Shown: positions 1-64,000, numbered from the stretch's first letter. The stretch: DNA of 64,000 nt from Nitrospira sp. CG24A (GCA_002869925.2 NEWT02000029.1:143070-207069), one strand, 5' to 3'. Notes: generated from the letters alone by a model not told the origin. Program-made: numbers and translations.

Positions 1-1050
1 AGGTCCGTCACGCATGGCCACTGCGACGGCACGGTTCAGTTCGATCACCGGTGAGGGTTCGGCTTGCTGCAAGAGGGTATAGAGGCCAACGATCTGTGCC
101 CAGTCTGTTATGGCGGCGGTCGAAGCCTGAGCGTGCGCCGCGGCGATGGCGGCTTGGATAGTGTAGGGGCCGACCTGGCCCATCGACAAAGCTCGTTGTA
201 CGAGCGCGACCCCTTCCGCGATCTGTTCTCTGTTCCAGAGCGATCGGTCCTGATCCTCCAGAAGAATCAATTCGCCGGTTGCTGAAGTGCGCGCAGTCCG
301 TCGTGAGTCTTGCAACAATAGCAATCCCAAGAGTCCCGTTGCTTCCGGTTGCGGGAGCAACGGGATCAGCACTCGTCCCAGGCGGATTGCTTCTCCACAG
401 AGATCATGTCGCGTGATCGTGCTACCAGATGACGCCGAGTACCCTTCGTTGAATACCAGATAGACAACACGGAGCACGGCGTCCAGGCGATCCGGCAGTT
501 CTTTCTCGGACGGCACTTCGTAGGGGATGCGGGCGTCGCGGATTTTCGCTTTGGCCCGCACGATCCGTTGGGCGATCGTGGAAGGTTTTGTGAGAAATGC
601 GCGCGCGATTTCCTCGGTCGTGAGGCCGCAGACTTCTCGTAGCGTCATGGCGACCTGAGCCTCCGGTGCTAAGGCCGGATGGCAACAAGTAAAGATCAGC
701 CGCAGCCGGTCGTCCTCGACAGTCTCGTCGTCCTGCTCGCCAGGATCGGCGGCGGTCCAGTATTCCAGCTGCTTCGCCCTCTCCTCCAGCGACGCATCCT
801 GCCGCGTGCGCCTTCGTATGCCGTCGATGGCTTTGAAACGTCCAGTCGAGACGAGCCAGGCCCGTGGATTGGCCGGCACGCCATCCCGTGCCCACTGTTC
901 CACTGCGACGGCAAATGCATCGTGCAACGCTTCTTCTGCAGTTTCAAAATCGCCAAGAAGGCGAATGAGTGTGGCGAGCACCTGGCGGGACTCAGTTCGA
1001 TAGATCGCTTCCACCACTTCGCGCACATCTTTGAGATCGTCCATGCTCAT
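1..1050 (-). CDS. RNA polymerase sigma-70 factor, ECF type (C-terminus truncated by window edge)
   Basis: Reverse-strand reading from ATG at 1050: MSMDDLKDVREVVEAIYRTESRQVLATLIRLLGDFETAEEALHDAF...LRLIFTCCHPALAPEAQVAMTLREVCGLTTEEIARAFLTKPSTIAQRIVRAKAKIR; open to the edge, so absent from the ORF track. Confidence 0.9.
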   Translation of the reverse strand, partial: MSMDDLKDVREVVEAIYRTESRQVLATLIRLLGDFETAEEALHDAFAVAVEQWARDGVPANPRAWLVSTGRFKAIDGIRRRTRQDASLEERAKQLEYWTAADPGEQDDETVEDDRLRLIFTCCHPALAPEAQVAMTLREVCGLTTEEIARAFLTKPSTIAQRIVRAKAKIRDARIPYEVPSEKELPDRLDAVLRVVYLVFNEGYSASSGSTITRHDLCGEAIRLGRVLIPLLPQPEATGLLGLLLLQDSRRTARTSATGELILLEDQDRSLWNREQIAEGVALVQRALSMGQVGPYTIQAAIAAAHAQASTAAITDWAQIVGLYTLLQQAEPSPVIELNRAVAVAMRDGP

Positions 1051-1142
1051 CGGTGATGAGCCTCCTAGCTACTTCCCGATTTTCTCCATGGTTCAGGAGG
1101 ACGCGATAGGCGCTTCATTGTGCGTGATCGAGAGGCGTGAGT

Positions 1143-1384
1143 CAGCAGGATGTTCAAAATGGCCGTTCAGCAAGGCCGCAGCGAGTGAAGGGCCGAAGGC
1201 GTACTCTCTGGGGCGCACGGTGCGACGAATAAGGAGCACCACATCTGTGCGCGCCGCCGAGTGGTGAGGCGGCCGGGTCCCCGTTGAGGGTCTGAACGAT
1301 GCGAGAGCGCCGTACGGGAAAAGGCGCGTCTTGGCGCGCCTGGGTTGGGCGGGTGAGAAGAGCGCCATTTTCAACAGCCTGCTA
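1143..1384. repeat. Family-1 palindromic intergenic repeat, composite copy carrying an ~80-bp insert and a second hairpin
   Basis: Arms AGCAGGATGTTCAAAATGGCC... / ...GCGCCATTTTCAACAGCCTGCTAG; the insert matches 38690-38775 in reverse complement. Confidence 0.85.
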
Positions 1385-2533
1385 GAGTTTCTGCATGATC
1401 CGTTCGACATAGCCAGTGAGCTCCATATAGCCTTGCCCGTGAATCGGTTTCCCCTGTGCGGTGCCGGTTGTCTCGATGGCGCCTTCCCAATAGGTCACTT
1501 GTGTACTGCGTTTAGGGGAGAGTTCTTGATCAGCCATGCGGGGAATGAGTTCGAGTGAGAGTTGCTGTGAGGGAATGGTGAGGCGCCAACGTTGTGGATA
1601 GTGGGCCTTGCTTGCAGGACTGGTCCAATAACTAGTTGGTTCGAGTGTGAAGTCTCCAAGCAATAAATGATGCCCCTGTCCGTCGCGATCGATGAGCGTG
1701 CCGCTTGAGGCGGGATCGGCCGACCCGTCTGCCCGTCGAAGTCGATAGAGCATGAGTTCTCTTTGGTCATCGAGCTGCAGACAGAACCAGTCCCATCCGA
1801 CGAGGTTCTTATCGAGGTCGGCAGATCCGAACTCATGGTCCATCCAGCTGGTGCCGGTCACGTCGAACGATTCACCCCCGACCGTGAGGGTGCCGGTTGT
1901 GGCCAGTCTGGTGAAGGAATAGTAGTGGGAGGCTTGCCCGATGAGCGGACCTTTGCGGCTGATCCCGTTGGTGCCATGCACGATAGGCGGTTTATCCGTC
2001 GAGACGGTGAGTCGGATGGCGAGGTCGCCCTCTGCGGCCTCGAGGATCTGGGTGTCGGGAGCGGCTGGCGGCGATTCGGCGCGCCACCGATCGATCCAGG
2101 CGTGGAGACGGTCTTGCGCCGCACCGGCCTTGCCCAGAGCGGCCCGGCTCATTTTATCGGTATAGTGAAACCGGCTCTTGCTGAGATCGCTGATGGCGAA
2201 GTGGGCCAGGTAGAGGTGTGTGGCGGCCCACTTCGACGGGAGGGTTTTCGTCTGTTCGCGCGGCATACCACGGCGGAAGAAGGTGAGCTCATAGCCGAAT
2301 GGCCGGCCGTCCTTCGTCGTGACCTGGCCGGTGTAGTACCACCATTCGGTGCGAAACTCCTCATGCGACCCGTGATCGCGAGGGAACGCATATCGATAGC
2401 CTTCCGTAGCAAGGCGGAATTCCTCTGCCGTCTCGGCTGCGAGTCCCGGCATAACCATCATCAGGCTACTGGCCAGCAAGAGGGTGTGCCTGAAATGGCG
2501 CAGAAATTTGTCCATATGAAAACGACCGGCCAT
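1382..2533 (-). CDS. Lipocalin-like / AttH-CrtC family predicted secreted hydrolase
   Basis: EFRTEWWYYTGQVTTKDGRPFGYELTFFRRG and SWMDHEFGSADL motifs, N-terminal signal peptide. Confidence 0.85.
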   Translation of the reverse strand: MAGRFHMDKFLRHFRHTLLLASSLMMVMPGLAAETAEEFRLATEGYRYAFPRDHGSHEEFRTEWWYYTGQVTTKDGRPFGYELTFFRRGMPREQTKTLPSKWAATHLYLAHFAISDLSKSRFHYTDKMSRAALGKAGAAQDRLHAWIDRWRAESPPAAPDTQILEAAEGDLAIRLTVSTDKPPIVHGTNGISRKGPLIGQASHYYSFTRLATTGTLTVGGESFDVTGTSWMDHEFGSADLDKNLVGWDWFCLQLDDQRELMLYRLRRADGSADPASSGTLIDRDGQGHHLLLGDFTLEPTSYWTSPASKAHYPQRWRLTIPSQQLSLELIPRMADQELSPKRSTQVTYWEGAIETTGTAQGKPIHGQGYMELTGYVERIMQKL

Positions 2534-2681
2534 GAGATGTTCTATGCGTCGCGTGCGCTTATATCATGCTTCGACTGATGGCACAAATCTCCTGTATTGA
2601 TAGGGAATTTTCATCGACTCGACGCGTGCACGGCGCCCACCTCGCGCCGTTGACAACTTTGTTGGCCATCAGCTATCGTGA

Positions 2682-3374
2682 GTGATGGAGCCCAATCACG
2701 AGCGTGAACAACAAGGACGTATCCAGCCTCGCAGCGTGACGCCGTTTCCCATTCCGTCTCGCATTCCGGTGTTTCCGCTTCCGAATGTCGTGTTGTTCCC
2801 CAAGACCTATCTTCCTTTGCATATTTTTGAGCCCCGCTACCGTGCCATGGTCTCAGATGCGGTGACGAGTGGGCAGTGTATCGGCATGGCCCTGCTCAAG
2901 GATGGATGGGAGACAGACTATTACGGCCATCCACCGGTGTTTCCCATTGGCTGCGTCGGTCGATTGGCGAGCGTGCAGACCTTAGCCGATGGTCGGTCCA
3001 ACATCTTATTACAGGGGCTGGAGCGGTTTGCGATTGAACGAGAGTGGTACGACAAGGCCTATCGTGAAGCCACGATTGCGGTCACGATTCGAGGCACAGA
3101 GACGTCGCTGGATCCCATGGTCCGCCGACGACTGTTCGCCATGCTGGAGTCGTATCTCCAATCCCGCAACGACGTGCCGACATGGCAGGAGTTGTTTCGG
3201 GAAGAAGTCAGCGATGAGATTATCGTCAATACCCTATCCACGTACTTGGAGTGTACGCCGCTGGAAAAGCAGTTTTTGTTGGAAGCAGACAGTCTTCATC
3301 AACAAGCCCGCCGCCTCAGTGACCTCATCGAATTCATGATCCACGATCGATCCGGTGCGAAGGGCTGGGGCTGA
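2682..3374 (+). CDS. LON peptidase substrate-binding domain protein
   Basis: IPVFPLPNVVLFPKTYLPLHIFEPRYRAMV motif; stop overlaps next start. Confidence 0.9.
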   Translation: MMEPNHEREQQGRIQPRSVTPFPIPSRIPVFPLPNVVLFPKTYLPLHIFEPRYRAMVSDAVTSGQCIGMALLKDGWETDYYGHPPVFPIGCVGRLASVQTLADGRSNILLQGLERFAIEREWYDKAYREATIAVTIRGTETSLDPMVRRRLFAMLESYLQSRNDVPTWQELFREEVSDEIIVNTLSTYLECTPLEKQFLLEADSLHQQARRLSDLIEFMIHDRSGAKGWG

Positions 3375-4348
3375 TGGATCGCGCCATCGCGATCCAGGTG
3401 TCTCGGCTCACCAAAGCCTATGATAAGCATATGGCGGTTTCCGATCTGTCGTTTGAGGTCTATGCCGGTGAGATCTTCGGTCTGCTGGGGCCGAACGGGG
3501 CGGGGAAAAGCACGACGCTCAGGACGCTTATCACGCTGTTGACGCCGACGTCGGGCACGGCCAGTATCTTGGGCCACGATACGGTGCGTGAGGCGGATGT
3601 TGTCCGGCGGCTGATCGGGTATGTGCCTCAGGAACGTGCCATCGATCGCTTTCTGACCGGTCGGGAACATCTCCAACTTCTCGGCGCGCTGTATCACCTG
3701 TCCAAAGCCGAAGCCGCGAAACGCATTGCCGAGCTGCTCAAGCTTGTGGAATTGGAAGAGGCGGCCGATCGCGCGGCCAAAACATATTCCGGAGGGATGA
3801 AGCGAAAGCTCGACATCGCCTGCGGCCTCTTGCCGGATCCCAAGATCCTATTCCTCGACGAGCCGACGCTGGGCTTGGATGTACAGAGCCGGCTCCGGAT
3901 TTGGGACTATGTGCGGATGTTGAAGGAACGCGGTATGACGATCGTCATGACGACGAATTACCTGGATGAGGCGGATCAGCTCTGTGACCGGTTGGCCATC
4001 ATCGACGGGGGGAAGATTAAAACGCTCGGATCGCCGGCTGAGCTGAAGATCGGGCTTGGCGGCGATATTGTGTCATTGACCTTGAAGGACCCGGGTAAGA
4101 TCCCGACGCTGGTGTCTGCATTGACGAACCAACCGGCCATGCGAGCGGTCAAGGCGACGCCGACCGGTTTGGATATCCGGGTCGAGTCGCCGGAGAAAGC
4201 CCTGCCCGCCATCCTCGAGTCCGCCAATCGATTGGATTGCCAACTGGAATTTATCGAGTACCACCGGCCTCGGTTGGACGACGTGTTCATCGCTCATACG
4301 GGCCGATCGATGAAAGACGATATTCCCATAGAGAAGGAGGGTGTGTGA
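3374..4348 (+). CDS. ABC transporter ATP-binding protein (DrrA/ABC-2 type)
   Basis: Walker A GPNGAGKST, signature YSGGMKRKLD, Walker B ILFLDEPTLGLD. Confidence 0.95.
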   Translation: MDRAIAIQVSRLTKAYDKHMAVSDLSFEVYAGEIFGLLGPNGAGKSTTLRTLITLLTPTSGTASILGHDTVREADVVRRLIGYVPQERAIDRFLTGREHLQLLGALYHLSKAEAAKRIAELLKLVELEEAADRAAKTYSGGMKRKLDIACGLLPDPKILFLDEPTLGLDVQSRLRIWDYVRMLKERGMTIVMTTNYLDEADQLCDRLAIIDGGKIKTLGSPAELKIGLGGDIVSLTLKDPGKIPTLVSALTNQPAMRAVKATPTGLDIRVESPEKALPAILESANRLDCQLEFIEYHRPRLDDVFIAHTGRSMKDDIPIEKEGV

Positions 4349-4430
4349 TGCGTGATGCGAACGGTCGAGGGGGTGTGTGCTTTGCAGCCTCGACAGTACG
4401 TTTCATGTTTGACGTGTCACATTTTACGTC

Positions 4431-5210
4431 ATGACAGAATACTGGCAAGAAATCAGTGCGTTGACGATGCGGTGGGTCAGGCGGCTCAGCCGCGAGAAGT
4501 TCAGTATGCTGTTCACACTTGTGCAGCCGATGCTGTTCTGGCTGATCTTTTTCGGCAACCTGTTCCAGCGCGCTGCGGATGTGCAAGTGACGCAAGCTCC
4601 GGATTACATCAGCTTCCTGACAGCCGGCGTGGTCGTCATGACGGTGCTCAACAACGGGCTTGCCGGGGGCGTCGATCTGTTGTTCGACAAGGAGAACGGG
4701 TTTCTGGAACGGTTGATGACCACGCCGATCCATCGGACGTCTGTGATTCTGAGCCGTTTCATCTTTGTCATGACGATTACCTCGCTCCAAGTGCTCGTCA
4801 TCCTCGGGGTCGCCTTTCTGTTCGGCGTCCAGCCGGCGACGGGGCTTCTGGGTATTGCCGCAATCTTAATGATCGGGATGCTCTTCGGCGTCGGTCTCAC
4901 CGCGATTTCCATGGCGATGGCCTTTTCCGTGAAAAGTCACGGTGACTTCTTTTCGGTCCTGGGCTTCCTCTCGCTCCCGATGATTTTTTTAAGCTCGGCC
5001 TTGGTTCCTTTGACGGGGATGCCGGCATGGATGGGGTTTCTGGCGCGCTTCAACCCGATGACCTGGGCGATCGACGCGGTGCGGCCGCTCATCCTTTCCG
5101 GCTGGACAGAAGCGCTTCCCCATGTTGGAATGGTGGTGATCGTTATGGTGATTTTTGATGCACTGTGTCTCTACGGGAGCGCCAAGGTGTTCCGTCGGGC
5201 CATGGGGTGA
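4431..5210 (+). CDS. ABC-2 type transporter permease
   Basis: Multiple TM helices, LMTTPIHRTSVILSRF and FNPMTWAIDAVRPL motifs, adjacent to ATPase. Confidence 0.92.
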   Translation: MTEYWQEISALTMRWVRRLSREKFSMLFTLVQPMLFWLIFFGNLFQRAADVQVTQAPDYISFLTAGVVVMTVLNNGLAGGVDLLFDKENGFLERLMTTPIHRTSVILSRFIFVMTITSLQVLVILGVAFLFGVQPATGLLGIAAILMIGMLFGVGLTAISMAMAFSVKSHGDFFSVLGFLSLPMIFLSSALVPLTGMPAWMGFLARFNPMTWAIDAVRPLILSGWTEALPHVGMVVIVMVIFDALCLYGSAKVFRRAMG

Positions 5211-5236
5211 TGGGCGGGCTTTCGAGGAGTTCTCCT

Positions 5237-6097
5237 ATGGTGACAAACGAAAGCCAAATCAGGGCGTTGATCAGGCTGTTGGCCGATGAGGACGAGAGGA
5301 TCGTCCGGACCATCAGCGGTAAACTCATCGATATCGGTCCCACTGCGGTTCCCTTGCTTCAAGAAGCGGAAATCGAACAACCGGAAATGGCCGATCGCCT
5401 GGTCTCGGTGCTTGAGGAAATCCGCGGCGGAAACCTCGAAGATGAACTCACGCAGCTGGTGGCGCAGCCGGACGATTCGATGAATCTCGAGCGCGGTGCG
5501 TTCCTGGTTGCCCGGTACGCCTACCCGTCGCTCACCGTGTCCTCGTATGCGCGACAACTCGATGAAATGGCGCAGGAAGTGCAAGATCGGATCGGCCCAC
5601 GCGCATCGGGTGAGGAAACGATCAAGACCTTGAACCGATACCTCTTTACGGAGCAGGGCTTCAAAGGCAACACGAAGAATTATTATGAGTTAGAAAATAG
5701 CTACCTCAATTGTGTGATCGACCGACGAACAGGTATTCCGATCAGCCTCTCGACGGTGTACCTCCTTGTCGGAAAGCGGCTGAGTCTTCCAGTTCAGGGG
5801 ATCGGGATGCCGGGCCATTTTCTCGTGAAGTACGAATCGGATCGCTATAAGATTTTTGTCGATTGTTTCAACGGAGGGGCGTTGCTGACCGAGAAAAATT
5901 GCCAGCGGTTTCTCACGGAAGCCGGCTATGGATTCGACGAGAAATACTTACAGCAGAGTCCGGTGCGAGCCATTCTTTCCCGTATGATCAAGAACCTCTT
6001 GGCCATCTATGCCAAACTCGACGATCCTCTTAAGAAAGCCCGCCTGACGAAGTTCATCGAAATCTTAGGCTGTGATAACCGCGAAGGCGGCTTGTAG
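5237..6097 (+). CDS. SirB1/transglutaminase-like family protein
   Basis: NYYELENSYLNCVIDRRTGIPISLSTVYLLVGKRLSLPVQGIGMPGHFLVKY. Confidence 0.88.
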   Translation: MVTNESQIRALIRLLADEDERIVRTISGKLIDIGPTAVPLLQEAEIEQPEMADRLVSVLEEIRGGNLEDELTQLVAQPDDSMNLERGAFLVARYAYPSLTVSSYARQLDEMAQEVQDRIGPRASGEETIKTLNRYLFTEQGFKGNTKNYYELENSYLNCVIDRRTGIPISLSTVYLLVGKRLSLPVQGIGMPGHFLVKYESDRYKIFVDCFNGGALLTEKNCQRFLTEAGYGFDEKYLQQSPVRAILSRMIKNLLAIYAKLDDPLKKARLTKFIEILGCDNREGGL

Positions 6098-6211
6098 CCG
6101 CAATTCGTGAAACGTAAAACGTGAAAAGTGAAAGGTTTCTGAGGGAGAGCCCTCTGCGATCCCACGTCCGACTTTTCACTGCTCTTTAGAACGACTTTTT
6201 CAGGAGCCTGC

Positions 6212-6405
6212 TAGCCCGCAATATTCATGACGGTTCGTCGCGAAATCGCTGAGCCGCGTCGCGAGACCAGCGCGCGGAGCCCTGAGAACCCGATGCGTAC
6301 TCATGCAGTACGGTGAGGGTCCGAGGGGCGAGCCCGCTGGCCGTAGGCTTGTCGCAGCAGCGGATCGGCGATTGCAGCAGAAGCGCTCATGAATAATGCG
6401 GGCTA
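6212..6405. mobile_element. MITE-like element with ~45-bp imperfect terminal inverted repeats
   Basis: Left TAGCCCGCAATATTCATGACGGTTCGTCGCGAAATCGCTGAGCCG; right (revcomp) TAGCCCGCATTATTCATGAGCGCTTCTGCTGCAATCGCCGATCCG; no ORF inside. Confidence 0.7.
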
Positions 6406-7158
6406 CAGTTTGATTGCCATTAAGTCCCGCGCTACCACAATCTTTCCCCCGAACGCTTCCCCAGCCTGTTCCCGCACATTATATCGGTCGGTAATCGGGT
6501 AGAAGTGCGATAAGACGAGTTGGCCGACTCCAGCCTCTTTGGCCACCTGCCCACATTGACCGGCATGCAGATGGACCGGGTTCGGCCGGCTTGCCGGAAA
6601 GGAACAGTCCAGCACCGCGAGGTCGGTGTCTCCGCACAGGCGTACGAGGTTGTCGCAGTATTGTGAATCGCCGGAATAGGCTAGGGCCTTCCCGCCATAT
6701 TCGATTCGATAGCCCAAGCAATGGAGGTTCTCGGTGTGGGTCACCGTTCGGGGAATCACCGTCGTCTTTCCGATCATAAACGCCCGATCAGCCACTTCCT
6801 TGAAATGAACCGCGAACGGTGCCTGCGTAAAGCCGGGTAGGGTAGCAAAGAGAGTCCGGAAGAACTTCCTGGTCCCTCGAGGGCCAATGACGGTCAGCGG
6901 TGGCCTGGTGCCTCCTTCATATTTGGTGAAGATCATCGCGTCGAAGAAATAGGTGATGAAGTCCGAAAAGTGATCGGCGTGGTAGTGAGAAAAGAGAATG
7001 TGGGTAATTCGATGCCGGTTCACGCCGGTCTTTAAAAGATTGGTCAGTGTGCGTGGGCCAAAGTCCAACAGCATCGTATGGTCGGTTCGGACCAGATAGC
7101 CTGCGGCGGCTCGTGAGGGGTGTACGTTTGTGCCTGAGCCGAGGATGGTTAAGCGCAT
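6403..7158 (-). CDS. MBL-fold metallo-hydrolase (RNase Z-like)
   Basis: MRLTILGSGTNVHPSRAAAGYLV...HILFSHYHADHFSD...SGDSQYCDN. Confidence 0.92.
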   Translation of the reverse strand: MRLTILGSGTNVHPSRAAAGYLVRTDHTMLLDFGPRTLTNLLKTGVNRHRITHILFSHYHADHFSDFITYFFDAMIFTKYEGGTRPPLTVIGPRGTRKFFRTLFATLPGFTQAPFAVHFKEVADRAFMIGKTTVIPRTVTHTENLHCLGYRIEYGGKALAYSGDSQYCDNLVRLCGDTDLAVLDCSFPASRPNPVHLHAGQCGQVAKEAGVGQLVLSHFYPITDRYNVREQAGEAFGGKIVVARDLMAIKL

Positions 7159-7243
7159 AGATTCACAGAGGTTGAGGTTAGTTGTACGGTTAATCCGAAT
7201 AGGGTATTTCTTGCCACATTGAACCTTCAGCCTGCGCCCCAAC

Positions 7244-7789
7244 CTATTGTTGGAAGCTATCACGCAGGCGTAAGAGCAATGTGCGAGCCTGGTCCACTTC
7301 TTCGCGGCTCAAGGCCCGCGCAAAGAATGGACGAAGAAAAGCCATGTGGGCTGCAAACGTCTTCCGAAAGAGCGCATCGCCTTTCGCAGTTAACGAGATC
7401 TTGGTGCAACGGCGATCGTGTTTCATGGCATCCCTCCGGATCAAGCCTTTGGAGACAAGGCGATCGAGGACGCCGGTCAGCGTGCCTTTGGTCACGAGCG
7501 TCTGGGCCGAGAGCTCTGAGCAGGTCATGCCCTCGGTATCTCCTAGCGTGGCGATGACATCGAACTGTGAGGGCGTGAGCCGCAGCGATTTGATATGGCG
7601 GATGTCGATGCGCCAGAAGGCCAGATAGGCTTCGACGAGGGGCCGCAACACTTTCAGATAGGGGTCGTCCTTCAGATCCGGCAATTCCATGACGGAAGGA
7701 TAGTCCGTGCTAGGACGAAGATTCAAGAGGGGAGAGGAGGGCAGACTAGACGGTCTCTGACCCTCCCCTGATTTCATAGACACCTCCAC
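7244..7789 (-). CDS. MarR family transcriptional regulator
   Basis: Winged-helix segment LTPSQFDVIATLGDTEGMTCSELSAQTLVTKGTLTGVLDRLVSKGLIRR; start uncertain. Confidence 0.88.
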   Translation of the reverse strand: MEVSMKSGEGQRPSSLPSSPLLNLRPSTDYPSVMELPDLKDDPYLKVLRPLVEAYLAFWRIDIRHIKSLRLTPSQFDVIATLGDTEGMTCSELSAQTLVTKGTLTGVLDRLVSKGLIRRDAMKHDRRCTKISLTAKGDALFRKTFAAHMAFLRPFFARALSREEVDQARTLLLRLRDSFQQ

Positions 7790-8004
7790 GGGTTATTGTC
7801 CCCTTTTGCGAGAAGATTGAGACAAGAAAAGGCTACTTCATCGGAATCCTTTCCCCAGCCGCGCCGTCTCGCGCATTGCCCGCTTCCGACATTCTGCTGC
7901 ACCGCACCCGTTCACTCCCTGTGCTCACGCCCCGATGCAATTGCCGACGCGAATCGAGTACAGTGTGCAGATTATTTCTCGTTGTCTGATGCATTGGAGG
8001 AGCC

Positions 8005-8262
8005 ATGGCGGTGTTTCGACGACCCGAGTTGGAAAAGGATAACCCGACTGCCCCTCAGATGTATGTGGGGCCCAGGAGGCGGCGCGCGCTGTTACGTGAA
8101 GCCTCGTTGTCGCCTGCCTCAAGGCATGGGGACATGGCCGAGACGCTGCAGGCCTTGACGGCAGCGGCAGAACGATTTGTGGCGAGCGTGCCGCCATCGA
8201 AGAAGCTGCAAGAGGAACGGACCGCATTGCTGGAGGCAATTATCCAGGCGCAACAGCTTTGA
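8005..8262 (+). CDS. Small hypothetical protein (85 aa)
   Basis: Open frame with plausible composition after a GGAG site. Confidence 0.55.
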   Translation: MAVFRRPELEKDNPTAPQMYVGPRRRRALLREASLSPASRHGDMAETLQALTAAAERFVASVPPSKKLQEERTALLEAIIQAQQL

Positions 8263-8419
8263 CCAGAGTTGAGGGGGCATTGCTTGACCTTGCATCGCCA
8301 TCGCTGATGTCTTGAGTAAGGCTCCGAAAGCTTTGGCGTGGGTTACGATCGGCGAGGAGCGGTCCGGTCTTCTTCTGAATTTGGAGGTCGGTTGGGAGGG
8401 GGCAGCTACGCCTTCTCAG

Positions 8420-8998
8420 TTAGGTTTTGAACCCGATTCGTTTGACCTTGGGCTCTGGCTCCGCCATGAGGCTACGAATCGCCTCGAAGACGGCCCGAAA
8501 CTGGCTGTCGTATTTCTTTTCCAATTCATTGAGTCGCCGGGCGAGTGTCTTGTTCGACCCGATCATCTCTCGAAGTTGAACAAACGCTCGCATAATGGCA
8601 ATGTTCACTTGGATAGCGCGCTCGCTATGCAGCACGCTTGAGAGCATGGCCACGCCTTGCTCGGTGAATGCGTAGGGGCGATAGCGCCTTCCCCCTGGTC
8701 CAGTTTTTGAGGTCGCAAATTGCGACCTCAAACGTTCGACCTCTTCGGGCGTCAACTGGAACATAAAATCGGAAGGAAATCTCTTCTTGTTGCGCCTGAC
8801 TTGTTCATTGAGCCGTTTTGTTGGCACACCGTAGAGGATTGCCAGATCTGTATCCAGCATCACTCGATGTCCACGGATAAGCAGAATGGTTCGCTCAACG
8901 TGTTCGGTCAGTATTGGCAAGGCCATACGAGTTCTTTTACGATAAAATAATACGTCTTTGGGCGACAGAGTCATATCGTTTCTGCCTCGGGAAAGCAA
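8420..8998 (-). CDS. ORF6N domain-containing protein
   Basis: [53 protein letters not shown]...[15 protein letters not shown]; true start probably 8974 or 8926. Confidence 0.92.
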
Positions 8999-9559
8999 CG
9001 GACAAAGCGATGCAATGGAAGTATGTACAATAAATTACGAATGGTAATTGAGTTGGACAGAGGTGGAGCGAATGTGGGGGCGATGGCTTGACCTTGCACG
9101 CCGTTTCCGAAGTCTTGAATGAGAACTCGAAAACTTGGCAGTGTTTTACGGTCGGTGAGGAGTGGTCTGGTCTTCCTCCAGGACTTGCAGGTCGGCCCAA
9201 TGGAAACGTCTTCGTGGGCTTCCAGAAATACCTGTATAAACCGCGGAGCCAGGCGCGGCCATAACACGGTGAAAGAAGAAATGTGTGACCGTCAGGCATT
9301 TCTAGTTAGCTGCCAAATAAAGTGTAGCAAGCCGTCTTCCGACGCCATCTCGACGACCTCTTTCAGCCAATGTACCACCGCGCCTTCAATGACGAATTAT
9401 AGTCGCTGTTTAGGCTGATTTAGTCGGTTGCGTTCACTAAATCACGTTGTTCACGATTCATGAACGTGCTATCTCGGATGAACTCAATTCTTTACACGCA
9501 TTCAGCGAGGTGGCTGGTGTGGTCTCCACTGCGCGCATCGAGCGACTGTCACCTACTCT

Positions 9560-9745
9560 AAATGGCCCTCCAAGCTCGCTTGTTTTTCCTCTCTAGGGAG
9601 GGCACCCATGTTGGCCTAGGTGCGGCCGTCGAACGAGGCTCTTCTCAGGGCGCGCGTTCCGGGAGCACAGGACCAACGTGGGTGTCCTCCCATCTTTTTT
9701 ATCGTGCGCGTTCTGCGAGCAAGGAGGGCACCTGGCTGCTCCTCC
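9560..9745. repeat. Family-2 GC-rich palindromic repeats
   Basis: CTCCAAGCTCGCTTG..., GGGCGCGCGTTCCGGGAGCACAGG, ATCGTGCGCGTTCTGCGAGCAAGGAGGG modules. Confidence 0.75.
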
Positions 9746-9771
9746 CCACGCCCTGCTAAGATGCTATCCCC

Positions 9772-10404
9772 ATGAGCACCCGTTCTGAATCGGGCCAGAC
9801 CAATCTGGTCGTCATTGGAATCCTCGTCGGCCTCGCCATTACCGGCGTCTGGGTCTGGAAGCGTCTCTCGTTCGACACCCAGGACTATGTGATCGATCAA
9901 GCCATTCCTGTGGCGTTTGCAGGATTGGTGATCGCAGCGGGGTTGTTTCTGTTGGTTCGGGCATTCACCCGCCGCAGGGGGCAACGGCGTGAACGTGCAA
10001 AGCTAATCGCCGCGTTCAATCAGGCTACGGTACAAGAGAAGAAGTTGGAAATCGCCTTTGCCCTGATTGAAGTGAATGGATATCGCGCCAAAGGCTTGGA
10101 ATCCGTGACGCCCGCGTTACGAGACCTCTTCTCGACGACGTTACAGTCGGCACTGGGTGACAAACAGCACCGGATTCGAGGGATGGCAGCCAGTCATCTT
10201 GGCGTCTTGAACGATGCGACAGTCATTCCCTTGCTGCTGAAAGCGATGGAAGACGACCACGCCTATGTACGTTCCAGTGCGGCGTTGGGATTGGGCCGGT
10301 TGCGCGCCAGCGAGGCAAAGGAGAAACTGACGACTGCCATGGAGGGAGATTGGGACCAAACGGTCAGGAGCCGATCGAAGGAGGCGCTGGAGCGGATCAA
10401 ATAA
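9772..10404 (+). CDS. HEAT-repeat domain membrane protein
   Basis: Two N-terminal TM helices; ALGDKQHRIRGMAASHLGVLNDATVIPLLLKAMEDDHAYVRSSAALGLGRL. Confidence 0.85.
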   Translation: MSTRSESGQTNLVVIGILVGLAITGVWVWKRLSFDTQDYVIDQAIPVAFAGLVIAAGLFLLVRAFTRRRGQRRERAKLIAAFNQATVQEKKLEIAFALIEVNGYRAKGLESVTPALRDLFSTTLQSALGDKQHRIRGMAASHLGVLNDATVIPLLLKAMEDDHAYVRSSAALGLGRLRASEAKEKLTTAMEGDWDQTVRSRSKEALERIK

Positions 10405-10416
10405 TCCCGAGTTGGA

Positions 10417-11259
10417 TTATGCCGCTTCATCGGTCCATTCGATGCAGGCGATTTCCGGTGTACAATTCCATCGCAGGGGAAGAAACGACCACCCGAGCCC
10501 GCGATTGATATAGAGCCGGCGACCAGGTTTTCCGTGATGACCATCGACTCGGCCGTTACAGCCGGGCGGGAGCCAGAATGTCGGCACGCCTGGGATGCGC
10601 CACTGGCCACCGTGGCTATGTCCACAGAGGATGAGATCGACGGCGTGGTGGTCTTCCAATTGATCGAGGATGTTCGGCGCGTGGGCGAGCAAGAGGGTGT
10701 AGCGGTTTTGTGCGCGCGGCGGCAAGCAGTGCAAATCGGCTCGGTGGAGCGAGGGATCGTCGACGCCGACAATAGCGATCTCGCCGGTGCTCGTGGAAAT
10801 GAACGTGGCCTGATTGATCAAGAGAGTGATTTTGTGGCGATCGGCGAGTTCGCAATACTGATCAATCGGGACCCCACTGTAGTGATCGTGGTTACCCAAC
10901 GTGACGAAGACTGGCGCCACTTGGCGTAAGCCTGAGAGAAATCGAAAGACATGCGGCAGCCCTTCCGGTACGTTGAGCAGGTCGCCGGTGACGAAGATCC
11001 AGTCCGGCTGGAAGTCTCCGACTGTGGCGACGATGGAATCGTGCCGTGGTTGATAGCGGTCGAGATGGAGGTCGCTCAGATGAACAGCCCGCCGGCCGGC
11101 CAAAGGGCTGTACGCATAGGTGAGTCGAGAGATTTCGTGTCTGGAGAGTCCGACTTCCATGCGGGGAACGAAACTGAAGATTCGATAGACGGGTTCGCCC
11201 AGGCAATGTCCGATGAACGAACGGGCGCGATCGGGCCAGGACGTTGTGCGTCGTGTCAT
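10417..11259 (-). CDS. Metallophosphoesterase
   Basis: HLSDLHLD, VTGDLLN, LGNHDHY, LCGHSHGGQ motifs. Confidence 0.93.
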   Translation of the reverse strand: MTRRTTSWPDRARSFIGHCLGEPVYRIFSFVPRMEVGLSRHEISRLTYAYSPLAGRRAVHLSDLHLDRYQPRHDSIVATVGDFQPDWIFVTGDLLNVPEGLPHVFRFLSGLRQVAPVFVTLGNHDHYSGVPIDQYCELADRHKITLLINQATFISTSTGEIAIVGVDDPSLHRADLHCLPPRAQNRYTLLLAHAPNILDQLEDHHAVDLILCGHSHGGQWRIPGVPTFWLPPGCNGRVDGHHGKPGRRLYINRGLGWSFLPLRWNCTPEIACIEWTDEAA

Positions 11260-11897
11260 CCCATCACCCGATCCAGCTCGACACGATCGGAGGGGGTGAC
11301 GCGATAGCCTCGCTCATACAGATCGCTCATGCCTTGCATCAAGGCGTCCATGTTGCGGCTGCGATACCAGCTATCGAACCGCTCCATGAGTGCGGTAACC
11401 TGTTTCGGGGTCGGGTCCTCGTCTTGGTTCGAGAGGGTGAGGGAGCGGAGCAAGTCTTGAAGTTCGACGGGGCTGTAGATCGCATCGTCATTTCGATCGG
11501 CAACCAGGGCGAATTGATAGAAGGTCAGACTCACTGAGAGCAACGCCTGGGTCTTGGCAAGATCATCTCGCGCATCGTTCATTCCCCTTGGATAGTGGCG
11601 AAGGCAATCCTCTTCGAGCTGGGACGACGCGGTGGGGCTCCAGCCGATTCCCTGAACGGTCGGGGGAGGGGTCTTTCCTGATTGATAAAACCATGAGACG
11701 CAGGTGTTCGCTTGCGCGAAGGCCTGCTTGTCTTTGTGGATTTGCCGGTTGATGTGCTGAGTGAATTGTTGAAAGATTGCGGTATCACTTCCCAGCGAGT
11801 CCCCTGGAAATAGCGTGCAAATGAGCATGGTGAAGGACAGGCCTGCCGCGAATAGGCGGGCCTTAGGCCATTGGACCATCACTGGATGGAGTAACAT
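11256..11897 (-). CDS. Hypothetical exported protein with EF-hand-like segment (DRNDDAIYSPVELQDLL)
   Basis: ATGA overlap with the downstream metallophosphoesterase; signal peptide-like N-terminus. Confidence 0.65.
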   Translation of the reverse strand: MLLHPVMVQWPKARLFAAGLSFTMLICTLFPGDSLGSDTAIFQQFTQHINRQIHKDKQAFAQANTCVSWFYQSGKTPPPTVQGIGWSPTASSQLEEDCLRHYPRGMNDARDDLAKTQALLSVSLTFYQFALVADRNDDAIYSPVELQDLLRSLTLSNQDEDPTPKQVTALMERFDSWYRSRNMDALMQGMSDLYERGYRVTPSDRVELDRVMG

Positions 11898-11991
11898 GGG
11901 AAAAGTATACCATGCGAGTTGTGTCATCCCTATTGAGATCGATTGAGCGGCGAGGCGATCGCGTGCGGATGAGGAAGGGGCCTGTTGCACT

Positions 11992-13017
11992 ATGACCATG
12001 CCTTTTTTGACAGCCACCGTGCCGGGCATCGGCGGACAAATGCGGGCTCTTCCGGAAGATTTCCAGGTCGAGGAACATCCGCTGTATCTTCCTTGTGGAG
12101 AGGGTGAGCATCTCTACATCAAAATCAGAAAGCGCCTGCTTTCGACTCCTGATCTCGTCCTGCGTCTCTCTTCAGTCTTGGGGGTGAAAGCGCAAGCGAT
12201 TGGTGTGGCAGGCCTCAAAGATGCCCGGGCCGTGACCACGCAGATGGTCTCGCTTCTCGGCGTCACGCCTGACAAACTGGATCGATTGAACGTGGACGAG
12301 CAGCTCTTGTCCGTGGAGGTGCTGGGGCGGCATCGCAATCGCTTGCGTCCGGGGCATCATGCGGGTAATCACTTTCGGCTGGTCATTCGGGATGTCGCTA
12401 CTCACGCCCGGGAGACAGTGCCCCAGGTCACAGATTTGTTGGTGCGACGAGGCGTGCCGAATTATTTCGGCCCACAACGGCAAGGACGGAGCGGACAGAA
12501 CTACCAGACTGGAGCCGAACTCTTGGTGGATCCTGCACGCCGAAACAGGCTGAGCCGATCCAAGCGCATGTGGTATCTCAACGCCTATCAGTCGCATTTC
12601 TTTAATGACATATTGGCCAGGCGACTCGATCGACTCGATCGTATCCTGGTTGGAGACTGGGCGATGAAAATGGAGAATGGCGCGTGTTTTCTGGTCGAGG
12701 ATGCCGTGAAGGAACAGCCACGGGCTGATCGGTTCGAAATCAGCCCCACCGGCATTCTGTTCGGGTCGCGCGCCTCATGGGCAGGCGGCGAACCGGGAGA
12801 GATCGAACGAGCCGTAGTCTCTGAGAGTGGGGCCACGCCGGAGGGCCTCACCGAAGCCGCGAAGGCCTGCGGGTTTCGCGGCGAACGGCGCTCACTCCGA
12901 ATTCCCCTCAGAGATCTAGAATGGGCAGTGGAGGGCACAGTAGTCACGCTCTCCTTTTCACTTCCTCCCGGGGCGTATGCGACGAGTGTACTACGCGAAC
13001 TCATGAAGACCGAGTAG
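11992..13017 (+). CDS. truD: tRNA pseudouridine(13) synthase TruD
   Basis: RALPEDFQVEEHPLY, GVAGLKDARAVTTQMVSL, GVPNYFGPQRQGRSGQN motifs. Confidence 0.95.
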   Translation: MTMPFLTATVPGIGGQMRALPEDFQVEEHPLYLPCGEGEHLYIKIRKRLLSTPDLVLRLSSVLGVKAQAIGVAGLKDARAVTTQMVSLLGVTPDKLDRLNVDEQLLSVEVLGRHRNRLRPGHHAGNHFRLVIRDVATHARETVPQVTDLLVRRGVPNYFGPQRQGRSGQNYQTGAELLVDPARRNRLSRSKRMWYLNAYQSHFFNDILARRLDRLDRILVGDWAMKMENGACFLVEDAVKEQPRADRFEISPTGILFGSRASWAGGEPGEIERAVVSESGATPEGLTEAAKACGFRGERRSLRIPLRDLEWAVEGTVVTLSFSLPPGAYATSVLRELMKTE

Positions 13018-13252
13018 CAGGCTGCTGAAAATGCCCGTTAGCTTCGTTCTCGGGTCGCAACCATCCTCAACGTACCCAGAGGGTACGCTTCCGGTGCTTG
13101 CTCGCCTGCGGCCTCGCTACCGGAGCATTTTGAACAGCCTGCATAGCTTCGTTCTCGGGTCGAAGAAATTCTCAACGTAGCCGAGAGGCTACGCCTCCGG
13201 TTTCTTCTCGCCTGCGGCCTTGTTGGACGCCATTTTGAGCAGCTTGTACCTT
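13016..13252. repeat. Two tandem family-1 palindromic repeats
   Basis: GGCTGCTGAAAATGCCCGTTAGCTTCGTTCTCGG...TACCCAGAGGGTACGC...ATTTTGAACAGCCTGC, then a second copy with GTAGCCGAGAGGCTAC. Confidence 0.85.
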
Positions 13253-13361
13253 GTACATGGTTGAGCGCTCTGCGAGTTTTTCGCGCAGGAGATCGGCAGC
13301 GATTAAATTGGGTGGTAGAATCTGTGCGGAGCCTATCCATATAAGAGTGGGGGTCTGACCT

Positions 13362-14606
13362 ATGATGCATGACCAAGAAACCGTCATCCTGCAAGGCCAC
13401 ATCATCGATTCGTTGATCCTGGCGAAGGTCCTGGACCGGATTTTGATGATGGGCGGTACATTCGACATTCAAGATATGCAGATCGGGAAAACCCGCGAAG
13501 AGCCATCGTGTGCGAGAATCGTTGTGCGGGCCTCATCTGCACAACTGCTGAGCGAGATCCTCCATGCCATTCAGCCCCACGGGGCATCGGTCGAGAGTGA
13601 GCGGGATTGCCGGCTGGCGCCGGCGCCGGCAGACGGTATCTTTCCCGAGGAATTTTATGCGACGACCCATTTGCCTACCCAGGTGCGAATACGTGACCAG
13701 TGGGTGGAGGTAGAAGGGATCGAGATGGATTTAGGGATTCTCGTGGATCCGGTTGGTTTGATTGCGAGGACTGTTCCGATGGGAGAGGTGAAACGGGGAG
13801 AGCAGATCGTGATTGGCCGTGAGGGCGTGCGGGTTATTCCGCTCCAACGGCCACGTGACCGCGATGTGTTCAGCTTTATGGAATCTCAAGTCTCGTCCGA
13901 GCGTCCCCATGGGCGTGTTATCAGCGACATTGCCAAGCGCCTGGTGCAGTTGCGCGTAGGATTTCGGGAAGGGAAAGTTGGCAGCAAAGTGCTGCTGGCG
14001 GGTGGCCCGGCAATTGTTCACGCAGGGGGGCGCGAGGCGCTGGCATGGCTCATCGATGAAGCATTCATCCACGTCTTGTTTTGCGGGAATGCGCTGCCGG
14101 CGCACGATATGGAAGTCGATCTCTACGGCACGTCCCTCGGCTATGGGCATGCAGCAGGCCGTGCCGTGCCGCATGGGCATGAACATCATCTGCGAACCAT
14201 AAATAGGATCAGGGCCATCGGCAGCATCGAAGCAGCGGTCAAGTCGGGAGTCGTCAAGACCGGAATTATGGCGGCCTGCGTCAGGCGGGGAGTCCATGTC
14301 GTGATGGCCGGCACGATTCGCGATGACGGCCCGTTGCCCGGTGTGATCACAGATTCGCTGGAAGCCCAGGCAGCCATGCGTGCGGCAATCCCCGGTATCG
14401 GAATGGCTTTGCTCGTCGCCTCGACGCTGCATGCGGTGGCGACGGGCAATTTGTTGCCGGCTACGATTCCATCCGTCTGCGTCGATGTGAATCCGGCCGT
14501 CCCGACAAAACTCGCGGATCGAGGTAGTTTTCAGGCTGTCGGGTTAGTCATGGACGCCGCATCGTTTCTCAGCGAACTGGCTCGTGAGTTAGGATGGAGA
14601 TCATGA
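13362..14606 (+). CDS. TIGR00300-type ornithine cyclodeaminase family protein (LOR/SDH-like)
   Basis: EEFYATTHLPTQVRIRDQWVEVEGIEMDLGILVDP...GVHVVMAGTIRDDGPLPGVITD; adjacent to an arginine dihydrolase-like gene. Confidence 0.85.
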   Translation: MMHDQETVILQGHIIDSLILAKVLDRILMMGGTFDIQDMQIGKTREEPSCARIVVRASSAQLLSEILHAIQPHGASVESERDCRLAPAPADGIFPEEFYATTHLPTQVRIRDQWVEVEGIEMDLGILVDPVGLIARTVPMGEVKRGEQIVIGREGVRVIPLQRPRDRDVFSFMESQVSSERPHGRVISDIAKRLVQLRVGFREGKVGSKVLLAGGPAIVHAGGREALAWLIDEAFIHVLFCGNALPAHDMEVDLYGTSLGYGHAAGRAVPHGHEHHLRTINRIRAIGSIEAAVKSGVVKTGIMAACVRRGVHVVMAGTIRDDGPLPGVITDSLEAQAAMRAAIPGIGMALLVASTLHAVATGNLLPATIPSVCVDVNPAVPTKLADRGSFQAVGLVMDAASFLSELARELGWRS

Positions 14607-15403
14607 GTCGCTTGCTGGTTTGCCCGCCGGACTATTTCAGTATCGAATACGAGATTAATCCCTGGATGCGCCGTTCGAATGCTGTCGATTCAGATCGAGC
14701 CGTCCGCCAGTGGCATCATCTCATGCAGGTGCTTGAACAGGACGTGGGGGCGGTTCTGGAACGGATGAAGCCGGTGCCGGGACTGCCTGACCTGGTATTT
14801 ACGGCGAATGCCGGCATTGTCGTCGGACGTAAGGCTGTGCCAAGTCGATTTCGTTATGCGGAACGGCGGAAGGAAGAGGTGTATTTTGAAGAATGGTTTC
14901 GTGGGCAGGGGTACGAAGTCGTCACGCTGGATCCTGGTAGCTTCTTCGAGGGAGCCGGGGATCTCTTAGGGTTTTCCGACACCTGGTTCGGTGGTTATCG
15001 GCAGCGATCGGATATCCGTGTGTTTCCGACGCTCAGCGACTGGTTCCATCGAGAGATCATTCCACTGGAACTGGTCGATAGTCGGTTCTACCATCTCGAC
15101 ACATGCTTGTGTCCACTGAGCGGGGGGGAACTCCTGTATTTTCCTCCCGCTTTCGACCACTACGGGCAAGCGGCTCTTGCCGAACGGATCGCCCCCTCCA
15201 GACGTCTCGTCGCGCCGGAATCGGAGGCGCTCAGGTTTGCCTGCAATGCCGTCTGTGTCGGGAAACATGTTGTGCTGCCCGAAGGCTGTCCGGAAACAGA
15301 ATCCCTCTTGACCGCTCGCGGCTATCTTCCTCACCCGGTCCCGCTCGATGAATTTATGAAGTCGGGCGGCTCGGCGAAGTGTCTGACGCTGGCCCTCGAC
15401 TGA
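14603..15403 (+). CDS. Arginine dihydrolase (ArgZ)-like amidinotransferase-superfamily protein
   Basis: LVCPPDYFSIEYEINPWM, FTANAGIV, FEGAGDLL, YHLDTCLCPL, C-terminal GGSAKCLTL. Confidence 0.85.
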   Translation: MSRLLVCPPDYFSIEYEINPWMRRSNAVDSDRAVRQWHHLMQVLEQDVGAVLERMKPVPGLPDLVFTANAGIVVGRKAVPSRFRYAERRKEEVYFEEWFRGQGYEVVTLDPGSFFEGAGDLLGFSDTWFGGYRQRSDIRVFPTLSDWFHREIIPLELVDSRFYHLDTCLCPLSGGELLYFPPAFDHYGQAALAERIAPSRRLVAPESEALRFACNAVCVGKHVVLPEGCPETESLLTARGYLPHPVPLDEFMKSGGSAKCLTLALD

Positions 15404-15410
15404 TCCTCAC

Positions 15411-15532
15411 GGCTGCTGAAAATGCCCGCTCACTTCGTTCTCGGCTCGTGAAAATCCTCAACGTACCCCTGAGGGTACGCCTCCGGTGTTCACTCGCCTG
15501 CGGCCTTGTGATCGGGACATTTTGAGCAGCCT
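15411..15532. repeat. Family-1 palindromic repeat
   Basis: GGCTGCTGAAAATGCCCGC...GTACCCCTGAGGGTACGC...CATTTTGAGCAGCC. Confidence 0.85.
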
Positions 15533-15606
15533 AATAGTTCGTTAGGCATAATCAGGACAAAGAGGGAGGTCCCGTTTATCGATTCAGGGATTTTTCAGCG
15601 TCCTGC

Positions 15607-15978
15607 TCAGGGTTTTTGCCGGAAGAGGAACGAGCTATACAGCCCGGCAATGGCGATAGTGACGAGTTCGATCGTTAGTAGCAGTCGGCTCACGATGGCT
15701 TCGGGTGTCGGTGGGTTCAAGATAAAATGCAGGCCGAGGAATTCGGGAGCCTGTGACGGCGGGGTTTCCCAGGGTGGAAAGAGAAGTGCGAGGGATAGTA
15801 GTCCCACCATGATGTACAGGATTTCGATGTTGAGCTGCCCCGGTCCAGATGTCTTGGGTGGGGGAGGTGGTGGTGGTGGGGAAGTGTCGACGTGGTCTGC
15901 ATGAAGCCGCTGGCCGCACTGCGAGCAGTAGCGGCTAATCTCCGGGAGTTCGCGTCGACAGGATGGGCAAATTTTCAT
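15607..15978 (-). CDS. Zinc-ribbon domain membrane protein
   Basis: MKICPSCRRELPEISRYCSQCGQRL, polyproline tract, TM helices. Confidence 0.8.
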   Translation of the reverse strand: MKICPSCRRELPEISRYCSQCGQRLHADHVDTSPPPPPPPPKTSGPGQLNIEILYIMVGLLSLALLFPPWETPPSQAPEFLGLHFILNPPTPEAIVSRLLLTIELVTIAIAGLYSSFLFRQKP

Positions 15979-15999
15979 AGGCGATTCCGAGCACAGGAG

Positions 16000-16188
16000 C
16001 CTGTTCGACATCGACCGTTCTACTGCGGCGAACGATCTGCGACCATCTGCGTCGTGCTCGGCCAGAAAAAATCCTCAACGTATTCGAGTGAATACGCCTC
16101 CAGTATTTTCAGGCCTGCGGCCTCGCATCTGGCCACACCTCCTTCGCCTCGTTACGAAGGCAATGTCGGACAGGCTCCTAGGCTACAC
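16000..16188. repeat. Divergent family-1-like palindromic repeat
   Basis: AGGAGCCTGTTCGACATCGA...CCTCAACGTATTCGAGTGAATACGCCTCCAG...AATGTCGGACAGGCTCCT. Confidence 0.7.
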
Positions 16189-16230
16189 GTAACCGTATTG
16201 GTTTGCTAGATGGGCCAGGGAGATGAATGA

Positions 16231-16935
16231 TCAGAAGCTGTAGCTGATGCCGAGGTTTACCGTAAGCGCGCTGTAGGTCGCACGAAATCCAAAAGGGTCT
16301 GCCGCGTCGTTGTCATCATTCGAGGTGTAGCCTAACCGTGCGCGGTGATACTGCATCTCACCTACCAGAGCCCAACTACGGGTGATGTAATAGCGGGCGC
16401 CCAATTCGGCATTCAGCCCGATAGCGGTGGCTGACTGTCCATCAGGAGCCTCAGAGCCTTTCAGCCTAGCAAAGTACAACGCCGGACCGACCCCGACATA
16501 GGGTTGAAGGCGATGGCCAGGGTAGCGAAACATTAATGTGGCCACGTCCCAAATGATCATGCGATGGCTGAGACCGGATAAGCCATTAAAAGTTGCAAAA
16601 CCTCCGGGTCCCGAGAGTGTCAGCGAGCCTTCTTTCACGTGAGGATTCGCAAAGGATAGCCCTGTTTCGATTCCTACCCAGGGTGCCTTCGTAAAGTAGT
16701 GTCCAAGTTTAGCCCCCAGCATGAGCGAGTTTTTCAACGGTTGGTCGGAGAGGTCAAGGTCGCCGATTCCGTGTTGTGTCACCTCACCACTACTGAGGGA
16801 TTGCGGGAAGGTCATTCCGAACTGCCCAGCCACGTAGGTTTCTGCATAGGACTGAGGTGCGTAGAGCACAATCGAGGCCAGCAGAGCCAGTAGACTCTTG
16901 ATCCCGAATCGCCTTGCCGGTTGGATAGTGTTCAT
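16231..16935 (-). CDS. Outer membrane beta-barrel protein
   Basis: Signal peptide, YVAGQFGMTFPQ..., WVGIETGLSF, LQPYVGVGPALYFARL, C-terminal LGISYSF. Confidence 0.88.
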   Translation of the reverse strand: MNTIQPARRFGIKSLLALLASIVLYAPQSYAETYVAGQFGMTFPQSLSSGEVTQHGIGDLDLSDQPLKNSLMLGAKLGHYFTKAPWVGIETGLSFANPHVKEGSLTLSGPGGFATFNGLSGLSHRMIIWDVATLMFRYPGHRLQPYVGVGPALYFARLKGSEAPDGQSATAIGLNAELGARYYITRSWALVGEMQYHRARLGYTSNDDNDAADPFGFRATYSALTVNLGISYSF

Positions 16936-17022
16936 AGCCGTCTCCCTTGCGTGAAACTGTCACGAGGCTGCACTTCATACTAATCATCCGGTGCGTCCGG
17001 GCGAAGGAAATTGTGAAATCTA

Positions 17023-17298
17023 GCAGGCCGTTGAAAAATCCCGCCAGCAGGGGAGGGATGCCCCAGTGAGCCCTCTGTGCTCGCGCAACGCGCACGATCA
17101 GAATGTGCTCGTTCGACGCGCGCAATCGAGGATCGACCAGGCTACCCTTGAAAAGGTACTGGGGGAATTGAAAGAACGCGCGCAGTGGGGGACTCATCCG
17201 GGCCATCCTGGGCAACATATACCAGCAAGCTTGGGAGGATCATCTTTAGTCGTTCGCTGCGGCCTTGCTGGACGGAATCTTTGAATAACCTGCAGGCG
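17023..17298. repeat. Composite repeat: family-1 arms enclosing family-2 palindromes
   Basis: Outer GGCCGTTGAAAAATCCCGCCAGCAG ... CTGCGGCCTTGCTGGACGGAATCTTTGAATAACCTGC; inner GTGCTCGCGCAACGCGCACGATCAGAATGTGCTCGTTCGACGCGCGC. Confidence 0.8.
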
Positions 17299-17523
17299 TT
17301 GATGGAACCGTGCATGACTTCCTTCATCTCTATGTTTTTTCTTGCAAGAAGGGTTTTCAACATCCTGTTAGCGTCAAGGGGAACAGGGTGATGGAGCCGG
17401 ATTGGCGTGATATATATCGGGGATTGTGCCTCATTCATTGACAGGTGAAAGCACTGCTTCCTATAATCTGCGAGACGTACCAATCCAGATCATATATCCC
17501 TTCCGCACACACACGTTTCATTC

Positions 17524-18543
17524 ATGCCACCCATCCATCGCATAGGAGTCATCGGAGCCGGTGCGTGGGGCACAGCTCTGGCGAAACATCTCGCGGAGAA
17601 AGGTCTCAGAACTCTGCTCTGGGCCTATGAACGAGAGGTGGTGGATGCCATTAACGGGAAACACGAGAATCCGGTCTTCCTGCCTGGTGTCTCGCTCCCT
17701 GCCTCGCTCGTGGCTACCGGGTCGTTGGTCGATATCACCCAACAGAGCGAGGGACTGCTCTTTGTGGTCCCGTCACATGTTGCACGTCCTGTGTTGCGTG
17801 AGCTGGTTCGATCTCTATCCACTCCACTCCCATTCGTCAGTGCGACGAAGGGGGTTGAAGAAGATACGTTGAATTTGATGACTCACGTCATGACCGACGT
17901 CCTTCCTCCGGCCATGCACCAGGGTCTTATGGTGTTGTCTGGCCCGAGCTTCGCCGCAGAAGTCTGCGCGGGGAAACCCGCGGTGGTCTGTTTAGCCGGA
18001 AAGAATGTGGAATTGGTCAAGACATTCCAAGCGGCGTTGATGACACCGTCCTTTCGGGTATATGCCGACAGCGATGTCTTGGGTGTTCAACTCGGCGGAG
18101 CACTCAAGAACGTGATGGCGCTTGCAGCCGGCGTGGTGGATGGATTGGGGCTCGGTCACAATGCGCGGGCGGCGTTGATCACGAGGGGATTAGCGGAGAT
18201 GGTGCGATTGGGTGTCGCGATGGGCGCGGATCCGCGAACGTTCTACGGACTATCCGGCGTCGGCGATTTGATGTTGACCTGCACGGGAGCGTTGAGCCGA
18301 AATCACACGGTCGGTGTTCGATTAGGGAAGGGTGAGCGGCTGGAGATGATCCTCGGCAGCATGCAGGCCGTGGCCGAAGGCGTGCGGACGGCGAAGGCGG
18401 CATTAGGACTTGCGCGACGCCATCGCGTCGACATGCCGATCGTGCAAGAGGTCAATGCGGTGTTGTTCGAGGAGAAATCGTGCCGCAAGGCAGTGACCGA
18501 TCTGATGGAGCGCGACGCCAAGCCGGAGAAAGGACAGTTATGA
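17524..18543 (+). CDS. gpsA: NAD(P)H-dependent glycerol-3-phosphate dehydrogenase
   Basis: GVIGAGAWGTALAKHLAEKG, SATKGVE, VLSGPSFAAEV, GGALKNVMALAAGVVDGLGLGHNARAALITRGL. Confidence 0.96.
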   Translation: MPPIHRIGVIGAGAWGTALAKHLAEKGLRTLLWAYEREVVDAINGKHENPVFLPGVSLPASLVATGSLVDITQQSEGLLFVVPSHVARPVLRELVRSLSTPLPFVSATKGVEEDTLNLMTHVMTDVLPPAMHQGLMVLSGPSFAAEVCAGKPAVVCLAGKNVELVKTFQAALMTPSFRVYADSDVLGVQLGGALKNVMALAAGVVDGLGLGHNARAALITRGLAEMVRLGVAMGADPRTFYGLSGVGDLMLTCTGALSRNHTVGVRLGKGERLEMILGSMQAVAEGVRTAKAALGLARRHRVDMPIVQEVNAVLFEEKSCRKAVTDLMERDAKPEKGQL

Positions 18544-19298
18544 ATCCTGAAGCGCTTGAGCGACTGTTGACGGAGGTGCAGAAGGGGGCCTTGCCCGTGA
18601 AGGCGGCGATTGGGCAGCTCCGCACCTTGCCCTATGAGAATCTTGGATTTGCGTCCGTCGATCACCATCGGTCATTACGGCAGGGGTTTCCCGAAGTCAT
18701 TTTCTGCGAGGGAAAGACGTTGGTCCAGATTCGCGCTATAGCGAAGGCATTGTTGAAACACCATCGTCCGTTGTTGGCGACGCGCGCGACTCGGCAAGTG
18801 GCCATGCTCATCAAGCGGCTTGACCGTCGAGCGGTCTATCATGACGAGGCGCGCATCGTGTCGATCCGTGACCCGAAGCGGCGGCTGCAAGGGCATATTT
18901 TAGTGATGACCGCCGGCACCTCGGACATTCCTGTCGCAGAAGAAGCGAGAGTGACGGCGGAGGTGATGGGGAGCCGGGTTGAGACGCTCTATGATGTGGG
19001 CGTGGCCGGCATTCATCGGTTGCTAGAACGACAGAATCGGCTGATGCAAGCCCGGGTGGTGGTGGTAGCGGCCGGGATGGACGGAGTCTTGCCGAGCGTG
19101 GTCGGTGGGCTGGTTCCCTGCCCGGTCGTGGCTGTGCCGACAAGCCGGGGCTACGGCGCAAGTTTCGGTGGACTCGCTGCCTTATTGACGATGCTGAATT
19201 CCTGCGCGGCGGGGGTTGGGGTGATGAATATCGACAACGGCTTCGGGGCCGGCTGTCTTGCGCATCGCATCAATGTGCTGGGGCAGGCTGAAATGTAA
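18540..19298 (+). CDS. larB: Nickel pincer cofactor biosynthesis protein LarB
   Basis: DHHRSLRQGFPEVIFCEGKT, VMTAGTSDIPVAEEA, GMDGVLPSVVGGLV, NIDNGFGAG; ATGA overlap with gpsA. Confidence 0.95.
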   Translation: MNPEALERLLTEVQKGALPVKAAIGQLRTLPYENLGFASVDHHRSLRQGFPEVIFCEGKTLVQIRAIAKALLKHHRPLLATRATRQVAMLIKRLDRRAVYHDEARIVSIRDPKRRLQGHILVMTAGTSDIPVAEEARVTAEVMGSRVETLYDVGVAGIHRLLERQNRLMQARVVVVAAGMDGVLPSVVGGLVPCPVVAVPTSRGYGASFGGLAALLTMLNSCAAGVGVMNIDNGFGAGCLAHRINVLGQAEM

Positions 19299-19376
19299 CA
19301 CGTGAAAAGTAAAAAGATAAGAGGTAAGTTTTTGGTGAGCACCTCTCACGTTTGACGGGTCACTTTTTACGGTTTG

Positions 19377-19928
19377 TTACTTCACTTCGATCATTCCCCG
19401 TTTCGGCCAGGAGACTATCTGCGTTCTGGGACCCTTCTCGCCGTTTGCCAGCAATTTGGCACGCACTTCGAACTGATAGGGGCCAGTTCCCGCCTGGATT
19501 TTCTTCTGGTCCAATCCGTCCCATGTCAGCAGAACAGAGACTTGCGGAGGGGTGGCACCGGAGGCCGAAGCCTGGTGCGGCTGCAGTGCAGTCCGCGTGG
19601 TCAGAAAACGGAGCGAGTTTTTCGACGGCGACGTGATGAATGAGGAGACTTCAAGCAGGGTGGCGCCGTCCAGTTCTTTGGGCAGCTGGACGACAGCAGA
19701 AAACTGCAATGAGCCGGATGCAATCAGATAAGGGTTGGGTGAAACATCCAGGTTGAGAATCTTCAGTTCCGGATCAGGGCGTGGAGCCCGTTGGGGTTTC
19801 GATTTTGCCAAAGCGTCAGCTGGGGCCGAGAGTGCCAGCGCGATGCAGAGGAGCATCCAGGCCATCCGACCAATCGAGGAACCGACCAGCGTTGAAGGGA
19901 GTGCGATTAAGGGCCGGAAGATTGTCAT
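19377..19928 (-). CDS. Hypothetical exported protein
   Basis: Signal-like N-terminus MAWMLLCIALALSAPADALA; 150+ codons open. Confidence 0.6.
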   Translation of the reverse strand: MTIFRPLIALPSTLVGSSIGRMAWMLLCIALALSAPADALAKSKPQRAPRPDPELKILNLDVSPNPYLIASGSLQFSAVVQLPKELDGATLLEVSSFITSPSKNSLRFLTTRTALQPHQASASGATPPQVSVLLTWDGLDQKKIQAGTGPYQFEVRAKLLANGEKGPRTQIVSWPKRGMIEVK

Positions 19929-20233
19929 AGGGGATTCGCGCGTCACGAGATTGTTGGTGCGAAAAATCAAGACGTAGGGTGAGTTCACTGGGGATAACAC
20001 AGCGTTGATAGGCTGTCAATGTATTCGACCAAAGATACATGAGCGTGGCTGATTCCCTGATGAAATTGATCAATCGTCAATGAATCAACAGGATCTGCTT
20101 CACGCGAAACACTCGTGCTCTGTGCGATCGCGACGAGCGATCATGAGCCTTCAGACCTTCTGGGCCGATTGCCGTTCGCAGGCCGCTTGGGTAAGATACG
20201 CGCGGTCAAAATTGAGCAGGGGAAAGGACGCAT

Positions 20234-21439
20234 ATGGGCGCGCATCTCCATTTCGATTGTTATTCGGGTATTAGCGGCGACATGACTCTTGGTGCGCTTG
20301 TCGATGTGGGAGTCCCGTTTTCTGACTTGGTGGGCGGGCTGAAGCGACTCCGGCTTTCAGGGTTCACGCTGCGGAAGCGGCGGGTGCATCGCGCGGCGAT
20401 CCATGCCACGAAAGTAGATGTGGTGATCACGTCAGGATTGAGCAAGCCGCTCTCGCTTCATCGGATCCATGCCATCCTCTCCGCGAGTCGGCTCTCCGAC
20501 AAGATCAAGGCGCAGAGCCGATCAGTGTTCGATCGATTGGCCGAAGCAGAAGGGCATGCCCATCGTGTGTCAAAGGACCATGTCCATTTTCATGAAGTCG
20601 GTGTCCTGGATTCGTTTGTCGATATCGTCGGCGGGCTGATCTGCTGCGATCTGTTGGGCGTGACACGTGTGACGTCTTCTCCCGTCAATGTTGGAGCGGG
20701 GACGCTGCAATCCGCTCACGGGATATTACCGGCGCCCGGTCCGGCAGTGGCTATTCTGGCAAAAGGGGTTCCGATCTACAGCGCCGGTCCTCCTCGCGAG
20801 CTCACCACGCCGACCGGCATGGCCCTGTTGCGCACGCTGACGTCTGAGTTCGGCCCCATGCCGGTGATGACGCCGACTGCCATCGGTTATGGAGCAGGCG
20901 ATGCCGATCCCGACGGCTGGCCGAATGCTCTGCGGGTGTTTCTCTCCAACCCGCCGTCCCGAGGAGTGCGCGAGCGGGATACCGTGCTGGAGCTTGAAAC
21001 GAACCTCGACGATGTGAACCCGCAAACGTACGAATATGTGATGGAGCAGCTCTTCGCATGTGGGGCGCTCGATGTGACGCTGGCGCCGGTCATCATGAAA
21101 CGTGGGCGCCCCGGCATCGTGCTGACCTGTCTTGCAGCCCCGGCACAGCAGGATCGGATTCTTGATGTCCTGTTTCAGGAAACGACGGCATTGGGAGTCA
21201 GGATTCGTGAAGTGGCGCGACAGATTCTTCCTCGAAGGTTTGTCTCGGTGAAGGTGCGAGGGGGAGTCGTTCGGATGAAGATAGCCGATGTGAGCAAGAC
21301 AACGGCTAAAGCGGCTCCGGAATATCTCGATTGCAAGCGGATAGCCGAACGAACGGGCCGTCCTGTCAAGGAGGTGCTCGAAGACGCGGCCCATGCCTAT
21401 GCCACGAAACGGGTCGTTCGGCCGACGGGCCGGGAATGA
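20234..21439 (+). CDS. larC: Nickel pincer cofactor biosynthesis protein LarC
   Basis: HFDCYSGISGDMTLGALVDVG, HFHEVGVLDSFVDIVG, TPTGMALLRTL, ETNLDDVNPQTYEYVMEQLF. Confidence 0.95.
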   Translation: MGAHLHFDCYSGISGDMTLGALVDVGVPFSDLVGGLKRLRLSGFTLRKRRVHRAAIHATKVDVVITSGLSKPLSLHRIHAILSASRLSDKIKAQSRSVFDRLAEAEGHAHRVSKDHVHFHEVGVLDSFVDIVGGLICCDLLGVTRVTSSPVNVGAGTLQSAHGILPAPGPAVAILAKGVPIYSAGPPRELTTPTGMALLRTLTSEFGPMPVMTPTAIGYGAGDADPDGWPNALRVFLSNPPSRGVRERDTVLELETNLDDVNPQTYEYVMEQLFACGALDVTLAPVIMKRGRPGIVLTCLAAPAQQDRILDVLFQETTALGVRIREVARQILPRRFVSVKVRGGVVRMKIADVSKTTAKAAPEYLDCKRIAERTGRPVKEVLEDAAHAYATKRVVRPTGRE

Positions 21440-22440
21440 CGGTCCTACTCTATACCCTTCTGTTTCTTGTATCCGTCGGGGTGACGCTCGGCGCCTGCAC
21501 ACTCTTCACAAACGCCATTGAGTGGGTGGGCAAACGATTTAATCTGTCCGAAGGCGCAGTCGGCGGGGTGTTGGCAGCCATCGGCACCACACTTCCCGAA
21601 ACGTCGATTCCCGTCATCGCCATTTTTTTCGGGGACAGCCGTGCCGAAGCAGAGGTGGGTTTGGGTGCGATCCTCGGCGCGCCCTTCATGCTGACGACCC
21701 TCGTGATCCCCATCTTAGCCGTCTTGCTGATGGTGTATGCAGGATTGGGGAAGCGGACCGCCGCTTTCCGATTGAACTATCGCGATGTGAGGGGCGATCT
21801 CTCCTTCTTTGTGGCGGCCTACAGCGTCGCGCTGGCCTGTGTGTTTATTCCGTCTCGACTGGCGCACGCCTGTGCCGCCGTCGGGTTGATGGGTCTCTAC
21901 CTCTATTACGTCAAGTTGAAGTTCAGTGAGACGGATGAGGAGGGGGGCGAAGGGGGACTTGAGCCGCTCCTTTTTGCCAGGAAGTCGGCCATTCCGTCGT
22001 TTGGGGTCATCGGTCTTCAAGCCATCATCGGCCTGGCCGGGCTCGCGCTCGGCGCGCATCTCTTCGTGCTCGCCGCCGAAACGATAGCATATGCCTTGTC
22101 GATTTCTCCATTGATTCTGGCCCTCCTCGTTGCGCCTTTGGCGACCGAGTTGCCTGAGATGTCCAACAGTTTTCTCTGGCTTTATCGAAAGAAAGATCGC
22201 TTGGCGATAGGGAACGTCACCGGCGCGATCGTCTTTCAAGGCACCATTCCGGTCTCGATCGGGCTGTTGGGGACGGACTGGACCCTCGCGCCAACGGCAT
22301 TGATTACGATGGTGCTCGCAGTGACCGCTGCCACGTTCTTGTTGGCACAGGCGGCGTGGGGTGCTCTCTGGCGACCCTGGTTGCTGAGCGGGAGCGCCAT
22401 CCTTTATATAGGGTATGTGGTGTATCTGTACTGGGTCTAA
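21436..22440 (+). CDS. Sodium/calcium exchanger-type cation antiporter
   Basis: GGVLAAIGTTLPETSIPVIAIF and APLATELPEMSNSFLWLYRKKDRLAIGNVTGA (duplicated alpha-repeats); ATGA coupling to larC. Confidence 0.9.
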   Translation: MTVLLYTLLFLVSVGVTLGACTLFTNAIEWVGKRFNLSEGAVGGVLAAIGTTLPETSIPVIAIFFGDSRAEAEVGLGAILGAPFMLTTLVIPILAVLLMVYAGLGKRTAAFRLNYRDVRGDLSFFVAAYSVALACVFIPSRLAHACAAVGLMGLYLYYVKLKFSETDEEGGEGGLEPLLFARKSAIPSFGVIGLQAIIGLAGLALGAHLFVLAAETIAYALSISPLILALLVAPLATELPEMSNSFLWLYRKKDRLAIGNVTGAIVFQGTIPVSIGLLGTDWTLAPTALITMVLAVTAATFLLAQAAWGALWRPWLLSGSAILYIGYVVYLYWV

Positions 22441-22442
22441 GT

Positions 22443-22563
22443 AGGATGCTGAAAAAGTCCGCCAGCTTTGTTCTCGCATCGCTCAGAGGCTCAACGTACC
22501 GCAAGGGTACGCCTCGCCTCCTCGCTCGCTGCGGCCGCGCTGAACGGCCTTTTTGAGCATCCT
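22443..22563. repeat. Family-1 palindromic repeat
   Basis: AGGATGCTGAAAAAGTCCGCCAGC...GTACCGCAAGGGTACGC...GGCCTTTTTGAGCATCCT. Confidence 0.88.
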
Positions 22564-22576
22564 ATGTAACGAGTGA

Positions 22577-23617
22577 TTGGTGAAGGGTATGAATGTGAAG
22601 AAAAACATGACGAGATCGAAAGACAAACCGCTTCTTGGAATCACCATGGGAGATCCTGCCGGAATCGGCCCGGAGGTGATTGCGAAGGCCTTAGCGGAAC
22701 AATCGTTGCGGCGACTGTGTCGTCCGATTGTTATCGGTTCGTTCCCGGTCATGCAGCAGACGGTGAAGAGTCTCAATCTCCGTTTGAACGTGATCCGCGT
22801 GGAAGGTCACGAGACGGTGCCTCCGCGGCTGAACCAGCTCGCCGTGTTGGACCCACTCGATCATCCGCTTGGACGGTTCCCGCGTGGAGTGGCGGCGCCT
22901 CTCACTGGAGCGGCGTCCGTACTGTTCATCAAGAAAGCCGTGGAGCTTGCGCAGCTTGGTTGTATTGACGGCATCGTGACCGCGCCGATCAACAAAGAAG
23001 CGATCAACCTGGCAGGCTGTCATTTCCCCGGCCATACGGAATTGCTCGCAGACCTGACGGCGACACCGGAATCCGGCATGATGATCGTCGGCGGCCCGCT
23101 ACGGATTATGTTTGTGACGACCCACGTCGCGATCAAGGATTTACCGGCACTCCTCACTCAGGCCAAGATCGAAAAAGCGATCAGGTTGGCTCATTTGGCA
23201 CTACGAGATTTGTTCGGAATAAAGAAGCCGAGAGTCGGTGTTGCCGCGTTGAACCCTCATGCCGGAGAACATGGACTATTCGGAGACGAAGAGTCGCGTG
23301 TCATTCTTCCTGCGGCTCGTGCAGCGCAGGCTCAGGGGATTCGTGCCAGCGATCCTTTACCGGCTGATACGCTGTTCGGCAAGGCGGCGAGAGGCGACTA
23401 CGACGGTGTGGTGGCTCTGTACCACGACCAGGGGCTCATTCCTTTAAAGCTTGTCGCCTTCGGCGCCTGCGTCAATTTGACGGTGGGGTTGCCGATCATT
23501 CGTACCTCGGTCGATCACGGCACGGCATTCGATATTGTCGGGAAGGGTGTGGCGGATCCCGGCAGTCTCATCGAGGCGATCACGCTAGCTGCCACGTTAG
23601 CCAAAAGACGTTGGTGA
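22577..23617 (+). CDS. pdxA: 4-hydroxythreonine-4-phosphate dehydrogenase
   Basis: LGITMGDPAGIGPEVIAKAL, GHTELLADLT, VALYHDQGLIPLK, RTSVDHGTAFDI. Confidence 0.95.
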   Translation: MVKGMNVKKNMTRSKDKPLLGITMGDPAGIGPEVIAKALAEQSLRRLCRPIVIGSFPVMQQTVKSLNLRLNVIRVEGHETVPPRLNQLAVLDPLDHPLGRFPRGVAAPLTGAASVLFIKKAVELAQLGCIDGIVTAPINKEAINLAGCHFPGHTELLADLTATPESGMMIVGGPLRIMFVTTHVAIKDLPALLTQAKIEKAIRLAHLALRDLFGIKKPRVGVAALNPHAGEHGLFGDEESRVILPAARAAQAQGIRASDPLPADTLFGKAARGDYDGVVALYHDQGLIPLKLVAFGACVNLTVGLPIIRTSVDHGTAFDIVGKGVADPGSLIEAITLAATLAKRRW

Positions 23618-23704
23618 GAAGTTTGTTTGGTTGTCCGAAACTTCAACGAAATAAACCAAATAAACTAAACAAACCAAATAGACCATCCCACGAGGAGCCC
23701 ATTG

Positions 23705-24031
23705 ATGACCAACCAATCGGAAGCCACGCGCGACATGCTTCAGAAGCAGTTGAAGGAATTGGATCAGATTTTCCAAGAGACCATGGAGACTCTCAATACC
23801 GTTGCCGGAGCCGAACGAGTGGCAAAATGGAAAGCGCGGACGAGTGCCCTTATCGCTGAATCCCTGGGCCAGAAAGAAGGGCAAAAGTTTGCCGCCTTAC
23901 AGCCGGGACCCTCATTTACCAACGATCTGGTTGAAGAGTTCACCGATCTCATCGACTATTTCAGAAATCCACTCACCGACTTGGCGAAACAACTCGCGCA
24001 TACGACTCCTCGCCCTTCCAGTGGGACTTGA
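23705..24031 (+). CDS. Hypothetical protein (108 aa)
   Basis: Between pdxA and rsmA; helical composition. Confidence 0.7.
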   Translation: MTNQSEATRDMLQKQLKELDQIFQETMETLNTVAGAERVAKWKARTSALIAESLGQKEGQKFAALQPGPSFTNDLVEEFTDLIDYFRNPLTDLAKQLAHTTPRPSSGT

Positions 24032-24034
24032 CCG

Positions 24035-24829
24035 GTGTTGATCCCGGATCTTCCGACGCCGAACAAACGGCTCGGTCAAAATTTTCTCATTGATCCCAAC
24101 ATCGTGCGAAAAATCGTTGCGCTGGCGGAACTAAGCCCCAACGATCAAGTGTTGGAAATCGGTCCAGGTCGCGGAATTCTGACGGAGGCGCTGAGTCGTA
24201 CCGCCGGCCAGGTCACGGCAATCGAAGTGGATTCACGGCTTCATGCCTATCTCGAAACGAAGCAGGCGGAGCTTCCGAATGTGGAATTGGTCTGTGATGA
24301 TGCGTTGGCGTACCCGGTCGAGAGCTTGCCGATGGGGACGGTCGTTGTAGCCAATCTGCCCTACTACATTTCGACTCCGTTGCTGTTTCGATTACTCGAC
24401 CAGCGGGGCCGGTTTCCCCGGATGGTGCTGATGTTGCAGGACGAAGTGGCTGATCGATTGGTGGCACAGCCGGGCGGGTCGGACTACGGGGTGCTCTCCG
24501 TCATGGCGCAGTATGCAGCAGACATCACGAAAGCGTTTCGCGTTTCCGCCCAATGTTTCCGCCCCAGACCTGACGTGGCTTCGGCGGTGGTGCGGTTACG
24601 CATGAAAGACCGTACGAGGCTTAGCCGGCAGGAAGAAGTCGCATTTCGCGCGCTCGTGAAAGCAGCGTTTGCGCATCGGAGGAAAACGCTTGTGAATTCC
24701 CTCCGCGACGAAGGGTATGCACTTCATTCTGTGACCGAAACAGTACAGCGGTTGGATATTGCTTCTACCCGTAGAGCCGAGACGTTGTCGGTTGAGGAGT
24801 TTCTCCAGCTCGCTCTCGCACTCGATTGA
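24035..24829 (+). CDS. rsmA: 16S rRNA (adenine(1518)-N6/adenine(1519)-N6)-dimethyltransferase
   Basis: KRLGQNFLIDPNIVRKIV, VLEIGPGRGILTEAL, VVANLPYYISTPLL; GTG start. Confidence 0.95.
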   Translation: MLIPDLPTPNKRLGQNFLIDPNIVRKIVALAELSPNDQVLEIGPGRGILTEALSRTAGQVTAIEVDSRLHAYLETKQAELPNVELVCDDALAYPVESLPMGTVVVANLPYYISTPLLFRLLDQRGRFPRMVLMLQDEVADRLVAQPGGSDYGVLSVMAQYAADITKAFRVSAQCFRPRPDVASAVVRLRMKDRTRLSRQEEVAFRALVKAAFAHRRKTLVNSLRDEGYALHSVTETVQRLDIASTRRAETLSVEEFLQLALALD

Positions 24830-24881
24830 CGAGGTGCATCCATGTAAATGATCCTTCCAAGCTCGCTCGTTGTTTCTCCAG

Positions 24882-25092
24882 GGATGGGGGCTGATTGATC
24901 TCCCACTGCGCGCGTCTTCCCAATTCTTCGTTTTTTAAAAGGGTAGCCTGGGCGATCCTCGATTGCGCGCGTCGAACGAGCACATTCTTATCGTGCGCGT
25001 TCCGCGAGCAGGAGGACGGCCAGGCTACCCTTCCCCTCCTTCCGCGACCGCGCGTTGCGCGAGCACAGAACATCATCAGGCTCCATCCCTCC
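24882..25092. repeat. Nested family-2 palindromes (inner element 24941-25031 inside outer element)
   Basis: Outer arms GATGGGGGCTGATTGATCTCC... / ...GAACATCATCAGGCTCCATC; inner GGGTAGCCTGGGCGATCCTC... / ...GGAGGACGGCCAGGCTACCC. Confidence 0.85.
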
Positions 25093-25136
25093 TCTTTGTT
25101 TGAAATGACCGAATCCCTGTGCTAGCATCACGATCT

Positions 25137-27554
25137 ATGGCTGTCACCACTTCGGCCAAGCGAGGCGAGGCCCGCGGCGCCGTTCCCCCCTCCTCACATA
25201 TCAAGCGAGAAGTGATTGGAGTCGTCCTGATCGCGTTGGCGCTCTTGACGCTACTCAGCATGCTGTCGTTTGTCCCGGGGGAACTCAAGGCCGGGGCCAC
25301 AGCGGCCATTCCATCTAAAAACCTCATCGGTTCGGTCGGCGCGTACTTCGCGTCTGCCCTATTCTGGTCGATCGGCGGGGCCGCCTACTTATTTCCCATT
25401 CTCCTCGGTTTCCTAGGTGCTCGGTGTTTTACACAGAGCGATCTGTCGATTCGTCTGCGGAACGCCGGCGCCTCGCTGGCGGTATTGTTGTTTCTTAGCG
25501 GCCTGTTCCATCTCGAAGTTATGGCGGTGCCGACCGTCTCCAGCGGTCTTATTTATCGAGGGATGGCGGGAGGCATATTCGGGCAAGTGCTGGCCGAGAG
25601 TTTACGAGCCTATTTTGCGAGTACCGGCGCCCATATTTTGATCGTGGCGGGGTTACTGGTCTCCCTGCTCTTCACGGCGCCCATCTCTCTGGCTGAGATC
25701 GCCCGGCGGATTCCCGGGTGGGGTAATTGGATGTTCAATCGGGCGCGAACGTTGATCCCAGATCAAACGGAGGAAGAAGAAGCCGTTCCCGGGCCTCCAC
25801 GGAAAACGAGACAGAAATCGTCTTCTGCCATTCGCGCGGTGATAGAAGAGACGCTTCCTGAGGCAATTGCAGAGCCGGAATTGAATTGGCCGGTCATTCA
25901 GCCGGCACGACAACCGACTTCTGGACCGGCTGAGCCGATTGAGCCTGAGCTGGATACGCAGGTCGTCACCACCCAAGCGAAGGCGGGAGACTATATCTTG
26001 CCGGATCCGGCTGTGCTCTTGAGCGATCCGTCAGGCCCGCTCGGGCGTGTTACGGAAGAAGAAATCAAGGCGCAATCCGATGTGCTGACCCGCGCTCTGC
26101 TCAGTTTTGGCATTGCAGGAAAGGTGACGGAAGTTCGCCCTGGGCCAGTTGTGACGATGTACGAGTTTGAGCCGGCGCCGGGAACCAAAGTCGCGCGCAT
26201 CGTGAACCTTGCCGATGATTTGGCATTAGCTCTGAAGGCGATCAGCCTCCGGATCGTTGCGCCGATTCCAGGAAAGTCGGTGGTCGGGATTGAGGTGCCG
26301 AACCTCTATCGCGAAACGGTATCAATGAAAGAAGTCATGACGAGTGAGGCCTTTTCGCGCGCCAGATCGAAGCTCAGCTTGGCGTTGGGGAAGGACATCT
26401 TCGGGGCTCCCACGGTCGCCGATCTGAAGACGATGCCGCATTTGCTGGTCGCCGGCGCCACGGGGGCCGGGAAAAGCGTCAGTCTCAATACGATGCTTCT
26501 GAGTCTGCTGTTTTCGGCGCGGCCCGATGAAGTGAAGCTGCTCCTGATCGACCCCAAGATGCTCGAATTCCAAACGTACGATGGCATTCCTCACCTATTA
26601 CGGCCGGTCATCACCGACCCCAAGTCTGCAGCAAGGGGACTTGGTTGGGTGGTGGCTGAAATGGAGCGGCGCTACAAATTGCTTGCTGAAGCAGGGGTGC
26701 GAAACATCGAGACGTATAATCGGAAAGTTGCAGGGAAGCAGGGTGTGCTGGAGACGGAATCGGCGGCCAAGTTGGACCAGCCGGAGTTACCTATCCAGTT
26801 TTTGTCTGAAGAGGACCGACTCTCTGCCGGAGAGACGGTCGTCCCTGATGGCAGCCCCGGATCGTTCACGCCGCCGCCGACTCCGCCTGAGCCTTTGCCC
26901 TATATTGTCGTGATGATCGACGAATTGGCGGACTTGATGATGGTCGCGCCGAAGGAAGTGGAAGACAAGATTGCTCGCTTGGCACAGATGGCCCGCGCAT
27001 CGGGCATCCATCTGGTGTTGGCGACGCAGCGCCCGTCGGTCGATGTGCTGACCGGTTTGATCAAGGCCAACTTCCCTGCCCGCATCGCCTTTCAAGTCTC
27101 GTCGAAGACCGACTCACGCACGATCCTGGATGCCAACGGCGCGGAGGCGCTCCTCGGTCGTGGGGACATGCTCTATATGGCTTCGGGAACCGGACGTGTG
27201 ATGCGGCTCCATGGATCGTTTGTGTCGGATGACGATGTTCGCCGCGTAGTCGAGTTCGTGAAGGATCAAGCCAAGCCCACGTACAATCAGGAACTGCAGA
27301 CTGCGTTGAAACAGGAAGTGGCGAAAGAAGAAGATGGACTAGGAGAAGTATACGAACAAGCCAAAGAGTTGGTATTATCTAGCGGTTCAGCGTCCGCGTC
27401 GCTGATTCAACGCCGGCTACGGGTGGGCTATCCTCGGGCGGCTCGGATGATCGAGCAAATGGAGGCGGATGGCATTGTAGGCGCGGCTGGTCGGGATGGA
27501 CGGAGAGAAGTTGTGGGTCGGCGAGGGCCGGTGGGGGCAGAGGAAGGGGCGTGA
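25137..27554 (+). CDS. ftsK: DNA translocase FtsK
   Basis: HLLVAGATGAGKSVSLNTMLLSLLF, LLIDPKMLEF, VVMIDELADLMM, LATQRPSVDVLTGLIKANFPARIAF, C-terminal winged helix. Confidence 0.97.
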   Translation: MAVTTSAKRGEARGAVPPSSHIKREVIGVVLIALALLTLLSMLSFVPGELKAGATAAIPSKNLIGSVGAYFASALFWSIGGAAYLFPILLGFLGARCFTQSDLSIRLRNAGASLAVLLFLSGLFHLEVMAVPTVSSGLIYRGMAGGIFGQVLAESLRAYFASTGAHILIVAGLLVSLLFTAPISLAEIARRIPGWGNWMFNRARTLIPDQTEEEEAVPGPPRKTRQKSSSAIRAVIEETLPEAIAEPELNWPVIQPARQPTSGPAEPIEPELDTQVVTTQAKAGDYILPDPAVLLSDPSGPLGRVTEEEIKAQSDVLTRALLSFGIAGKVTEVRPGPVVTMYEFEPAPGTKVARIVNLADDLALALKAISLRIVAPIPGKSVVGIEVPNLYRETVSMKEVMTSEAFSRARSKLSLALGKDIFGAPTVADLKTMPHLLVAGATGAGKSVSLNTMLLSLLFSARPDEVKLLLIDPKMLEFQTYDGIPHLLRPVITDPKSAARGLGWVVAEMERRYKLLAEAGVRNIETYNRKVAGKQGVLETESAAKLDQPELPIQFLSEEDRLSAGETVVPDGSPGSFTPPPTPPEPLPYIVVMIDELADLMMVAPKEVEDKIARLAQMARASGIHLVLATQRPSVDVLTGLIKANFPARIAFQVSSKTDSRTILDANGAEALLGRGDMLYMASGTGRVMRLHGSFVSDDDVRRVVEFVKDQAKPTYNQELQTALKQEVAKEEDGLGEVYEQAKELVLSSGSASASLIQRRLRVGYPRAARMIEQMEADGIVGAAGRDGRREVVGRRGPVGAEEGA

Positions 27555-27560
27555 GGGGGA

Positions 27561-28316
27561 GTGGCCACTCCCCTTGTGATTAGTATGATGAAGAAATTGA
27601 ATTGGACATGTGTTGTAGGAGGCGTGCTCCTGTGTGTGGGGAGTCTATTCCCATCGCCCGCTCTTGCGGCTGAAGAAAGCGATGAGAATGCGGTGAAGGA
27701 AGTGCGCGAGGTGGTCAAGCAGCTCCAGGCGCGGTATGAGAAAACGAAAGATATCCAGGCAGACTTCGCGCAGAAGACCACGATCGAGGGGTTTGAGCGG
27801 CCCATCGCGTCTTCGGGGAAGGTCTATATCAAAAAGCCGGGCCGGTTACGGTGGAATTATCTCGATCCGTCGATCGAGGACATCTACGTCAATCGTGACG
27901 ACGTGAAAGTGTATGTGCCGGAGCACAAACAAGTGCTGGTCGGGAAGCTCACGCAAATGGCAGCCTCCAAGGCTCCGTTAGAACTGTTGCTTGGGGCCGC
28001 CAAGCTGGATGAATCGTTCGACATTGAGCCGACGTCGGGAAAGAGCCGCGGCGTGGGAGGTATCCCGTTACTCACCCTCCTGCCGAAGTCGCATGAAGGA
28101 GAGGCAGGGAAATCGTTGCAGCGGATCGTGATCGAAGTATTTCCCAAGACCTATTTTATTCGGACGATCTCGCTCTACGAAGCCAGTGGCAATGTCGCGA
28201 GTTTTGAATTTTCGTCGCTCCAATCCAATATCGGTTTCGCCGACTCATTCTTCGATCTGAAATTACCGGCCGATGTGGAAGTGGTGAAGGCTCCGGTGCT
28301 CAGTGTTCCACAGTGA
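27561..28316 (+). CDS. lolA: Outer membrane lipoprotein carrier protein LolA
   Basis: KDIQADFAQKTTIEGFERPIASSGKVYIKKPGRLRWNYLDP. Confidence 0.88.
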   Translation: MATPLVISMMKKLNWTCVVGGVLLCVGSLFPSPALAAEESDENAVKEVREVVKQLQARYEKTKDIQADFAQKTTIEGFERPIASSGKVYIKKPGRLRWNYLDPSIEDIYVNRDDVKVYVPEHKQVLVGKLTQMAASKAPLELLLGAAKLDESFDIEPTSGKSRGVGGIPLLTLLPKSHEGEAGKSLQRIVIEVFPKTYFIRTISLYEASGNVASFEFSSLQSNIGFADSFFDLKLPADVEVVKAPVLSVPQ

Positions 28317-28324
28317 GTGCGGCT

Positions 28325-28450
28325 GGAGATTCGTGAGACGTGAAAGGTAAAATGTGAAAGGTCTGAAATGAAGAATCCCCGTCAGTTCCACTTTTCACTT
28401 TTTACATCTTACCTTTCACGGTTCTTGAGAGCGACTTTTTCAGCATCCTG
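28325..28450. repeat. Family-3 AT-richer inverted repeat built from GTGAAA/TTTCAC words
   Basis: GAGACGTGAAAGGTAAAATGTGAAAGG ... CACTTTTCACTTTTTACATCTTACCTTTCACGG. Confidence 0.75.
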
Positions 28451-28477
28451 GGGGTTGAGCGAGGAAAAGGTGACGAT

Positions 28478-29242
28478 ATGAATCAGTCGCTAGCTGGTTC
28501 CTTCGTTGACAGGGTCGATGAGGCAGTCAAACAGTTGGATCTCGACCGGGTCTCGCGTGACTATTGGGACCAGAACGAGTTCCTGTTTATTCCACAGTTT
28601 CTTTCTCGGTCGGTGGTGGAAGAGCATCTCGTCCCTCAGGCGCAAGGGGTGAAGGGCGATCTGAATCGCAACTACATTCCCGGCCACAAAAAGGGCGGGA
28701 GTGTCAGCTACTACACGGTGATGGAGAAGGCCCCGCGCTTTCTCGATCTCTATCGATCCGAAGCCTTCATCGAATTCTTGAGCCGTCTGACGCGGGCCAA
28801 GCTCAGCCTCTGTCCTGAGAATGACCCCCATTCCTGCGCGCTCTATTATTATACGGAGCCGGGGGACCATATCGGATTTCACTACGACACGTCCTACTAC
28901 AAGGGGGCTCGCTACACCATTTTGATGGGGCTGGTCGATCGTTCTACACAATGCAAACTGGTCTGCGAGCTGTTTAAAGACGACCCAGTGAAACAGCCCA
29001 AGCACCTTGAGCTCATCACGCAACCAGGCGATCTCGTCATCTTCAACGGCGATAAGCTCTGGCATTCGGTGACTCCTCTTGGCGAAGGGGAAGAACGAAT
29101 CGCCCTCACGATGGAATACGTCACCAATCCTGACATGGGAACTTTCAAGCGGCTCTATTCCAACCTCAAAGATTCCGTTGCCTACTTCGGCCTTCGTGCA
29201 GTGTTTAAGCAGGCTTTGACAGGCTCCAACCGACGTCCTTAG
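28478..29242 (+). CDS. 2-oxoglutarate/Fe(II) oxygenase-like (PhyH-type) protein
   Basis: GDHIGFHYDTSYYKGARYTILMGL ... ITQPGDLVIFNGDKLWHSVTPLGEGEERIALTMEY. Confidence 0.8.
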   Translation: MNQSLAGSFVDRVDEAVKQLDLDRVSRDYWDQNEFLFIPQFLSRSVVEEHLVPQAQGVKGDLNRNYIPGHKKGGSVSYYTVMEKAPRFLDLYRSEAFIEFLSRLTRAKLSLCPENDPHSCALYYYTEPGDHIGFHYDTSYYKGARYTILMGLVDRSTQCKLVCELFKDDPVKQPKHLELITQPGDLVIFNGDKLWHSVTPLGEGEERIALTMEYVTNPDMGTFKRLYSNLKDSVAYFGLRAVFKQALTGSNRRP

Positions 29243-29367
29243 CAGGATGCTGAAAATTGCCCCCAGCTTCGTTCTCGGCTCGTCGAAATCCTCAACGTAC
29301 CCCTGAGGGTACGCCTCCGGGTTCGACTCACCTGCGGCCTTGCTGGGATGCCATTTTGAGCATCCTG
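29242..29367. repeat. Family-1 palindromic repeat
   Basis: AGCAGGATGCTGAAAATTGCCC...GTACCCCTGAGGGTACGC...CATTTTGAGCATCCTGC. Confidence 0.87.
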
Positions 29368-29642
29368 CGGGAGGGTTCTTCTATTGTCCTAGCCCACATT
29401 TTTCATGAGCGCTTCTGTTGTAATTGCTGATCCGCTGCGCTTGCGCATGAAGCGGCGTCCATGAATTGTGAGCGAGACAAGCAAGATGTGCACGACAGGC
29501 GCGACTGGCCAAGACGAAATCTCAAGCTATTCCCGCTTTTCTCGCGATTCTCGCGCGAATAACCATATATACTTCACGCGAAACGCGTGTTCGTACCATT
29601 TGTCGACGAACCGCTGCACAGTAGGGATGCGGCGTAGTGGGT

Positions 29643-29720
29643 GTTCGTAGTCCGGTAGACGGGCTTTGAATCCATTCAAAGAGATGGTCTTACGCGGATC
29701 AGTCTAATTGATAGTTAGGC
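29643..29720 (+). other. Integron attI-like leader, copy 1
   Basis: GTTCGTAGTCCGGTAGACGGGCTTTGAATCCATTCAAAGAGATGGTCTTACGCGGATCAGTCTAATTGATAGTTAGGC; shared with 49324 and 52505; ends in GTTAGGC core. Confidence 0.6.
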
Positions 29721-29740
29721 GATCTCAAGGAGAATAAAGT

Positions 29741-30061
29741 ATGCCACTTCATGATTTCCGGTCGGTCCATCTTCCGTACTGCCTGACAAGGCAGGCGGGC
29801 GGAAAGTATGTTGTTTTAAACCGCGAGTACAAACCAATCGGTTTCAAAACTGAAGACCGGGTGGACTATGATAAATACCCAGTCGCCGTAAAAATAAAAG
29901 GGCTCACGGCGAAAGTAGTCGCAAAGGTTTCATGTAAAAAAGGTGCGAACCTCGAAAAAATCTATCTCTATGACGACGGCTGCATTCCAACCAAGAGTGC
30001 AAAGAATATGCAAGCCTATCTTGAAAGGCTTGAAGTTCTTGCAAAGCTACGATTCGGTTAA
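29741..30061 (+). CDS. Cassette-encoded hypothetical protein (106 aa)
   Basis: Starts 20 nt after the GTTAGGC core, ends at an attC-like site. Confidence 0.75.
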   Translation: MPLHDFRSVHLPYCLTRQAGGKYVVLNREYKPIGFKTEDRVDYDKYPVAVKIKGLTAKVVAKVSCKKGANLEKIYLYDDGCIPTKSAKNMQAYLERLEVLAKLRFG

Positions 30062-30100
30062 CCACTGGCTTGTGCGGACACCACAGCCAGGCCGTTAGGC
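30056..30100 (+). other. Putative integron attC site (short, 45 bp)
   Basis: GGTTAACCACTGGCTTGTGCGGACACCACAGCCAGGCCGTTAGGC: stem CTGGCT(T)GTG / CACAGCCAG with one extrahelical T and R' core GTTAGGC. Confidence 0.72.
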
Positions 30101-30105
30101 TTCAT

Positions 30106-30591
30106 ATGCCTGTCTACTTTGTTATCGACCGTAGTTCTTCGCAGATCAAGATCGGCCGAAGCAAGGATGTGCCAAAACGTGTACGTACGCTCCAGACTGG
30201 GAACCCGAATCCGCTCGAACTGATGGGATGGGTACTATCAGGACACGACACTTCGACGGAACGCACTCTTCACAAACGCTATGGCGCTAAGCGGGGCAGC
30301 GGAGAGTGGTTTTCCATTACACAAGACGAAGTTCTCTGGGAACTCAAGCGCGCTTGCGGATTCATTCCCAAGAAGGGCGATGCGTTTGAGATCGTCGGGT
30401 ACGACCGGGACGGAGTACCCGAGTATCTTGGGGTGTGTGATTGGGCAGACTTTGAACTGGAAGAGTGCTGTCCGTTCTGTGGATGTTTCTGCGGCATGCA
30501 CTTCCAAGAAGCATCTGCCATGTACCACTGCCTAAACTGCGATGCGCTCACCGACTTCTCTGGACTTAGTCGCGGCAAGAATGAGGTCTAA
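30106..30591 (+). CDS. GIY-YIG nuclease-like (T5orf172/MUG113-type) cassette protein with C-terminal zinc-binding cysteines
   Basis: VYFVIDRSSSQIKIGRSKDVPKRVRTLQTGNPNPLELMGWV...TERTLHKRYGAKRGSGEWF; CCPFCGCFC...CLNC. Confidence 0.8.
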   Translation: MPVYFVIDRSSSQIKIGRSKDVPKRVRTLQTGNPNPLELMGWVLSGHDTSTERTLHKRYGAKRGSGEWFSITQDEVLWELKRACGFIPKKGDAFEIVGYDRDGVPEYLGVCDWADFELEECCPFCGCFCGMHFQEASAMYHCLNCDALTDFSGLSRGKNEV

Positions 30592-30610
30592 CTCCTCGCT
30601 CAAAACTGAA
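30586..30610 (+). other. 5' half of an attC site (truncated)
   Basis: GTCTAACTCCTCGCTCAA: perfect RYYYAAC box plus typical flank; no 3' half found. Confidence 0.6.
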
Positions 30611-30944
30611 AATGTACCGGGAGTCTTTTCTGTCTTCTCATCGAACTCTTTGCTGCTGCTGATCGTTCCCCTCTCGTCGAGTTGACGGTTGCGAACGCGT
30701 AAGATGGGGTCGAACGAGCATGTATAGGGTCACATCTTGTAATATGATATTTATTTGCAAGAGAGTTGGAGTTGGGTCTTGCGATGCAACATTTCGTAAG
30801 GCTGAGACGAGGATCGTTGCTTGATCTTCTATCTGGTTATTGGGCTGGAGTTTCCACCGGAGCGTGGCAATTCACGCTTGGCCTATCGTTTGGCAGATAG
30901 TCGATCTCTTGACTAGGTTCACAAGTTAGTTTACTCATGCAACC

Positions 30945-31190
30945 ATGATCAAACTGAATATTCACACGGCAAAAACACATCTCTCCAAATACTTGTCCAA
31001 ACTCAAGCCTGGAGAGCGTATTCTGTTGTGCAAGCGTAATCAGCCGGTCGCGGAAATTACGCCGTTACCAGAAGTCCCCGTGCGTCCGCGCCCTATCGGC
31101 TTAGCCAAAGGGAATTTTGCCGTTCCACGCTCATTCTTCGAGCCTCTTCCGGAAGAACTGCTTCGCACGCTTGAAGGCTCACACGGGTGA
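30945..31190 (+). CDS. Phd/YefM-type antitoxin
   Basis: NIHTAKTHLSKYLSKLKPGERILLCKRNQPVAEITPLP. Confidence 0.85.
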   Translation: MIKLNIHTAKTHLSKYLSKLKPGERILLCKRNQPVAEITPLPEVPVRPRPIGLAKGNFAVPRSFFEPLPEELLRTLEGSHG

Positions 31191-31484
31191 AGTGCCCTCT
31201 CGACATCTGCACGTTTTTGTGGGTCATCGCTGTCGGTCAGGCATGCCCTTGGAAAATTGCCGCTCCCCGGTACCCTCGATCGGTTTGTGGCGGAAGAGCG
31301 TGAGCGACATGGGATCGACACTCTCCCGCTGAACGAGCGAGCCGTGTTACATCTGCACAAACTTCCCCAGTTCCATCGAGACCCATTCGATCGCATGTTG
31401 ATCTGCCAAGCCATTGAACACGATTGTGTGCTACTTACCCCCGATCCGCTCATCGTTCAATATCCAGTTAGGACGCGGTGGTGA
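31187..31484 (+). pseudogene. PIN-domain (VapC-like) toxin remnant with internal deletion/frameshift
   Basis: N-terminal VKCPLDICTFLWVIA overlaps the antitoxin stop; C-terminal LGKLPLPGTLDRFVAEERERHGIDTLPLNERAVLHLHKLPQFHRDPFDRMLICQAIEHDCVLLTPDPLI in another frame; middle missing. Confidence 0.8.
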
Positions 31485-31666
31485 GGCTGCCAACCAGGGT
31501 CGAGCGGGGGGATCTGGAAATCTCCCTTCTAATTGCGCGCTGCTGATAACCGAATCTCTCGCGTCGAATTGGCTGCTCACTTGCGCGCGTCGTTGATTTC
31601 ATGGTGGCTGCCGTCTATAGTTTCCCGGATTGTTGTCGGTATAGAAAGGGCAGGGGTCGGCTCATC

Positions 31667-32731
31667 ATGAATCGCCTTTTCCACCATAATGCCATCGTGC
31701 TGTTTGCCCTGTGCGCAGCCTTAGTTTCTCCTCTTATCCCGGTCCTGGCGGCGGCTGAGCAGCCGGATGTGGCGCAGCAGCAGTACGAGCGAGGCGCTAC
31801 GCTGCTGAAAAAAGGTGACCTTGCCGCGGCATCTGAGGCGGCTAGGAAATCTATCGAATTGAATCCCTCCTCAGCCGAAGCGCATCATCTGCTCGGCATG
31901 ATCTATTTCAAAGAGAAGGAGCCGGTTCAGGCACTCGATGCATTCAAGCAGGCGCTCGCGCTGAAACCGGCCTATCCCGATGCCCTGAAGGATCTCGCCA
32001 GGGTCTATCGGATCCAGGGGAAGTCGGCTGAGGCAGAGCAGGCTCTCAAGCGGGCGATTGAGATCGATTCACGCCATGCCGATTCGTATTTCGACTTAGC
32101 CAAGCTGTATGAGCAACGTCGCGATGCCGCCTCGGCCATCAAAACATATCAGGCCTTACTGGGCGCCCATCCGAACCACCGTGATGCTCTCTATAGTCTC
32201 GCATGGCTCTACGAGGCGCAGGGCGACAGTCGCGGCGCGCGAGAGACGGTAGGGCGATTGCTGAAGCTCGATCCCAAGTATGCGGATGGATGGTACCTTG
32301 CCGGGCGAATGGCGGAGAAGGACAACGTGCTTGCAGAAGCTGCCGATTCCTACAGAAAGGCCATCGCCGTGAAGCCCGCGTTTGTGGATGCGCATTATAA
32401 CCTTGCGTTCATTCATCGGGGTCAGGGCCGGCCCGTGGAAGCTGAGCGGGAATTTCTTGAAGTCTTGCGGTACCGCCCCCAATATGCCGAAGCACATATG
32501 AACTTGGGTGTGACCTATACCGGTCTCAACAGGCTTGATGAGGCGGAGCAGTCGTATGAGCGCGCGGTGGGGCTCAAGCCGAACTATGCCGAAGCGCATT
32601 ACAACTTGGGAGTCTTCTATGAGTTGCATCGGAAAGACTTGCCGAAAGCCCTGGCCCACTATCACCAATATCTCAGTCTCGGCGGCCGCGACGATCGGGT
32701 TGAGCGAATCGTCGGGTCTGGAGGTCAATGA
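31667..32731 (+). CDS. Tetratricopeptide repeat protein
   Basis: Repeated TPR units such as AEAHYNLGVFYELHRKDLPKALAHYHQYLSL. Confidence 0.92.
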   Translation: MNRLFHHNAIVLFALCAALVSPLIPVLAAAEQPDVAQQQYERGATLLKKGDLAAASEAARKSIELNPSSAEAHHLLGMIYFKEKEPVQALDAFKQALALKPAYPDALKDLARVYRIQGKSAEAEQALKRAIEIDSRHADSYFDLAKLYEQRRDAASAIKTYQALLGAHPNHRDALYSLAWLYEAQGDSRGARETVGRLLKLDPKYADGWYLAGRMAEKDNVLAEAADSYRKAIAVKPAFVDAHYNLAFIHRGQGRPVEAEREFLEVLRYRPQYAEAHMNLGVTYTGLNRLDEAEQSYERAVGLKPNYAEAHYNLGVFYELHRKDLPKALAHYHQYLSLGGRDDRVERIVGSGGQ

Positions 32732-32918
32732 TGATGAGAGCAGTAGGATGAAGAGGAGGAACCTATTGATGAAATAGCTGACTGCTGTAAAGATCGCTAG
32801 AATGCCTCGGAAGTCCAGAATAATCCGAGGCAAAATTGTTTGTAGTCGGCTGTTGCAGAACTAATTGGGGTCGGGAGAGCTTCGGTGGTCGGTCTGCGAG
32901 GTGCGTAGTTCCATACTG

Positions 32919-33043
32919 CAGGCTGCTCAAAAAGACCGTCCAGCAAGGCTGCAGCGAGTGAAGGCCTGAGGCGTACCCTCCGTGGTACGTTGAGGGTCTG
33001 AACGATGCGAGAACGACGCTGGCGGACTTTTTCAGCAGCCTGC
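32919..33043. repeat. Family-1 palindromic repeat
   Basis: CAGGCTGCTCAAAAAGACCGTCCAGC...GTACCCTCCGTGGTACGT...CGGACTTTTTCAGCAGCCTGC. Confidence 0.88.
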
Positions 33044-33628
33044 TCACCAGTAGTAAGGCCAAGGTCCCCAGTAGGGCCCCCAATAGGGACTAGGCCCCAT
33101 ATAGGGATAGGGGCGGATACGGGGGGCCAGGTTTTCCGCTGCGCTCCACACTTGCACACGACTGATAGTAAGAACGGGGTAGGTATAGTCCGTTTCATCC
33201 AATGGCAGCGTTACGGAGCCAGAGACCTGGCCAGTCACGGTGACTCTGGTTCCCGGCGGGATAGTCGCAGGGTCGAGGAATTCCCGGTAGATCGCGATGA
33301 AGCGGCCCTGTGATTGAGTCAAGTCGTACCCGGGCCGCATAGATCGATCGAGCGGCAACTGTAGGACTTCGATCTTCGTCCCGTCTTTCTGTCGTCGGGC
33401 CGTCAAGACTTTTCCGCCGAAGATCGCCGGTTGGCCTTGGAAGGAGTCCGGCGCTGCCTTGACTTGGAGAAAGTTGAATCCCTGCCTCTCATCCGCCTCT
33501 TGCGTCGAGGCACAACCCGCGAGCATGACGAGCAACGCCATGAGAGAAAGTAGTGTACGTGCCGGGAGTCTGGCCCTCGTTTGCCGCAGTAGGAGGGGCA
33601 ATATCGCGCAGGTTCTTCGCATAGCCAC
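33044..33628 (-). CDS. Slp family outer membrane lipoprotein
   Basis: Lipobox MLAGCAS; FQGQPAIFGGKVLTARRQKDGTKIEVLQLPLD; PGTRVTVTGQV. Confidence 0.88.
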   Translation of the reverse strand: MAMRRTCAILPLLLRQTRARLPARTLLSLMALLVMLAGCASTQEADERQGFNFLQVKAAPDSFQGQPAIFGGKVLTARRQKDGTKIEVLQLPLDRSMRPGYDLTQSQGRFIAIYREFLDPATIPPGTRVTVTGQVSGSVTLPLDETDYTYPVLTISRVQVWSAAENLAPRIRPYPYMGPSPYWGPYWGPWPYYW

Positions 33629-33706
33629 AGTCTAACACATGAGAGTAAGTTCTCGGCACATTCGCTATAATGAGCGATCAGCGTCGATCTAAGAAAGGAG
33701 TCGATT

Positions 33707-34366
33707 ATGGGGGGCAGACAGTTTAGGGAACGGGGTTCAGCAATTTGCGCGGTGATGATATGGACCATGGTCGCCTTGTGGGGCTCACCAGCCATCGCGG
33801 TGCCCCTCGATATACAGGGCAAGTTCGAAGTGGTGACGGGTGAAGTCTCCACGCATACACCCGGTAAGGTGAAGGTGATGGAGTTTGCCGATTTTTACTG
33901 CCCGCATTGTCACCAGTTTGACGAGACAGGATTGCCGTTGCTTGTGAAAGAGTTCGGTAGCAAGTTGGAGGTGACGATGGTCGGGTTCCCGGTCATTCGC
34001 GGAAAGCTTCCGACGCCATTCGATATGTATGAGCAGGCCAAGATGATGGGTAAGGGCAATGAAATGAAGACGGTTTTGTTCCGCACGATCCACAAAGACA
34101 AAATTGATGGCGTGTTGGATCGCTCGATTCGGGACGTGCTGATTCGGGAAGTCGGCCTCGATCCGAAAGCGTTTGAAGACGGGATGGCCAGCGGAAAACC
34201 GGCCAGAGCCGTTGAGGACGGTAAGCGGTGGGGAGAGCGGATCAAAGTGTCGTCCACTCCATCGATCTTGTTGGACGGGAATATTAAAGTCGATGGTGTC
34301 AACATGACGCCGGACAATGTCATCACGATCATTCGGAGCATTCTTGAGAATGACAAGAAGAAGTAG
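33707..34366 (+). CDS. DsbA-family thiol:disulfide oxidoreductase
   Basis: VKVMEFADFYCPHCHQFDETG (CPHC active site); SSTPSILLDGNIKVDG. Confidence 0.9.
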   Translation: MGGRQFRERGSAICAVMIWTMVALWGSPAIAVPLDIQGKFEVVTGEVSTHTPGKVKVMEFADFYCPHCHQFDETGLPLLVKEFGSKLEVTMVGFPVIRGKLPTPFDMYEQAKMMGKGNEMKTVLFRTIHKDKIDGVLDRSIRDVLIREVGLDPKAFEDGMASGKPARAVEDGKRWGERIKVSSTPSILLDGNIKVDGVNMTPDNVITIIRSILENDKKK

Positions 34367-34377
34367 ATGATGTGGAC

Positions 34378-34432
34378 GTGCTGAGTTCTGAGCGATTGGA
34401 AGTCTGAACGCCTAAGACTCAGCACTCCTTTG
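34378..34432. repeat. Short inverted repeat (GTGCTGAGT / ACTCAGCAC)
   Basis: GTGCTGAGTTCTGAGCGATTGGAAGTCTGAACGCCTAAGACTCAGCACTCC between dsbA-like gene and copA. Confidence 0.65.
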
Positions 34433-34439
34433 AGGAAAG

Positions 34440-36980
34440 ATGGCGATCGATCCAATCTGCGGAATGACGGTCGATCCGGCTACGGCGGCCGGCAGTCACG
34501 ACTATCGAGGCCTGAGCTACTACTTCTGCGGGTTGTCTTGTCTTGAACGGTTTAAGGTCGATCCGGAGCGAGCGTTGCAGCCTCAGTTGGTAAGCCCCGC
34601 CAAACCAACTACAAGAAAACCCCTTCCGATGATGCAGCCAGCTCCGGCTCTGACGGGCGCTGCGGCGATCGATCCTGTCTGTGGCATGACGGTGCAGCCG
34701 GCTACGGCAGCTGGTTCCTACGAGTACCAGGGGAAGACCTATTATTTTTGCGCCACAAGCTGCCTCACCAAGTTTCGAACCGATCCAACCCACTATCTGA
34801 CTCCTCCTGAACAGCGCGCCCCACGAGTCATGCCGGTTCCTTCCGGCGGGGTGGTCGAGTACATCTGTCCGATGGACCCGGAGGTGCTTGAAACGCAACC
34901 TGGGGCATGCCGGATTTGCGGGATGGCGCTGGAACCCAAGGTCGTCTCACTCGAAGATGAGCGGAATCCTGAGCTTGAGGACATGAGCAGGCGGTTTTGG
35001 ATCTGCTTGGGGCCATCCCTCTTGGTCATGCTTTTGGCCATGGCCGATATGATTCCTGGGCTGTCACTGCCTGATGTGCTCACCGGTTCGACGAGGAATT
35101 GGATGCAATTGGCGCTGGCGACGCCCGTGGTGCTTTGGGGCGGCTGGCCATTTTTTCAGCGAGGGTGGGCCTCGGTGGTGAACCGCGCGCCCAACATGTT
35201 CACGCTCATTGCCATGGGGACAGGAGCGGCCTATGGCTACAGCGCGGTTGTCACCGTGGTGCCGACATTGCTACCCAGTTCATTCCGACTGCATGACGGC
35301 TCGATCGCGGTGTATTTCGAGGCCGCGGCTATGATTACGGTGCTCGTTCTGCTCGGTCAGGTGTTAGAGTTGAAAGCTCGCAGTCAGACCAGCTCCGCGA
35401 TTCGCGCCTTGCTCCGGCTTGCGCCAAAGACTGCCAGGCTGATCACGTTGGAGGGGCGTGAGGACGATGTGCCGCTGGAGCACGTTCAAGTCGGCCAACG
35501 GCTGCGTGTGCGACCCGGTGAGCGTGTGCCGGTCGATGGAATGGTCCAAGAGGGGACGACGTCTGTCGATGAATCTATGATTACAGGGGAGTCGATCCCG
35601 GTTGAAAAAGTAGTCGGAGCGAGGGTGACCGGGGGAACTATCAACGGCACAGGTGGAATCGTGATGGTCGCTGAACGCGTTGGGCGAGACACCATGCTTG
35701 CCCGGATCGTGCAGATGGTCAGTGAGGCGCAACGGAGCCGAGCGCCAATCCAGCGTCTCGCTGATGCCGTTGCGGGCTACTTTGTTCCGCTGGTCGTGGT
35801 TGCAGCCATCATCACGGCGGCGGCTTGGGCAATGTGGGGACCGGAGCCGAAGTTGGCCTATGCGTTGGTCAACGCCGTGGCGGTCTTGATCATTGCCTGT
35901 CCCTGCGCATTGGGATTGGCGACGCCGATGTCCATCATGGTGGGGACCGGTCGTGGAGCAACCGCCGGCGTCTTGGTGAAAAAGGCCGAAGCATTGGAGG
36001 TGTTCGGCAAGGTGAATACCCTCGTGCTTGATAAGACGGGGACCCTCACGGAGGGGAAGCCAAAACTGCTGTCGATCCGTTTTGTCCCGCCTTGGTCCGA
36101 TGTCGAGCTGGTGCGCCTCGCGGCGAGTGTTGAACGGAGCAGCGAACATCCGCTGGCCGCAGCGGTGGTGGCCGGAGCGGAAGGGCGGGGGATCGTCTGT
36201 GCTCCGGTTGAGCAGTTTCGTTCGGTGACGGGGAAGGGGGTGACCGGGACAGTCGCTGGCCATCGGGTGGCCATCGGGACCGCTGCATTTTTGCGAAACG
36301 ATGTTGGAGTATCCGGTCAGAACTTGAAACCGTTGGACGACGACGCGGCCTCGCTTCGTGGTGAAGGGCAGACGATCCTGTTTGTCGCGATCGATGAGCA
36401 GGCTGCCGGTATACTCGGGGTCGCAGATCCGATTAAGGCCTCGACGTATGATGCCGTGCAGGAGCTCAAAGCTGAAGGCATTCGCATCGTCATGGTCACG
36501 GGGGATCATCGCGATACGGCGGAGGTGGTGGCCCGGCAACTCGGCATTGAAGAGGTGATGGCTGAGGTCTTACCTGAAAAAAAAGGACAGATTATTACAC
36601 AGCTCAAGTCACAGGGCCGAGTCGTAGCCATGGCCGGCGACGGAATTAATGATGCTCCGGCTCTGGCATTGGCCGATGTCGGGATCGCCATGGGGACGGG
36701 AGCAGACACGGCTATTGAGAGCGCGGGGATGACGTTGGTCAAGGGGGATCTGCGCGGGCTGCTCCGTGCGCGGAGGCTGAGCCTGGCGACCATGCGGAAT
36801 ATTCGGCAGAACCTTGTGTTTGCTTTTCTCTATAACGTGATCGGGGTGCCGATCGCAGCCGGTGTGCTCTATCCGGTCTTGGGGATACTCTTGAGCCCCA
36901 TGATCGCCAGCGCCGCCATGACCTTCAGTTCTGTATCGGTGATCACGAACGCGCTTCGACTCCGTCATGTGGAATTGTAA
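34440..36980 (+). CDS. copA: Copper-type heavy-metal P1B-ATPase with two N-terminal YHS domains and a CPMDP heavy-metal-binding motif
   Basis: [33 protein letters not shown] x2; [57 protein letters not shown]. Confidence 0.95.
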
Positions 36981-37048
36981 GTGCGCGTTCGACCGACGCA
37001 TGCTAGGCTGCAAGCGTTCGCCGTTAGTTTGATGGGGACTCTTTTGGT

Positions 37049-37172
37049 CAGGCTGCTCAAAAAGGCCGTCCAGCAAGGCCGCAGCGAGTGAAGGGCCGAG
37101 GCGTACCCTCTGGGTACGTTGAGGGTCTGAACGATGCGAGCACGCAGCTGGCGGTTTTTTTCAGCAGCCTGT
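37049..37172. repeat. Family-1 palindromic repeat
   Basis: CAGGCTGCTCAAAAAGGCCGTCCAGC...GTACCCTCTGGGTACGT...GGCGGTTTTTTTCAGCAGCCTG. Confidence 0.87.
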
Positions 37173-37188
37173 TAGAAAGGACCGTGGC

Positions 37189-38601
37189 GTGTTTCGACCT
37201 ATTTTTCTCTTGAAACTGGTGATTGGTCTAATTCTGGGGAGTTCAATTTTTTCCGGAACCGCGTTCGCTGAGAGTCGCGTGGCTCCTGTGGCTGGCGGAG
37301 GCGAACTCCAGGCGCAAATTAAGGGGGCCGCGACTAAAGTGATTCCTGCGGTCGTCAGCATCGCGTCCACGGTGATGGTTCGAGATCAAGCCTTCAGCGA
37401 CGAAGCGTTGCCGTTCGGACTATTCAAAGATGCGCCGTCGCGCCGCCAATATGGCCAGGGCTCCGGCGTCATTGTGTCGTCAGACGGCTACATCATGACG
37501 AACAACCATGTGATTGCCGACGCGGTCGATGTGGAAGTGATTCTCGCCGATCGGCGGCAATACAAAGGTCGAGTAGTGGCCACCGATCCGAAAACCGATG
37601 TGGCGGTGGTAAAAATTCAGGCGACGAATCTGCCGACGGTCACGTGGGGAGATTCGAGTACGCTTGCCGTCGGCGAATTTGTGTTGGCGATCGGGAATCC
37701 CCTTGGGTTGAGCCGCAGTGTGACGTTCGGCATCGTCAGTGCCGTTGGTCGCGCCGACGTCGGGGTTGCCGATTTTGAAGATTTTATTCAAACCGATGCC
37801 CCCATCAATCCAGGCAACTCCGGCGGGGCATTGGTGACTCTCAATGGAGAATTGGTGGGGATTAATACGGCCATTGCGAGCCCTACAGGCGGAAGTGTCG
37901 GCGTGGGCTTCGCCATCCCGAGTAATATGGCCAGGTCTGCCATGCAGAGCTTGCTGAAAACCGGCCATGTTGTCCGTGGATTCCTCGGGGCTTCGACGCA
38001 AGATGTCTCGCCCCTGCTAGGCAAGATCTTTCGTCTCCCGGACGTGAAAGGGGCGATCGTGACCGATGTGCAGGCGAAAGGGTCCGCCGAGAAAGCCGGA
38101 CTCAAGCGCGGCGATGTGGTCGTGCGATTCGACGGGCGCGATGTGATGGATAGCGGGCATCTTCGAAATCTTGTGGCCGCCTCTACGATCGGGAGTAAGC
38201 ATCGGCTGGACCTCATGCGGGAGACCAAGCCCTATCAAGCTGAGCTGGTTGTTCAGGAGGCGCCGCGCGAGCGAACCAAGAAGAACCAGGCCGCATCGGC
38301 TGCATCTGCCACGGCTCATCCCCTCGCCGGCGTCGTCTTCGACGATGTAACCATGCCGTTGGCTCGGCAGATGGATTTAGCCGTCACCAGCGGAGTGGTG
38401 GTGACCGATATTGAAGAAGGCAGTCTGGCCGAATCCTCCGGTCTCCAGCCGGGCGATGTGGTGTTGGAGCTCAATCGCCAACCTATTCCCAACTTCGATG
38501 TGTTTCAGCGACTGGCCGACCCGATTAAGCCTGCCGATCTGGCGCTGTTGCTGGTCAATCGGCAGGGGAATGTCATGTATATCCCTGTGAAGAGCGAGTA
38601 A
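37189..38601 (+). CDS. Trypsin-like serine protease, HtrA/Deg family, two PDZ domains
   Basis: GSGVIVSSDGYIMTNNHV, TDVAVVKIQ, QTDAPINPGNSGGALV; two PDZ segments; GTG start. Confidence 0.95.
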   Translation: MFRPIFLLKLVIGLILGSSIFSGTAFAESRVAPVAGGGELQAQIKGAATKVIPAVVSIASTVMVRDQAFSDEALPFGLFKDAPSRRQYGQGSGVIVSSDGYIMTNNHVIADAVDVEVILADRRQYKGRVVATDPKTDVAVVKIQATNLPTVTWGDSSTLAVGEFVLAIGNPLGLSRSVTFGIVSAVGRADVGVADFEDFIQTDAPINPGNSGGALVTLNGELVGINTAIASPTGGSVGVGFAIPSNMARSAMQSLLKTGHVVRGFLGASTQDVSPLLGKIFRLPDVKGAIVTDVQAKGSAEKAGLKRGDVVVRFDGRDVMDSGHLRNLVAASTIGSKHRLDLMRETKPYQAELVVQEAPRERTKKNQAASAASATAHPLAGVVFDDVTMPLARQMDLAVTSGVVVTDIEEGSLAESSGLQPGDVVLELNRQPIPNFDVFQRLADPIKPADLALLLVNRQGNVMYIPVKSE

Positions 38602-38632
38602 TGTTCCTGTCGTTCTCCTCGCCCAGGCGATA

Positions 38633-38824
38633 GCAGGATGCTGAAAAAGTCCGCCAGCAGCGTTCTCGGCTCATCGGAATCCTCAACGGGGACCCGGCCG
38701 CCTCACTTACTCGGCGGCGCGCACAGACGTGGTGCTCCTTATTCGTCGCACCGTGCGCCCCAGAGGGTACGCCTCCGGTTTCGATTCGCCTGCGGCCTTG
38801 CTGGACAGCCTTTTTGAGCATCCT
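38633..38824. repeat. Family-1 palindromic repeat, composite copy with ~80-bp insert
   Basis: AGGATGCTGAAAAAGTCCGCCAGCAGCG...CCTCAACG[GGGACCCGGCCGCCTCAC...CACCGTGCGCCCC]AGAGGGTACGCC...CCTTTTTGAGCATCCT. Confidence 0.87.
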
Positions 38825-38900
38825 GGAAGAGACCTTCTCCTGTATCCTCACGTACGGCCCATTGAAATTCTCGCGTGTCAGTTAGTTTCTTCGCATCCTG

Positions 38901-40022
38901 CTAAAGGGGGATCAGTTTGAGGTCGAGCATTCGTTCGATAAGCCAGGCACAGGCGAGGGCGGCGATGCCGAGTGAACCGCTGACCAGCACCAGACGCTGA
39001 TAGGTCCAGGAATTTCTTAAGCCGTAGGCCAGCGGCAGGAACATGGCGACGATCGCGAGCTGCCCCACCTCAACTCCCAGGTTGAAACTCACCAAGCTCA
39101 GCGCCAGAGATCCTCTCGGCAGACCGAGGTCGCTGAGGACGCTCGCAAAGCCGAAGCCATGGATCAGGCCAAAGAAAAAGGCGATCACTCGACGTCGTTG
39201 GGCAAGGGCCGGATAGAGATTGGAGATGCCCGCGAAGACGACCGATGCGGCAATCGCCGATTCGACCAGCCGCGATGGAAGCGCAATGAGACCTACAGTG
39301 GCCATGCCGAGGGTGATCGAGTGGGCAATCGTAAAGGCCGTGACGATTGCGAGGACTTCCCAGAACGCTGACAAGAAGTCCGGGGTTGGCTCCCACCGGC
39401 CTGCCACCCTCCGCAAGACGGCGGGCAACAGTAACGCGAGCAGAAACAACACATGGTCGTAGCCCATCCAGATATGCCAGATACCTTCGTGCGCGTATTG
39501 TTGAACCTGATTCCACATCGAGGTTTCGCTGATTGTGAACTGTCGGGTCGGCGATTCTTGGCTGAAGATGGCGGTCGTAGTGTCTCCCTCATGAGTCAGA
39601 CGGAGGAGTCCTTTGTGTTGAGCGTCCAGATCGAACAGCAGTCGATAGTCGGCCTGAAGCGTCTCAATGGTGCTCGGACAGGTCATCGTAAAGAGCAGGA
39701 CGGCGTAGGCGCCGTCCGTGTGGTTGTCGATCAGCTGGCGAGGCGCTTGCGCGGGGCAGTGTGTCTCGCCGGATGTGATGGTGAGGCGTGAGAGCGCGTA
39801 CGCGGCAATCTCGTCGTGTCTAGACCGGACTTCACCCCATGTGATCGCACCGTCTCCGTTGGCATCTAATCCGATTGCATCGTCAAGGTCTCGCAAAGCA
39901 ATATCCCATCTGACGTCAATGCGATCCTGCTGCACGGTGAGCGAGAGCAGGCTGTCGCTGGGCTTGTGAGCCCAGGCGGGAGTGGTGAGCAGAAGCAATG
40001 CGATGGTGAGGATCAGACGCAT
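38901..40022 (-). CDS. HupE/UreJ family protein
   Basis: HIWMGYDHVLFLLALLLPAVLRR, FTIAHSITLGMATVG, FFFGLIHGFGFASVL; luminal DANGDGAITWGEV. Confidence 0.9.
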   Translation of the reverse strand: MRLILTIALLLLTTPAWAHKPSDSLLSLTVQQDRIDVRWDIALRDLDDAIGLDANGDGAITWGEVRSRHDEIAAYALSRLTITSGETHCPAQAPRQLIDNHTDGAYAVLLFTMTCPSTIETLQADYRLLFDLDAQHKGLLRLTHEGDTTTAIFSQESPTRQFTISETSMWNQVQQYAHEGIWHIWMGYDHVLFLLALLLPAVLRRVAGRWEPTPDFLSAFWEVLAIVTAFTIAHSITLGMATVGLIALPSRLVESAIAASVVFAGISNLYPALAQRRRVIAFFFGLIHGFGFASVLSDLGLPRGSLALSLVSFNLGVEVGQLAIVAMFLPLAYGLRNSWTYQRLVLVSGSLGIAALACAWLIERMLDLKLIPL

Positions 40023-41215
40023 CAGGATTGTTCCTCCGGAAACTGAGCGACCAGCTGCTGTAGGCGCATGTCTTCGACATGATTGGTGTGAAGCCAGTCG
40101 ATGACCGGTCTGGCTGCGTTCCAGCTGCCGACTGCTAGTGCACTTTCAAGTAGAAGCCGCGCGTCCCAAGGCTCTTTTTGGATTGCCCAATTAGTTTGCG
40201 CGAGGGTGAGTGCCGTCTGCGAATCATGCAGCAGCCCAAGAGTGAAGCGCGCCTCCTCTCGCACATGCACACGGGTGCCTCGTTCTCGACCGGCAGCAAA
40301 GCGGGCTGCGAGTTCGGCGGTATGATTTTTGGACGCGGGAAGATGCAGTGCCTGCTCGGCCAGCGTCAGACGCAAGAGTAATCCGTCGGCTCTGGTCTCA
40401 TGTTGCAAGAGCGTGATGACCTCCTGTGGGCGTCCTTGATCGAGAAGAAAGTCGGCATAGGCGCCTAAGAGATAGTAATTTTTATGACCGAGGCTTCGTG
40501 CATCGAGGAAATGTTTCTCCGCAGCGCTCGCATCTCCTGTGCGCGCGGCCATCTCTGCCAGGACTGTGAGAATCCAGAGTCGTTCGCGCACAGAGATCCC
40601 TGCATGCTCCAGGCTTGCGGTCAGCATCTCGCGGCTTGTGGTTGCCTGGCCGCTCAGGCTGGCAATGTCGGCTAAACAGGTGAGCGCGACATGCCGTCCT
40701 GCCAAGCGAAGCAGTGGCTGACATGCGCGCCGTGCCTCGCCGTATCGTCCCTGGACCTGATAGATCGATGCTCTCGTGAGCCAGGCCTGGGCATTCGCAG
40801 GTTGCATGTTCAGGACGGCATCGAGATCGGCGAGAGCGAGATCGAACTCATGGGCATGTTGACGGATCATGGCCCGCAATAAGAGCGTGGACGATGGGGG
40901 TGTCGGGTGATTCAACCAGGGAGCCAAGACTGCTTGCGCTTGGCCGAGAAACCGTGGATCTCCTTCCGATCGTGACTGCTCGATGAGCATAGTCGCGAGA
41001 GCAACGGCCACATCCATGCTCTGTGGGTCACGCAACAGGCTTGCGCGCAAGGCTCTGATCTCCCGCGCGACGGGATCGGTTGCTTTGACCGTGAGGTGTT
41101 CGAGGACTTGCTTGTCCTGTTGAGGGAGAAAGGGTTCCCCGGAGGTTAATGAAGGCGGGCTCAGTGCGAGCCAGCCCATTGCGATCAGCCAGACCAGTGT
41201 TCGAATTCGATTCAT
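40022..41215 (-). CDS. Tetratricopeptide repeat protein
   Basis: DLALADLDAVLNMQPANAQAWLTRASIYQVQGRYGEARRACQPL. Confidence 0.85.
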   Translation of the reverse strand: MNRIRTLVWLIAMGWLALSPPSLTSGEPFLPQQDKQVLEHLTVKATDPVAREIRALRASLLRDPQSMDVAVALATMLIEQSRSEGDPRFLGQAQAVLAPWLNHPTPPSSTLLLRAMIRQHAHEFDLALADLDAVLNMQPANAQAWLTRASIYQVQGRYGEARRACQPLLRLAGRHVALTCLADIASLSGQATTSREMLTASLEHAGISVRERLWILTVLAEMAARTGDASAAEKHFLDARSLGHKNYYLLGAYADFLLDQGRPQEVITLLQHETRADGLLLRLTLAEQALHLPASKNHTAELAARFAAGRERGTRVHVREEARFTLGLLHDSQTALTLAQTNWAIQKEPWDARLLLESALAVGSWNAARPVIDWLHTNHVEDMRLQQLVAQFPEEQS

Positions 41216-41224
41216 GGCATTCTC

Positions 41225-42115
41225 TTAGTCGCGTGAATAGACAATGGGTATGCGCATCACGACCTGTTGGCGATCCAAGGTGCGATCGAGCAGCATAGGG
41301 AATGCACGTTGCACAAGTCTCATGGCCTCCTGATCTATCCGATCCAATCCAGAACTCTTCACCACTTCGGCCTCCATCAACTCTCCCGTACTGGACACGA
41401 CGGCTTTGACCAGGACTTTGAGACGGCTTGAATTATCAAGGGATGGTCGCGACGATCGCTTGAGTTCTTCCAATCGATGGGACACCGCACGTTGCAACCA
41501 GCTGTAATCCGTTAGTGGCGCAGAGGGTTGCTCGGAGACTACAGCTGGAGTAGGCGAGGAGGAAGCAGGGGGTGCATCCATAGACTGCGTTGGAGCCATC
41601 GCCGTATCGGTTGCTGATGTCGGGGGAGCCGGTATTTCTTGCTCGACTGGAGCCTCGGGTTGTGCAGCCGGCTCATTGCTGACGGGTGATGCGGTTATGT
41701 GTGTGCTGGGCTGTTCGCCCGGCAGGGTTTCTTCTGTGGCCGGTGCCGTCTGTGTGATGGAGGGTGTCGGTGGTGCAGCCAACTGAGACCTCGTGTTGCT
41801 GGATTTTTTTGCGAGGTGAGCCCTGTGTTTCTTGGGAGAGCTGTGTACGTTCGTTAGCGAAGAAATGGAACCGAGGGCTTCGATTTCGGCCGTTCGAAGG
41901 GTCTCGTCTGAGAAAGCTGCGTTGGTATCTGGCTCCTTGGGAGTGGGCTGTTGCGAGAACTCAGTGAATATCACATTCCATTGAAACGGCTCCGAGTAAG
42001 TTAGGGCGGGAAGCTGGCGAAAGGCTACGACGATCGCGCTCAAAAGAATTCCATGAAGGATGAGCGAGAATCCCCACCCTTCCATCCGGTGTCGTTCAAC
42101 GATTCTTGCCTGCAT
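41225..42115 (-). CDS. TonB family energy-transducer protein
   Basis: N-terminal TM, Pro/Ala-rich linker, C-terminal LKVLVKAVVSSTGELMEAEVVKSSGLDRIDQEAMRLVQRAFPM. Confidence 0.88.
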   Translation of the reverse strand: MQARIVERHRMEGWGFSLILHGILLSAIVVAFRQLPALTYSEPFQWNVIFTEFSQQPTPKEPDTNAAFSDETLRTAEIEALGSISSLTNVHSSPKKHRAHLAKKSSNTRSQLAAPPTPSITQTAPATEETLPGEQPSTHITASPVSNEPAAQPEAPVEQEIPAPPTSATDTAMAPTQSMDAPPASSSPTPAVVSEQPSAPLTDYSWLQRAVSHRLEELKRSSRPSLDNSSRLKVLVKAVVSSTGELMEAEVVKSSGLDRIDQEAMRLVQRAFPMLLDRTLDRQQVVMRIPIVYSRD

Positions 42116-42193
42116 GTCCGTTCTCTCGGTTGTTGTACGAATGGCTCAACTGTAGGGTGCCGCGCTCATGCGCGACACCCCCGGTGACTTCTG

Positions 42194-43675
42194 CTAATTG
42201 ATCGATTCCCCTGGATCGATATGGCGACGGTCCCGTCCGTCGAACGGCGTCGGGAGGAAGGGGAAGGCCGTGGCAATACCGTTGGCGGTCTTGCTTCCAC
42301 CCACCGAACCGATATTGAAGTTCACACCGTCTCCCAGGTTCGGCACAGCCGGGTTTGTCAGGATTCCGCCCACGACCCGCAATGCGACATCGGTGACGTC
42401 GTCGTTCGGCCGCCGTCCGTTTGGCCAGCCTGCTTTGTCGGGAGTCGCGTTCCCACTCTGGTCGTGAGCGAGAGGTCCCAGCCGTCTCTGACTGTCTGCT
42501 GCTGTTGGAGGCACGTTCAAATCCACTCGCAGAAGGTCAGACAGGGTTTCGTTGGCCTTGCCCCCACCGCAGACCGGTGGACCCGGGCTGTACCGGAGGA
42601 GCGCGTTGACGAGGTCTTCTCTGTTCGTGGTCGGGAAGCCGGTGGCGAACACCGCGTTCAGCGCAGTCGCCAGTGCCGAGTTGCAGTAGGACGAGACGAA
42701 GTCGGCTTCGTCTTCGGCATCCGTCGCGTTCCATTTATCTTTCATGTTCGTTGGAATGACCAATTCGTTCACCAACGGATTGCCCATTCGGGCCACTTGG
42801 ACGAACCGGGATGAATTGTCCCGATCGCCGTTTTTCTTGATGACCGTGACCTTGGGGCGGCTGGTCGAGGCGTACGCGCCGATGAGTGTATTGCCTTTTG
42901 GCCCCATCAGGTCGCTGATCGGGATTTCCAAGGCAATGGTGTTGACGTTGAAACCGCTAAACGTATCGCGCGCGGCGCCGAGCAACAGCGCGTCGTTCGC
43001 GTCATCAGCTGGTGAGAGGATTGGAGACACATGGAGATTGAGCGTGTCGAAGGTTCCCCCGAGGTCGATGTAGAACGTCTCATCTCGCTGTCCAGCAAAT
43101 ACCCGTCCGCCGTTCTTCAAGGGGAAGATTCCTTTGGCCGCCAGCTGCTCGTAGTTTGGCGTGGTCCGGGCGCCGACGTTCGACGGCACCGCAAACATCG
43201 GGCCGGTTCCCAAGTCTCTGGGTTGTTGGCCAAACCGTACTTCCGATACTGTGTAGTTCTGTCTCACGAGTAATCCCTCGGACCCCGAACCAGCGAGTGC
43301 GGTGATTGGTGGCAGTGCCACATAGGCCAAGGGAAATACATCTCCTGGTTGCCTGATGTCGGTCTTGAAGCGAATTTGATAGGTGATGTTCCCTGCAATG
43401 TTGTTCTTGTTGTTATCGATATGGATCTCGTAGAGCACATCGTCGGAGAAATTGAAATAGTTGGGGCCCGATCCCGGCTCCTGACCTGGAATCACATTCA
43501 TGATCACAATGGCCTTATCTGAATCCTGCCAACTCCTGAATAGATAGAAGTCGGTGATGTCTGCTGCAGGGTCGTTCGCGATCAATGGGGCTTCGCGATG
43601 GCTAGCGGCGAAGACCGGCGTACTGATGCACAGCGCCAGTATCGCCAGGGTGAGTAGTCGAATCTGTCTGGACAT
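42194..43675 (-). CDS. DUF4331 domain-containing protein
   Basis: SHREAPLIANDPAADITDFYLFRSW...NIALEIPISDLMGPKGNTLIGAYAST...FPFLPTPFDGRDRRHI. Confidence 0.9.
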   Translation of the reverse strand: MSRQIRLLTLAILALCISTPVFAASHREAPLIANDPAADITDFYLFRSWQDSDKAIVIMNVIPGQEPGSGPNYFNFSDDVLYEIHIDNNKNNIAGNITYQIRFKTDIRQPGDVFPLAYVALPPITALAGSGSEGLLVRQNYTVSEVRFGQQPRDLGTGPMFAVPSNVGARTTPNYEQLAAKGIFPLKNGGRVFAGQRDETFYIDLGGTFDTLNLHVSPILSPADDANDALLLGAARDTFSGFNVNTIALEIPISDLMGPKGNTLIGAYASTSRPKVTVIKKNGDRDNSSRFVQVARMGNPLVNELVIPTNMKDKWNATDAEDEADFVSSYCNSALATALNAVFATGFPTTNREDLVNALLRYSPGPPVCGGGKANETLSDLLRVDLNVPPTAADSQRRLGPLAHDQSGNATPDKAGWPNGRRPNDDVTDVALRVVGGILTNPAVPNLGDGVNFNIGSVGGSKTANGIATAFPFLPTPFDGRDRRHIDPGESIN

Positions 43676-43720
43676 GGTCGTCTCCTTCTGAACAGCGCCG
43701 CCTTCGGAAGCGGCATTTGG

Positions 43721-43951
43721 TTACAGATCTGGTAATGGTGTCGGCGCAGGTTCCGAATTGGCCTGATTCACCAAGCCAACCTCAGCCGCTGTCAGCGCGT
43801 CAGATTGTGCGACTCGCTGGTCTTCCTCGACCGCGGCCGTCGGCGGCCCACTGGATACGAGAGATGGGTTGTCGCCCCCACTCCCGTTACAACCGGGCAG
43901 TATGCCGATGGCAAGCGCGAGTCCCAGAGCCGATCGTGCAAAGAATTTCAT
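43721..43951 (-). CDS. Small lipoprotein
   Basis: Lipobox-like LALAIGILPGCNGSGGD. Confidence 0.6.
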   Translation of the reverse strand: MKFFARSALGLALAIGILPGCNGSGGDNPSLVSSGPPTAAVEEDQRVAQSDALTAAEVGLVNQANSEPAPTPLPDL

Positions 43952-44006
43952 AGATGCCTCCTAGGGAACGATGTGCCTTGCTGCCGCCAATTGTTGTGAC
44001 TACCTG

Positions 44007-44498
44007 TCAGTGCATAGAGGCCATTGGCTTCTCGACGATGTCGCCCTTCATCGGACCTAGCGCGCCGAGCAATTCGCCTTTCTCGCGCTCAGGGACCTTG
44101 AACTTGTTGAGTGTGGCGACCAGATCGCCGACCAGCGCATCGAAGTCGCTGCTGCTGACGCCCATGCCGGTGTGAGTAGCTTTCATGCTGCGGCCGGTAT
44201 AGGTGCAGGGGCCGCCCGAGGCCTGGCAAATCTGTTCCACCAACAGCATCTTCAATCGTGGGATGTCGGTATTGGCGAATTTCCCATTGATGCGGTTGTC
44301 GCCGGCGACGCGCCCGACGAAATCATCCACGACAGCCGTGATCGCCGGTTTGCCGCCCAAACGATCGTAGAGCGGCTTCTCGGCCATGGCTGCCGATTTT
44401 GACATTGCGGGGCTGGACGTCGATTCCATGGTGTTGCAGCCCGTGACGCTGAGCGCTAATCCACTGATGATGAGATACGAGGCGATTCTAGTCTTCAT
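44007..44498 (-). CDS. Group 1 truncated hemoglobin, lipoprotein-like signal
   Basis: LYDRLGGKPAITAVVDDFVGRVAGDNRINGKFANTDIPRLKMLLVEQICQASGGPCTYTGRSMKATHTGMGVS; lipobox LSVTGC. Confidence 0.9.
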   Translation of the reverse strand: MKTRIASYLIISGLALSVTGCNTMESTSSPAMSKSAAMAEKPLYDRLGGKPAITAVVDDFVGRVAGDNRINGKFANTDIPRLKMLLVEQICQASGGPCTYTGRSMKATHTGMGVSSSDFDALVGDLVATLNKFKVPEREKGELLGALGPMKGDIVEKPMASMH

Positions 44499-44966
44499 GG
44501 CCCTGCCCTCCTGGTGAATGAAAGATGAATGTTGAATGACGCGCGATCTTGTCGACACCTGCCGCGTCTTGATCTTACTTACGAGGCTCGACCGGATTTG
44601 GATGTGTCTGTCTGTTGCTGGGCTCTTTTAGTTGGTGCGATGAGGTGGAATTCCGAAGGGGGGCGAAAAAAACATCCAAACGAGAAATCCAATCTTCCCT
44701 ATCCACTCGTACAAGTAATGGGGGGGCTTTATGTTGGTGATGCCGCTGTCCACGACGCGGCTAGTTCTGCGCGTTTCTCTGCTCGCGAGCACGTAGCTCT
44801 CTCCGTCGCCACCATGGCAGTCTTCGATCTCGCCCCAAACTCACCCAACGCATGAATCCATTTCGTCTGTTGGCTTCGTATGATGCTAGGAATCATGGCG
44901 TTCTGTTGATCGCATGCCCTGAGAGTGCTATGAATACAAAAATCGTGCTATCGCAAGGAGGGTTCC

Positions 44967-45383
44967 ATGAATCAACTTGTCCGGTTCGGCGTCTCGCTAG
45001 ACCAGCGGCTGCTTGAAGAATTCGATCGCCACATCAAACGACGCCGCTACACAAACCGATCGGAAGCGCTTCGTGATCTGATTCGAGACAATCTGGTTGG
45101 ACAAGAGTGGGATGAGAACAAGGAGACTGTGGGCACGATCACTTTTGTGTATGACCACCATGTGCGTGACCTGGCCGGAAAATTGACCGACATTCAACAT
45201 GATTATCAGGGGCAGATCCTTTCCGGCATGCATGTCCATCTCGACCACGACCACTGTCTCGAAGTGCTCGTTGTGAAAGGCAAGGGGTCGGAGATCAAGA
45301 AGGTGGCAGATGCGTTGGTGTCGGTTAAGGGTGTGAAACACGGCAAATTGACGATGACGACAACGGGAAAATCGCTTCGATAG
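44967..45383 (+). CDS. nikR: Nickel-responsive regulator NikR
   Basis: VRFGVSLDQRLLEEFDRHIKRRRYTNRSEALRDLIRD...VYDHHVRDLAGKL...GMHVHLDHDHCLEVLVVKG. Confidence 0.95.
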   Translation: MNQLVRFGVSLDQRLLEEFDRHIKRRRYTNRSEALRDLIRDNLVGQEWDENKETVGTITFVYDHHVRDLAGKLTDIQHDYQGQILSGMHVHLDHDHCLEVLVVKGKGSEIKKVADALVSVKGVKHGKLTMTTTGKSLR

Positions 45384-45409
45384 AACAGGCACACACCCTA
45401 TTCCATACC

Positions 45410-47467
45410 ATGATGGCGAAACGTGCATTCTATTGGGCCGCAGTGTTGTTCGTGATGATGTGCCTCCTGATGGGAGAAGTCGCACGCGCACATGATCCGG
45501 ACCTGCCGGAACTCGATCTGCCGGAAGTCTCGGTGACCGGCGAACGACCGGTCGCGGCATCCTCCCAGCAGTTCATCCCGGACAAAGAAATTCTTCTCCA
45601 ACCGCAGGGACGTCCCTCCCAAGTATTGCGTCTGATTCCCGGGTTCATTGCCGTCGAGCATTCGGGCGGGGCAGGCAAGGCCGATCAATATTTTCTGCGG
45701 GGCTTCGATGCGGACCACGGCACCGACGTTGCCTTCTTCACAGACGGGATGCCGATTAATCTCCGCACCCATGCGCATGGGCAAGGCTATACCGACCTAA
45801 ATTTTATGATTCCCGAAACCATAGAGGGAGTCGACGTCTACAAAGGGGCCTATCTTCCTGAGTATGGCGATTTCGCCACGGCCGGCGCTGTCAATTTCAG
45901 AACGCGACAGGTGGTGCAAGAGGGGGTCGTTCAGGTGTCTGGAGGGCAGTTCGATACACAGCGACATCTGCTCATGTTCTCTCCTACCAAGGAGAAGGTG
46001 CGCACGCTGTTCGCTGCTGAGGGCTATTACACGAACGGCCCGTTTCAGAACGACAATCGTTATCTTCGAACCAATCTCATGGGGAAGATGACGACCAATC
46101 TGTCCGGTCGCGATGAACTCAGTCTCACGGCAACCTTTCACAAATCTCAGTGGAATGGATCAGGCGAAATCCCGTTACGCGCGCTGACGGACGGCACGAT
46201 CGGTCGTTTTGGAGCGATCGACCCCTCGGAAGGAGGCAACACTCTCCGCAGCACCGCCAATATGAACTACCATTACGACACGACATCGGGTGGTCAGTTT
46301 TTTGCGAACGCATACGGACAATATTATCGGCTCGACCTGTTCACAAATTTCACGTTCTTCCTCAACGACCCGGTCAACGGCGACGGGATTCAACAATCAG
46401 ATCGCCGCGTGATGTATGGAGGCGACCTCGGATACAAGCAGCAGGGTCACGTACTGGGTCTGCCGAGTATCGGAACGGTCGGGTTTCAAACCAGAGTCGA
46501 CAACATCCATGCAAGGCTCGGAACTCACAGGACGAGAGTGCCGATTGGGACCACGGCAGACAGCGATATTCTTGAGGCGTCCTATGCTCCGTTCGTGAAG
46601 GCGGAGGTGCAGCCTACGTCATGGATGAGGCTTGTGGGCGGATTACGCGCAGAGACGTTTACGTTCGATGTGCGTAACCGTTGTGCGGCCTGCGCGGACC
46701 AACCAGCCGGACGGACAAGCTCCGGCGTCGTTCTTCCGAAAATGAACCTCATCCTAGGTCCCTGGGCCAATACGGAAATCTTTGCGAACTATGGCGAAGG
46801 CTATCACAGCAACGATGCACGATCGGTCGTCCTGCAGGGAGCCTCATCGCTTGCGCGAGCCAAGAACTATGAAGTAGGGATACGCTCTAAGCCGTGGGGG
46901 CCGGAGGGCGTAGAGTTGATTGCGACGGTATGGGCGTTAGATCTCAAGCAGGAACTCGTGTTTGTCGGCGATGAGGGGACCACCGAGATTCGCGGGGCCA
47001 GCCGGCGGCGAGGTGTTGAGGTCTCAGCGCGCGGCCAAGTGTGGGGGCCACTGTCGTTCAACGGCAGCGTGACCTATACCAAGGCGGAGTTTCGCAATGG
47101 CGATGCGATTCCGTTAGCTCCTGAAGTGACGGCCTATGGAGCCTTGCTCTTGAAATGGCCGGAAGGACTCACGTCGCAATTGCAGGCGACCTATCTGGGG
47201 GTCCGTCCACTCAATGAAGATCGAAGCATCAAGGCTCCCTCGTGGATCGATGTCGATCTGAGCGAACGGTATCAGTTGCCGATCAAGCTGTCTCACGGTC
47301 GGATGGAAGCCTTCCTCTTTGTGCAGAACCTGTTCAACACGAAATGGGAACAGGCCACCTTTGCTTTTGCCTCTCGGCTCCGCAACGAGCCGGCTTCCGT
47401 CACCGACATTCACTTTGTGCCGGGGAATCCAAGAACGTTCATGGGCGGCGTGGCGTGGTACTTTTAG
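45410..47467 (+). CDS. TonB-dependent receptor
   Basis: Signal peptide, plug domain FLRGFDADHGTDVAFFTDGMPINLRTHAHGQGYTDLNFMIPETIEGVDVYKGAY, beta-barrel, C-terminal GGVAWYF. Confidence 0.94.
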   Translation: MMAKRAFYWAAVLFVMMCLLMGEVARAHDPDLPELDLPEVSVTGERPVAASSQQFIPDKEILLQPQGRPSQVLRLIPGFIAVEHSGGAGKADQYFLRGFDADHGTDVAFFTDGMPINLRTHAHGQGYTDLNFMIPETIEGVDVYKGAYLPEYGDFATAGAVNFRTRQVVQEGVVQVSGGQFDTQRHLLMFSPTKEKVRTLFAAEGYYTNGPFQNDNRYLRTNLMGKMTTNLSGRDELSLTATFHKSQWNGSGEIPLRALTDGTIGRFGAIDPSEGGNTLRSTANMNYHYDTTSGGQFFANAYGQYYRLDLFTNFTFFLNDPVNGDGIQQSDRRVMYGGDLGYKQQGHVLGLPSIGTVGFQTRVDNIHARLGTHRTRVPIGTTADSDILEASYAPFVKAEVQPTSWMRLVGGLRAETFTFDVRNRCAACADQPAGRTSSGVVLPKMNLILGPWANTEIFANYGEGYHSNDARSVVLQGASSLARAKNYEVGIRSKPWGPEGVELIATVWALDLKQELVFVGDEGTTEIRGASRRRGVEVSARGQVWGPLSFNGSVTYTKAEFRNGDAIPLAPEVTAYGALLLKWPEGLTSQLQATYLGVRPLNEDRSIKAPSWIDVDLSERYQLPIKLSHGRMEAFLFVQNLFNTKWEQATFAFASRLRNEPASVTDIHFVPGNPRTFMGGVAWYF

Positions 47468-47592
47468 CGGCTGCTGAAAACGCCCTCCAACGGCGTTCTC
47501 GTCTCGCATGAATCCTCAACGTACCCCAGAGGGTACGCCTCCGGTTCATGCATCGCCTGCGGCCTTGTTGGAAGGGCGTTTTGAGCAGCCTG
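47467..47592. repeat. Family-1 palindromic repeat
   Basis: GCGGCTGCTGAAAACGCCCTCC...GTACCCCAGAGGGTACGC...GGGCGTTTTGAGCAGCCTG. Confidence 0.88.
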
Positions 47593-47617
47593 GTGAAACG
47601 AGGGTGGTGATTGGGAA

Positions 47618-48247
47618 TTGAGGAAAATCACACTAGGTTGTAAAGATCTCATGGTTTCATCGAAGTCTGGCACAATTCTCTCACAGTCGTACTTCAGTCG
47701 ACCTACGCTCACGGTGGCGCGGTCGCTTGTGGGAAAATATCTTATCCGTTGCATCGACGGTAGAGAGATCGCGGGAAAGATTGTCGAGGTGGAGGCCTAT
47801 GTCGGATCTCAAGACAGGGCTTGCCATGCGGCGAAAGGGAGGACGCGACGGACGGAGGTGATGTTCGGTCCGGCAGGGGTCGCGTACGTCTACCTCATTT
47901 ACGGAATGTATCATTGCCTGAACGTCGTGACGGAGCGAGCAGAGTTTCCTTCAGCTGTGTTGATCAGGGCGATTGAACTCGATGGGGAGTTGATCGATGG
48001 ACCAGGGCGGCTCTGTCGTGCGCTGCAGATCGATCGCTGTCTCAACCTGGTGGACCTCACGACCGGCGAATGTCTCTGGTTCGAGGATCGAGGGGAAGTG
48101 GTGGGAAGAGGAACGGTAGGCGCGTATCCCAGAATCGGTGTCGATTATGCGGGCACGTGGGCAAAGAAACTCTGGCGATTCAGATTGCGTACGGCCGTTG
48201 CTTCCACGCGGACACGACGCATAAAAAAACAGGGAGGCACCGGATAG
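47618..48247 (+). CDS. DNA-3-methyladenine glycosylase (AAG/MPG family)
   Basis: ARSLVGKYLIRCIDGREIAGKIVEVEAYVGSQDRACHAAKGRTRRTEVMFGPAGVAYVYLIYGMYHCLNVVT; true start probably 47651. Confidence 0.92.
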   Translation: MRKITLGCKDLMVSSKSGTILSQSYFSRPTLTVARSLVGKYLIRCIDGREIAGKIVEVEAYVGSQDRACHAAKGRTRRTEVMFGPAGVAYVYLIYGMYHCLNVVTERAEFPSAVLIRAIELDGELIDGPGRLCRALQIDRCLNLVDLTTGECLWFEDRGEVVGRGTVGAYPRIGVDYAGTWAKKLWRFRLRTAVASTRTRRIKKQGGTG

Positions 48248-48261
48248 GTCCGGTGCCTCCC
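48232..48261. terminator. Bidirectional intrinsic terminator
   Basis: AAAAAAACA-GGGAGGCACCGGA-TAGG-TCCGGTGCCTCCC-TAGTTGTTT between convergent genes. Confidence 0.85.
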
Positions 48262-48285
48262 TAGTTGTTTCCGTAGAGCGGATTG

Positions 48286-48651
48286 CTACTCGATCTTCCG
48301 ATCGCCGGTGATCTTCGTCGCCGAGGTCACCGGAGGGGCGATCTTGATCTGAGGCCCCTGCACAGTCGGGAGCTGATTCGCTCCCTGGCCTGTGGTAATC
48401 CGCTCATTGTCCGTCTTCATAAGATTCTGCTGGGCGCTCTTAAAGGAGTCGGCCGACTTATTCAGCGTACTCTCGCCACGCGCATCCGACTGGCCAGGGT
48501 CGTTGGCGGTCGGCTGGCCCGTCACAGGGCTTCCGCTGTTCTTCATCGGGTAGCCTTCATGCTTGGGGAGGAGCGATGGATTCGCCGAGGCCATCGACAG
48601 CGCAAACAAGACACCGGAGACGGTCGCAACAGTGCCAATTACGAGCTTCAT
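48286..48651 (-). CDS. Small exported hypothetical protein
   Basis: MKLVIGTVATVSGVLFALSMASANPS signal-like start; convergent with glycosylase. Confidence 0.6.
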   Translation of the reverse strand: MKLVIGTVATVSGVLFALSMASANPSLLPKHEGYPMKNSGSPVTGQPTANDPGQSDARGESTLNKSADSFKSAQQNLMKTDNERITTGQGANQLPTVQGPQIKIAPPVTSATKITGDRKIE

Positions 48652-48769
48652 ACGCCTACTCCTTTGAATAAATGATAGTGGCTGGAGAACATAGGTGTTC
48701 AAGTTCAAGGTCAAATCAAGTAGCGGAGATCATAGCCAGGAGGGGGTGGGTCTGTCAAAGGAAGAATGG

Positions 48770-49260
48770 GAGGGGAGTGGCCAGGTGCCCTTCTTGCTCG
48801 CAGAACAGGGGAGGGGATGGAGCCTGATGATCTTCTGTGCTCGCGCAACGCGCGGTCGCGGACTCCCCTCGTTGGACGCGCGCAGTGGAAGATCAATCAG
48901 CCCCCATCCCTGGAGAGAACACGAGCGAGCTTGGAGGGACCATGTATATCGTCCGATGCGCGCAGTGAAGGGCAGCCTTGGCCATTCCCCTTGGGAGCAA
49001 AGTGGAAAAATGACAACAAAAGATGGGAAGGGCACCCACATTGGTCCTGTGCTCCCGGAACGCGCGCCCTGAGAAGGATAGGAAAGGCAGCCTAGTCGTC
49101 CTCCTGCTCGCGGAACGCGCACGATGGGAATGTGCTCGTTCGACGCGCGCAATCGAGGATCGACCAGGCTCCCCTTGAAAATGTAATGGGGAATTGAAAG
49201 AACACGCGCAGTAAAGTGCAGCCTCGGCTCCCCCAAGAGAGACATAGGGTAGGATCCCCC
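48770..49260. repeat. Cluster of family-2 palindromic repeats (clear units 48814-48910 and 49086-49174)
   Basis: GGGATGGAGCCTGATGATCTTC-[TGTGCTCGCGCAACGCGCGG...GTTGGACGCGCGCAGTG]-GAAGATCAATCAGCCCCCATCCC and GGCAGCCTAGTCGTCCTCC-[cap]-GAGGATCGACCAGGCTCCC. Confidence 0.85.
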
Positions 49261-49323
49261 TGGCTCCACCGTGACGTCAAGACAACGATAATGTATATTC
49301 ATGTCCTCAACGGCCCTGGGGGC

Positions 49324-49399
49324 GTTCGTAGTCAGGTAGGCGGGCTTTGATCCATTCTAAGAGGTGGTTTTATGCGGATCCGCCTAAACATTGTTAGCC
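49324..49399 (+). other. Integron attI-like leader, copy 2
   Basis: GTTCGTAGTCAGGTAGGCGGGCTTTGATCCATTCTAAGAGGTGGTTTTATGCGGATCCGCCTAAACATTGTTAGCC; tail resembles the class 1 attI core (CCTAAAACAAAGTTAGGC). Confidence 0.6.
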
Positions 49400-49415
49400 G
49401 CCAGAAAGGCAGCAG

Positions 49416-50099
49416 ATGTTCATCGCCGCAGCAGTGAAGATAACGCCCGAAGTCGAGAAGCACCTGCTTGAGCTTCAGGATAGTGGGGCATTTGGGGACA
49501 TGAAGGTCGACTTCATTCGACAATTGTTAGCCTTGCACGCGGCGAACAAAGGCCCGACTGCCGTAGACATTGCACACCAATCAAATCTATCGGTTCGAAC
49601 TGTCCGTGAGCTAAATCATGAACTCCAAGGTCAGCCCGACCTGTCTCGCAAGCGGCTCGCGTCGGTCTTCATCAGCTATGGCGGCCCAGATGATGCGTTT
49701 GCAAGAAAGCTATATCACGCGCTGAAAGACAAAGGAGTGGAAGTCTTCTTCTTCCCAGAGTCCGCAACGCCTGGTGACAAGTTGCACCGCACAATGAGCC
49801 AAGCGGTATACGACTACGATCGCGTTCTGCTCATATGCTCTCGCTCTTCACTGGTTCGGCCAGGTGTTCTCAATGAACTCGAACAAGTTCTTTCCCGTGA
49901 GGCCAGAGAAGGCGGGGCTGAGTTACTCATGCCAGTCCTACTTGACGACTTCGCACTCGCTGAATGGGTACCCGAGCGCGCAGACTTAGCGCGACAAGTT
50001 TGTGACCGCGTTGCAGCTGATTTTCGGAACGCATCGATTGACTCTGAATTCGTCAAGCAGCTGGATCGAGTATTGGTCGCATTGAATTGCGAGGCATGA
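49416..50099 (+). CDS. TIR domain protein with N-terminal helical/HTH-like region, cassette-encoded
   Basis: LASVFISYGGPDDAFARKLYHALKDKGVEVFFFPESATPGDKLHRTMSQAVYDYDRVLLICSRSSLVRPGVLNELEQVL. Confidence 0.88.
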   Translation: MFIAAAVKITPEVEKHLLELQDSGAFGDMKVDFIRQLLALHAANKGPTAVDIAHQSNLSVRTVRELNHELQGQPDLSRKRLASVFISYGGPDDAFARKLYHALKDKGVEVFFFPESATPGDKLHRTMSQAVYDYDRVLLICSRSSLVRPGVLNELEQVLSREAREGGAELLMPVLLDDFALAEWVPERADLARQVCDRVAADFRNASIDSEFVKQLDRVLVALNCEA

Positions 50100-50109
50100 A
50101 TAAGCTGAC

Positions 50110-50166
50110 GGCTAACCTTTCGTTCCAGTGGACTGCCTTCGCAGCCGCTGAACTCAAACGTTGAGC
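50110..50166 (+). other. attC site (57 bp)
   Basis: GGCTAACCTTTCGTTCCAGTGGACTGCCTTCGCAGCCGCTGAACTCAAACGTTGAGC; imperfect stem with two extrahelical bases; R' GTTGAGC. Confidence 0.85.
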
Positions 50167-50230
50167 CGACGTTTCGCGTCGTCCCAACGGCCCCGCGGAT
50201 GGTTCTCCGCCGGCTGGCCCGAGAAACGCG

Positions 50231-50313
50231 GCCCAACCAGCGGCTGCAGCGGACCTCCGTTGCACAAACTTCGTTTGCTCTGCGGACGCCGCTGATCCGT
50301 GAGGCCGTTAGAT
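50231..50313 (+). other. attC site (83 bp)
   Basis: GCCCAAC...GCGGACCTCCGTTGCACAAACTTCGTTTGCTCTGCGGACGCCGCTGATCCGTGAGGCCGTTAGAT; perfect RYYYAAC and GTTRRRY boxes. Confidence 0.87.
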
Positions 50314-50319
50314 TTTGCA

Positions 50320-50922
50320 ATGCATCCTGACCTACCCGCACAGTCTCTCGCCGCGATTGCAACCGTTGTAGCTGCATTGATCGCTGCGGCCTTCTCCTTC
50401 GTCAATCTAACCCTCAACAAGGAACAGAAGACCTCGGAGTTCCGCCAGGCATGGATTGACGGACTGCGAGAAGACCTCGCAGCCTTCTTTGCCGGGGCAC
50501 GGGCGTTCGCCAGGGCGACTGAGGAACTGAAATCAGCTGCTAGCGCTAGTCGCGCGGCCCTACCGCTTGCCATGAGTCCTGAGAAGATCAGTGATATCCG
50601 CTACCAAGCAGCCGAGACACGCTACCGAATACAGCTGCGACTCAACCTAAAAGAGCCGGAGCACAAGGAATTGCTCCGGTTGATGCTGGTGGCAGCAGAT
50701 GAGCAGAACAAATTCTTAGCAGACAAGAGCGACGTGGAGAGAACTCTTCAGGCAATAGAAAACGCTGCCGACTATGCACCCCAAATTCTCAAGGCAGAGT
50801 GGGAACGCGTTAAACGAGGAGAACTCGCGTTTCGTCTAGCAAGAAACTGGATCGCGCCCGCAATCGTCCTCATATCATTGCTGTTCGTAGCCCTCGTCTG
50901 GGTGGGTCGCGTGAAAATCTAG
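50320..50922 (+). CDS. Cassette-encoded hypothetical protein with N- and C-terminal TM helices
   Basis: SLAAIATVVAALIAAAFSFVNLTLNKEQKTSEFRQAWIDGLREDLAAFF ... IAPAIVLISLLFVALVWV; bounded by attC sites. Confidence 0.8.
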   Translation: MHPDLPAQSLAAIATVVAALIAAAFSFVNLTLNKEQKTSEFRQAWIDGLREDLAAFFAGARAFARATEELKSAASASRAALPLAMSPEKISDIRYQAAETRYRIQLRLNLKEPEHKELLRLMLVAADEQNKFLADKSDVERTLQAIENAADYAPQILKAEWERVKRGELAFRLARNWIAPAIVLISLLFVALVWVGRVKI

Positions 50923-50999
50923 CCCTTCCATCGAGCGGACCTCTGCCGCACAAACGGCGTTTGCTCCGCGGATGCCGCTGATCCGCAGGGCCGTTGGGC
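50917..50999 (+). other. attC site (83 bp)
   Basis: ATCTAGC...GCGGACCTCTGCCGCACAAACGGCGTTTGCTCCGCGGATGCCGCTGATCCGCAGGGCCGTTGGGC; closely similar to 50231-50313. Confidence 0.83.
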
Positions 51000-51026
51000 G
51001 TAACAAAATGTTGGGAGCACGGACAA

Positions 51027-51502
51027 ATGAATAAGACAAAGCCGCAGCTTATTACCGCTGGATTCTCTTTGGTGCCGTACCTCTTAGTGTCGTGGGGTTA
51101 TGCCGAATTAACAGATGGAAGAACTGAGACGTTTTGGACCGCATTTGGTGTCTTGGTTGGATTAAGATTGTTTTTTAGCGTCATTGAGACGATTGGTAGT
51201 GTTCTTTCTTGGAGGCTTTATGGCAGAAAGCTCATGGTTCAAAAAATGCTAGAAGCTCTCCGAACTAACAAATTTCCCAACGCTTCTATTCTCACGACGA
51301 CATACTGGGCTATTTAGCGAGGATCGAGGATAGCGAGGAAGTTTCATCTTCGGTAAAGAGTGCAGCCAAACAATTGGAATTTATGTTGGTGACCTTTGAG
51401 AATCTTGGAATACTAGCGGGCGCTCGTATGTATTCTGCAACGGAAGCCGCGCTTGAAGTTTATTCACCCAGAAGCGCAGCGAAAGAATTCCCGTGGGGCT
51501 AA
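51027..51502 (+). pseudogene. Cassette-encoded two-TM membrane protein disrupted by a frameshift near 51310
   Basis: Frame 1 MNKTKPQLITAGFSLVPYLLVSWGYAELTDG...ILTTTYWAI*; continues in another frame as YLARIEDSEEVSSSVKSAAKQLEFMLVTFENLGILAGARMYSATEAALEVYSPRSAAKEFPWG*. Confidence 0.7.
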
Positions 51503-51536
51503 TAATGAATCGCACCGCTCGTTTCGTGTGGTTCGC

Positions 51537-51584
51537 GCCCAACAAGGTGCTCAAGCCGACTCGCTACGTCGGCGCTACGAGGCC
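51537..51584 (+). other. Degenerate attC site
   Basis: GCCCAACAAGGTGCTCAAGCCGACTCGCTACGTCGGCGCTACGAGGCC: good R'' box and AGCCGAC/GTCGGC(G)CT stem, no clear GTTRRRY. Confidence 0.6.
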
Positions 51585-51706
51585 ATAGAAAAGGGGTCTG
51601 GAATCTTAATTTCTCATAAGCATTCAAAAGTATTCCCAATCCCTCGCCTCCTTATATTCCCTCCCGAGTGCTCAGTTCGCGGCTGAGTGGTGGAGCATTC
51701 AGCGTC

Positions 51707-51961
51707 TCAGTAATGGAAACGCAACTGCGCGATCATGAGCGCATCCCCCTCTACGCGATAGACCATTCGATGCTCATCATTTATTCGACGTGACCAGTAC
51801 CCCGAAAGCGCATGTTTCAAGGGCTCAGGCTTACCCACTCCTGCGAAGGGCTCTCGTTGTGTCTCGCGTATCAGCTTATTAATTCTCTCAACCATGCGCT
51901 TGTCTTGCTTTTGCCAATAGACATAGTCGTCCCATGCATCGTCAGCGAAGATCAGTTTCAC
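51707..51961 (-). CDS. yoeB: YoeB-family mRNA interferase toxin
   Basis: MKLIFADDAWDDYVYWQKQDKRMVERINKLIRETQREPFAGVGKPEPLKHALSGYWSRRINDEHRMVYRV. Confidence 0.93.
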   Translation of the reverse strand: MKLIFADDAWDDYVYWQKQDKRMVERINKLIRETQREPFAGVGKPEPLKHALSGYWSRRINDEHRMVYRVEGDALMIAQLRFHY

Positions 51962-52209
51962 TTGGCTAGCTTCCGCTCAATGCCTTTGCCGGCGTTCAGT
52001 TGTGCAGCAGCTGCAAGAAGACGTTTGGCGTTAGCGGGAGTGCGCAAGAGGTATGCGGTTTCTTCTAGCGATTTGTAGTCTTCCAGCGAGAGCATCACGA
52101 CCGACTGTTCTCCATTGCGCGTAATGATCAGAGCTTCGTGGTCGTCGCACACGCGGTCCATTGCGCTTGCGAGGTTTGCGCGAACGGTGGTGTACGTCAT
52201 AGCATCCAT
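51958..52209 (-). CDS. yefM: YefM-family antitoxin
   Basis: MTYTTVRANLASAMDRVCDDHEALIITRNGEQSVVMLSLEDYKSLEETAYLL; ATGA overlap with yoeB. Confidence 0.93.
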   Translation of the reverse strand: MDAMTYTTVRANLASAMDRVCDDHEALIITRNGEQSVVMLSLEDYKSLEETAYLLRTPANAKRLLAAAAQLNAGKGIERKLAK

Positions 52210-52504
52210 AGTAAGCCTCCAGATATGTACGTGTTACTGTACATCGTTGTTTGCCAATTGTCTAGCGCCGCCGACTCTGAGAATGGACGGAAATACGAGG
52301 TCAGCTGTGGCGGCTGTTGCTGATGGCCTTGTGCGGCCGTGGTCGCGATAGGATGGGCCGTGGCTGAGATCGAGGAGGTGGATGGTGGCGGTGGTGCTCT
52401 CATTCGCTCGTCTGAAGAGAGGTATAGGGGCGGATCTCGCGGGCTGCCACAGTGCCGTCAAGATAACAATATAAATTCATGTCCTCAACCACGGCTCTGA
52501 GAGC

Positions 52505-52580
52505 GTTCGTAGTCCGGCAGGCGGGCTTTGAATCCATTCACAAAGGTGGTCTTATGCGGATCCGCGTAAGCTGCCGTGAT
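52505..52580 (+). other. attI-like leader, copy 3 (3' core diverged)
   Basis: GTTCGTAGTCCGGCAGGCGGGCTTTGAATCCATTCACAAAGGTGGTCTTATGCGGATCCGCGTAAGCTGCC; upstream identity with copy 2 extends to about 52450. Confidence 0.55.
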
Positions 52581-52683
52581 AAACCACATGGCAGAGAGTA
52601 AATAATTGTCGGTAAGGGGGTTAACAGGTTTTCGACGAGAAATTTTCAGGCGTGTTATGCGGACAAACGCCCAGGGTTCAGGA

Positions 52684-52714
52684 GCTTAAGCGGATCGGCC
52701 TAAACATTGATAGG
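52684..52714 (+). other. attI-like core, copy 4 (3' part only)
   Basis: CTTAAGCGGATCGGCCTAAACATTGATAGGC, 6 nt before the HAD gene. Confidence 0.5.
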
Positions 52715-52720
52715 CAATTC

Positions 52721-53350
52721 ATGCATATGAAATATCGGCTGGCAATTTTTGACTTCGATGGAACTTTAGCGGACTCATTTCCCTTCTTTGTTCAAGTATT
52801 CAACCAACTCGCCGAACAACATGGTTTCAAAAAAATTGATCCGGATTTAGCGCCTACTTTCCGGCACTACAACGCCAGGCAGATCATGAAACAGGTAGGG
52901 ATGCCTGACTGGAAACTCCCTTTTGTGGTCAAGAGTTTTACCTCCCTCATGAAGCAACATGCGGCAAGCATCTCGCCGTTTGAACATGTTGATGACTTGC
53001 TGTTTCATTTGGCCAATAAAGGAGTGACTCTTGCCATCGTATCGTCAAACTCCTACGACAATGTCAGCCAGATTCTAGGGTCTACCAATATAAAACTGAT
53101 CAGCCAATTCGAGTGCGGGATGTCGATGTTTGGCAAACCGGCCAGAATACGGAAGGTGCTCAAAAAGACCGGGACCCCCTGCCACGAAGTCATCTATATC
53201 GGCGATCAAGTTGCCGATCTGGAGGCAGCGCGTAAGGAAAGCATTGATTTTGGAGCGGTGTCATGGGGGTACGAAACGATTGAGTCTCTTAGAAAATATT
53301 TCCCTGAAGAGGAGTTCGATTGTGTGTCCGCTATCAGAAGAATCGCCTAA
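52721..53350 (+). CDS. HAD-superfamily hydrolase
   Basis: LAIFDFDGTLADSFPFF, LAIVSSNSYDNV, VIYIGDQVADLEAARKESIDFGAVSWGYE. Confidence 0.92.
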   Translation: MHMKYRLAIFDFDGTLADSFPFFVQVFNQLAEQHGFKKIDPDLAPTFRHYNARQIMKQVGMPDWKLPFVVKSFTSLMKQHAASISPFEHVDDLLFHLANKGVTLAIVSSNSYDNVSQILGSTNIKLISQFECGMSMFGKPARIRKVLKKTGTPCHEVIYIGDQVADLEAARKESIDFGAVSWGYETIESLRKYFPEEEFDCVSAIRRIA

Positions 53351-53395
53351 TCGCGGCGAGAGTCCGCACGAGTGGACTATCAGGCGGCATTCCCA

Positions 53396-53645
53396 CAGGA
53401 TGCTCAAAAAGTTTGTCCAGCAAGGCCGCAGTGAGCGACCAACGATGATCCTTCCAAGCTTGCTGGTGTACGTTGCCTAGGATGGCCCGGATGAGTTCCC
53501 CACTGCGCGTGTTCTTTCAATTCTCCGTTACATTTTCAAGGGCAGCCTGGTCGATCCTCGATTGCGCGCGTCGAACGAGCACATTCCGATCGTGCGCGTT
53601 CCGCGAGCAGGAGGACGACCAGGTTGCCCTTCTCCCAGCTAGTTC
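53396..53645. repeat. Composite of family-1 half and family-2 palindromes
   Basis: AGGATGCTCAAAAAGTTTGTCCAGCAAGGCCGCAGTGAGCG then GGGCAGCCTGGTCGATCCTC-[cap]-GGAGGACGACCAGGTTGCCC (53540-53629). Confidence 0.8.
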
Positions 53646-54124
53646 TCGATTTTCGACGGCTCAAGATGAAACGCGGCGACTTTGGGGCGAACGAGATTGG
53701 CAAAGTCCTTGTACCGTAGCTTGATCGCGCCGACATAGGTTCCAGCTTCAAACACGATGGACTCATCTTCGGTCAGGAGCTGATCCACATAGACTTCCAC
53801 GCCGTAGAGATTGCCGAACGGCGGCATCGTGCCGACCTGACAATCGGGGAACAAATTCGCGCACTCGGCTTCTGTCGCTAATCGGACATCGCGGGCTTCC
53901 AGCACATCTCGCAATCGTTTCAAATCTACACGCCAGGTAGAGGGGAGCACTGTCATCACGAAGTACTGATCGGCCTTCACCACGACGACTTTCGCGACAA
54001 GTTTTCCCGGCACATCCAGCGTGTGGGCCACGTCGTGGGCGGTGTAGGCCTTCGGGTGGTTGACCACGTCATAGGGAATTTTGTTGGCATCGAGATAACT
54101 CTGAAGTCGTTTTAGCACCGGCAT
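53639..54124 (-). CDS. YbaK/aminoacyl-tRNA deacylase domain protein
   Basis: YDVVNHPKAYTAHDVAHTLDVPGKLVAKVVVVKADQYFVMTVLPSTWRVDL...GTMPPFGNLYGVEVYVD. Confidence 0.9.
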   Translation of the reverse strand: MPVLKRLQSYLDANKIPYDVVNHPKAYTAHDVAHTLDVPGKLVAKVVVVKADQYFVMTVLPSTWRVDLKRLRDVLEARDVRLATEAECANLFPDCQVGTMPPFGNLYGVEVYVDQLLTEDESIVFEAGTYVGAIKLRYKDFANLVRPKVAAFHLEPSKIEN

Positions 54125-54497
54125 GGCAACCTCCCTCGCTAATAGACGGAGCACGCAATAACCGCATGGTGACTCTCACTATTCAAGCGAGCAAGGAAAA
54201 TGCCATGAAGGCTTCGCGGCGACGATTCCGTAAACGCGTGAAGAGTAGAGGGGTTAGCGCGATGTGCAGCAGAGCATCGAGAGGATGTTGCCCGCCCGCT
54301 GTTGCATTTCACCACGGTCTCTCTTTATTACCGTGGCAAAAGGCTACGAGACCGCCTATTCCCCCTCCTATTATCGCGGGTTTTCCGCGGCACACCTCCT
54401 GCTGATCTTTTCATGGAGCCTGATGACCGTGAGGCTAAGAATTTCAGAGTGGATGCCGCGAGCGAGGGGGGTGTGTGCCGACGCCTGGTGGATACGT

Positions 54498-55688
54498 ATG
54501 AAGAGCTGGAAGCGCGGGATAGGCTTCCTGGTGGTCGGCCTTGCCGCTGTTGCCCTCGCAGGACTTCTTGCCTGCGAGAGGACTCCCGACCAAGCGGCTG
54601 AGCCCAAGAAGGCCGTTGTGGCTGACAGGCCTGGAGTGCTCCGTCTCACAGCCGAAGAACTCTCCCGGACAGCGATTGAGCTTGCGCCGGTTGCTCGTGG
54701 GGCGTTGCTGGTGCCACGGGAATTTCCTGCCACAGTGCAAGCCAACGAAAATGAACTGGCGGAGGTGACCACGCTCATTAGGGGCCGGGTGGTGAAGGTC
54801 CACGTGGATGTCGGTCAAGACGTGAAAAAAGACGCCTTGCTGGCGACGCTCCACAGTACAGACCTCGGCGTGGCGGAGGGGGCGTATCTAAAATCTGCCG
54901 CAAAATTGCACGAAGCGGAACTTGCGTTCGAGCGCGCCAGGGAACTGCATGAACAAAAGGTGGTGAGCCTGGCTGAGTTGCAGCGCCGTGAGGCCACAAT
55001 GAAAACGGTACGAGCCGAAGCGCGCGAGGCGCGGAACCGTCTGGAACTGCTCGGTGTCCCTCGTGAGGAAATCGAGCGGCTTGACCGCGAGGATACGATC
55101 AAGGCCGACGTGCCCCTGCGTGCGCCATTCGATGGCCGGGTCATCATGCGCAATATCACGAGGGGCGAGGTGGTCGAGATGGAGCAGAAGCTTTTCACTG
55201 TCGCGGATCTCTCGGATGTGTGGGTGGTCGGAAACGTGCCGGAGAAGGATGTGCAGTATATCCGCAAGGACCAGAAGGTCGATGTCATTGTGTCCGCTTA
55301 TCCCCATGCCATCATTCCGGGAACGATCACCTATATCGGGGACGTGATCAATCCGGCCACCCGCACGATGCGTTTGCGGGTGACCGTGTCAAACCCCGGT
55401 CGGCTGCTGAAACCGGAAATGTTCGCCACCGTCCGCGTCCATGCGGCGGCAACTCCTGAGGCGCTGACCGTGCCGCTTGCGGCAGTCCAAAACGGCCCCG
55501 CTGGGAAGATGGTGTTCGTTCATCGGGGAACGAATGACTTCGAAGTGAGAACGGTCAAGGTGGGAAGTGAGCAGGGAGAGGTCGTGACGGTGTTGGAGGG
55601 GGTGAACGCCGGCGAGCAGGTCGTGACCAAGGGATCGTTCGTACTCAAGTCCGAGATGGAACGGCACAAGATCGAGCCGACGCCATGA
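54498..55688 (+). CDS. RND efflux periplasmic adaptor (CzcB/CusB type), lipoprotein-like
   Basis: LLACERTPDQ; RGRVVKVHVDVGQDVKKDALLATLHSTDL; LRAPFDGRVIMRNITRGEVVE. Confidence 0.92.
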   Translation: MKSWKRGIGFLVVGLAAVALAGLLACERTPDQAAEPKKAVVADRPGVLRLTAEELSRTAIELAPVARGALLVPREFPATVQANENELAEVTTLIRGRVVKVHVDVGQDVKKDALLATLHSTDLGVAEGAYLKSAAKLHEAELAFERARELHEQKVVSLAELQRREATMKTVRAEAREARNRLELLGVPREEIERLDREDTIKADVPLRAPFDGRVIMRNITRGEVVEMEQKLFTVADLSDVWVVGNVPEKDVQYIRKDQKVDVIVSAYPHAIIPGTITYIGDVINPATRTMRLRVTVSNPGRLLKPEMFATVRVHAAATPEALTVPLAAVQNGPAGKMVFVHRGTNDFEVRTVKVGSEQGEVVTVLEGVNAGEQVVTKGSFVLKSEMERHKIEPTP

Positions 55689-58600
55689 TCGCCTCTCTTC
55701 TGGAATTTTCGCTGCGGCAACGGATTCTGGTTCTCGGTTTGACCTGCCTGTTGTCCGTCGCCGGCGTCTTTGCATTTCAGTCTATTCCGATCGACGCCTA
55801 CCCCGACGTGACGAACATCCAGGTGCAGGTGCTGACCGAGGCGCCGGGTCTCTCGCCGGTCGAAATCGAACGATTCATCACCTATCCGCTCGAACTCCAG
55901 ATGACCGGCCTGCCTGGTTTAGCGGAGATCCGATCCCTTTCCAAGTTTGCCCTGTCCCAGATCACGGTCGTATTCAACGATGATGTGGATATGTACTTCG
56001 CCCGCCAGCTGGTGCTCGAACGGATCATGGCTGCGAAGGAGCGCTTACCAGAGGGGCTCGAACCCGTGATGGCTCCTGTCACGACGGGGCTGGGCGAGGT
56101 CTATCATTATTATGTGGAAGGGCCGAACGCGACGGCGACCGATGCCAACGTCGTCGAGACGGAGTTGACGGATCAGCGCACGATGCAGGACTGGGTCCTG
56201 CGCCCGCTGCTTAAGAGTGTGCCGGGCGTGATCGATGTGAACGGCATGGGCGGGTTCGTCAAGCAATATCAAGTTCTGGTCGATCCAGCCAAGCTCCGCA
56301 AGTTCGACCTGACGCTCCACGATATCTACGACGCGGTGGCGAAGAACAATGCCAATGCCGGCGGCAACGTGCTGGAGCGCCATGCGGAGCGCGCGATCGT
56401 TCGTGGGCTGGGCCTCATCAAGACGGTGAACGACATCGAGTCCATCATCGTGAAAGAGTCCGGCGGCACGCCGGTCTTCGTTCGCGATGTTGCGGAAGTC
56501 CGCATCGGTCACGCCGTTCGCCATGGTGCGGTGGTGCTCAATGGGGAGCGGGAGGTCGTGATAGGGACGGTGCTCATGATTCGCGGGGGCAATGCGCGTC
56601 AGGTGGTCGAAGCGGTCAAGACCAAGGTGGAAGACCTCCAGCAGAACCACATCCTCCCCGTCGGGACGAAGCTCCTGCCCTTTTACGATCGCATCGAGTT
56701 GGTCACGGCGGCCATCGATACGGTGCGGGATGCCTTGATCGAGGGGATCGTGCTGGTGGTCTTCGTCTTCTTTTTCTTCCTGGGCCACGTGCGTAGCGCC
56801 ATCGTGGTGACGGTCTCGCTCATCGTCACCCCCCTGATCACATTTATCGTGATGCAGCGGCTGGGGCTCTCGGCCAACTTGATGACGCTTGGCGGGCTGG
56901 CCATCGCCATTGGCGAGATTGCGGACGGCTCGCTGGTCGTGGTGGAAAACGTCTATCGGCACCTGGCGCAGAACAATGGCGCGTCAAGGAAGAGCACGTC
57001 GGAGGTGATTCTTCAGGCGACGAAAGAAGTGGGCCGGCCGATCTTCTTCGGCATTCTGATCATCAGCGTCGTCTTTCTGCCGCGCATGACGCTTCAGGGT
57101 ATGGAAGGAAAGATGTTCGCGCCGCTGGCCTACACACTGGTGATCGCGCTCCTGGCCTCGGTTGTGGTCACGTTGACCCTGTCGCCGGTGCTCGCATCGC
57201 TGCTCTTGCGCGGAGACCATCCGGAGGAAACTCGCCTCACGCGTTGGATGAAACAGGGCTATGTGCCTGTGTTGCAATGGACGCTCCGGCGCCGCAGTCT
57301 TGTCCTGACTAGTTCGACGATAATCATGATCTGCAGTCTCGCTCTCGTTCCATTCGTGGGGCGGGAATTCATTCCACTTCTCGAGGAAGGAGCCCTGACT
57401 CCCCAAGTCGTCAGGCTGCCGAGCGTGTCGCTGGCCGAGTCCATCGAGATGGAGAAGCAAACCCAAAAGGCCATGTTGGAGTTTCCCGAAGTGAAGATGG
57501 CTGTGAGCAGAATCGGAAGAGCCGAAATTCCCTACCATCCGGAAGATCTGTATGAGAGCGACCCGATTGTATCATTGCACGACCGCAGTACCTGGAAGAC
57601 GGCGAAGACCCAAGCGGGGTTGACCGATGCGATCCGCCGGAAACTCGCAGAGATCCCTGGTATTTCCGTGCTGATGAGCCAGCCGATTCAGGAGCGGGTG
57701 GACGAGCTGATCTCCGGCATCAGGACGGAATGCGCCATCAAGCTGTTCGGAGAGGATCTCGATGTCCTACGGGACAAGGCGAAGGAGATTGCTGCCGTGA
57801 TGCAGCAGGTCGACGGCGTCAAAGATATCAAGGTTGAGCAGATTGCCGGCCAGCCCTACCTCACCGTCGAGATCGACCGGCAGAAGATCGCCCGTTTCGG
57901 CATCAACGTGGCCGATGTGCAGGAAATCATTACCACCGCCATCGGCGGCAAGGCCGCGACCCATGTCTACGAAGGCGAGCGGCGGTTTCAATTGACGCTT
58001 CGGTTCCCGGAACTGCAACGCAACAGCATCGGCGCCATCGGAGAGATCCGGGTAAAGTCGGCGTCCGGCGCGCTGATTCCGATGAGCGAACTCGCCACGA
58101 TCGAGATGCGCGAAGGCCCGGCTCGTATCAGTCGCGAGCATGTGAAACGCCGCATTTACATCGGCTTCAATGTCGTCGGGCGCGACATCGGCGGCGTCGT
58201 AGATGAAGGGCGGAGGAAATTGGAATCATTGGTACACCTGCCTGAAGGATACACGATCACATGGGGTGGGGCGTTCGAGAACATGGAACGGGCCAATGCG
58301 CGGCTGTTGATCGTGGTGCCGATCACGTTGGGGCTCGTGTTCTTCCTGCTGTTCTGGGCGTTTCACTCGCTCCGGTATGCGACGTTGATCATGATCAATC
58401 TCCCCTTTGCCTTGATCGGGGGCGTCGTCTCTCTCTGGTTGAGCGGGCAATACCTGAGCGTGCCGGCCTCCATCGGCTTTATCGAACTATTCGGCTTGGC
58501 GGTCGGGAACGGGATCGTGCTGGTCTCCTATATCAATCAGTTGCGCAATGAAGGCGAGCTGATGGATCAGGCTATCGTGAAAGGTTGCGTCCTCCGGCTT

Positions 58601-58816
58601 CGCCCTGTCGTCATGACGATGATGACCACGCTGCTAGGTTTGTTGCCGTTGGTGCTCGCGCAAGGGATTGGTGCGGAGGTGCAGCGGCCGCTCGCGACCG
58701 TTGTCATCGGCGGTCTCTTCACCTCGACCGCCCTCACGCTGGTGGTCTTGCCGGCCCTGTATCGATGGTTCGCCGAAAAAGAAGCGGGGAAGGAGTATGC
58801 GCCGGAGTGGGTGTAA
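55685..58816 (+). CDS. CusA/CzcA-family heavy-metal RND efflux permease
   Basis: SIPIDAYPDVTNIQVQVLTEAPGLSPVEIERFITYPLE; LGGLAIAIGEIADGSLVVVENVYRHL; ATGA overlap with adaptor. Confidence 0.95.
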   Translation: MIASLLEFSLRQRILVLGLTCLLSVAGVFAFQSIPIDAYPDVTNIQVQVLTEAPGLSPVEIERFITYPLELQMTGLPGLAEIRSLSKFALSQITVVFNDDVDMYFARQLVLERIMAAKERLPEGLEPVMAPVTTGLGEVYHYYVEGPNATATDANVVETELTDQRTMQDWVLRPLLKSVPGVIDVNGMGGFVKQYQVLVDPAKLRKFDLTLHDIYDAVAKNNANAGGNVLERHAERAIVRGLGLIKTVNDIESIIVKESGGTPVFVRDVAEVRIGHAVRHGAVVLNGEREVVIGTVLMIRGGNARQVVEAVKTKVEDLQQNHILPVGTKLLPFYDRIELVTAAIDTVRDALIEGIVLVVFVFFFFLGHVRSAIVVTVSLIVTPLITFIVMQRLGLSANLMTLGGLAIAIGEIADGSLVVVENVYRHLAQNNGASRKSTSEVILQATKEVGRPIFFGILIISVVFLPRMTLQGMEGKMFAPLAYTLVIALLASVVVTLTLSPVLASLLLRGDHPEETRLTRWMKQGYVPVLQWTLRRRSLVLTSSTIIMICSLALVPFVGREFIPLLEEGALTPQVVRLPSVSLAESIEMEKQTQKAMLEFPEVKMAVSRIGRAEIPYHPEDLYESDPIVSLHDRSTWKTAKTQAGLTDAIRRKLAEIPGISVLMSQPIQERVDELISGIRTECAIKLFGEDLDVLRDKAKEIAAVMQQVDGVKDIKVEQIAGQPYLTVEIDRQKIARFGINVADVQEIITTAIGGKAATHVYEGERRFQLTLRFPELQRNSIGAIGEIRVKSASGALIPMSELATIEMREGPARISREHVKRRIYIGFNVVGRDIGGVVDEGRRKLESLVHLPEGYTITWGGAFENMERANARLLIVVPITLGLVFFLLFWAFHSLRYATLIMINLPFALIGGVVSLWLSGQYLSVPASIGFIELFGLAVGNGIVLVSYINQLRNEGELMDQAIVKGCVLRLRPVVMTMMTTLLGLLPLVLAQGIGAEVQRPLATVVIGGLFTSTALTLVVLPALYRWFAEKEAGKEYAPEWV

Positions 58817-58818
58817 CG

Positions 58819-59085
58819 GGGCAGACTCGTGGGTCCTCCGTGCTCGCGCAACGCGCGGCCTGAGAAGGCCCTCGTTGGACGCGCGCAGTTGAGGACCCAC
58901 AAGTCCACCCCTTCGTAAGAGGTAACGAGCAAGCTTGGAGGGAGCACTATTATGGTGGTCGTTGGACGCGCGCAATCGAGGATCGACCAGGTCACCCCTC
59001 CCGAGAGATTCACGAGCAAGCTTGGAGGGAGCAGTATAGTAGTTGTTCGATGCGCGTAGTTGAGGACTCACGAGCCTGCTCCTAT
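58819..59085. repeat. Family-2 palindromic repeat cluster
   Basis: GGGGCAGACTCGTGGGTCCTC-[cap]-GAGGACCCACAAGTCCACCCC (58819-58911), followed by further CGTTGGACGCGCGCAATCGAGGATCGACCAGG modules. Confidence 0.87.
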
Positions 59086-59229
59086 ATATAATGGAGCAGC
59101 ACATGCGAAGGTTGAGCTTCACTATTCGATGGGATAGTGCTACAGCGCGGGGTTGTAGGTATTCCCTACAGTCGAATATCGGGCTTAGATGGCGCTCAGC
59201 CGGTTTGGCAATAGTGAATGGGAGGGACT

Positions 59230-59592
59230 ATGAAGAGACGATGGATTCTCAGGCTGTCTACGGTCGGGCTCGTGACGGGTCTTCTATTCGGGACTGTGAC
59301 GCAAGGACAAGCTGAGTCTAAGGCTCAGAGCGGCGATGTGGCGCGTGGCAAGACTCTGTTTGTCAGACACTGCACCGGTTGTCATGGCCCGGAGGGCGGA
59401 GGGGATGGGTACAAGTTTCTTCGCGGGCCTGATCCGGCTAATCTGAGATCACCATCGATCAGAAAAAAATCCGACGCCGACCTGTTCCAAACGATTCATG
59501 AAGGCAGGCCGAATATGCCGCCGTGGAACACTCGTCTTTCTCAGAAAGAGAGCAGTGACATACTGGCCTATGTGCGGACTCTCGCCAAGTGA
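59230..59592 (+). CDS. Mono-heme c-type cytochrome
   Basis: Signal peptide; GKTLFVRHCTGCHGPEGGGDG; distal MPPW. Confidence 0.92.
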   Translation: MKRRWILRLSTVGLVTGLLFGTVTQGQAESKAQSGDVARGKTLFVRHCTGCHGPEGGGDGYKFLRGPDPANLRSPSIRKKSDADLFQTIHEGRPNMPPWNTRLSQKESSDILAYVRTLAK

Positions 59593-59703
59593 CGCGATGC
59601 GCTCGGCATCGTTGTCGGCAGGCCGGAGCCTTTCGTGTTGCGTTGTCACGTTGAGCAGGGTGGAGGCGGTTTATCTGTTCCATTTCACACAAAGGAGGGC
59701 ATC

Positions 59704-60339
59704 ATGTCGCGAATCAAGGAATTCAGGGCGTCGATTGGCAAGAAGTTGAATGCGTTGGAGCATCAGGCACTGGCGCTGGAGGCGCATCTGACCCAGACGA
59801 AAGATCATGCGATGCAACGACTGGAACAGCGCAAGCAACAGCTACGGGATTTGCTTGATCAAGTCCAGGTCGACGTACAGAAGTCAAGAGAGATGGCAGC
59901 GCAGGCGAAGCTGGAGGTGCAGGCCAAGCTCGAACATCTACAAGTACAATTGGCTCTCGGCAAGGCAGAGGCTCGCGACACGTTCGAGGAGCAGAGGGCG
60001 AAGACTCTCAAAGCCTTGAGCGAGTTCGAATCCATTGCGGAGGAGAAACTGAAAGGGGCCACGTTCGAGTCAGGTAAGGTCTGGGAGGATCTCGTAGACC
60101 GGACGAGTACGCTTGAAGCCGAGTATGAGGTGCTCAAGGACCGGTTTGTGAGCGAGAAAGCCAAACAGGAAGTGGTATTGGAGTCGAAGAAGGAGGAGCT
60201 GCTTGCCAAGCTGGTGTTGTTTAAGGATCAGGTGAAGGCCAAGCGCGTAGTCGTGCAGGCCAAAGCGGATGTGCTTGAGACCGACTTGCGCGAGGGGCTG
60301 GATCAGATTAAGGCAGGGGTGAAGAGGTTGTTCGAATAG
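59704..60339 (+). CDS. Coiled-coil hypothetical protein
   Basis: Long heptad-like K/E/Q-rich helix without globular motif. Confidence 0.75.
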   Translation: MSRIKEFRASIGKKLNALEHQALALEAHLTQTKDHAMQRLEQRKQQLRDLLDQVQVDVQKSREMAAQAKLEVQAKLEHLQVQLALGKAEARDTFEEQRAKTLKALSEFESIAEEKLKGATFESGKVWEDLVDRTSTLEAEYEVLKDRFVSEKAKQEVVLESKKEELLAKLVLFKDQVKAKRVVVQAKADVLETDLREGLDQIKAGVKRLFE

Positions 60340-60344
60340 AGGGG

Positions 60345-60580
60345 AGGGAGGGCAGCCTGTTGGTCTCCTGTGCTCGCGCAACGCGCGGCCTGAGAAGACC
60401 CTCGTTGAACGCGCGCAGTGGGAGACCAAACAGGCCGCCCTCCTAAGAGAGAAATGGGAGAGTTGGGAGGAGAGAATGAGGAGCGGCCAGGTGCCCTTCT
60501 TGCTCGCGGAACGCGCACGATAAGAATGTGCTTGTTCGACGCGCGCAGTTGAGGATCGACCAGGCCACCCTTGGTCTCAA
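60345..60580. repeat. Family-2 palindromic repeats (two units)
   Basis: AGGGCAGCCTGTTGGTCTCC-[TGTGCTCGCGCAACGCGCGGCCTGAGAAGACCCTCGTTGAACGCGCGCAGT]-GGGAGACCAAACAGGCCGCCCT, then a cap-B unit. Confidence 0.87.
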
Positions 60581-60758
60581 ATGGAGGATTGAACTCATCA
60601 AGTGATGAACTGGGTCGCTGTGCTCCACTTTCTCGAAGAGTCGATCAAGAGAATGCCGGCGATTTGTATAACCGCCAGCCTGTGAAGTCATACTCGTCGT
60701 CGAGAGCACATCAGCAGCTCGCTTGTGATGTCAGGTCCGATCAGTTATAGGATTGGAC

Positions 60759-62198
60759 ATGCTCGGCGCATCGGGTCCTCCCGTCACCACCAATATTCCA
60801 CAGCGGATGGATCGCTTGCCTTGGTCGCGATGGCATTGGCTGGTGGTGACGGCTCTTGGCATCACATGGCTGTTGGATGGGCTTGAGGTATCCATCGTCG
60901 CCGCACTCGGCCCTGTTCTCACACACACCACGACACTGCATCTCACGGAATCCGAAGTCGGGCTGACCGCGTCGGCCTACTTGGCCGGCTCTGTGTTCGG
61001 AGCCATCGTGTTTTCCTACCTCACCGATCGGCAGGGGCGGAAGAAGTGGTTCATGTTCACGCTTCTGCTGTATCTGGTGGCCACGGTCTTAACCGCACTG
61101 TCCTGGAATCTGTGGAGCTTCATGCTCTTCCGCTTCTTGACAGGCGCAGGAATCGGTGGGGAATATGCGGCGATCAATTCCGCTATCGACGAACTCATCC
61201 CTGCGCGCTGGCGCGGTCGTACCAACTTGGCGATCAACGGCAGTTGGTGGCTGGGAGCGGGAGTCGGCGCACTCCTCATCATTGTGCTGTTGAACCCTGA
61301 TATTATCCCGGAATATCTGGGATGGCGGCTGTGCTTCGGTTTCGGAGCGGTCCTGGGTGTGAGTGTCGTGCTGCTCCGGAGAATCATCCCGGAAAGTCCC
61401 CGGTGGCTCATGACCCATCGGAGGGTGGAGGAAGCGGAAACGGTTGTCTCCAGTATCGAGGCGCAGGTCACGCGTGATCATGGACTGACTTCGTTGCCGA
61501 TAACCGAAGGCTCGATCGTCGTGCACGTTCAGCCACACGTGACATTGGCTACCGTGGCACGCCAGCTCTGGACAGTCTATCCGAGACGCACGATACTCGG
61601 CATTGCGCTCATGACCACGCAATCGTTTATGTACAACGCGATTTCGTTTACCTATCCCTTCGTGCTCACGAAGTTCTACGAGGTACCAATCAGCAGTATC
61701 GGCTTCTTTATCCTTCCGTTTGCGCTCGGGAACTTTCTCGGCCCGCTGTTGCTCGGACGCTTCTTCGATACCGTCGGACGTAAGCCAATGATCAGCCTCA
61801 CCTATGCCGCCGCCGGTTGCCTGCTGGCAGTGACAGGGTATCTGTTTTGGCAAGGCGCGTTGACTTCCGTCACTCAAACACTGGCGTGGACGTGCGTATT
61901 CTTCTTTGCTTCGGCGGGTGCCAGTGCGGCCTATTTGACCGTCAGCGAGATCTTTCCCCTCGAAATTCGTGCGATGGCCATCGCGTTCTTCTTTGTTGTG
62001 GCGCAAGGGGCGGGGATCTTCGCTCCGTGGCTGTACGGCAAGCTGATCGAATCATCTGCCACGAGCGTGTTCTATGGCTACCTACTCGGAGCCGGCATGA
62101 TGCTGGTGGGCGCGCTCGTCGAATTGTTCTTGGGGGTGAAGGCAGAGGGTCGGTCACTCGAGTCCATCGCGCCGCCACTCTCGACGGAGAAGACCTGA
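60759..62198 (+). CDS. MFS transporter (sugar-porter-like)
   Basis: 12-TM pattern; SYLTDRQGRKKWFM, GIGGEYAAINSAIDELIPARWRGR, GRFFDTVGRKPMI. Confidence 0.93.
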   Translation: MLGASGPPVTTNIPQRMDRLPWSRWHWLVVTALGITWLLDGLEVSIVAALGPVLTHTTTLHLTESEVGLTASAYLAGSVFGAIVFSYLTDRQGRKKWFMFTLLLYLVATVLTALSWNLWSFMLFRFLTGAGIGGEYAAINSAIDELIPARWRGRTNLAINGSWWLGAGVGALLIIVLLNPDIIPEYLGWRLCFGFGAVLGVSVVLLRRIIPESPRWLMTHRRVEEAETVVSSIEAQVTRDHGLTSLPITEGSIVVHVQPHVTLATVARQLWTVYPRRTILGIALMTTQSFMYNAISFTYPFVLTKFYEVPISSIGFFILPFALGNFLGPLLLGRFFDTVGRKPMISLTYAAAGCLLAVTGYLFWQGALTSVTQTLAWTCVFFFASAGASAAYLTVSEIFPLEIRAMAIAFFFVVAQGAGIFAPWLYGKLIESSATSVFYGYLLGAGMMLVGALVELFLGVKAEGRSLESIAPPLSTEKT

Positions 62199-62236
62199 TG
62201 AGCCACTGCAGCCGCAGATCGCTGGTCAGTTCCAAC

Positions 62237-62458
62237 CTATTGGTGCTGATCGACCCATTTCCTGGCTTTCCCTAGAGCAATCTCATTCGCCTTTTTTTCT
62301 GTGTCGCGGATCTCATGCGATTCACCCTGTAGGGTTTTCATGGGCGCTCGGCCTCCGGTTGAGAGCCATGCTAGAGCCTTTGGTGTCCATCGGTCATTTC
62401 CGAGATGTTGGGAACAGGCTTTGATTTGATGATTTTTATACGTTACCCACTCAGCCAA
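62237..62458 (-). CDS. Small hypothetical protein (73 aa)
   Basis: Plausible composition; no motif. Confidence 0.5.
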   Translation of the reverse strand: MAEWVTYKNHQIKACSQHLGNDRWTPKALAWLSTGGRAPMKTLQGESHEIRDTEKKANEIALGKARKWVDQHQ

Positions 62459-62656
62459 TTTCAGCCCTCCTTATTGTCTCATCACCTCGTCATCGTAAGG
62501 ATAGCAGATACGAACCATTCTTTTTCTAACACGCCAAATCGACCCACTACCGATCCGTGAATCGTTCAGCTCACACCTAGCGCGTCACGGTTTTTGGGTA
62601 CGCATAGTACGAGTTTCCCCATGTCACTTCGCAATCCCATGCGCCCGCTTCGTGTA

Positions 62657-62896
62657 TCAGAGACGGGAGTGATGGGTCGTGGCCTCTCTACTGTGCTCCG
62701 GTAGCCGGATCATGTAGCGGCCTCCGGTATCACGCGTCACCAGCACCTGTCCCTTCCGGCTTAACCGATCGACTTCAAGAAAGATCTGGCCCCACGACAG
62801 ATCGGAGAGACTGTTCGTCAAGGTATCCAGGTCGCATTCATGCGCGCGTTGGACTGCTCCGAGAACGCGATCAGTGACGGGTGTATGCGAAGTCAT
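62657..62896 (-). CDS. Small hypothetical protein (79 aa), winged-helix-like
   Basis: LDTLTNSLSDLSWGQIFLEVDRLSRKGQVLVTRDTGGRYMIRLP. Confidence 0.65.
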   Translation of the reverse strand: MTSHTPVTDRVLGAVQRAHECDLDTLTNSLSDLSWGQIFLEVDRLSRKGQVLVTRDTGGRYMIRLPEHSREATTHHSRL

Positions 62897-62936
62897 GATC
62901 AGATCCTCCCCTTAAGTTGGGATGTTCACTGCTATT

Positions 62937-63404
62937 TCAGGTGCGCCCTCCTTCCGTCGGCGGTTCGGTTTCCGATCCTGGGTAGATAATGCCGAACTCC
63001 TGCTCCGGCATGATGTGTTGCGAAAGCAGGGCCAATTCCTCAGCCGCATCATTCCCAAGACCATAGGCACGAATCGCCAGCATGTTGAGAAATACTCCCA
63101 TCTCCCGTTTGGCGCCCCATCGGTCACCCAGTCTGGCCGCGTCACGAATGCGGCTCAGTTCATGCGCATATGGGGAGAAATCGTATCCGGGATATTTCTT
63201 CGTGAAGTGCGTTGTCAGCTTGGACGCGAGATCGTCCAGCCAGGTGACCGGCGGAGCGAGACGTTCGGTAGGCACGGCGGTAGCCAGCAGGAAGGACGGA
63301 TTCTCACCGGCCTGAATGGGGTCAGATGCAAGTATGGAGCAGACAGTTGGCGCAAGGATCGCTGCCAACAAGGGAAGGAAGACTCGGCTGCTGACGGTCA
63401 CCAT
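62937..63404 (-). CDS. Hypothetical exported protein
   Basis: Signal-like MVTVSSRVFLPLLAAILAPTVCSIL start. Confidence 0.6.
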   Translation of the reverse strand: MVTVSSRVFLPLLAAILAPTVCSILASDPIQAGENPSFLLATAVPTERLAPPVTWLDDLASKLTTHFTKKYPGYDFSPYAHELSRIRDAARLGDRWGAKREMGVFLNMLAIRAYGLGNDAAEELALLSQHIMPEQEFGIIYPGSETEPPTEGGRT

Positions 63405-63607
63405 GGGGATCCTCGCTACAAAGGATCCGATTGAGGCAATAGTGTTATACGAGAGAGTCCGGCGTAGGAGTGAAGAGGGCTGTGTGAGATCCGGCGCGCG
63501 GGATGACGAGTTGGAGCGTGCGGATGAATCAGCAGCGCCCGTCACTGGAACGTCAGGAGAGTATGCTACGCCGATGGAGAGGCCCGGTCAACAGTCCCTC
63601 GATGGCG

Positions 63608-63642
63608 TAGCCTCTAATATTCATGACGGTTCGTCGCGAACG
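63608..63642 (+). repeat. Fragment of the MITE-like left end
   Basis: TAGCCTCTAATATTCATGACGGTTCGTCGCGAA matches 6212-6246. Confidence 0.6.
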
Positions 63643-63736
63643 CGCGCAGTCGTCACACGAGACAGATGCTGTCCCTAATTCCATTCTTCCCTGCCTTGCC
63701 GCCCTGGTTCTTTCTGCCCCGTGTCTCCTGAGCGCG

Positions 63737-64000
63737 TCACTCGATCGTGCCGGTCGTCGAGTTAGGAAAACTCTCCGTGCTCACGGTCGGTGGGGTCAAG
63801 GGGGTGAGGGTGCCCGTCGCACCGATGCGGTACTGGGAGATCGTGCTGCTGCCCACATTCGCCACATAGGCGGTGCGGCCACTCGGGTCGACGGTGACCG
63901 AATAGGGATTAATCCCAGAGTTCACGGTGGGCGGGCTCAAGGGGGTGAGGGTGCCCGTTGCGCCGATGCGGTACTGGGAGACCGTACCCCCCCCGTTCGC
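63737..64000 (-). CDS. YVTN/lactonase-like beta-propeller protein (N-terminus beyond window)
   Basis: Repeated SQYRIGATGTLTPLxPPTV...NPYSVTVDPSGRTAYVANVGSSTI; open to window end. Confidence 0.8.
   Translation of the reverse strand, partial: ANGGGTVSQYRIGATGTLTPLSPPTVNSGINPYSVTVDPSGRTAYVANVGSSTISQYRIGATGTLTPLTPPTVSTESFPNSTTGTIE

Follow-up and report, generated by a model that had tools for sequence, protein, structure and literature searches.

The window, a 64,000-nt stretch of the genome of Nitrospira sp. CG24A, carries three copies of a leader sequence, designated B, C and D, each of which precedes a plus-strand cassette gene (Table 1). The 27-bp leader signature GTTCGTAGTCNGGYAGRCGGGCTTTGA occurs exactly at 29643, 49324 and 52505 and at no other position of the window (0 expected; 100 shuffles), the recurrence that had been reported in a first-pass annotation of this DNA. 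An attI core is found at 49370 and 52686 (0 expected by chance), with a one-base-longer indel variant at 29690. All three positions agree with the layout expected of a simple attI site (L-box and R-box with a GTTRRRY crossover core, beside a first cassette), the core being of the CCTAAACATTGTTAGCC type at 49370 and 52686 (there as GATAGGC) and a variant of it at 29690. The next start codon follows the leader after roughly 5-20 nt, about as annotated.

The leaders had been described as attI-like heads of cassette groups without an adjacent intI. They are indeed attI-type sites, several per genome, and no functional intI with an integron-specific domain adjoins the copies in the window, whereas this gene is intact in relatives. 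The conserved 5' half of the leader, however, is intI coding sequence. It encodes the IntI C-terminus (..GVRSPVDGL and stop) in the same direction as the cassettes, with about 9-25 C-terminal codons and the stop retained in each window copy, while the 3' half is the attI core. The intI remnants and the first cassette ORFs share a strand, as expected of a reverse integron and as observed in intact relatives. Since the 5' half is intI coding sequence, the copies are best read as truncated reverse-integron platforms rather than as independent attI leaders. A divergent minus-strand ORF from 49302 (P0001) was rejected as the cause of the shared upstream sequence because the shared stretch reads as plus-strand intI. 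An Rfam search returned no match. Farther along the same contig (C22:135892-136185), 6.9 kb upstream of the window, there is a fourth unit, in which 45 residues of IntI are retained.

A custom attC scanner proved too insensitive (it missed known attC sites), and the four candidates in the window were judged by folding instead. R''/R' pairs with moderate hairpins are located at 50110, 50231 and 30057, and a weak one at 50916 (z -0.6 to -2.3, four folded candidates). The orthologous array L242 contains a clear attC. The region 51586-53349 is 90.8% identical to G149:C174. High-copy repeats flank the copies (48838-49212 and 53502-53632 in the window), and an abundant 130-bp repeat was noted; repeats of this kind are also present without the leader.

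Table 1. Leader parts, cassette genes and attC-like sites of copies B, C and D (positions counted from the first nucleotide of the window).
Feature	Position	Strand	Basis
Copy B intI remnant, last codons GVRSPVDGL and stop	29640..29669	+	in-frame reading; same C-terminus in relatives' intact IntI; unique signature
Copy B short-form attI core TTACGCGGATCAGTCTAATTGATAGTTAGGC	29690..29720	+	sequence, alignment; two relatives have an orthologous attI here, followed by different first cassettes
First cassette gene of copy B, 106 aa, without family match	29741..30061	+	ORF call, profile search
attC-like site ending GTTAGGC	30057..30100	+	hairpin z -1.67
Second copy B cassette gene, MUG113/T5orf172 (GIY-YIG-like) domain	30106..30591	+	domain search
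Copy C intI remnant, 25 codons, DVKTTIMYIHVLNGPGGVRSQVGGL and stop	49273..49350	+	tblastn to intact IntI E 6e-9; alignment
Copy C short-form attI core, crossover expected G^TTAGCC	49370..49399	+	core scan; nine orthologous sites, nine different first cassettes
First cassette gene of copy C, TIR-domain protein	49416..50099	+	Pfam TIR_2 2.5e-20
attC-like site	50110..50166	+	bottom-strand hairpin z -1.91
attC-like site	50231..50313	+	bottom-strand hairpin z -2.34; 3' half repeated at 50934
Cassette gene, no assigned family	50299..50922	+	ORF call, profile search
Weak attC-like site	50916..50999	+	84% repeat of 50248-50309 segment; fold not significant, z -0.60
Cassette ORF, no assigned family	50994..51317	+	ORF call, profile search
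YoeB-like toxin, TA module inside array region	51707..51961	-	Pfam 2.6e-40
Phd/YefM antitoxin	51958..52209	-	Pfam 4.3e-24
Copy D intI remnant with in-frame stop	52457..52531	+	sequence; alignment to intact intI
Copy D core1, palindrome-like TTATGCGGATCCGCGTAA	52551..52569	+	intact relatives have the same element past the intI stop
Copy D core2, the actual attI core	52686..52715	+	core scan; stop spacing as in relatives
Cassette gene of copy D, HAD hydrolase	52727..53350	+	Pfam 7.1e-33

Parent platform and its remnants in the family

In intact relatives, the IntI stop is followed after about 20 bp by a palindrome such as TTATGCCGATCCGCATAA (core1), then by about 110 bp with a promoter-like segment and finally by the attI core (core2). 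At L051, L053, L057 and L059, and in the partial L068, the integrase ends in YTHVL..GVRSPLDG(L/M) and a stop, and the core TTATGCGGATCSGYCTAAACATTGTTAGGC or a close variant lies 155-158 bp after this stop. Full IntI of this type reach about 450-474 bits to TIGR02249 (cut-off 265). The window copies are homologous to the intact intI-attI platforms over 100-240 bp, including intI codons and the promoter-like segment. Copy D is a long form starting at 52457, with 154 bp between stop and core2. The signature at 52505 and the element at 52684, annotated as a separate 3'-only leader copy, belong to this one unit, the latter being its core2. In copies B and C, both of them short forms, the core1-core2 interval is gone and the two cores are merged; in these and their relatives, about 19-26 bp separate the intI stop from the core. 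The likeness of copy C to the class 1 attI, noted in the first-pass annotation, holds for the core and for nothing beyond it. A 37-nt block (CGACCCAAAGC..) is a repeat upstream of core1.

Between core1 and core2, the promoter-like sequence TTGAAA-N17-TATTGT is conserved in a 100-site alignment; it is missing from the short forms B and C and decayed in copy D. A sigma-70 consensus scan of L057 did not call a promoter. As judged from conservation, core1 may serve as an IntI-site-like element and the promoter-like sequence may have promoter (Pc) activity.

The attI core pattern (<=2 mismatches) was detected in 107 of 175 family genomes, with up to about nine sites per genome, while the reversed control gave zero matches in the 175 genomes; the dispersed attI system that had been proposed is thereby borne out. 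The copies elsewhere also precede genes: at 103 of 113 sites, a same-strand ORF begins no more than 50 bp downstream (median 19 bp), compared with 13 of 122 when the opposite direction served as control. Scanning GTDB contigs yielded 66 loci, mostly from Nitrospira or other Nitrospirota and including the complete Ca. N. defluvii chromosome; about a dozen come from MAGs labelled as other phyla.

IntI at E <= 1e-50, long fragments included, was found in 24 of the 175 family genomes (18 above the curated cut-off). Among 140 distinct sites, not all of them independent, near-full intI is present at 7, a remnant of 60-249 residues at 11, one of fewer than 60 residues at 26 and none at 96; 18 sites of this set are core-only. 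attI without intI is a family-wide habit. In most genomes with orphan attI, no IntI was found and a supplier in trans was not seen, most of the genomes surveyed being MAGs. The genome of the window has no IntI either, as judged by TIGR02249 matches over the cut-off; its recombinase matches are XerC, XerD and a distant recombinase. A weak IntI-like match at C29:595346, beside a tRNA-like sequence and without an attI core, was read as an unrelated recombinase remnant. The layout does depart from the textbook integron, as had been remarked, and the reasons are the lost integrase and an intI pointing the same way as the cassettes.

Gene-less segments reaching attI

N. defluvii and others carry a gene-less segment that has GTTAATGCGACAGGGCTGAGGACCGC at its start and is preceded by varied attC-like ends. 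The pattern occurs in 61 of 175 genomes and concerns relatives, the copies in the window being of the truncated-intI type. Homology begins within the first four bases of the model in 50 of 67 segment copies, 44 of these 50 with GTT, and in 24 of the 67 an attI core follows after no more than 420 bp, the distance being 260-269 or 201-221 bp in most cases.

These segments may tentatively be taken to mean that attI is itself mobile, although we consider this rather doubtful. A gene-less unit of about 200-290 bp, from G^TTAATGCGACAGGGCTGAGGACCGC... through core1 and the promoter-like sequence to CTAAACATTG^TTAGGC, would be cut out and inserted anew by IntI in the manner of a cassette. Such a unit has an IntI crossover point at either end, as expected of a cassette whose 3' site is attI. 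Tandem duplication of platforms that have the gene-less segment as their native right flank would look the same. Direct junctions of an attI core with TTAATGC, expected if units were often tandem, are almost absent from the 175 genomes, with one near-exact case (G068:C8, L222). Thus, tandem unit-unit copies appear to be uncommon. If attI were mobile, a fresh promoter and a docking site would be planted in arrays and round the chromosome, and the number of capture points in Nitrospira integrons would grow independently of the integrase gene.

Cassette exchange at orthologous orphan sites

The genes upstream of the copy at 49324 (locus C) are present in 25 of 32 congeners. An attI remnant has been kept there in 10 congeners, and its core is intact in nine. 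The nine first cassettes share no BLASTN similarity with one another over the sequence available. Identity over the 110 bp preceding the core averages 79% in the seven short-form copies; across all eight copies compared, the core averages 91%, and the DNA downstream is at the level of shuffled sequence. The core is better conserved than the adjoining intI remnant, although the sites were collected through the core, so that its conservation is partly ascertained and the apparent value inflated. Where compared, the orthologues have the same non-intI flank upstream of the remnant, and the truncation of intI at locus C therefore appears to be a single ancestral event. The orthologue of G152 is still a long form, and that of G149 has a decayed core. 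Among the locus C genomes, a full IntI is encoded by G139 only. Its locus C cassette is also found at a non-orthologous long-form attI (G149:C251), with 90% identity along 631 bp that begin at the core. Locus B (29643) follows the same pattern, with different first cassettes at the orthologous attI in three species.

Nine unrelated first cassettes at orthologues with an apparently shared truncation suggest exchange in trans after the loss of intI. The attI sites of loci C and B would thus have been used by IntI acting in trans once their own intI was lost, provided that the truncation happened once and before the cassette differences arose. With independent truncations, an older exchange could predate them.

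Several other explanations were weighed. The orphan sites might be pure relics of several integrons that arose by insertion or duplication in the distant past, were filled while their own intI was intact and then decayed, the orphan attI having been dead since. The graded intI lengths at the 140 sites, from full to none, fit such decay, as do the pseudogenes that make up about one third of all intI (PMC2426708), the decayed cores of G149 at locus C and of 52686 (GATAGGC) and the lack of IntI in the source genome. Nevertheless, this explanation is unlikely, since nine orthologous sites with apparently one truncation carry nine different first cassettes joined at the core, and since the core at locus C is better kept than the neighbouring intI remnant. 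Homologous recombination between attI copies or flanking repeats could swap cassettes without any IntI; the cores and leaders are alike enough for short homologous exchange, and the same cassette was found at two attI loci. It is nonetheless improbable given that the joins lie at the core without likeness downstream, that the core offers only about 30 bp of homology and that the gene-less segments largely begin at GTT (44 of 50) after differing sequences.

The copies might also be secondary genomic sites of the attG type that took up cassettes; cassettes with no neighbouring intI are common, and IntI can use genomic sites other than attI (PMC12444791, PMC12901181). Unlike a secondary site, however, the copies match intact platforms for up to 240 bp, intI codons and the promoter-like segment included. 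The attG reading, very improbable overall, is contradicted for copies with intI ends and possible for the 18 core-only sites. Least credible of all is the view that the leader belongs to an unrelated transposon or dispersed repeat and precedes genes by chance, an objection already raised in the first-pass annotation. High-copy repeats do flank the copies and the 130-bp repeat is abundant, but these also occur without the leader, neither a transposase nor terminal repeats were observed at its borders, and in intact integrons it encodes the IntI C-terminus at a constant spacing to the attI core.

The leader is probably the attI end of a Nitrospira-family chromosomal integron of the reverse (same-orientation) type, with long-lived orphan sites whose cassettes were exchanged after loss of intI in cis, most simply via IntI in trans. 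The ancestral platform would have run from the 3' end of intI through core1 and the promoter-like segment to the attI core (core2). In the source genome, every copy has lost all of intI except its end, and B and C lack the core1-core2 interval as well, which is most simply explained by a deletion that joined the two similar cores. The orphan attI sites would have persisted in place for long, heading small cassette arrays. The trans-acting IntI that may have swapped their cassettes would have come from another integron once in the same cell and now absent from the assembly.

Comparison with known integron systems

Integron surveys target intI and attC, and attI outside class 1 is neither searched for nor detected by IntegronFinder (PMC9024848). 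If attI outlives and outnumbers intI and exchange in trans continues, a genome need not be frozen for want of an integrase; a single integrase present for a short time could rearrange many loci together, and the capture of cassettes in this major family of nitrifiers has been undercounted. No report of orphan attI sites was found in the open-access PubMed Central literature, a weak indication of novelty.

The reverse integron of Treponema denticola (PMC7691350) likewise has intI and cassettes in the same orientation, with attI and Pc placed after the intI stop and ahead of the first cassette. It is one intact platform, whereas in Nitrospira the sites are mostly without intI, often several per genome and family-wide. 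The attI sequence also forms the 3' boundary of cassettes inside arrays in the delta-attI-type cassettes of class 1 and 2 integrons, which were shown experimentally to be excisable by IntI1 (PMC12901181). There, mostly 14-18 nt of attI (244 nt in one type) lie behind a gene, mainly a resistance gene, while the Nitrospira segments are gene-less, 200-290 bp long, combine promoter-like sequence with the attI region and occur in many genomes. Vibrio superintegrons (PMC11014356) and oral Treponema (PMC6557892) have promoter cassettes that are similarly ORF-less and can supply a promoter to the cassettes downstream, but these end in attC, whereas the Nitrospira units end in attI.

CALINs and pseudo-integrons (PMC9024848, PMC12444791, PMC2426708) share attC cassettes with a missing or dead integrase, and two CALINs have already been noted in Nitrospira inopinata (IntegronFinder 2.0, PMC9024848). 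Nitrospira differs in keeping attI, often with the promoter-like segment, without intI. Xanthomonas strains that have an intI lesion in common are usually identical in their arrays (PMC12444791), whereas the orthologous orphan sites of Nitrospira differ completely in their cassettes and offer a testable natural experiment on exchange after loss of the integrase in cis.

Dispersed repeats in the window

The dispersed repeat of ~130 bp carries hairpin-like ends and was found in very many copies, with all 32 genomes of the genus represented. The inverted copies of the second dispersed repeat family share 131 nt at 95% identity. The truncated intI of copy C, a 25-codon remnant followed by a short-form attI core, adjoins this second family, as is likewise the case in some relatives.

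Features and their window coordinates
Feature	Position	Further positions	Contains
~130-bp dispersed repeat	29240-29369	near 32911-33044, 47465-47592, 53378-53438	
Second dispersed repeat family	48838-49212	53502-53632 (inverted)	..GCTCGCGGAACGCGC..CTCGTTCGACGCGCGCA..
Toxin-antitoxin module	51707-52209		

Sequences upstream of attI sites

At L109, L110, L114, L136 and other loci, a block of 33-37 nt, CGACCCAAAGCMGAAGTMCAYGACYGACCGCTA, lies 5' of core1, the palindrome-like element after the intI stop. This block was present in 56 of the 175 family genomes, often ~178 bp upstream of the attI core. Judged by third-position variation, it looks like coding sequence (RPKAEVHD), for which no gene was identified.

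In several arrays (the window, L107, L110), toxin-antitoxin modules directly precede orphan attI units, i.e., attI sites without intact intI in cis. These modules are YoeB/YefM and apparent HigBA types.

The attI type under other phylum labels

Exact attI-core matches were obtained at L131, L141, L144, L150, L163, L172, L180 and L181, in MAGs labeled Hydrogenedentota, Chlorobiaceae, Planctomycetota, Sumerlaeota, Desulforudis, Chloroflexi and Bacteroidetes. Since IntI sequence lies upstream of the core at L163, L180 and L181, the range of the Nitrospira attI type may extend beyond Nitrospira.
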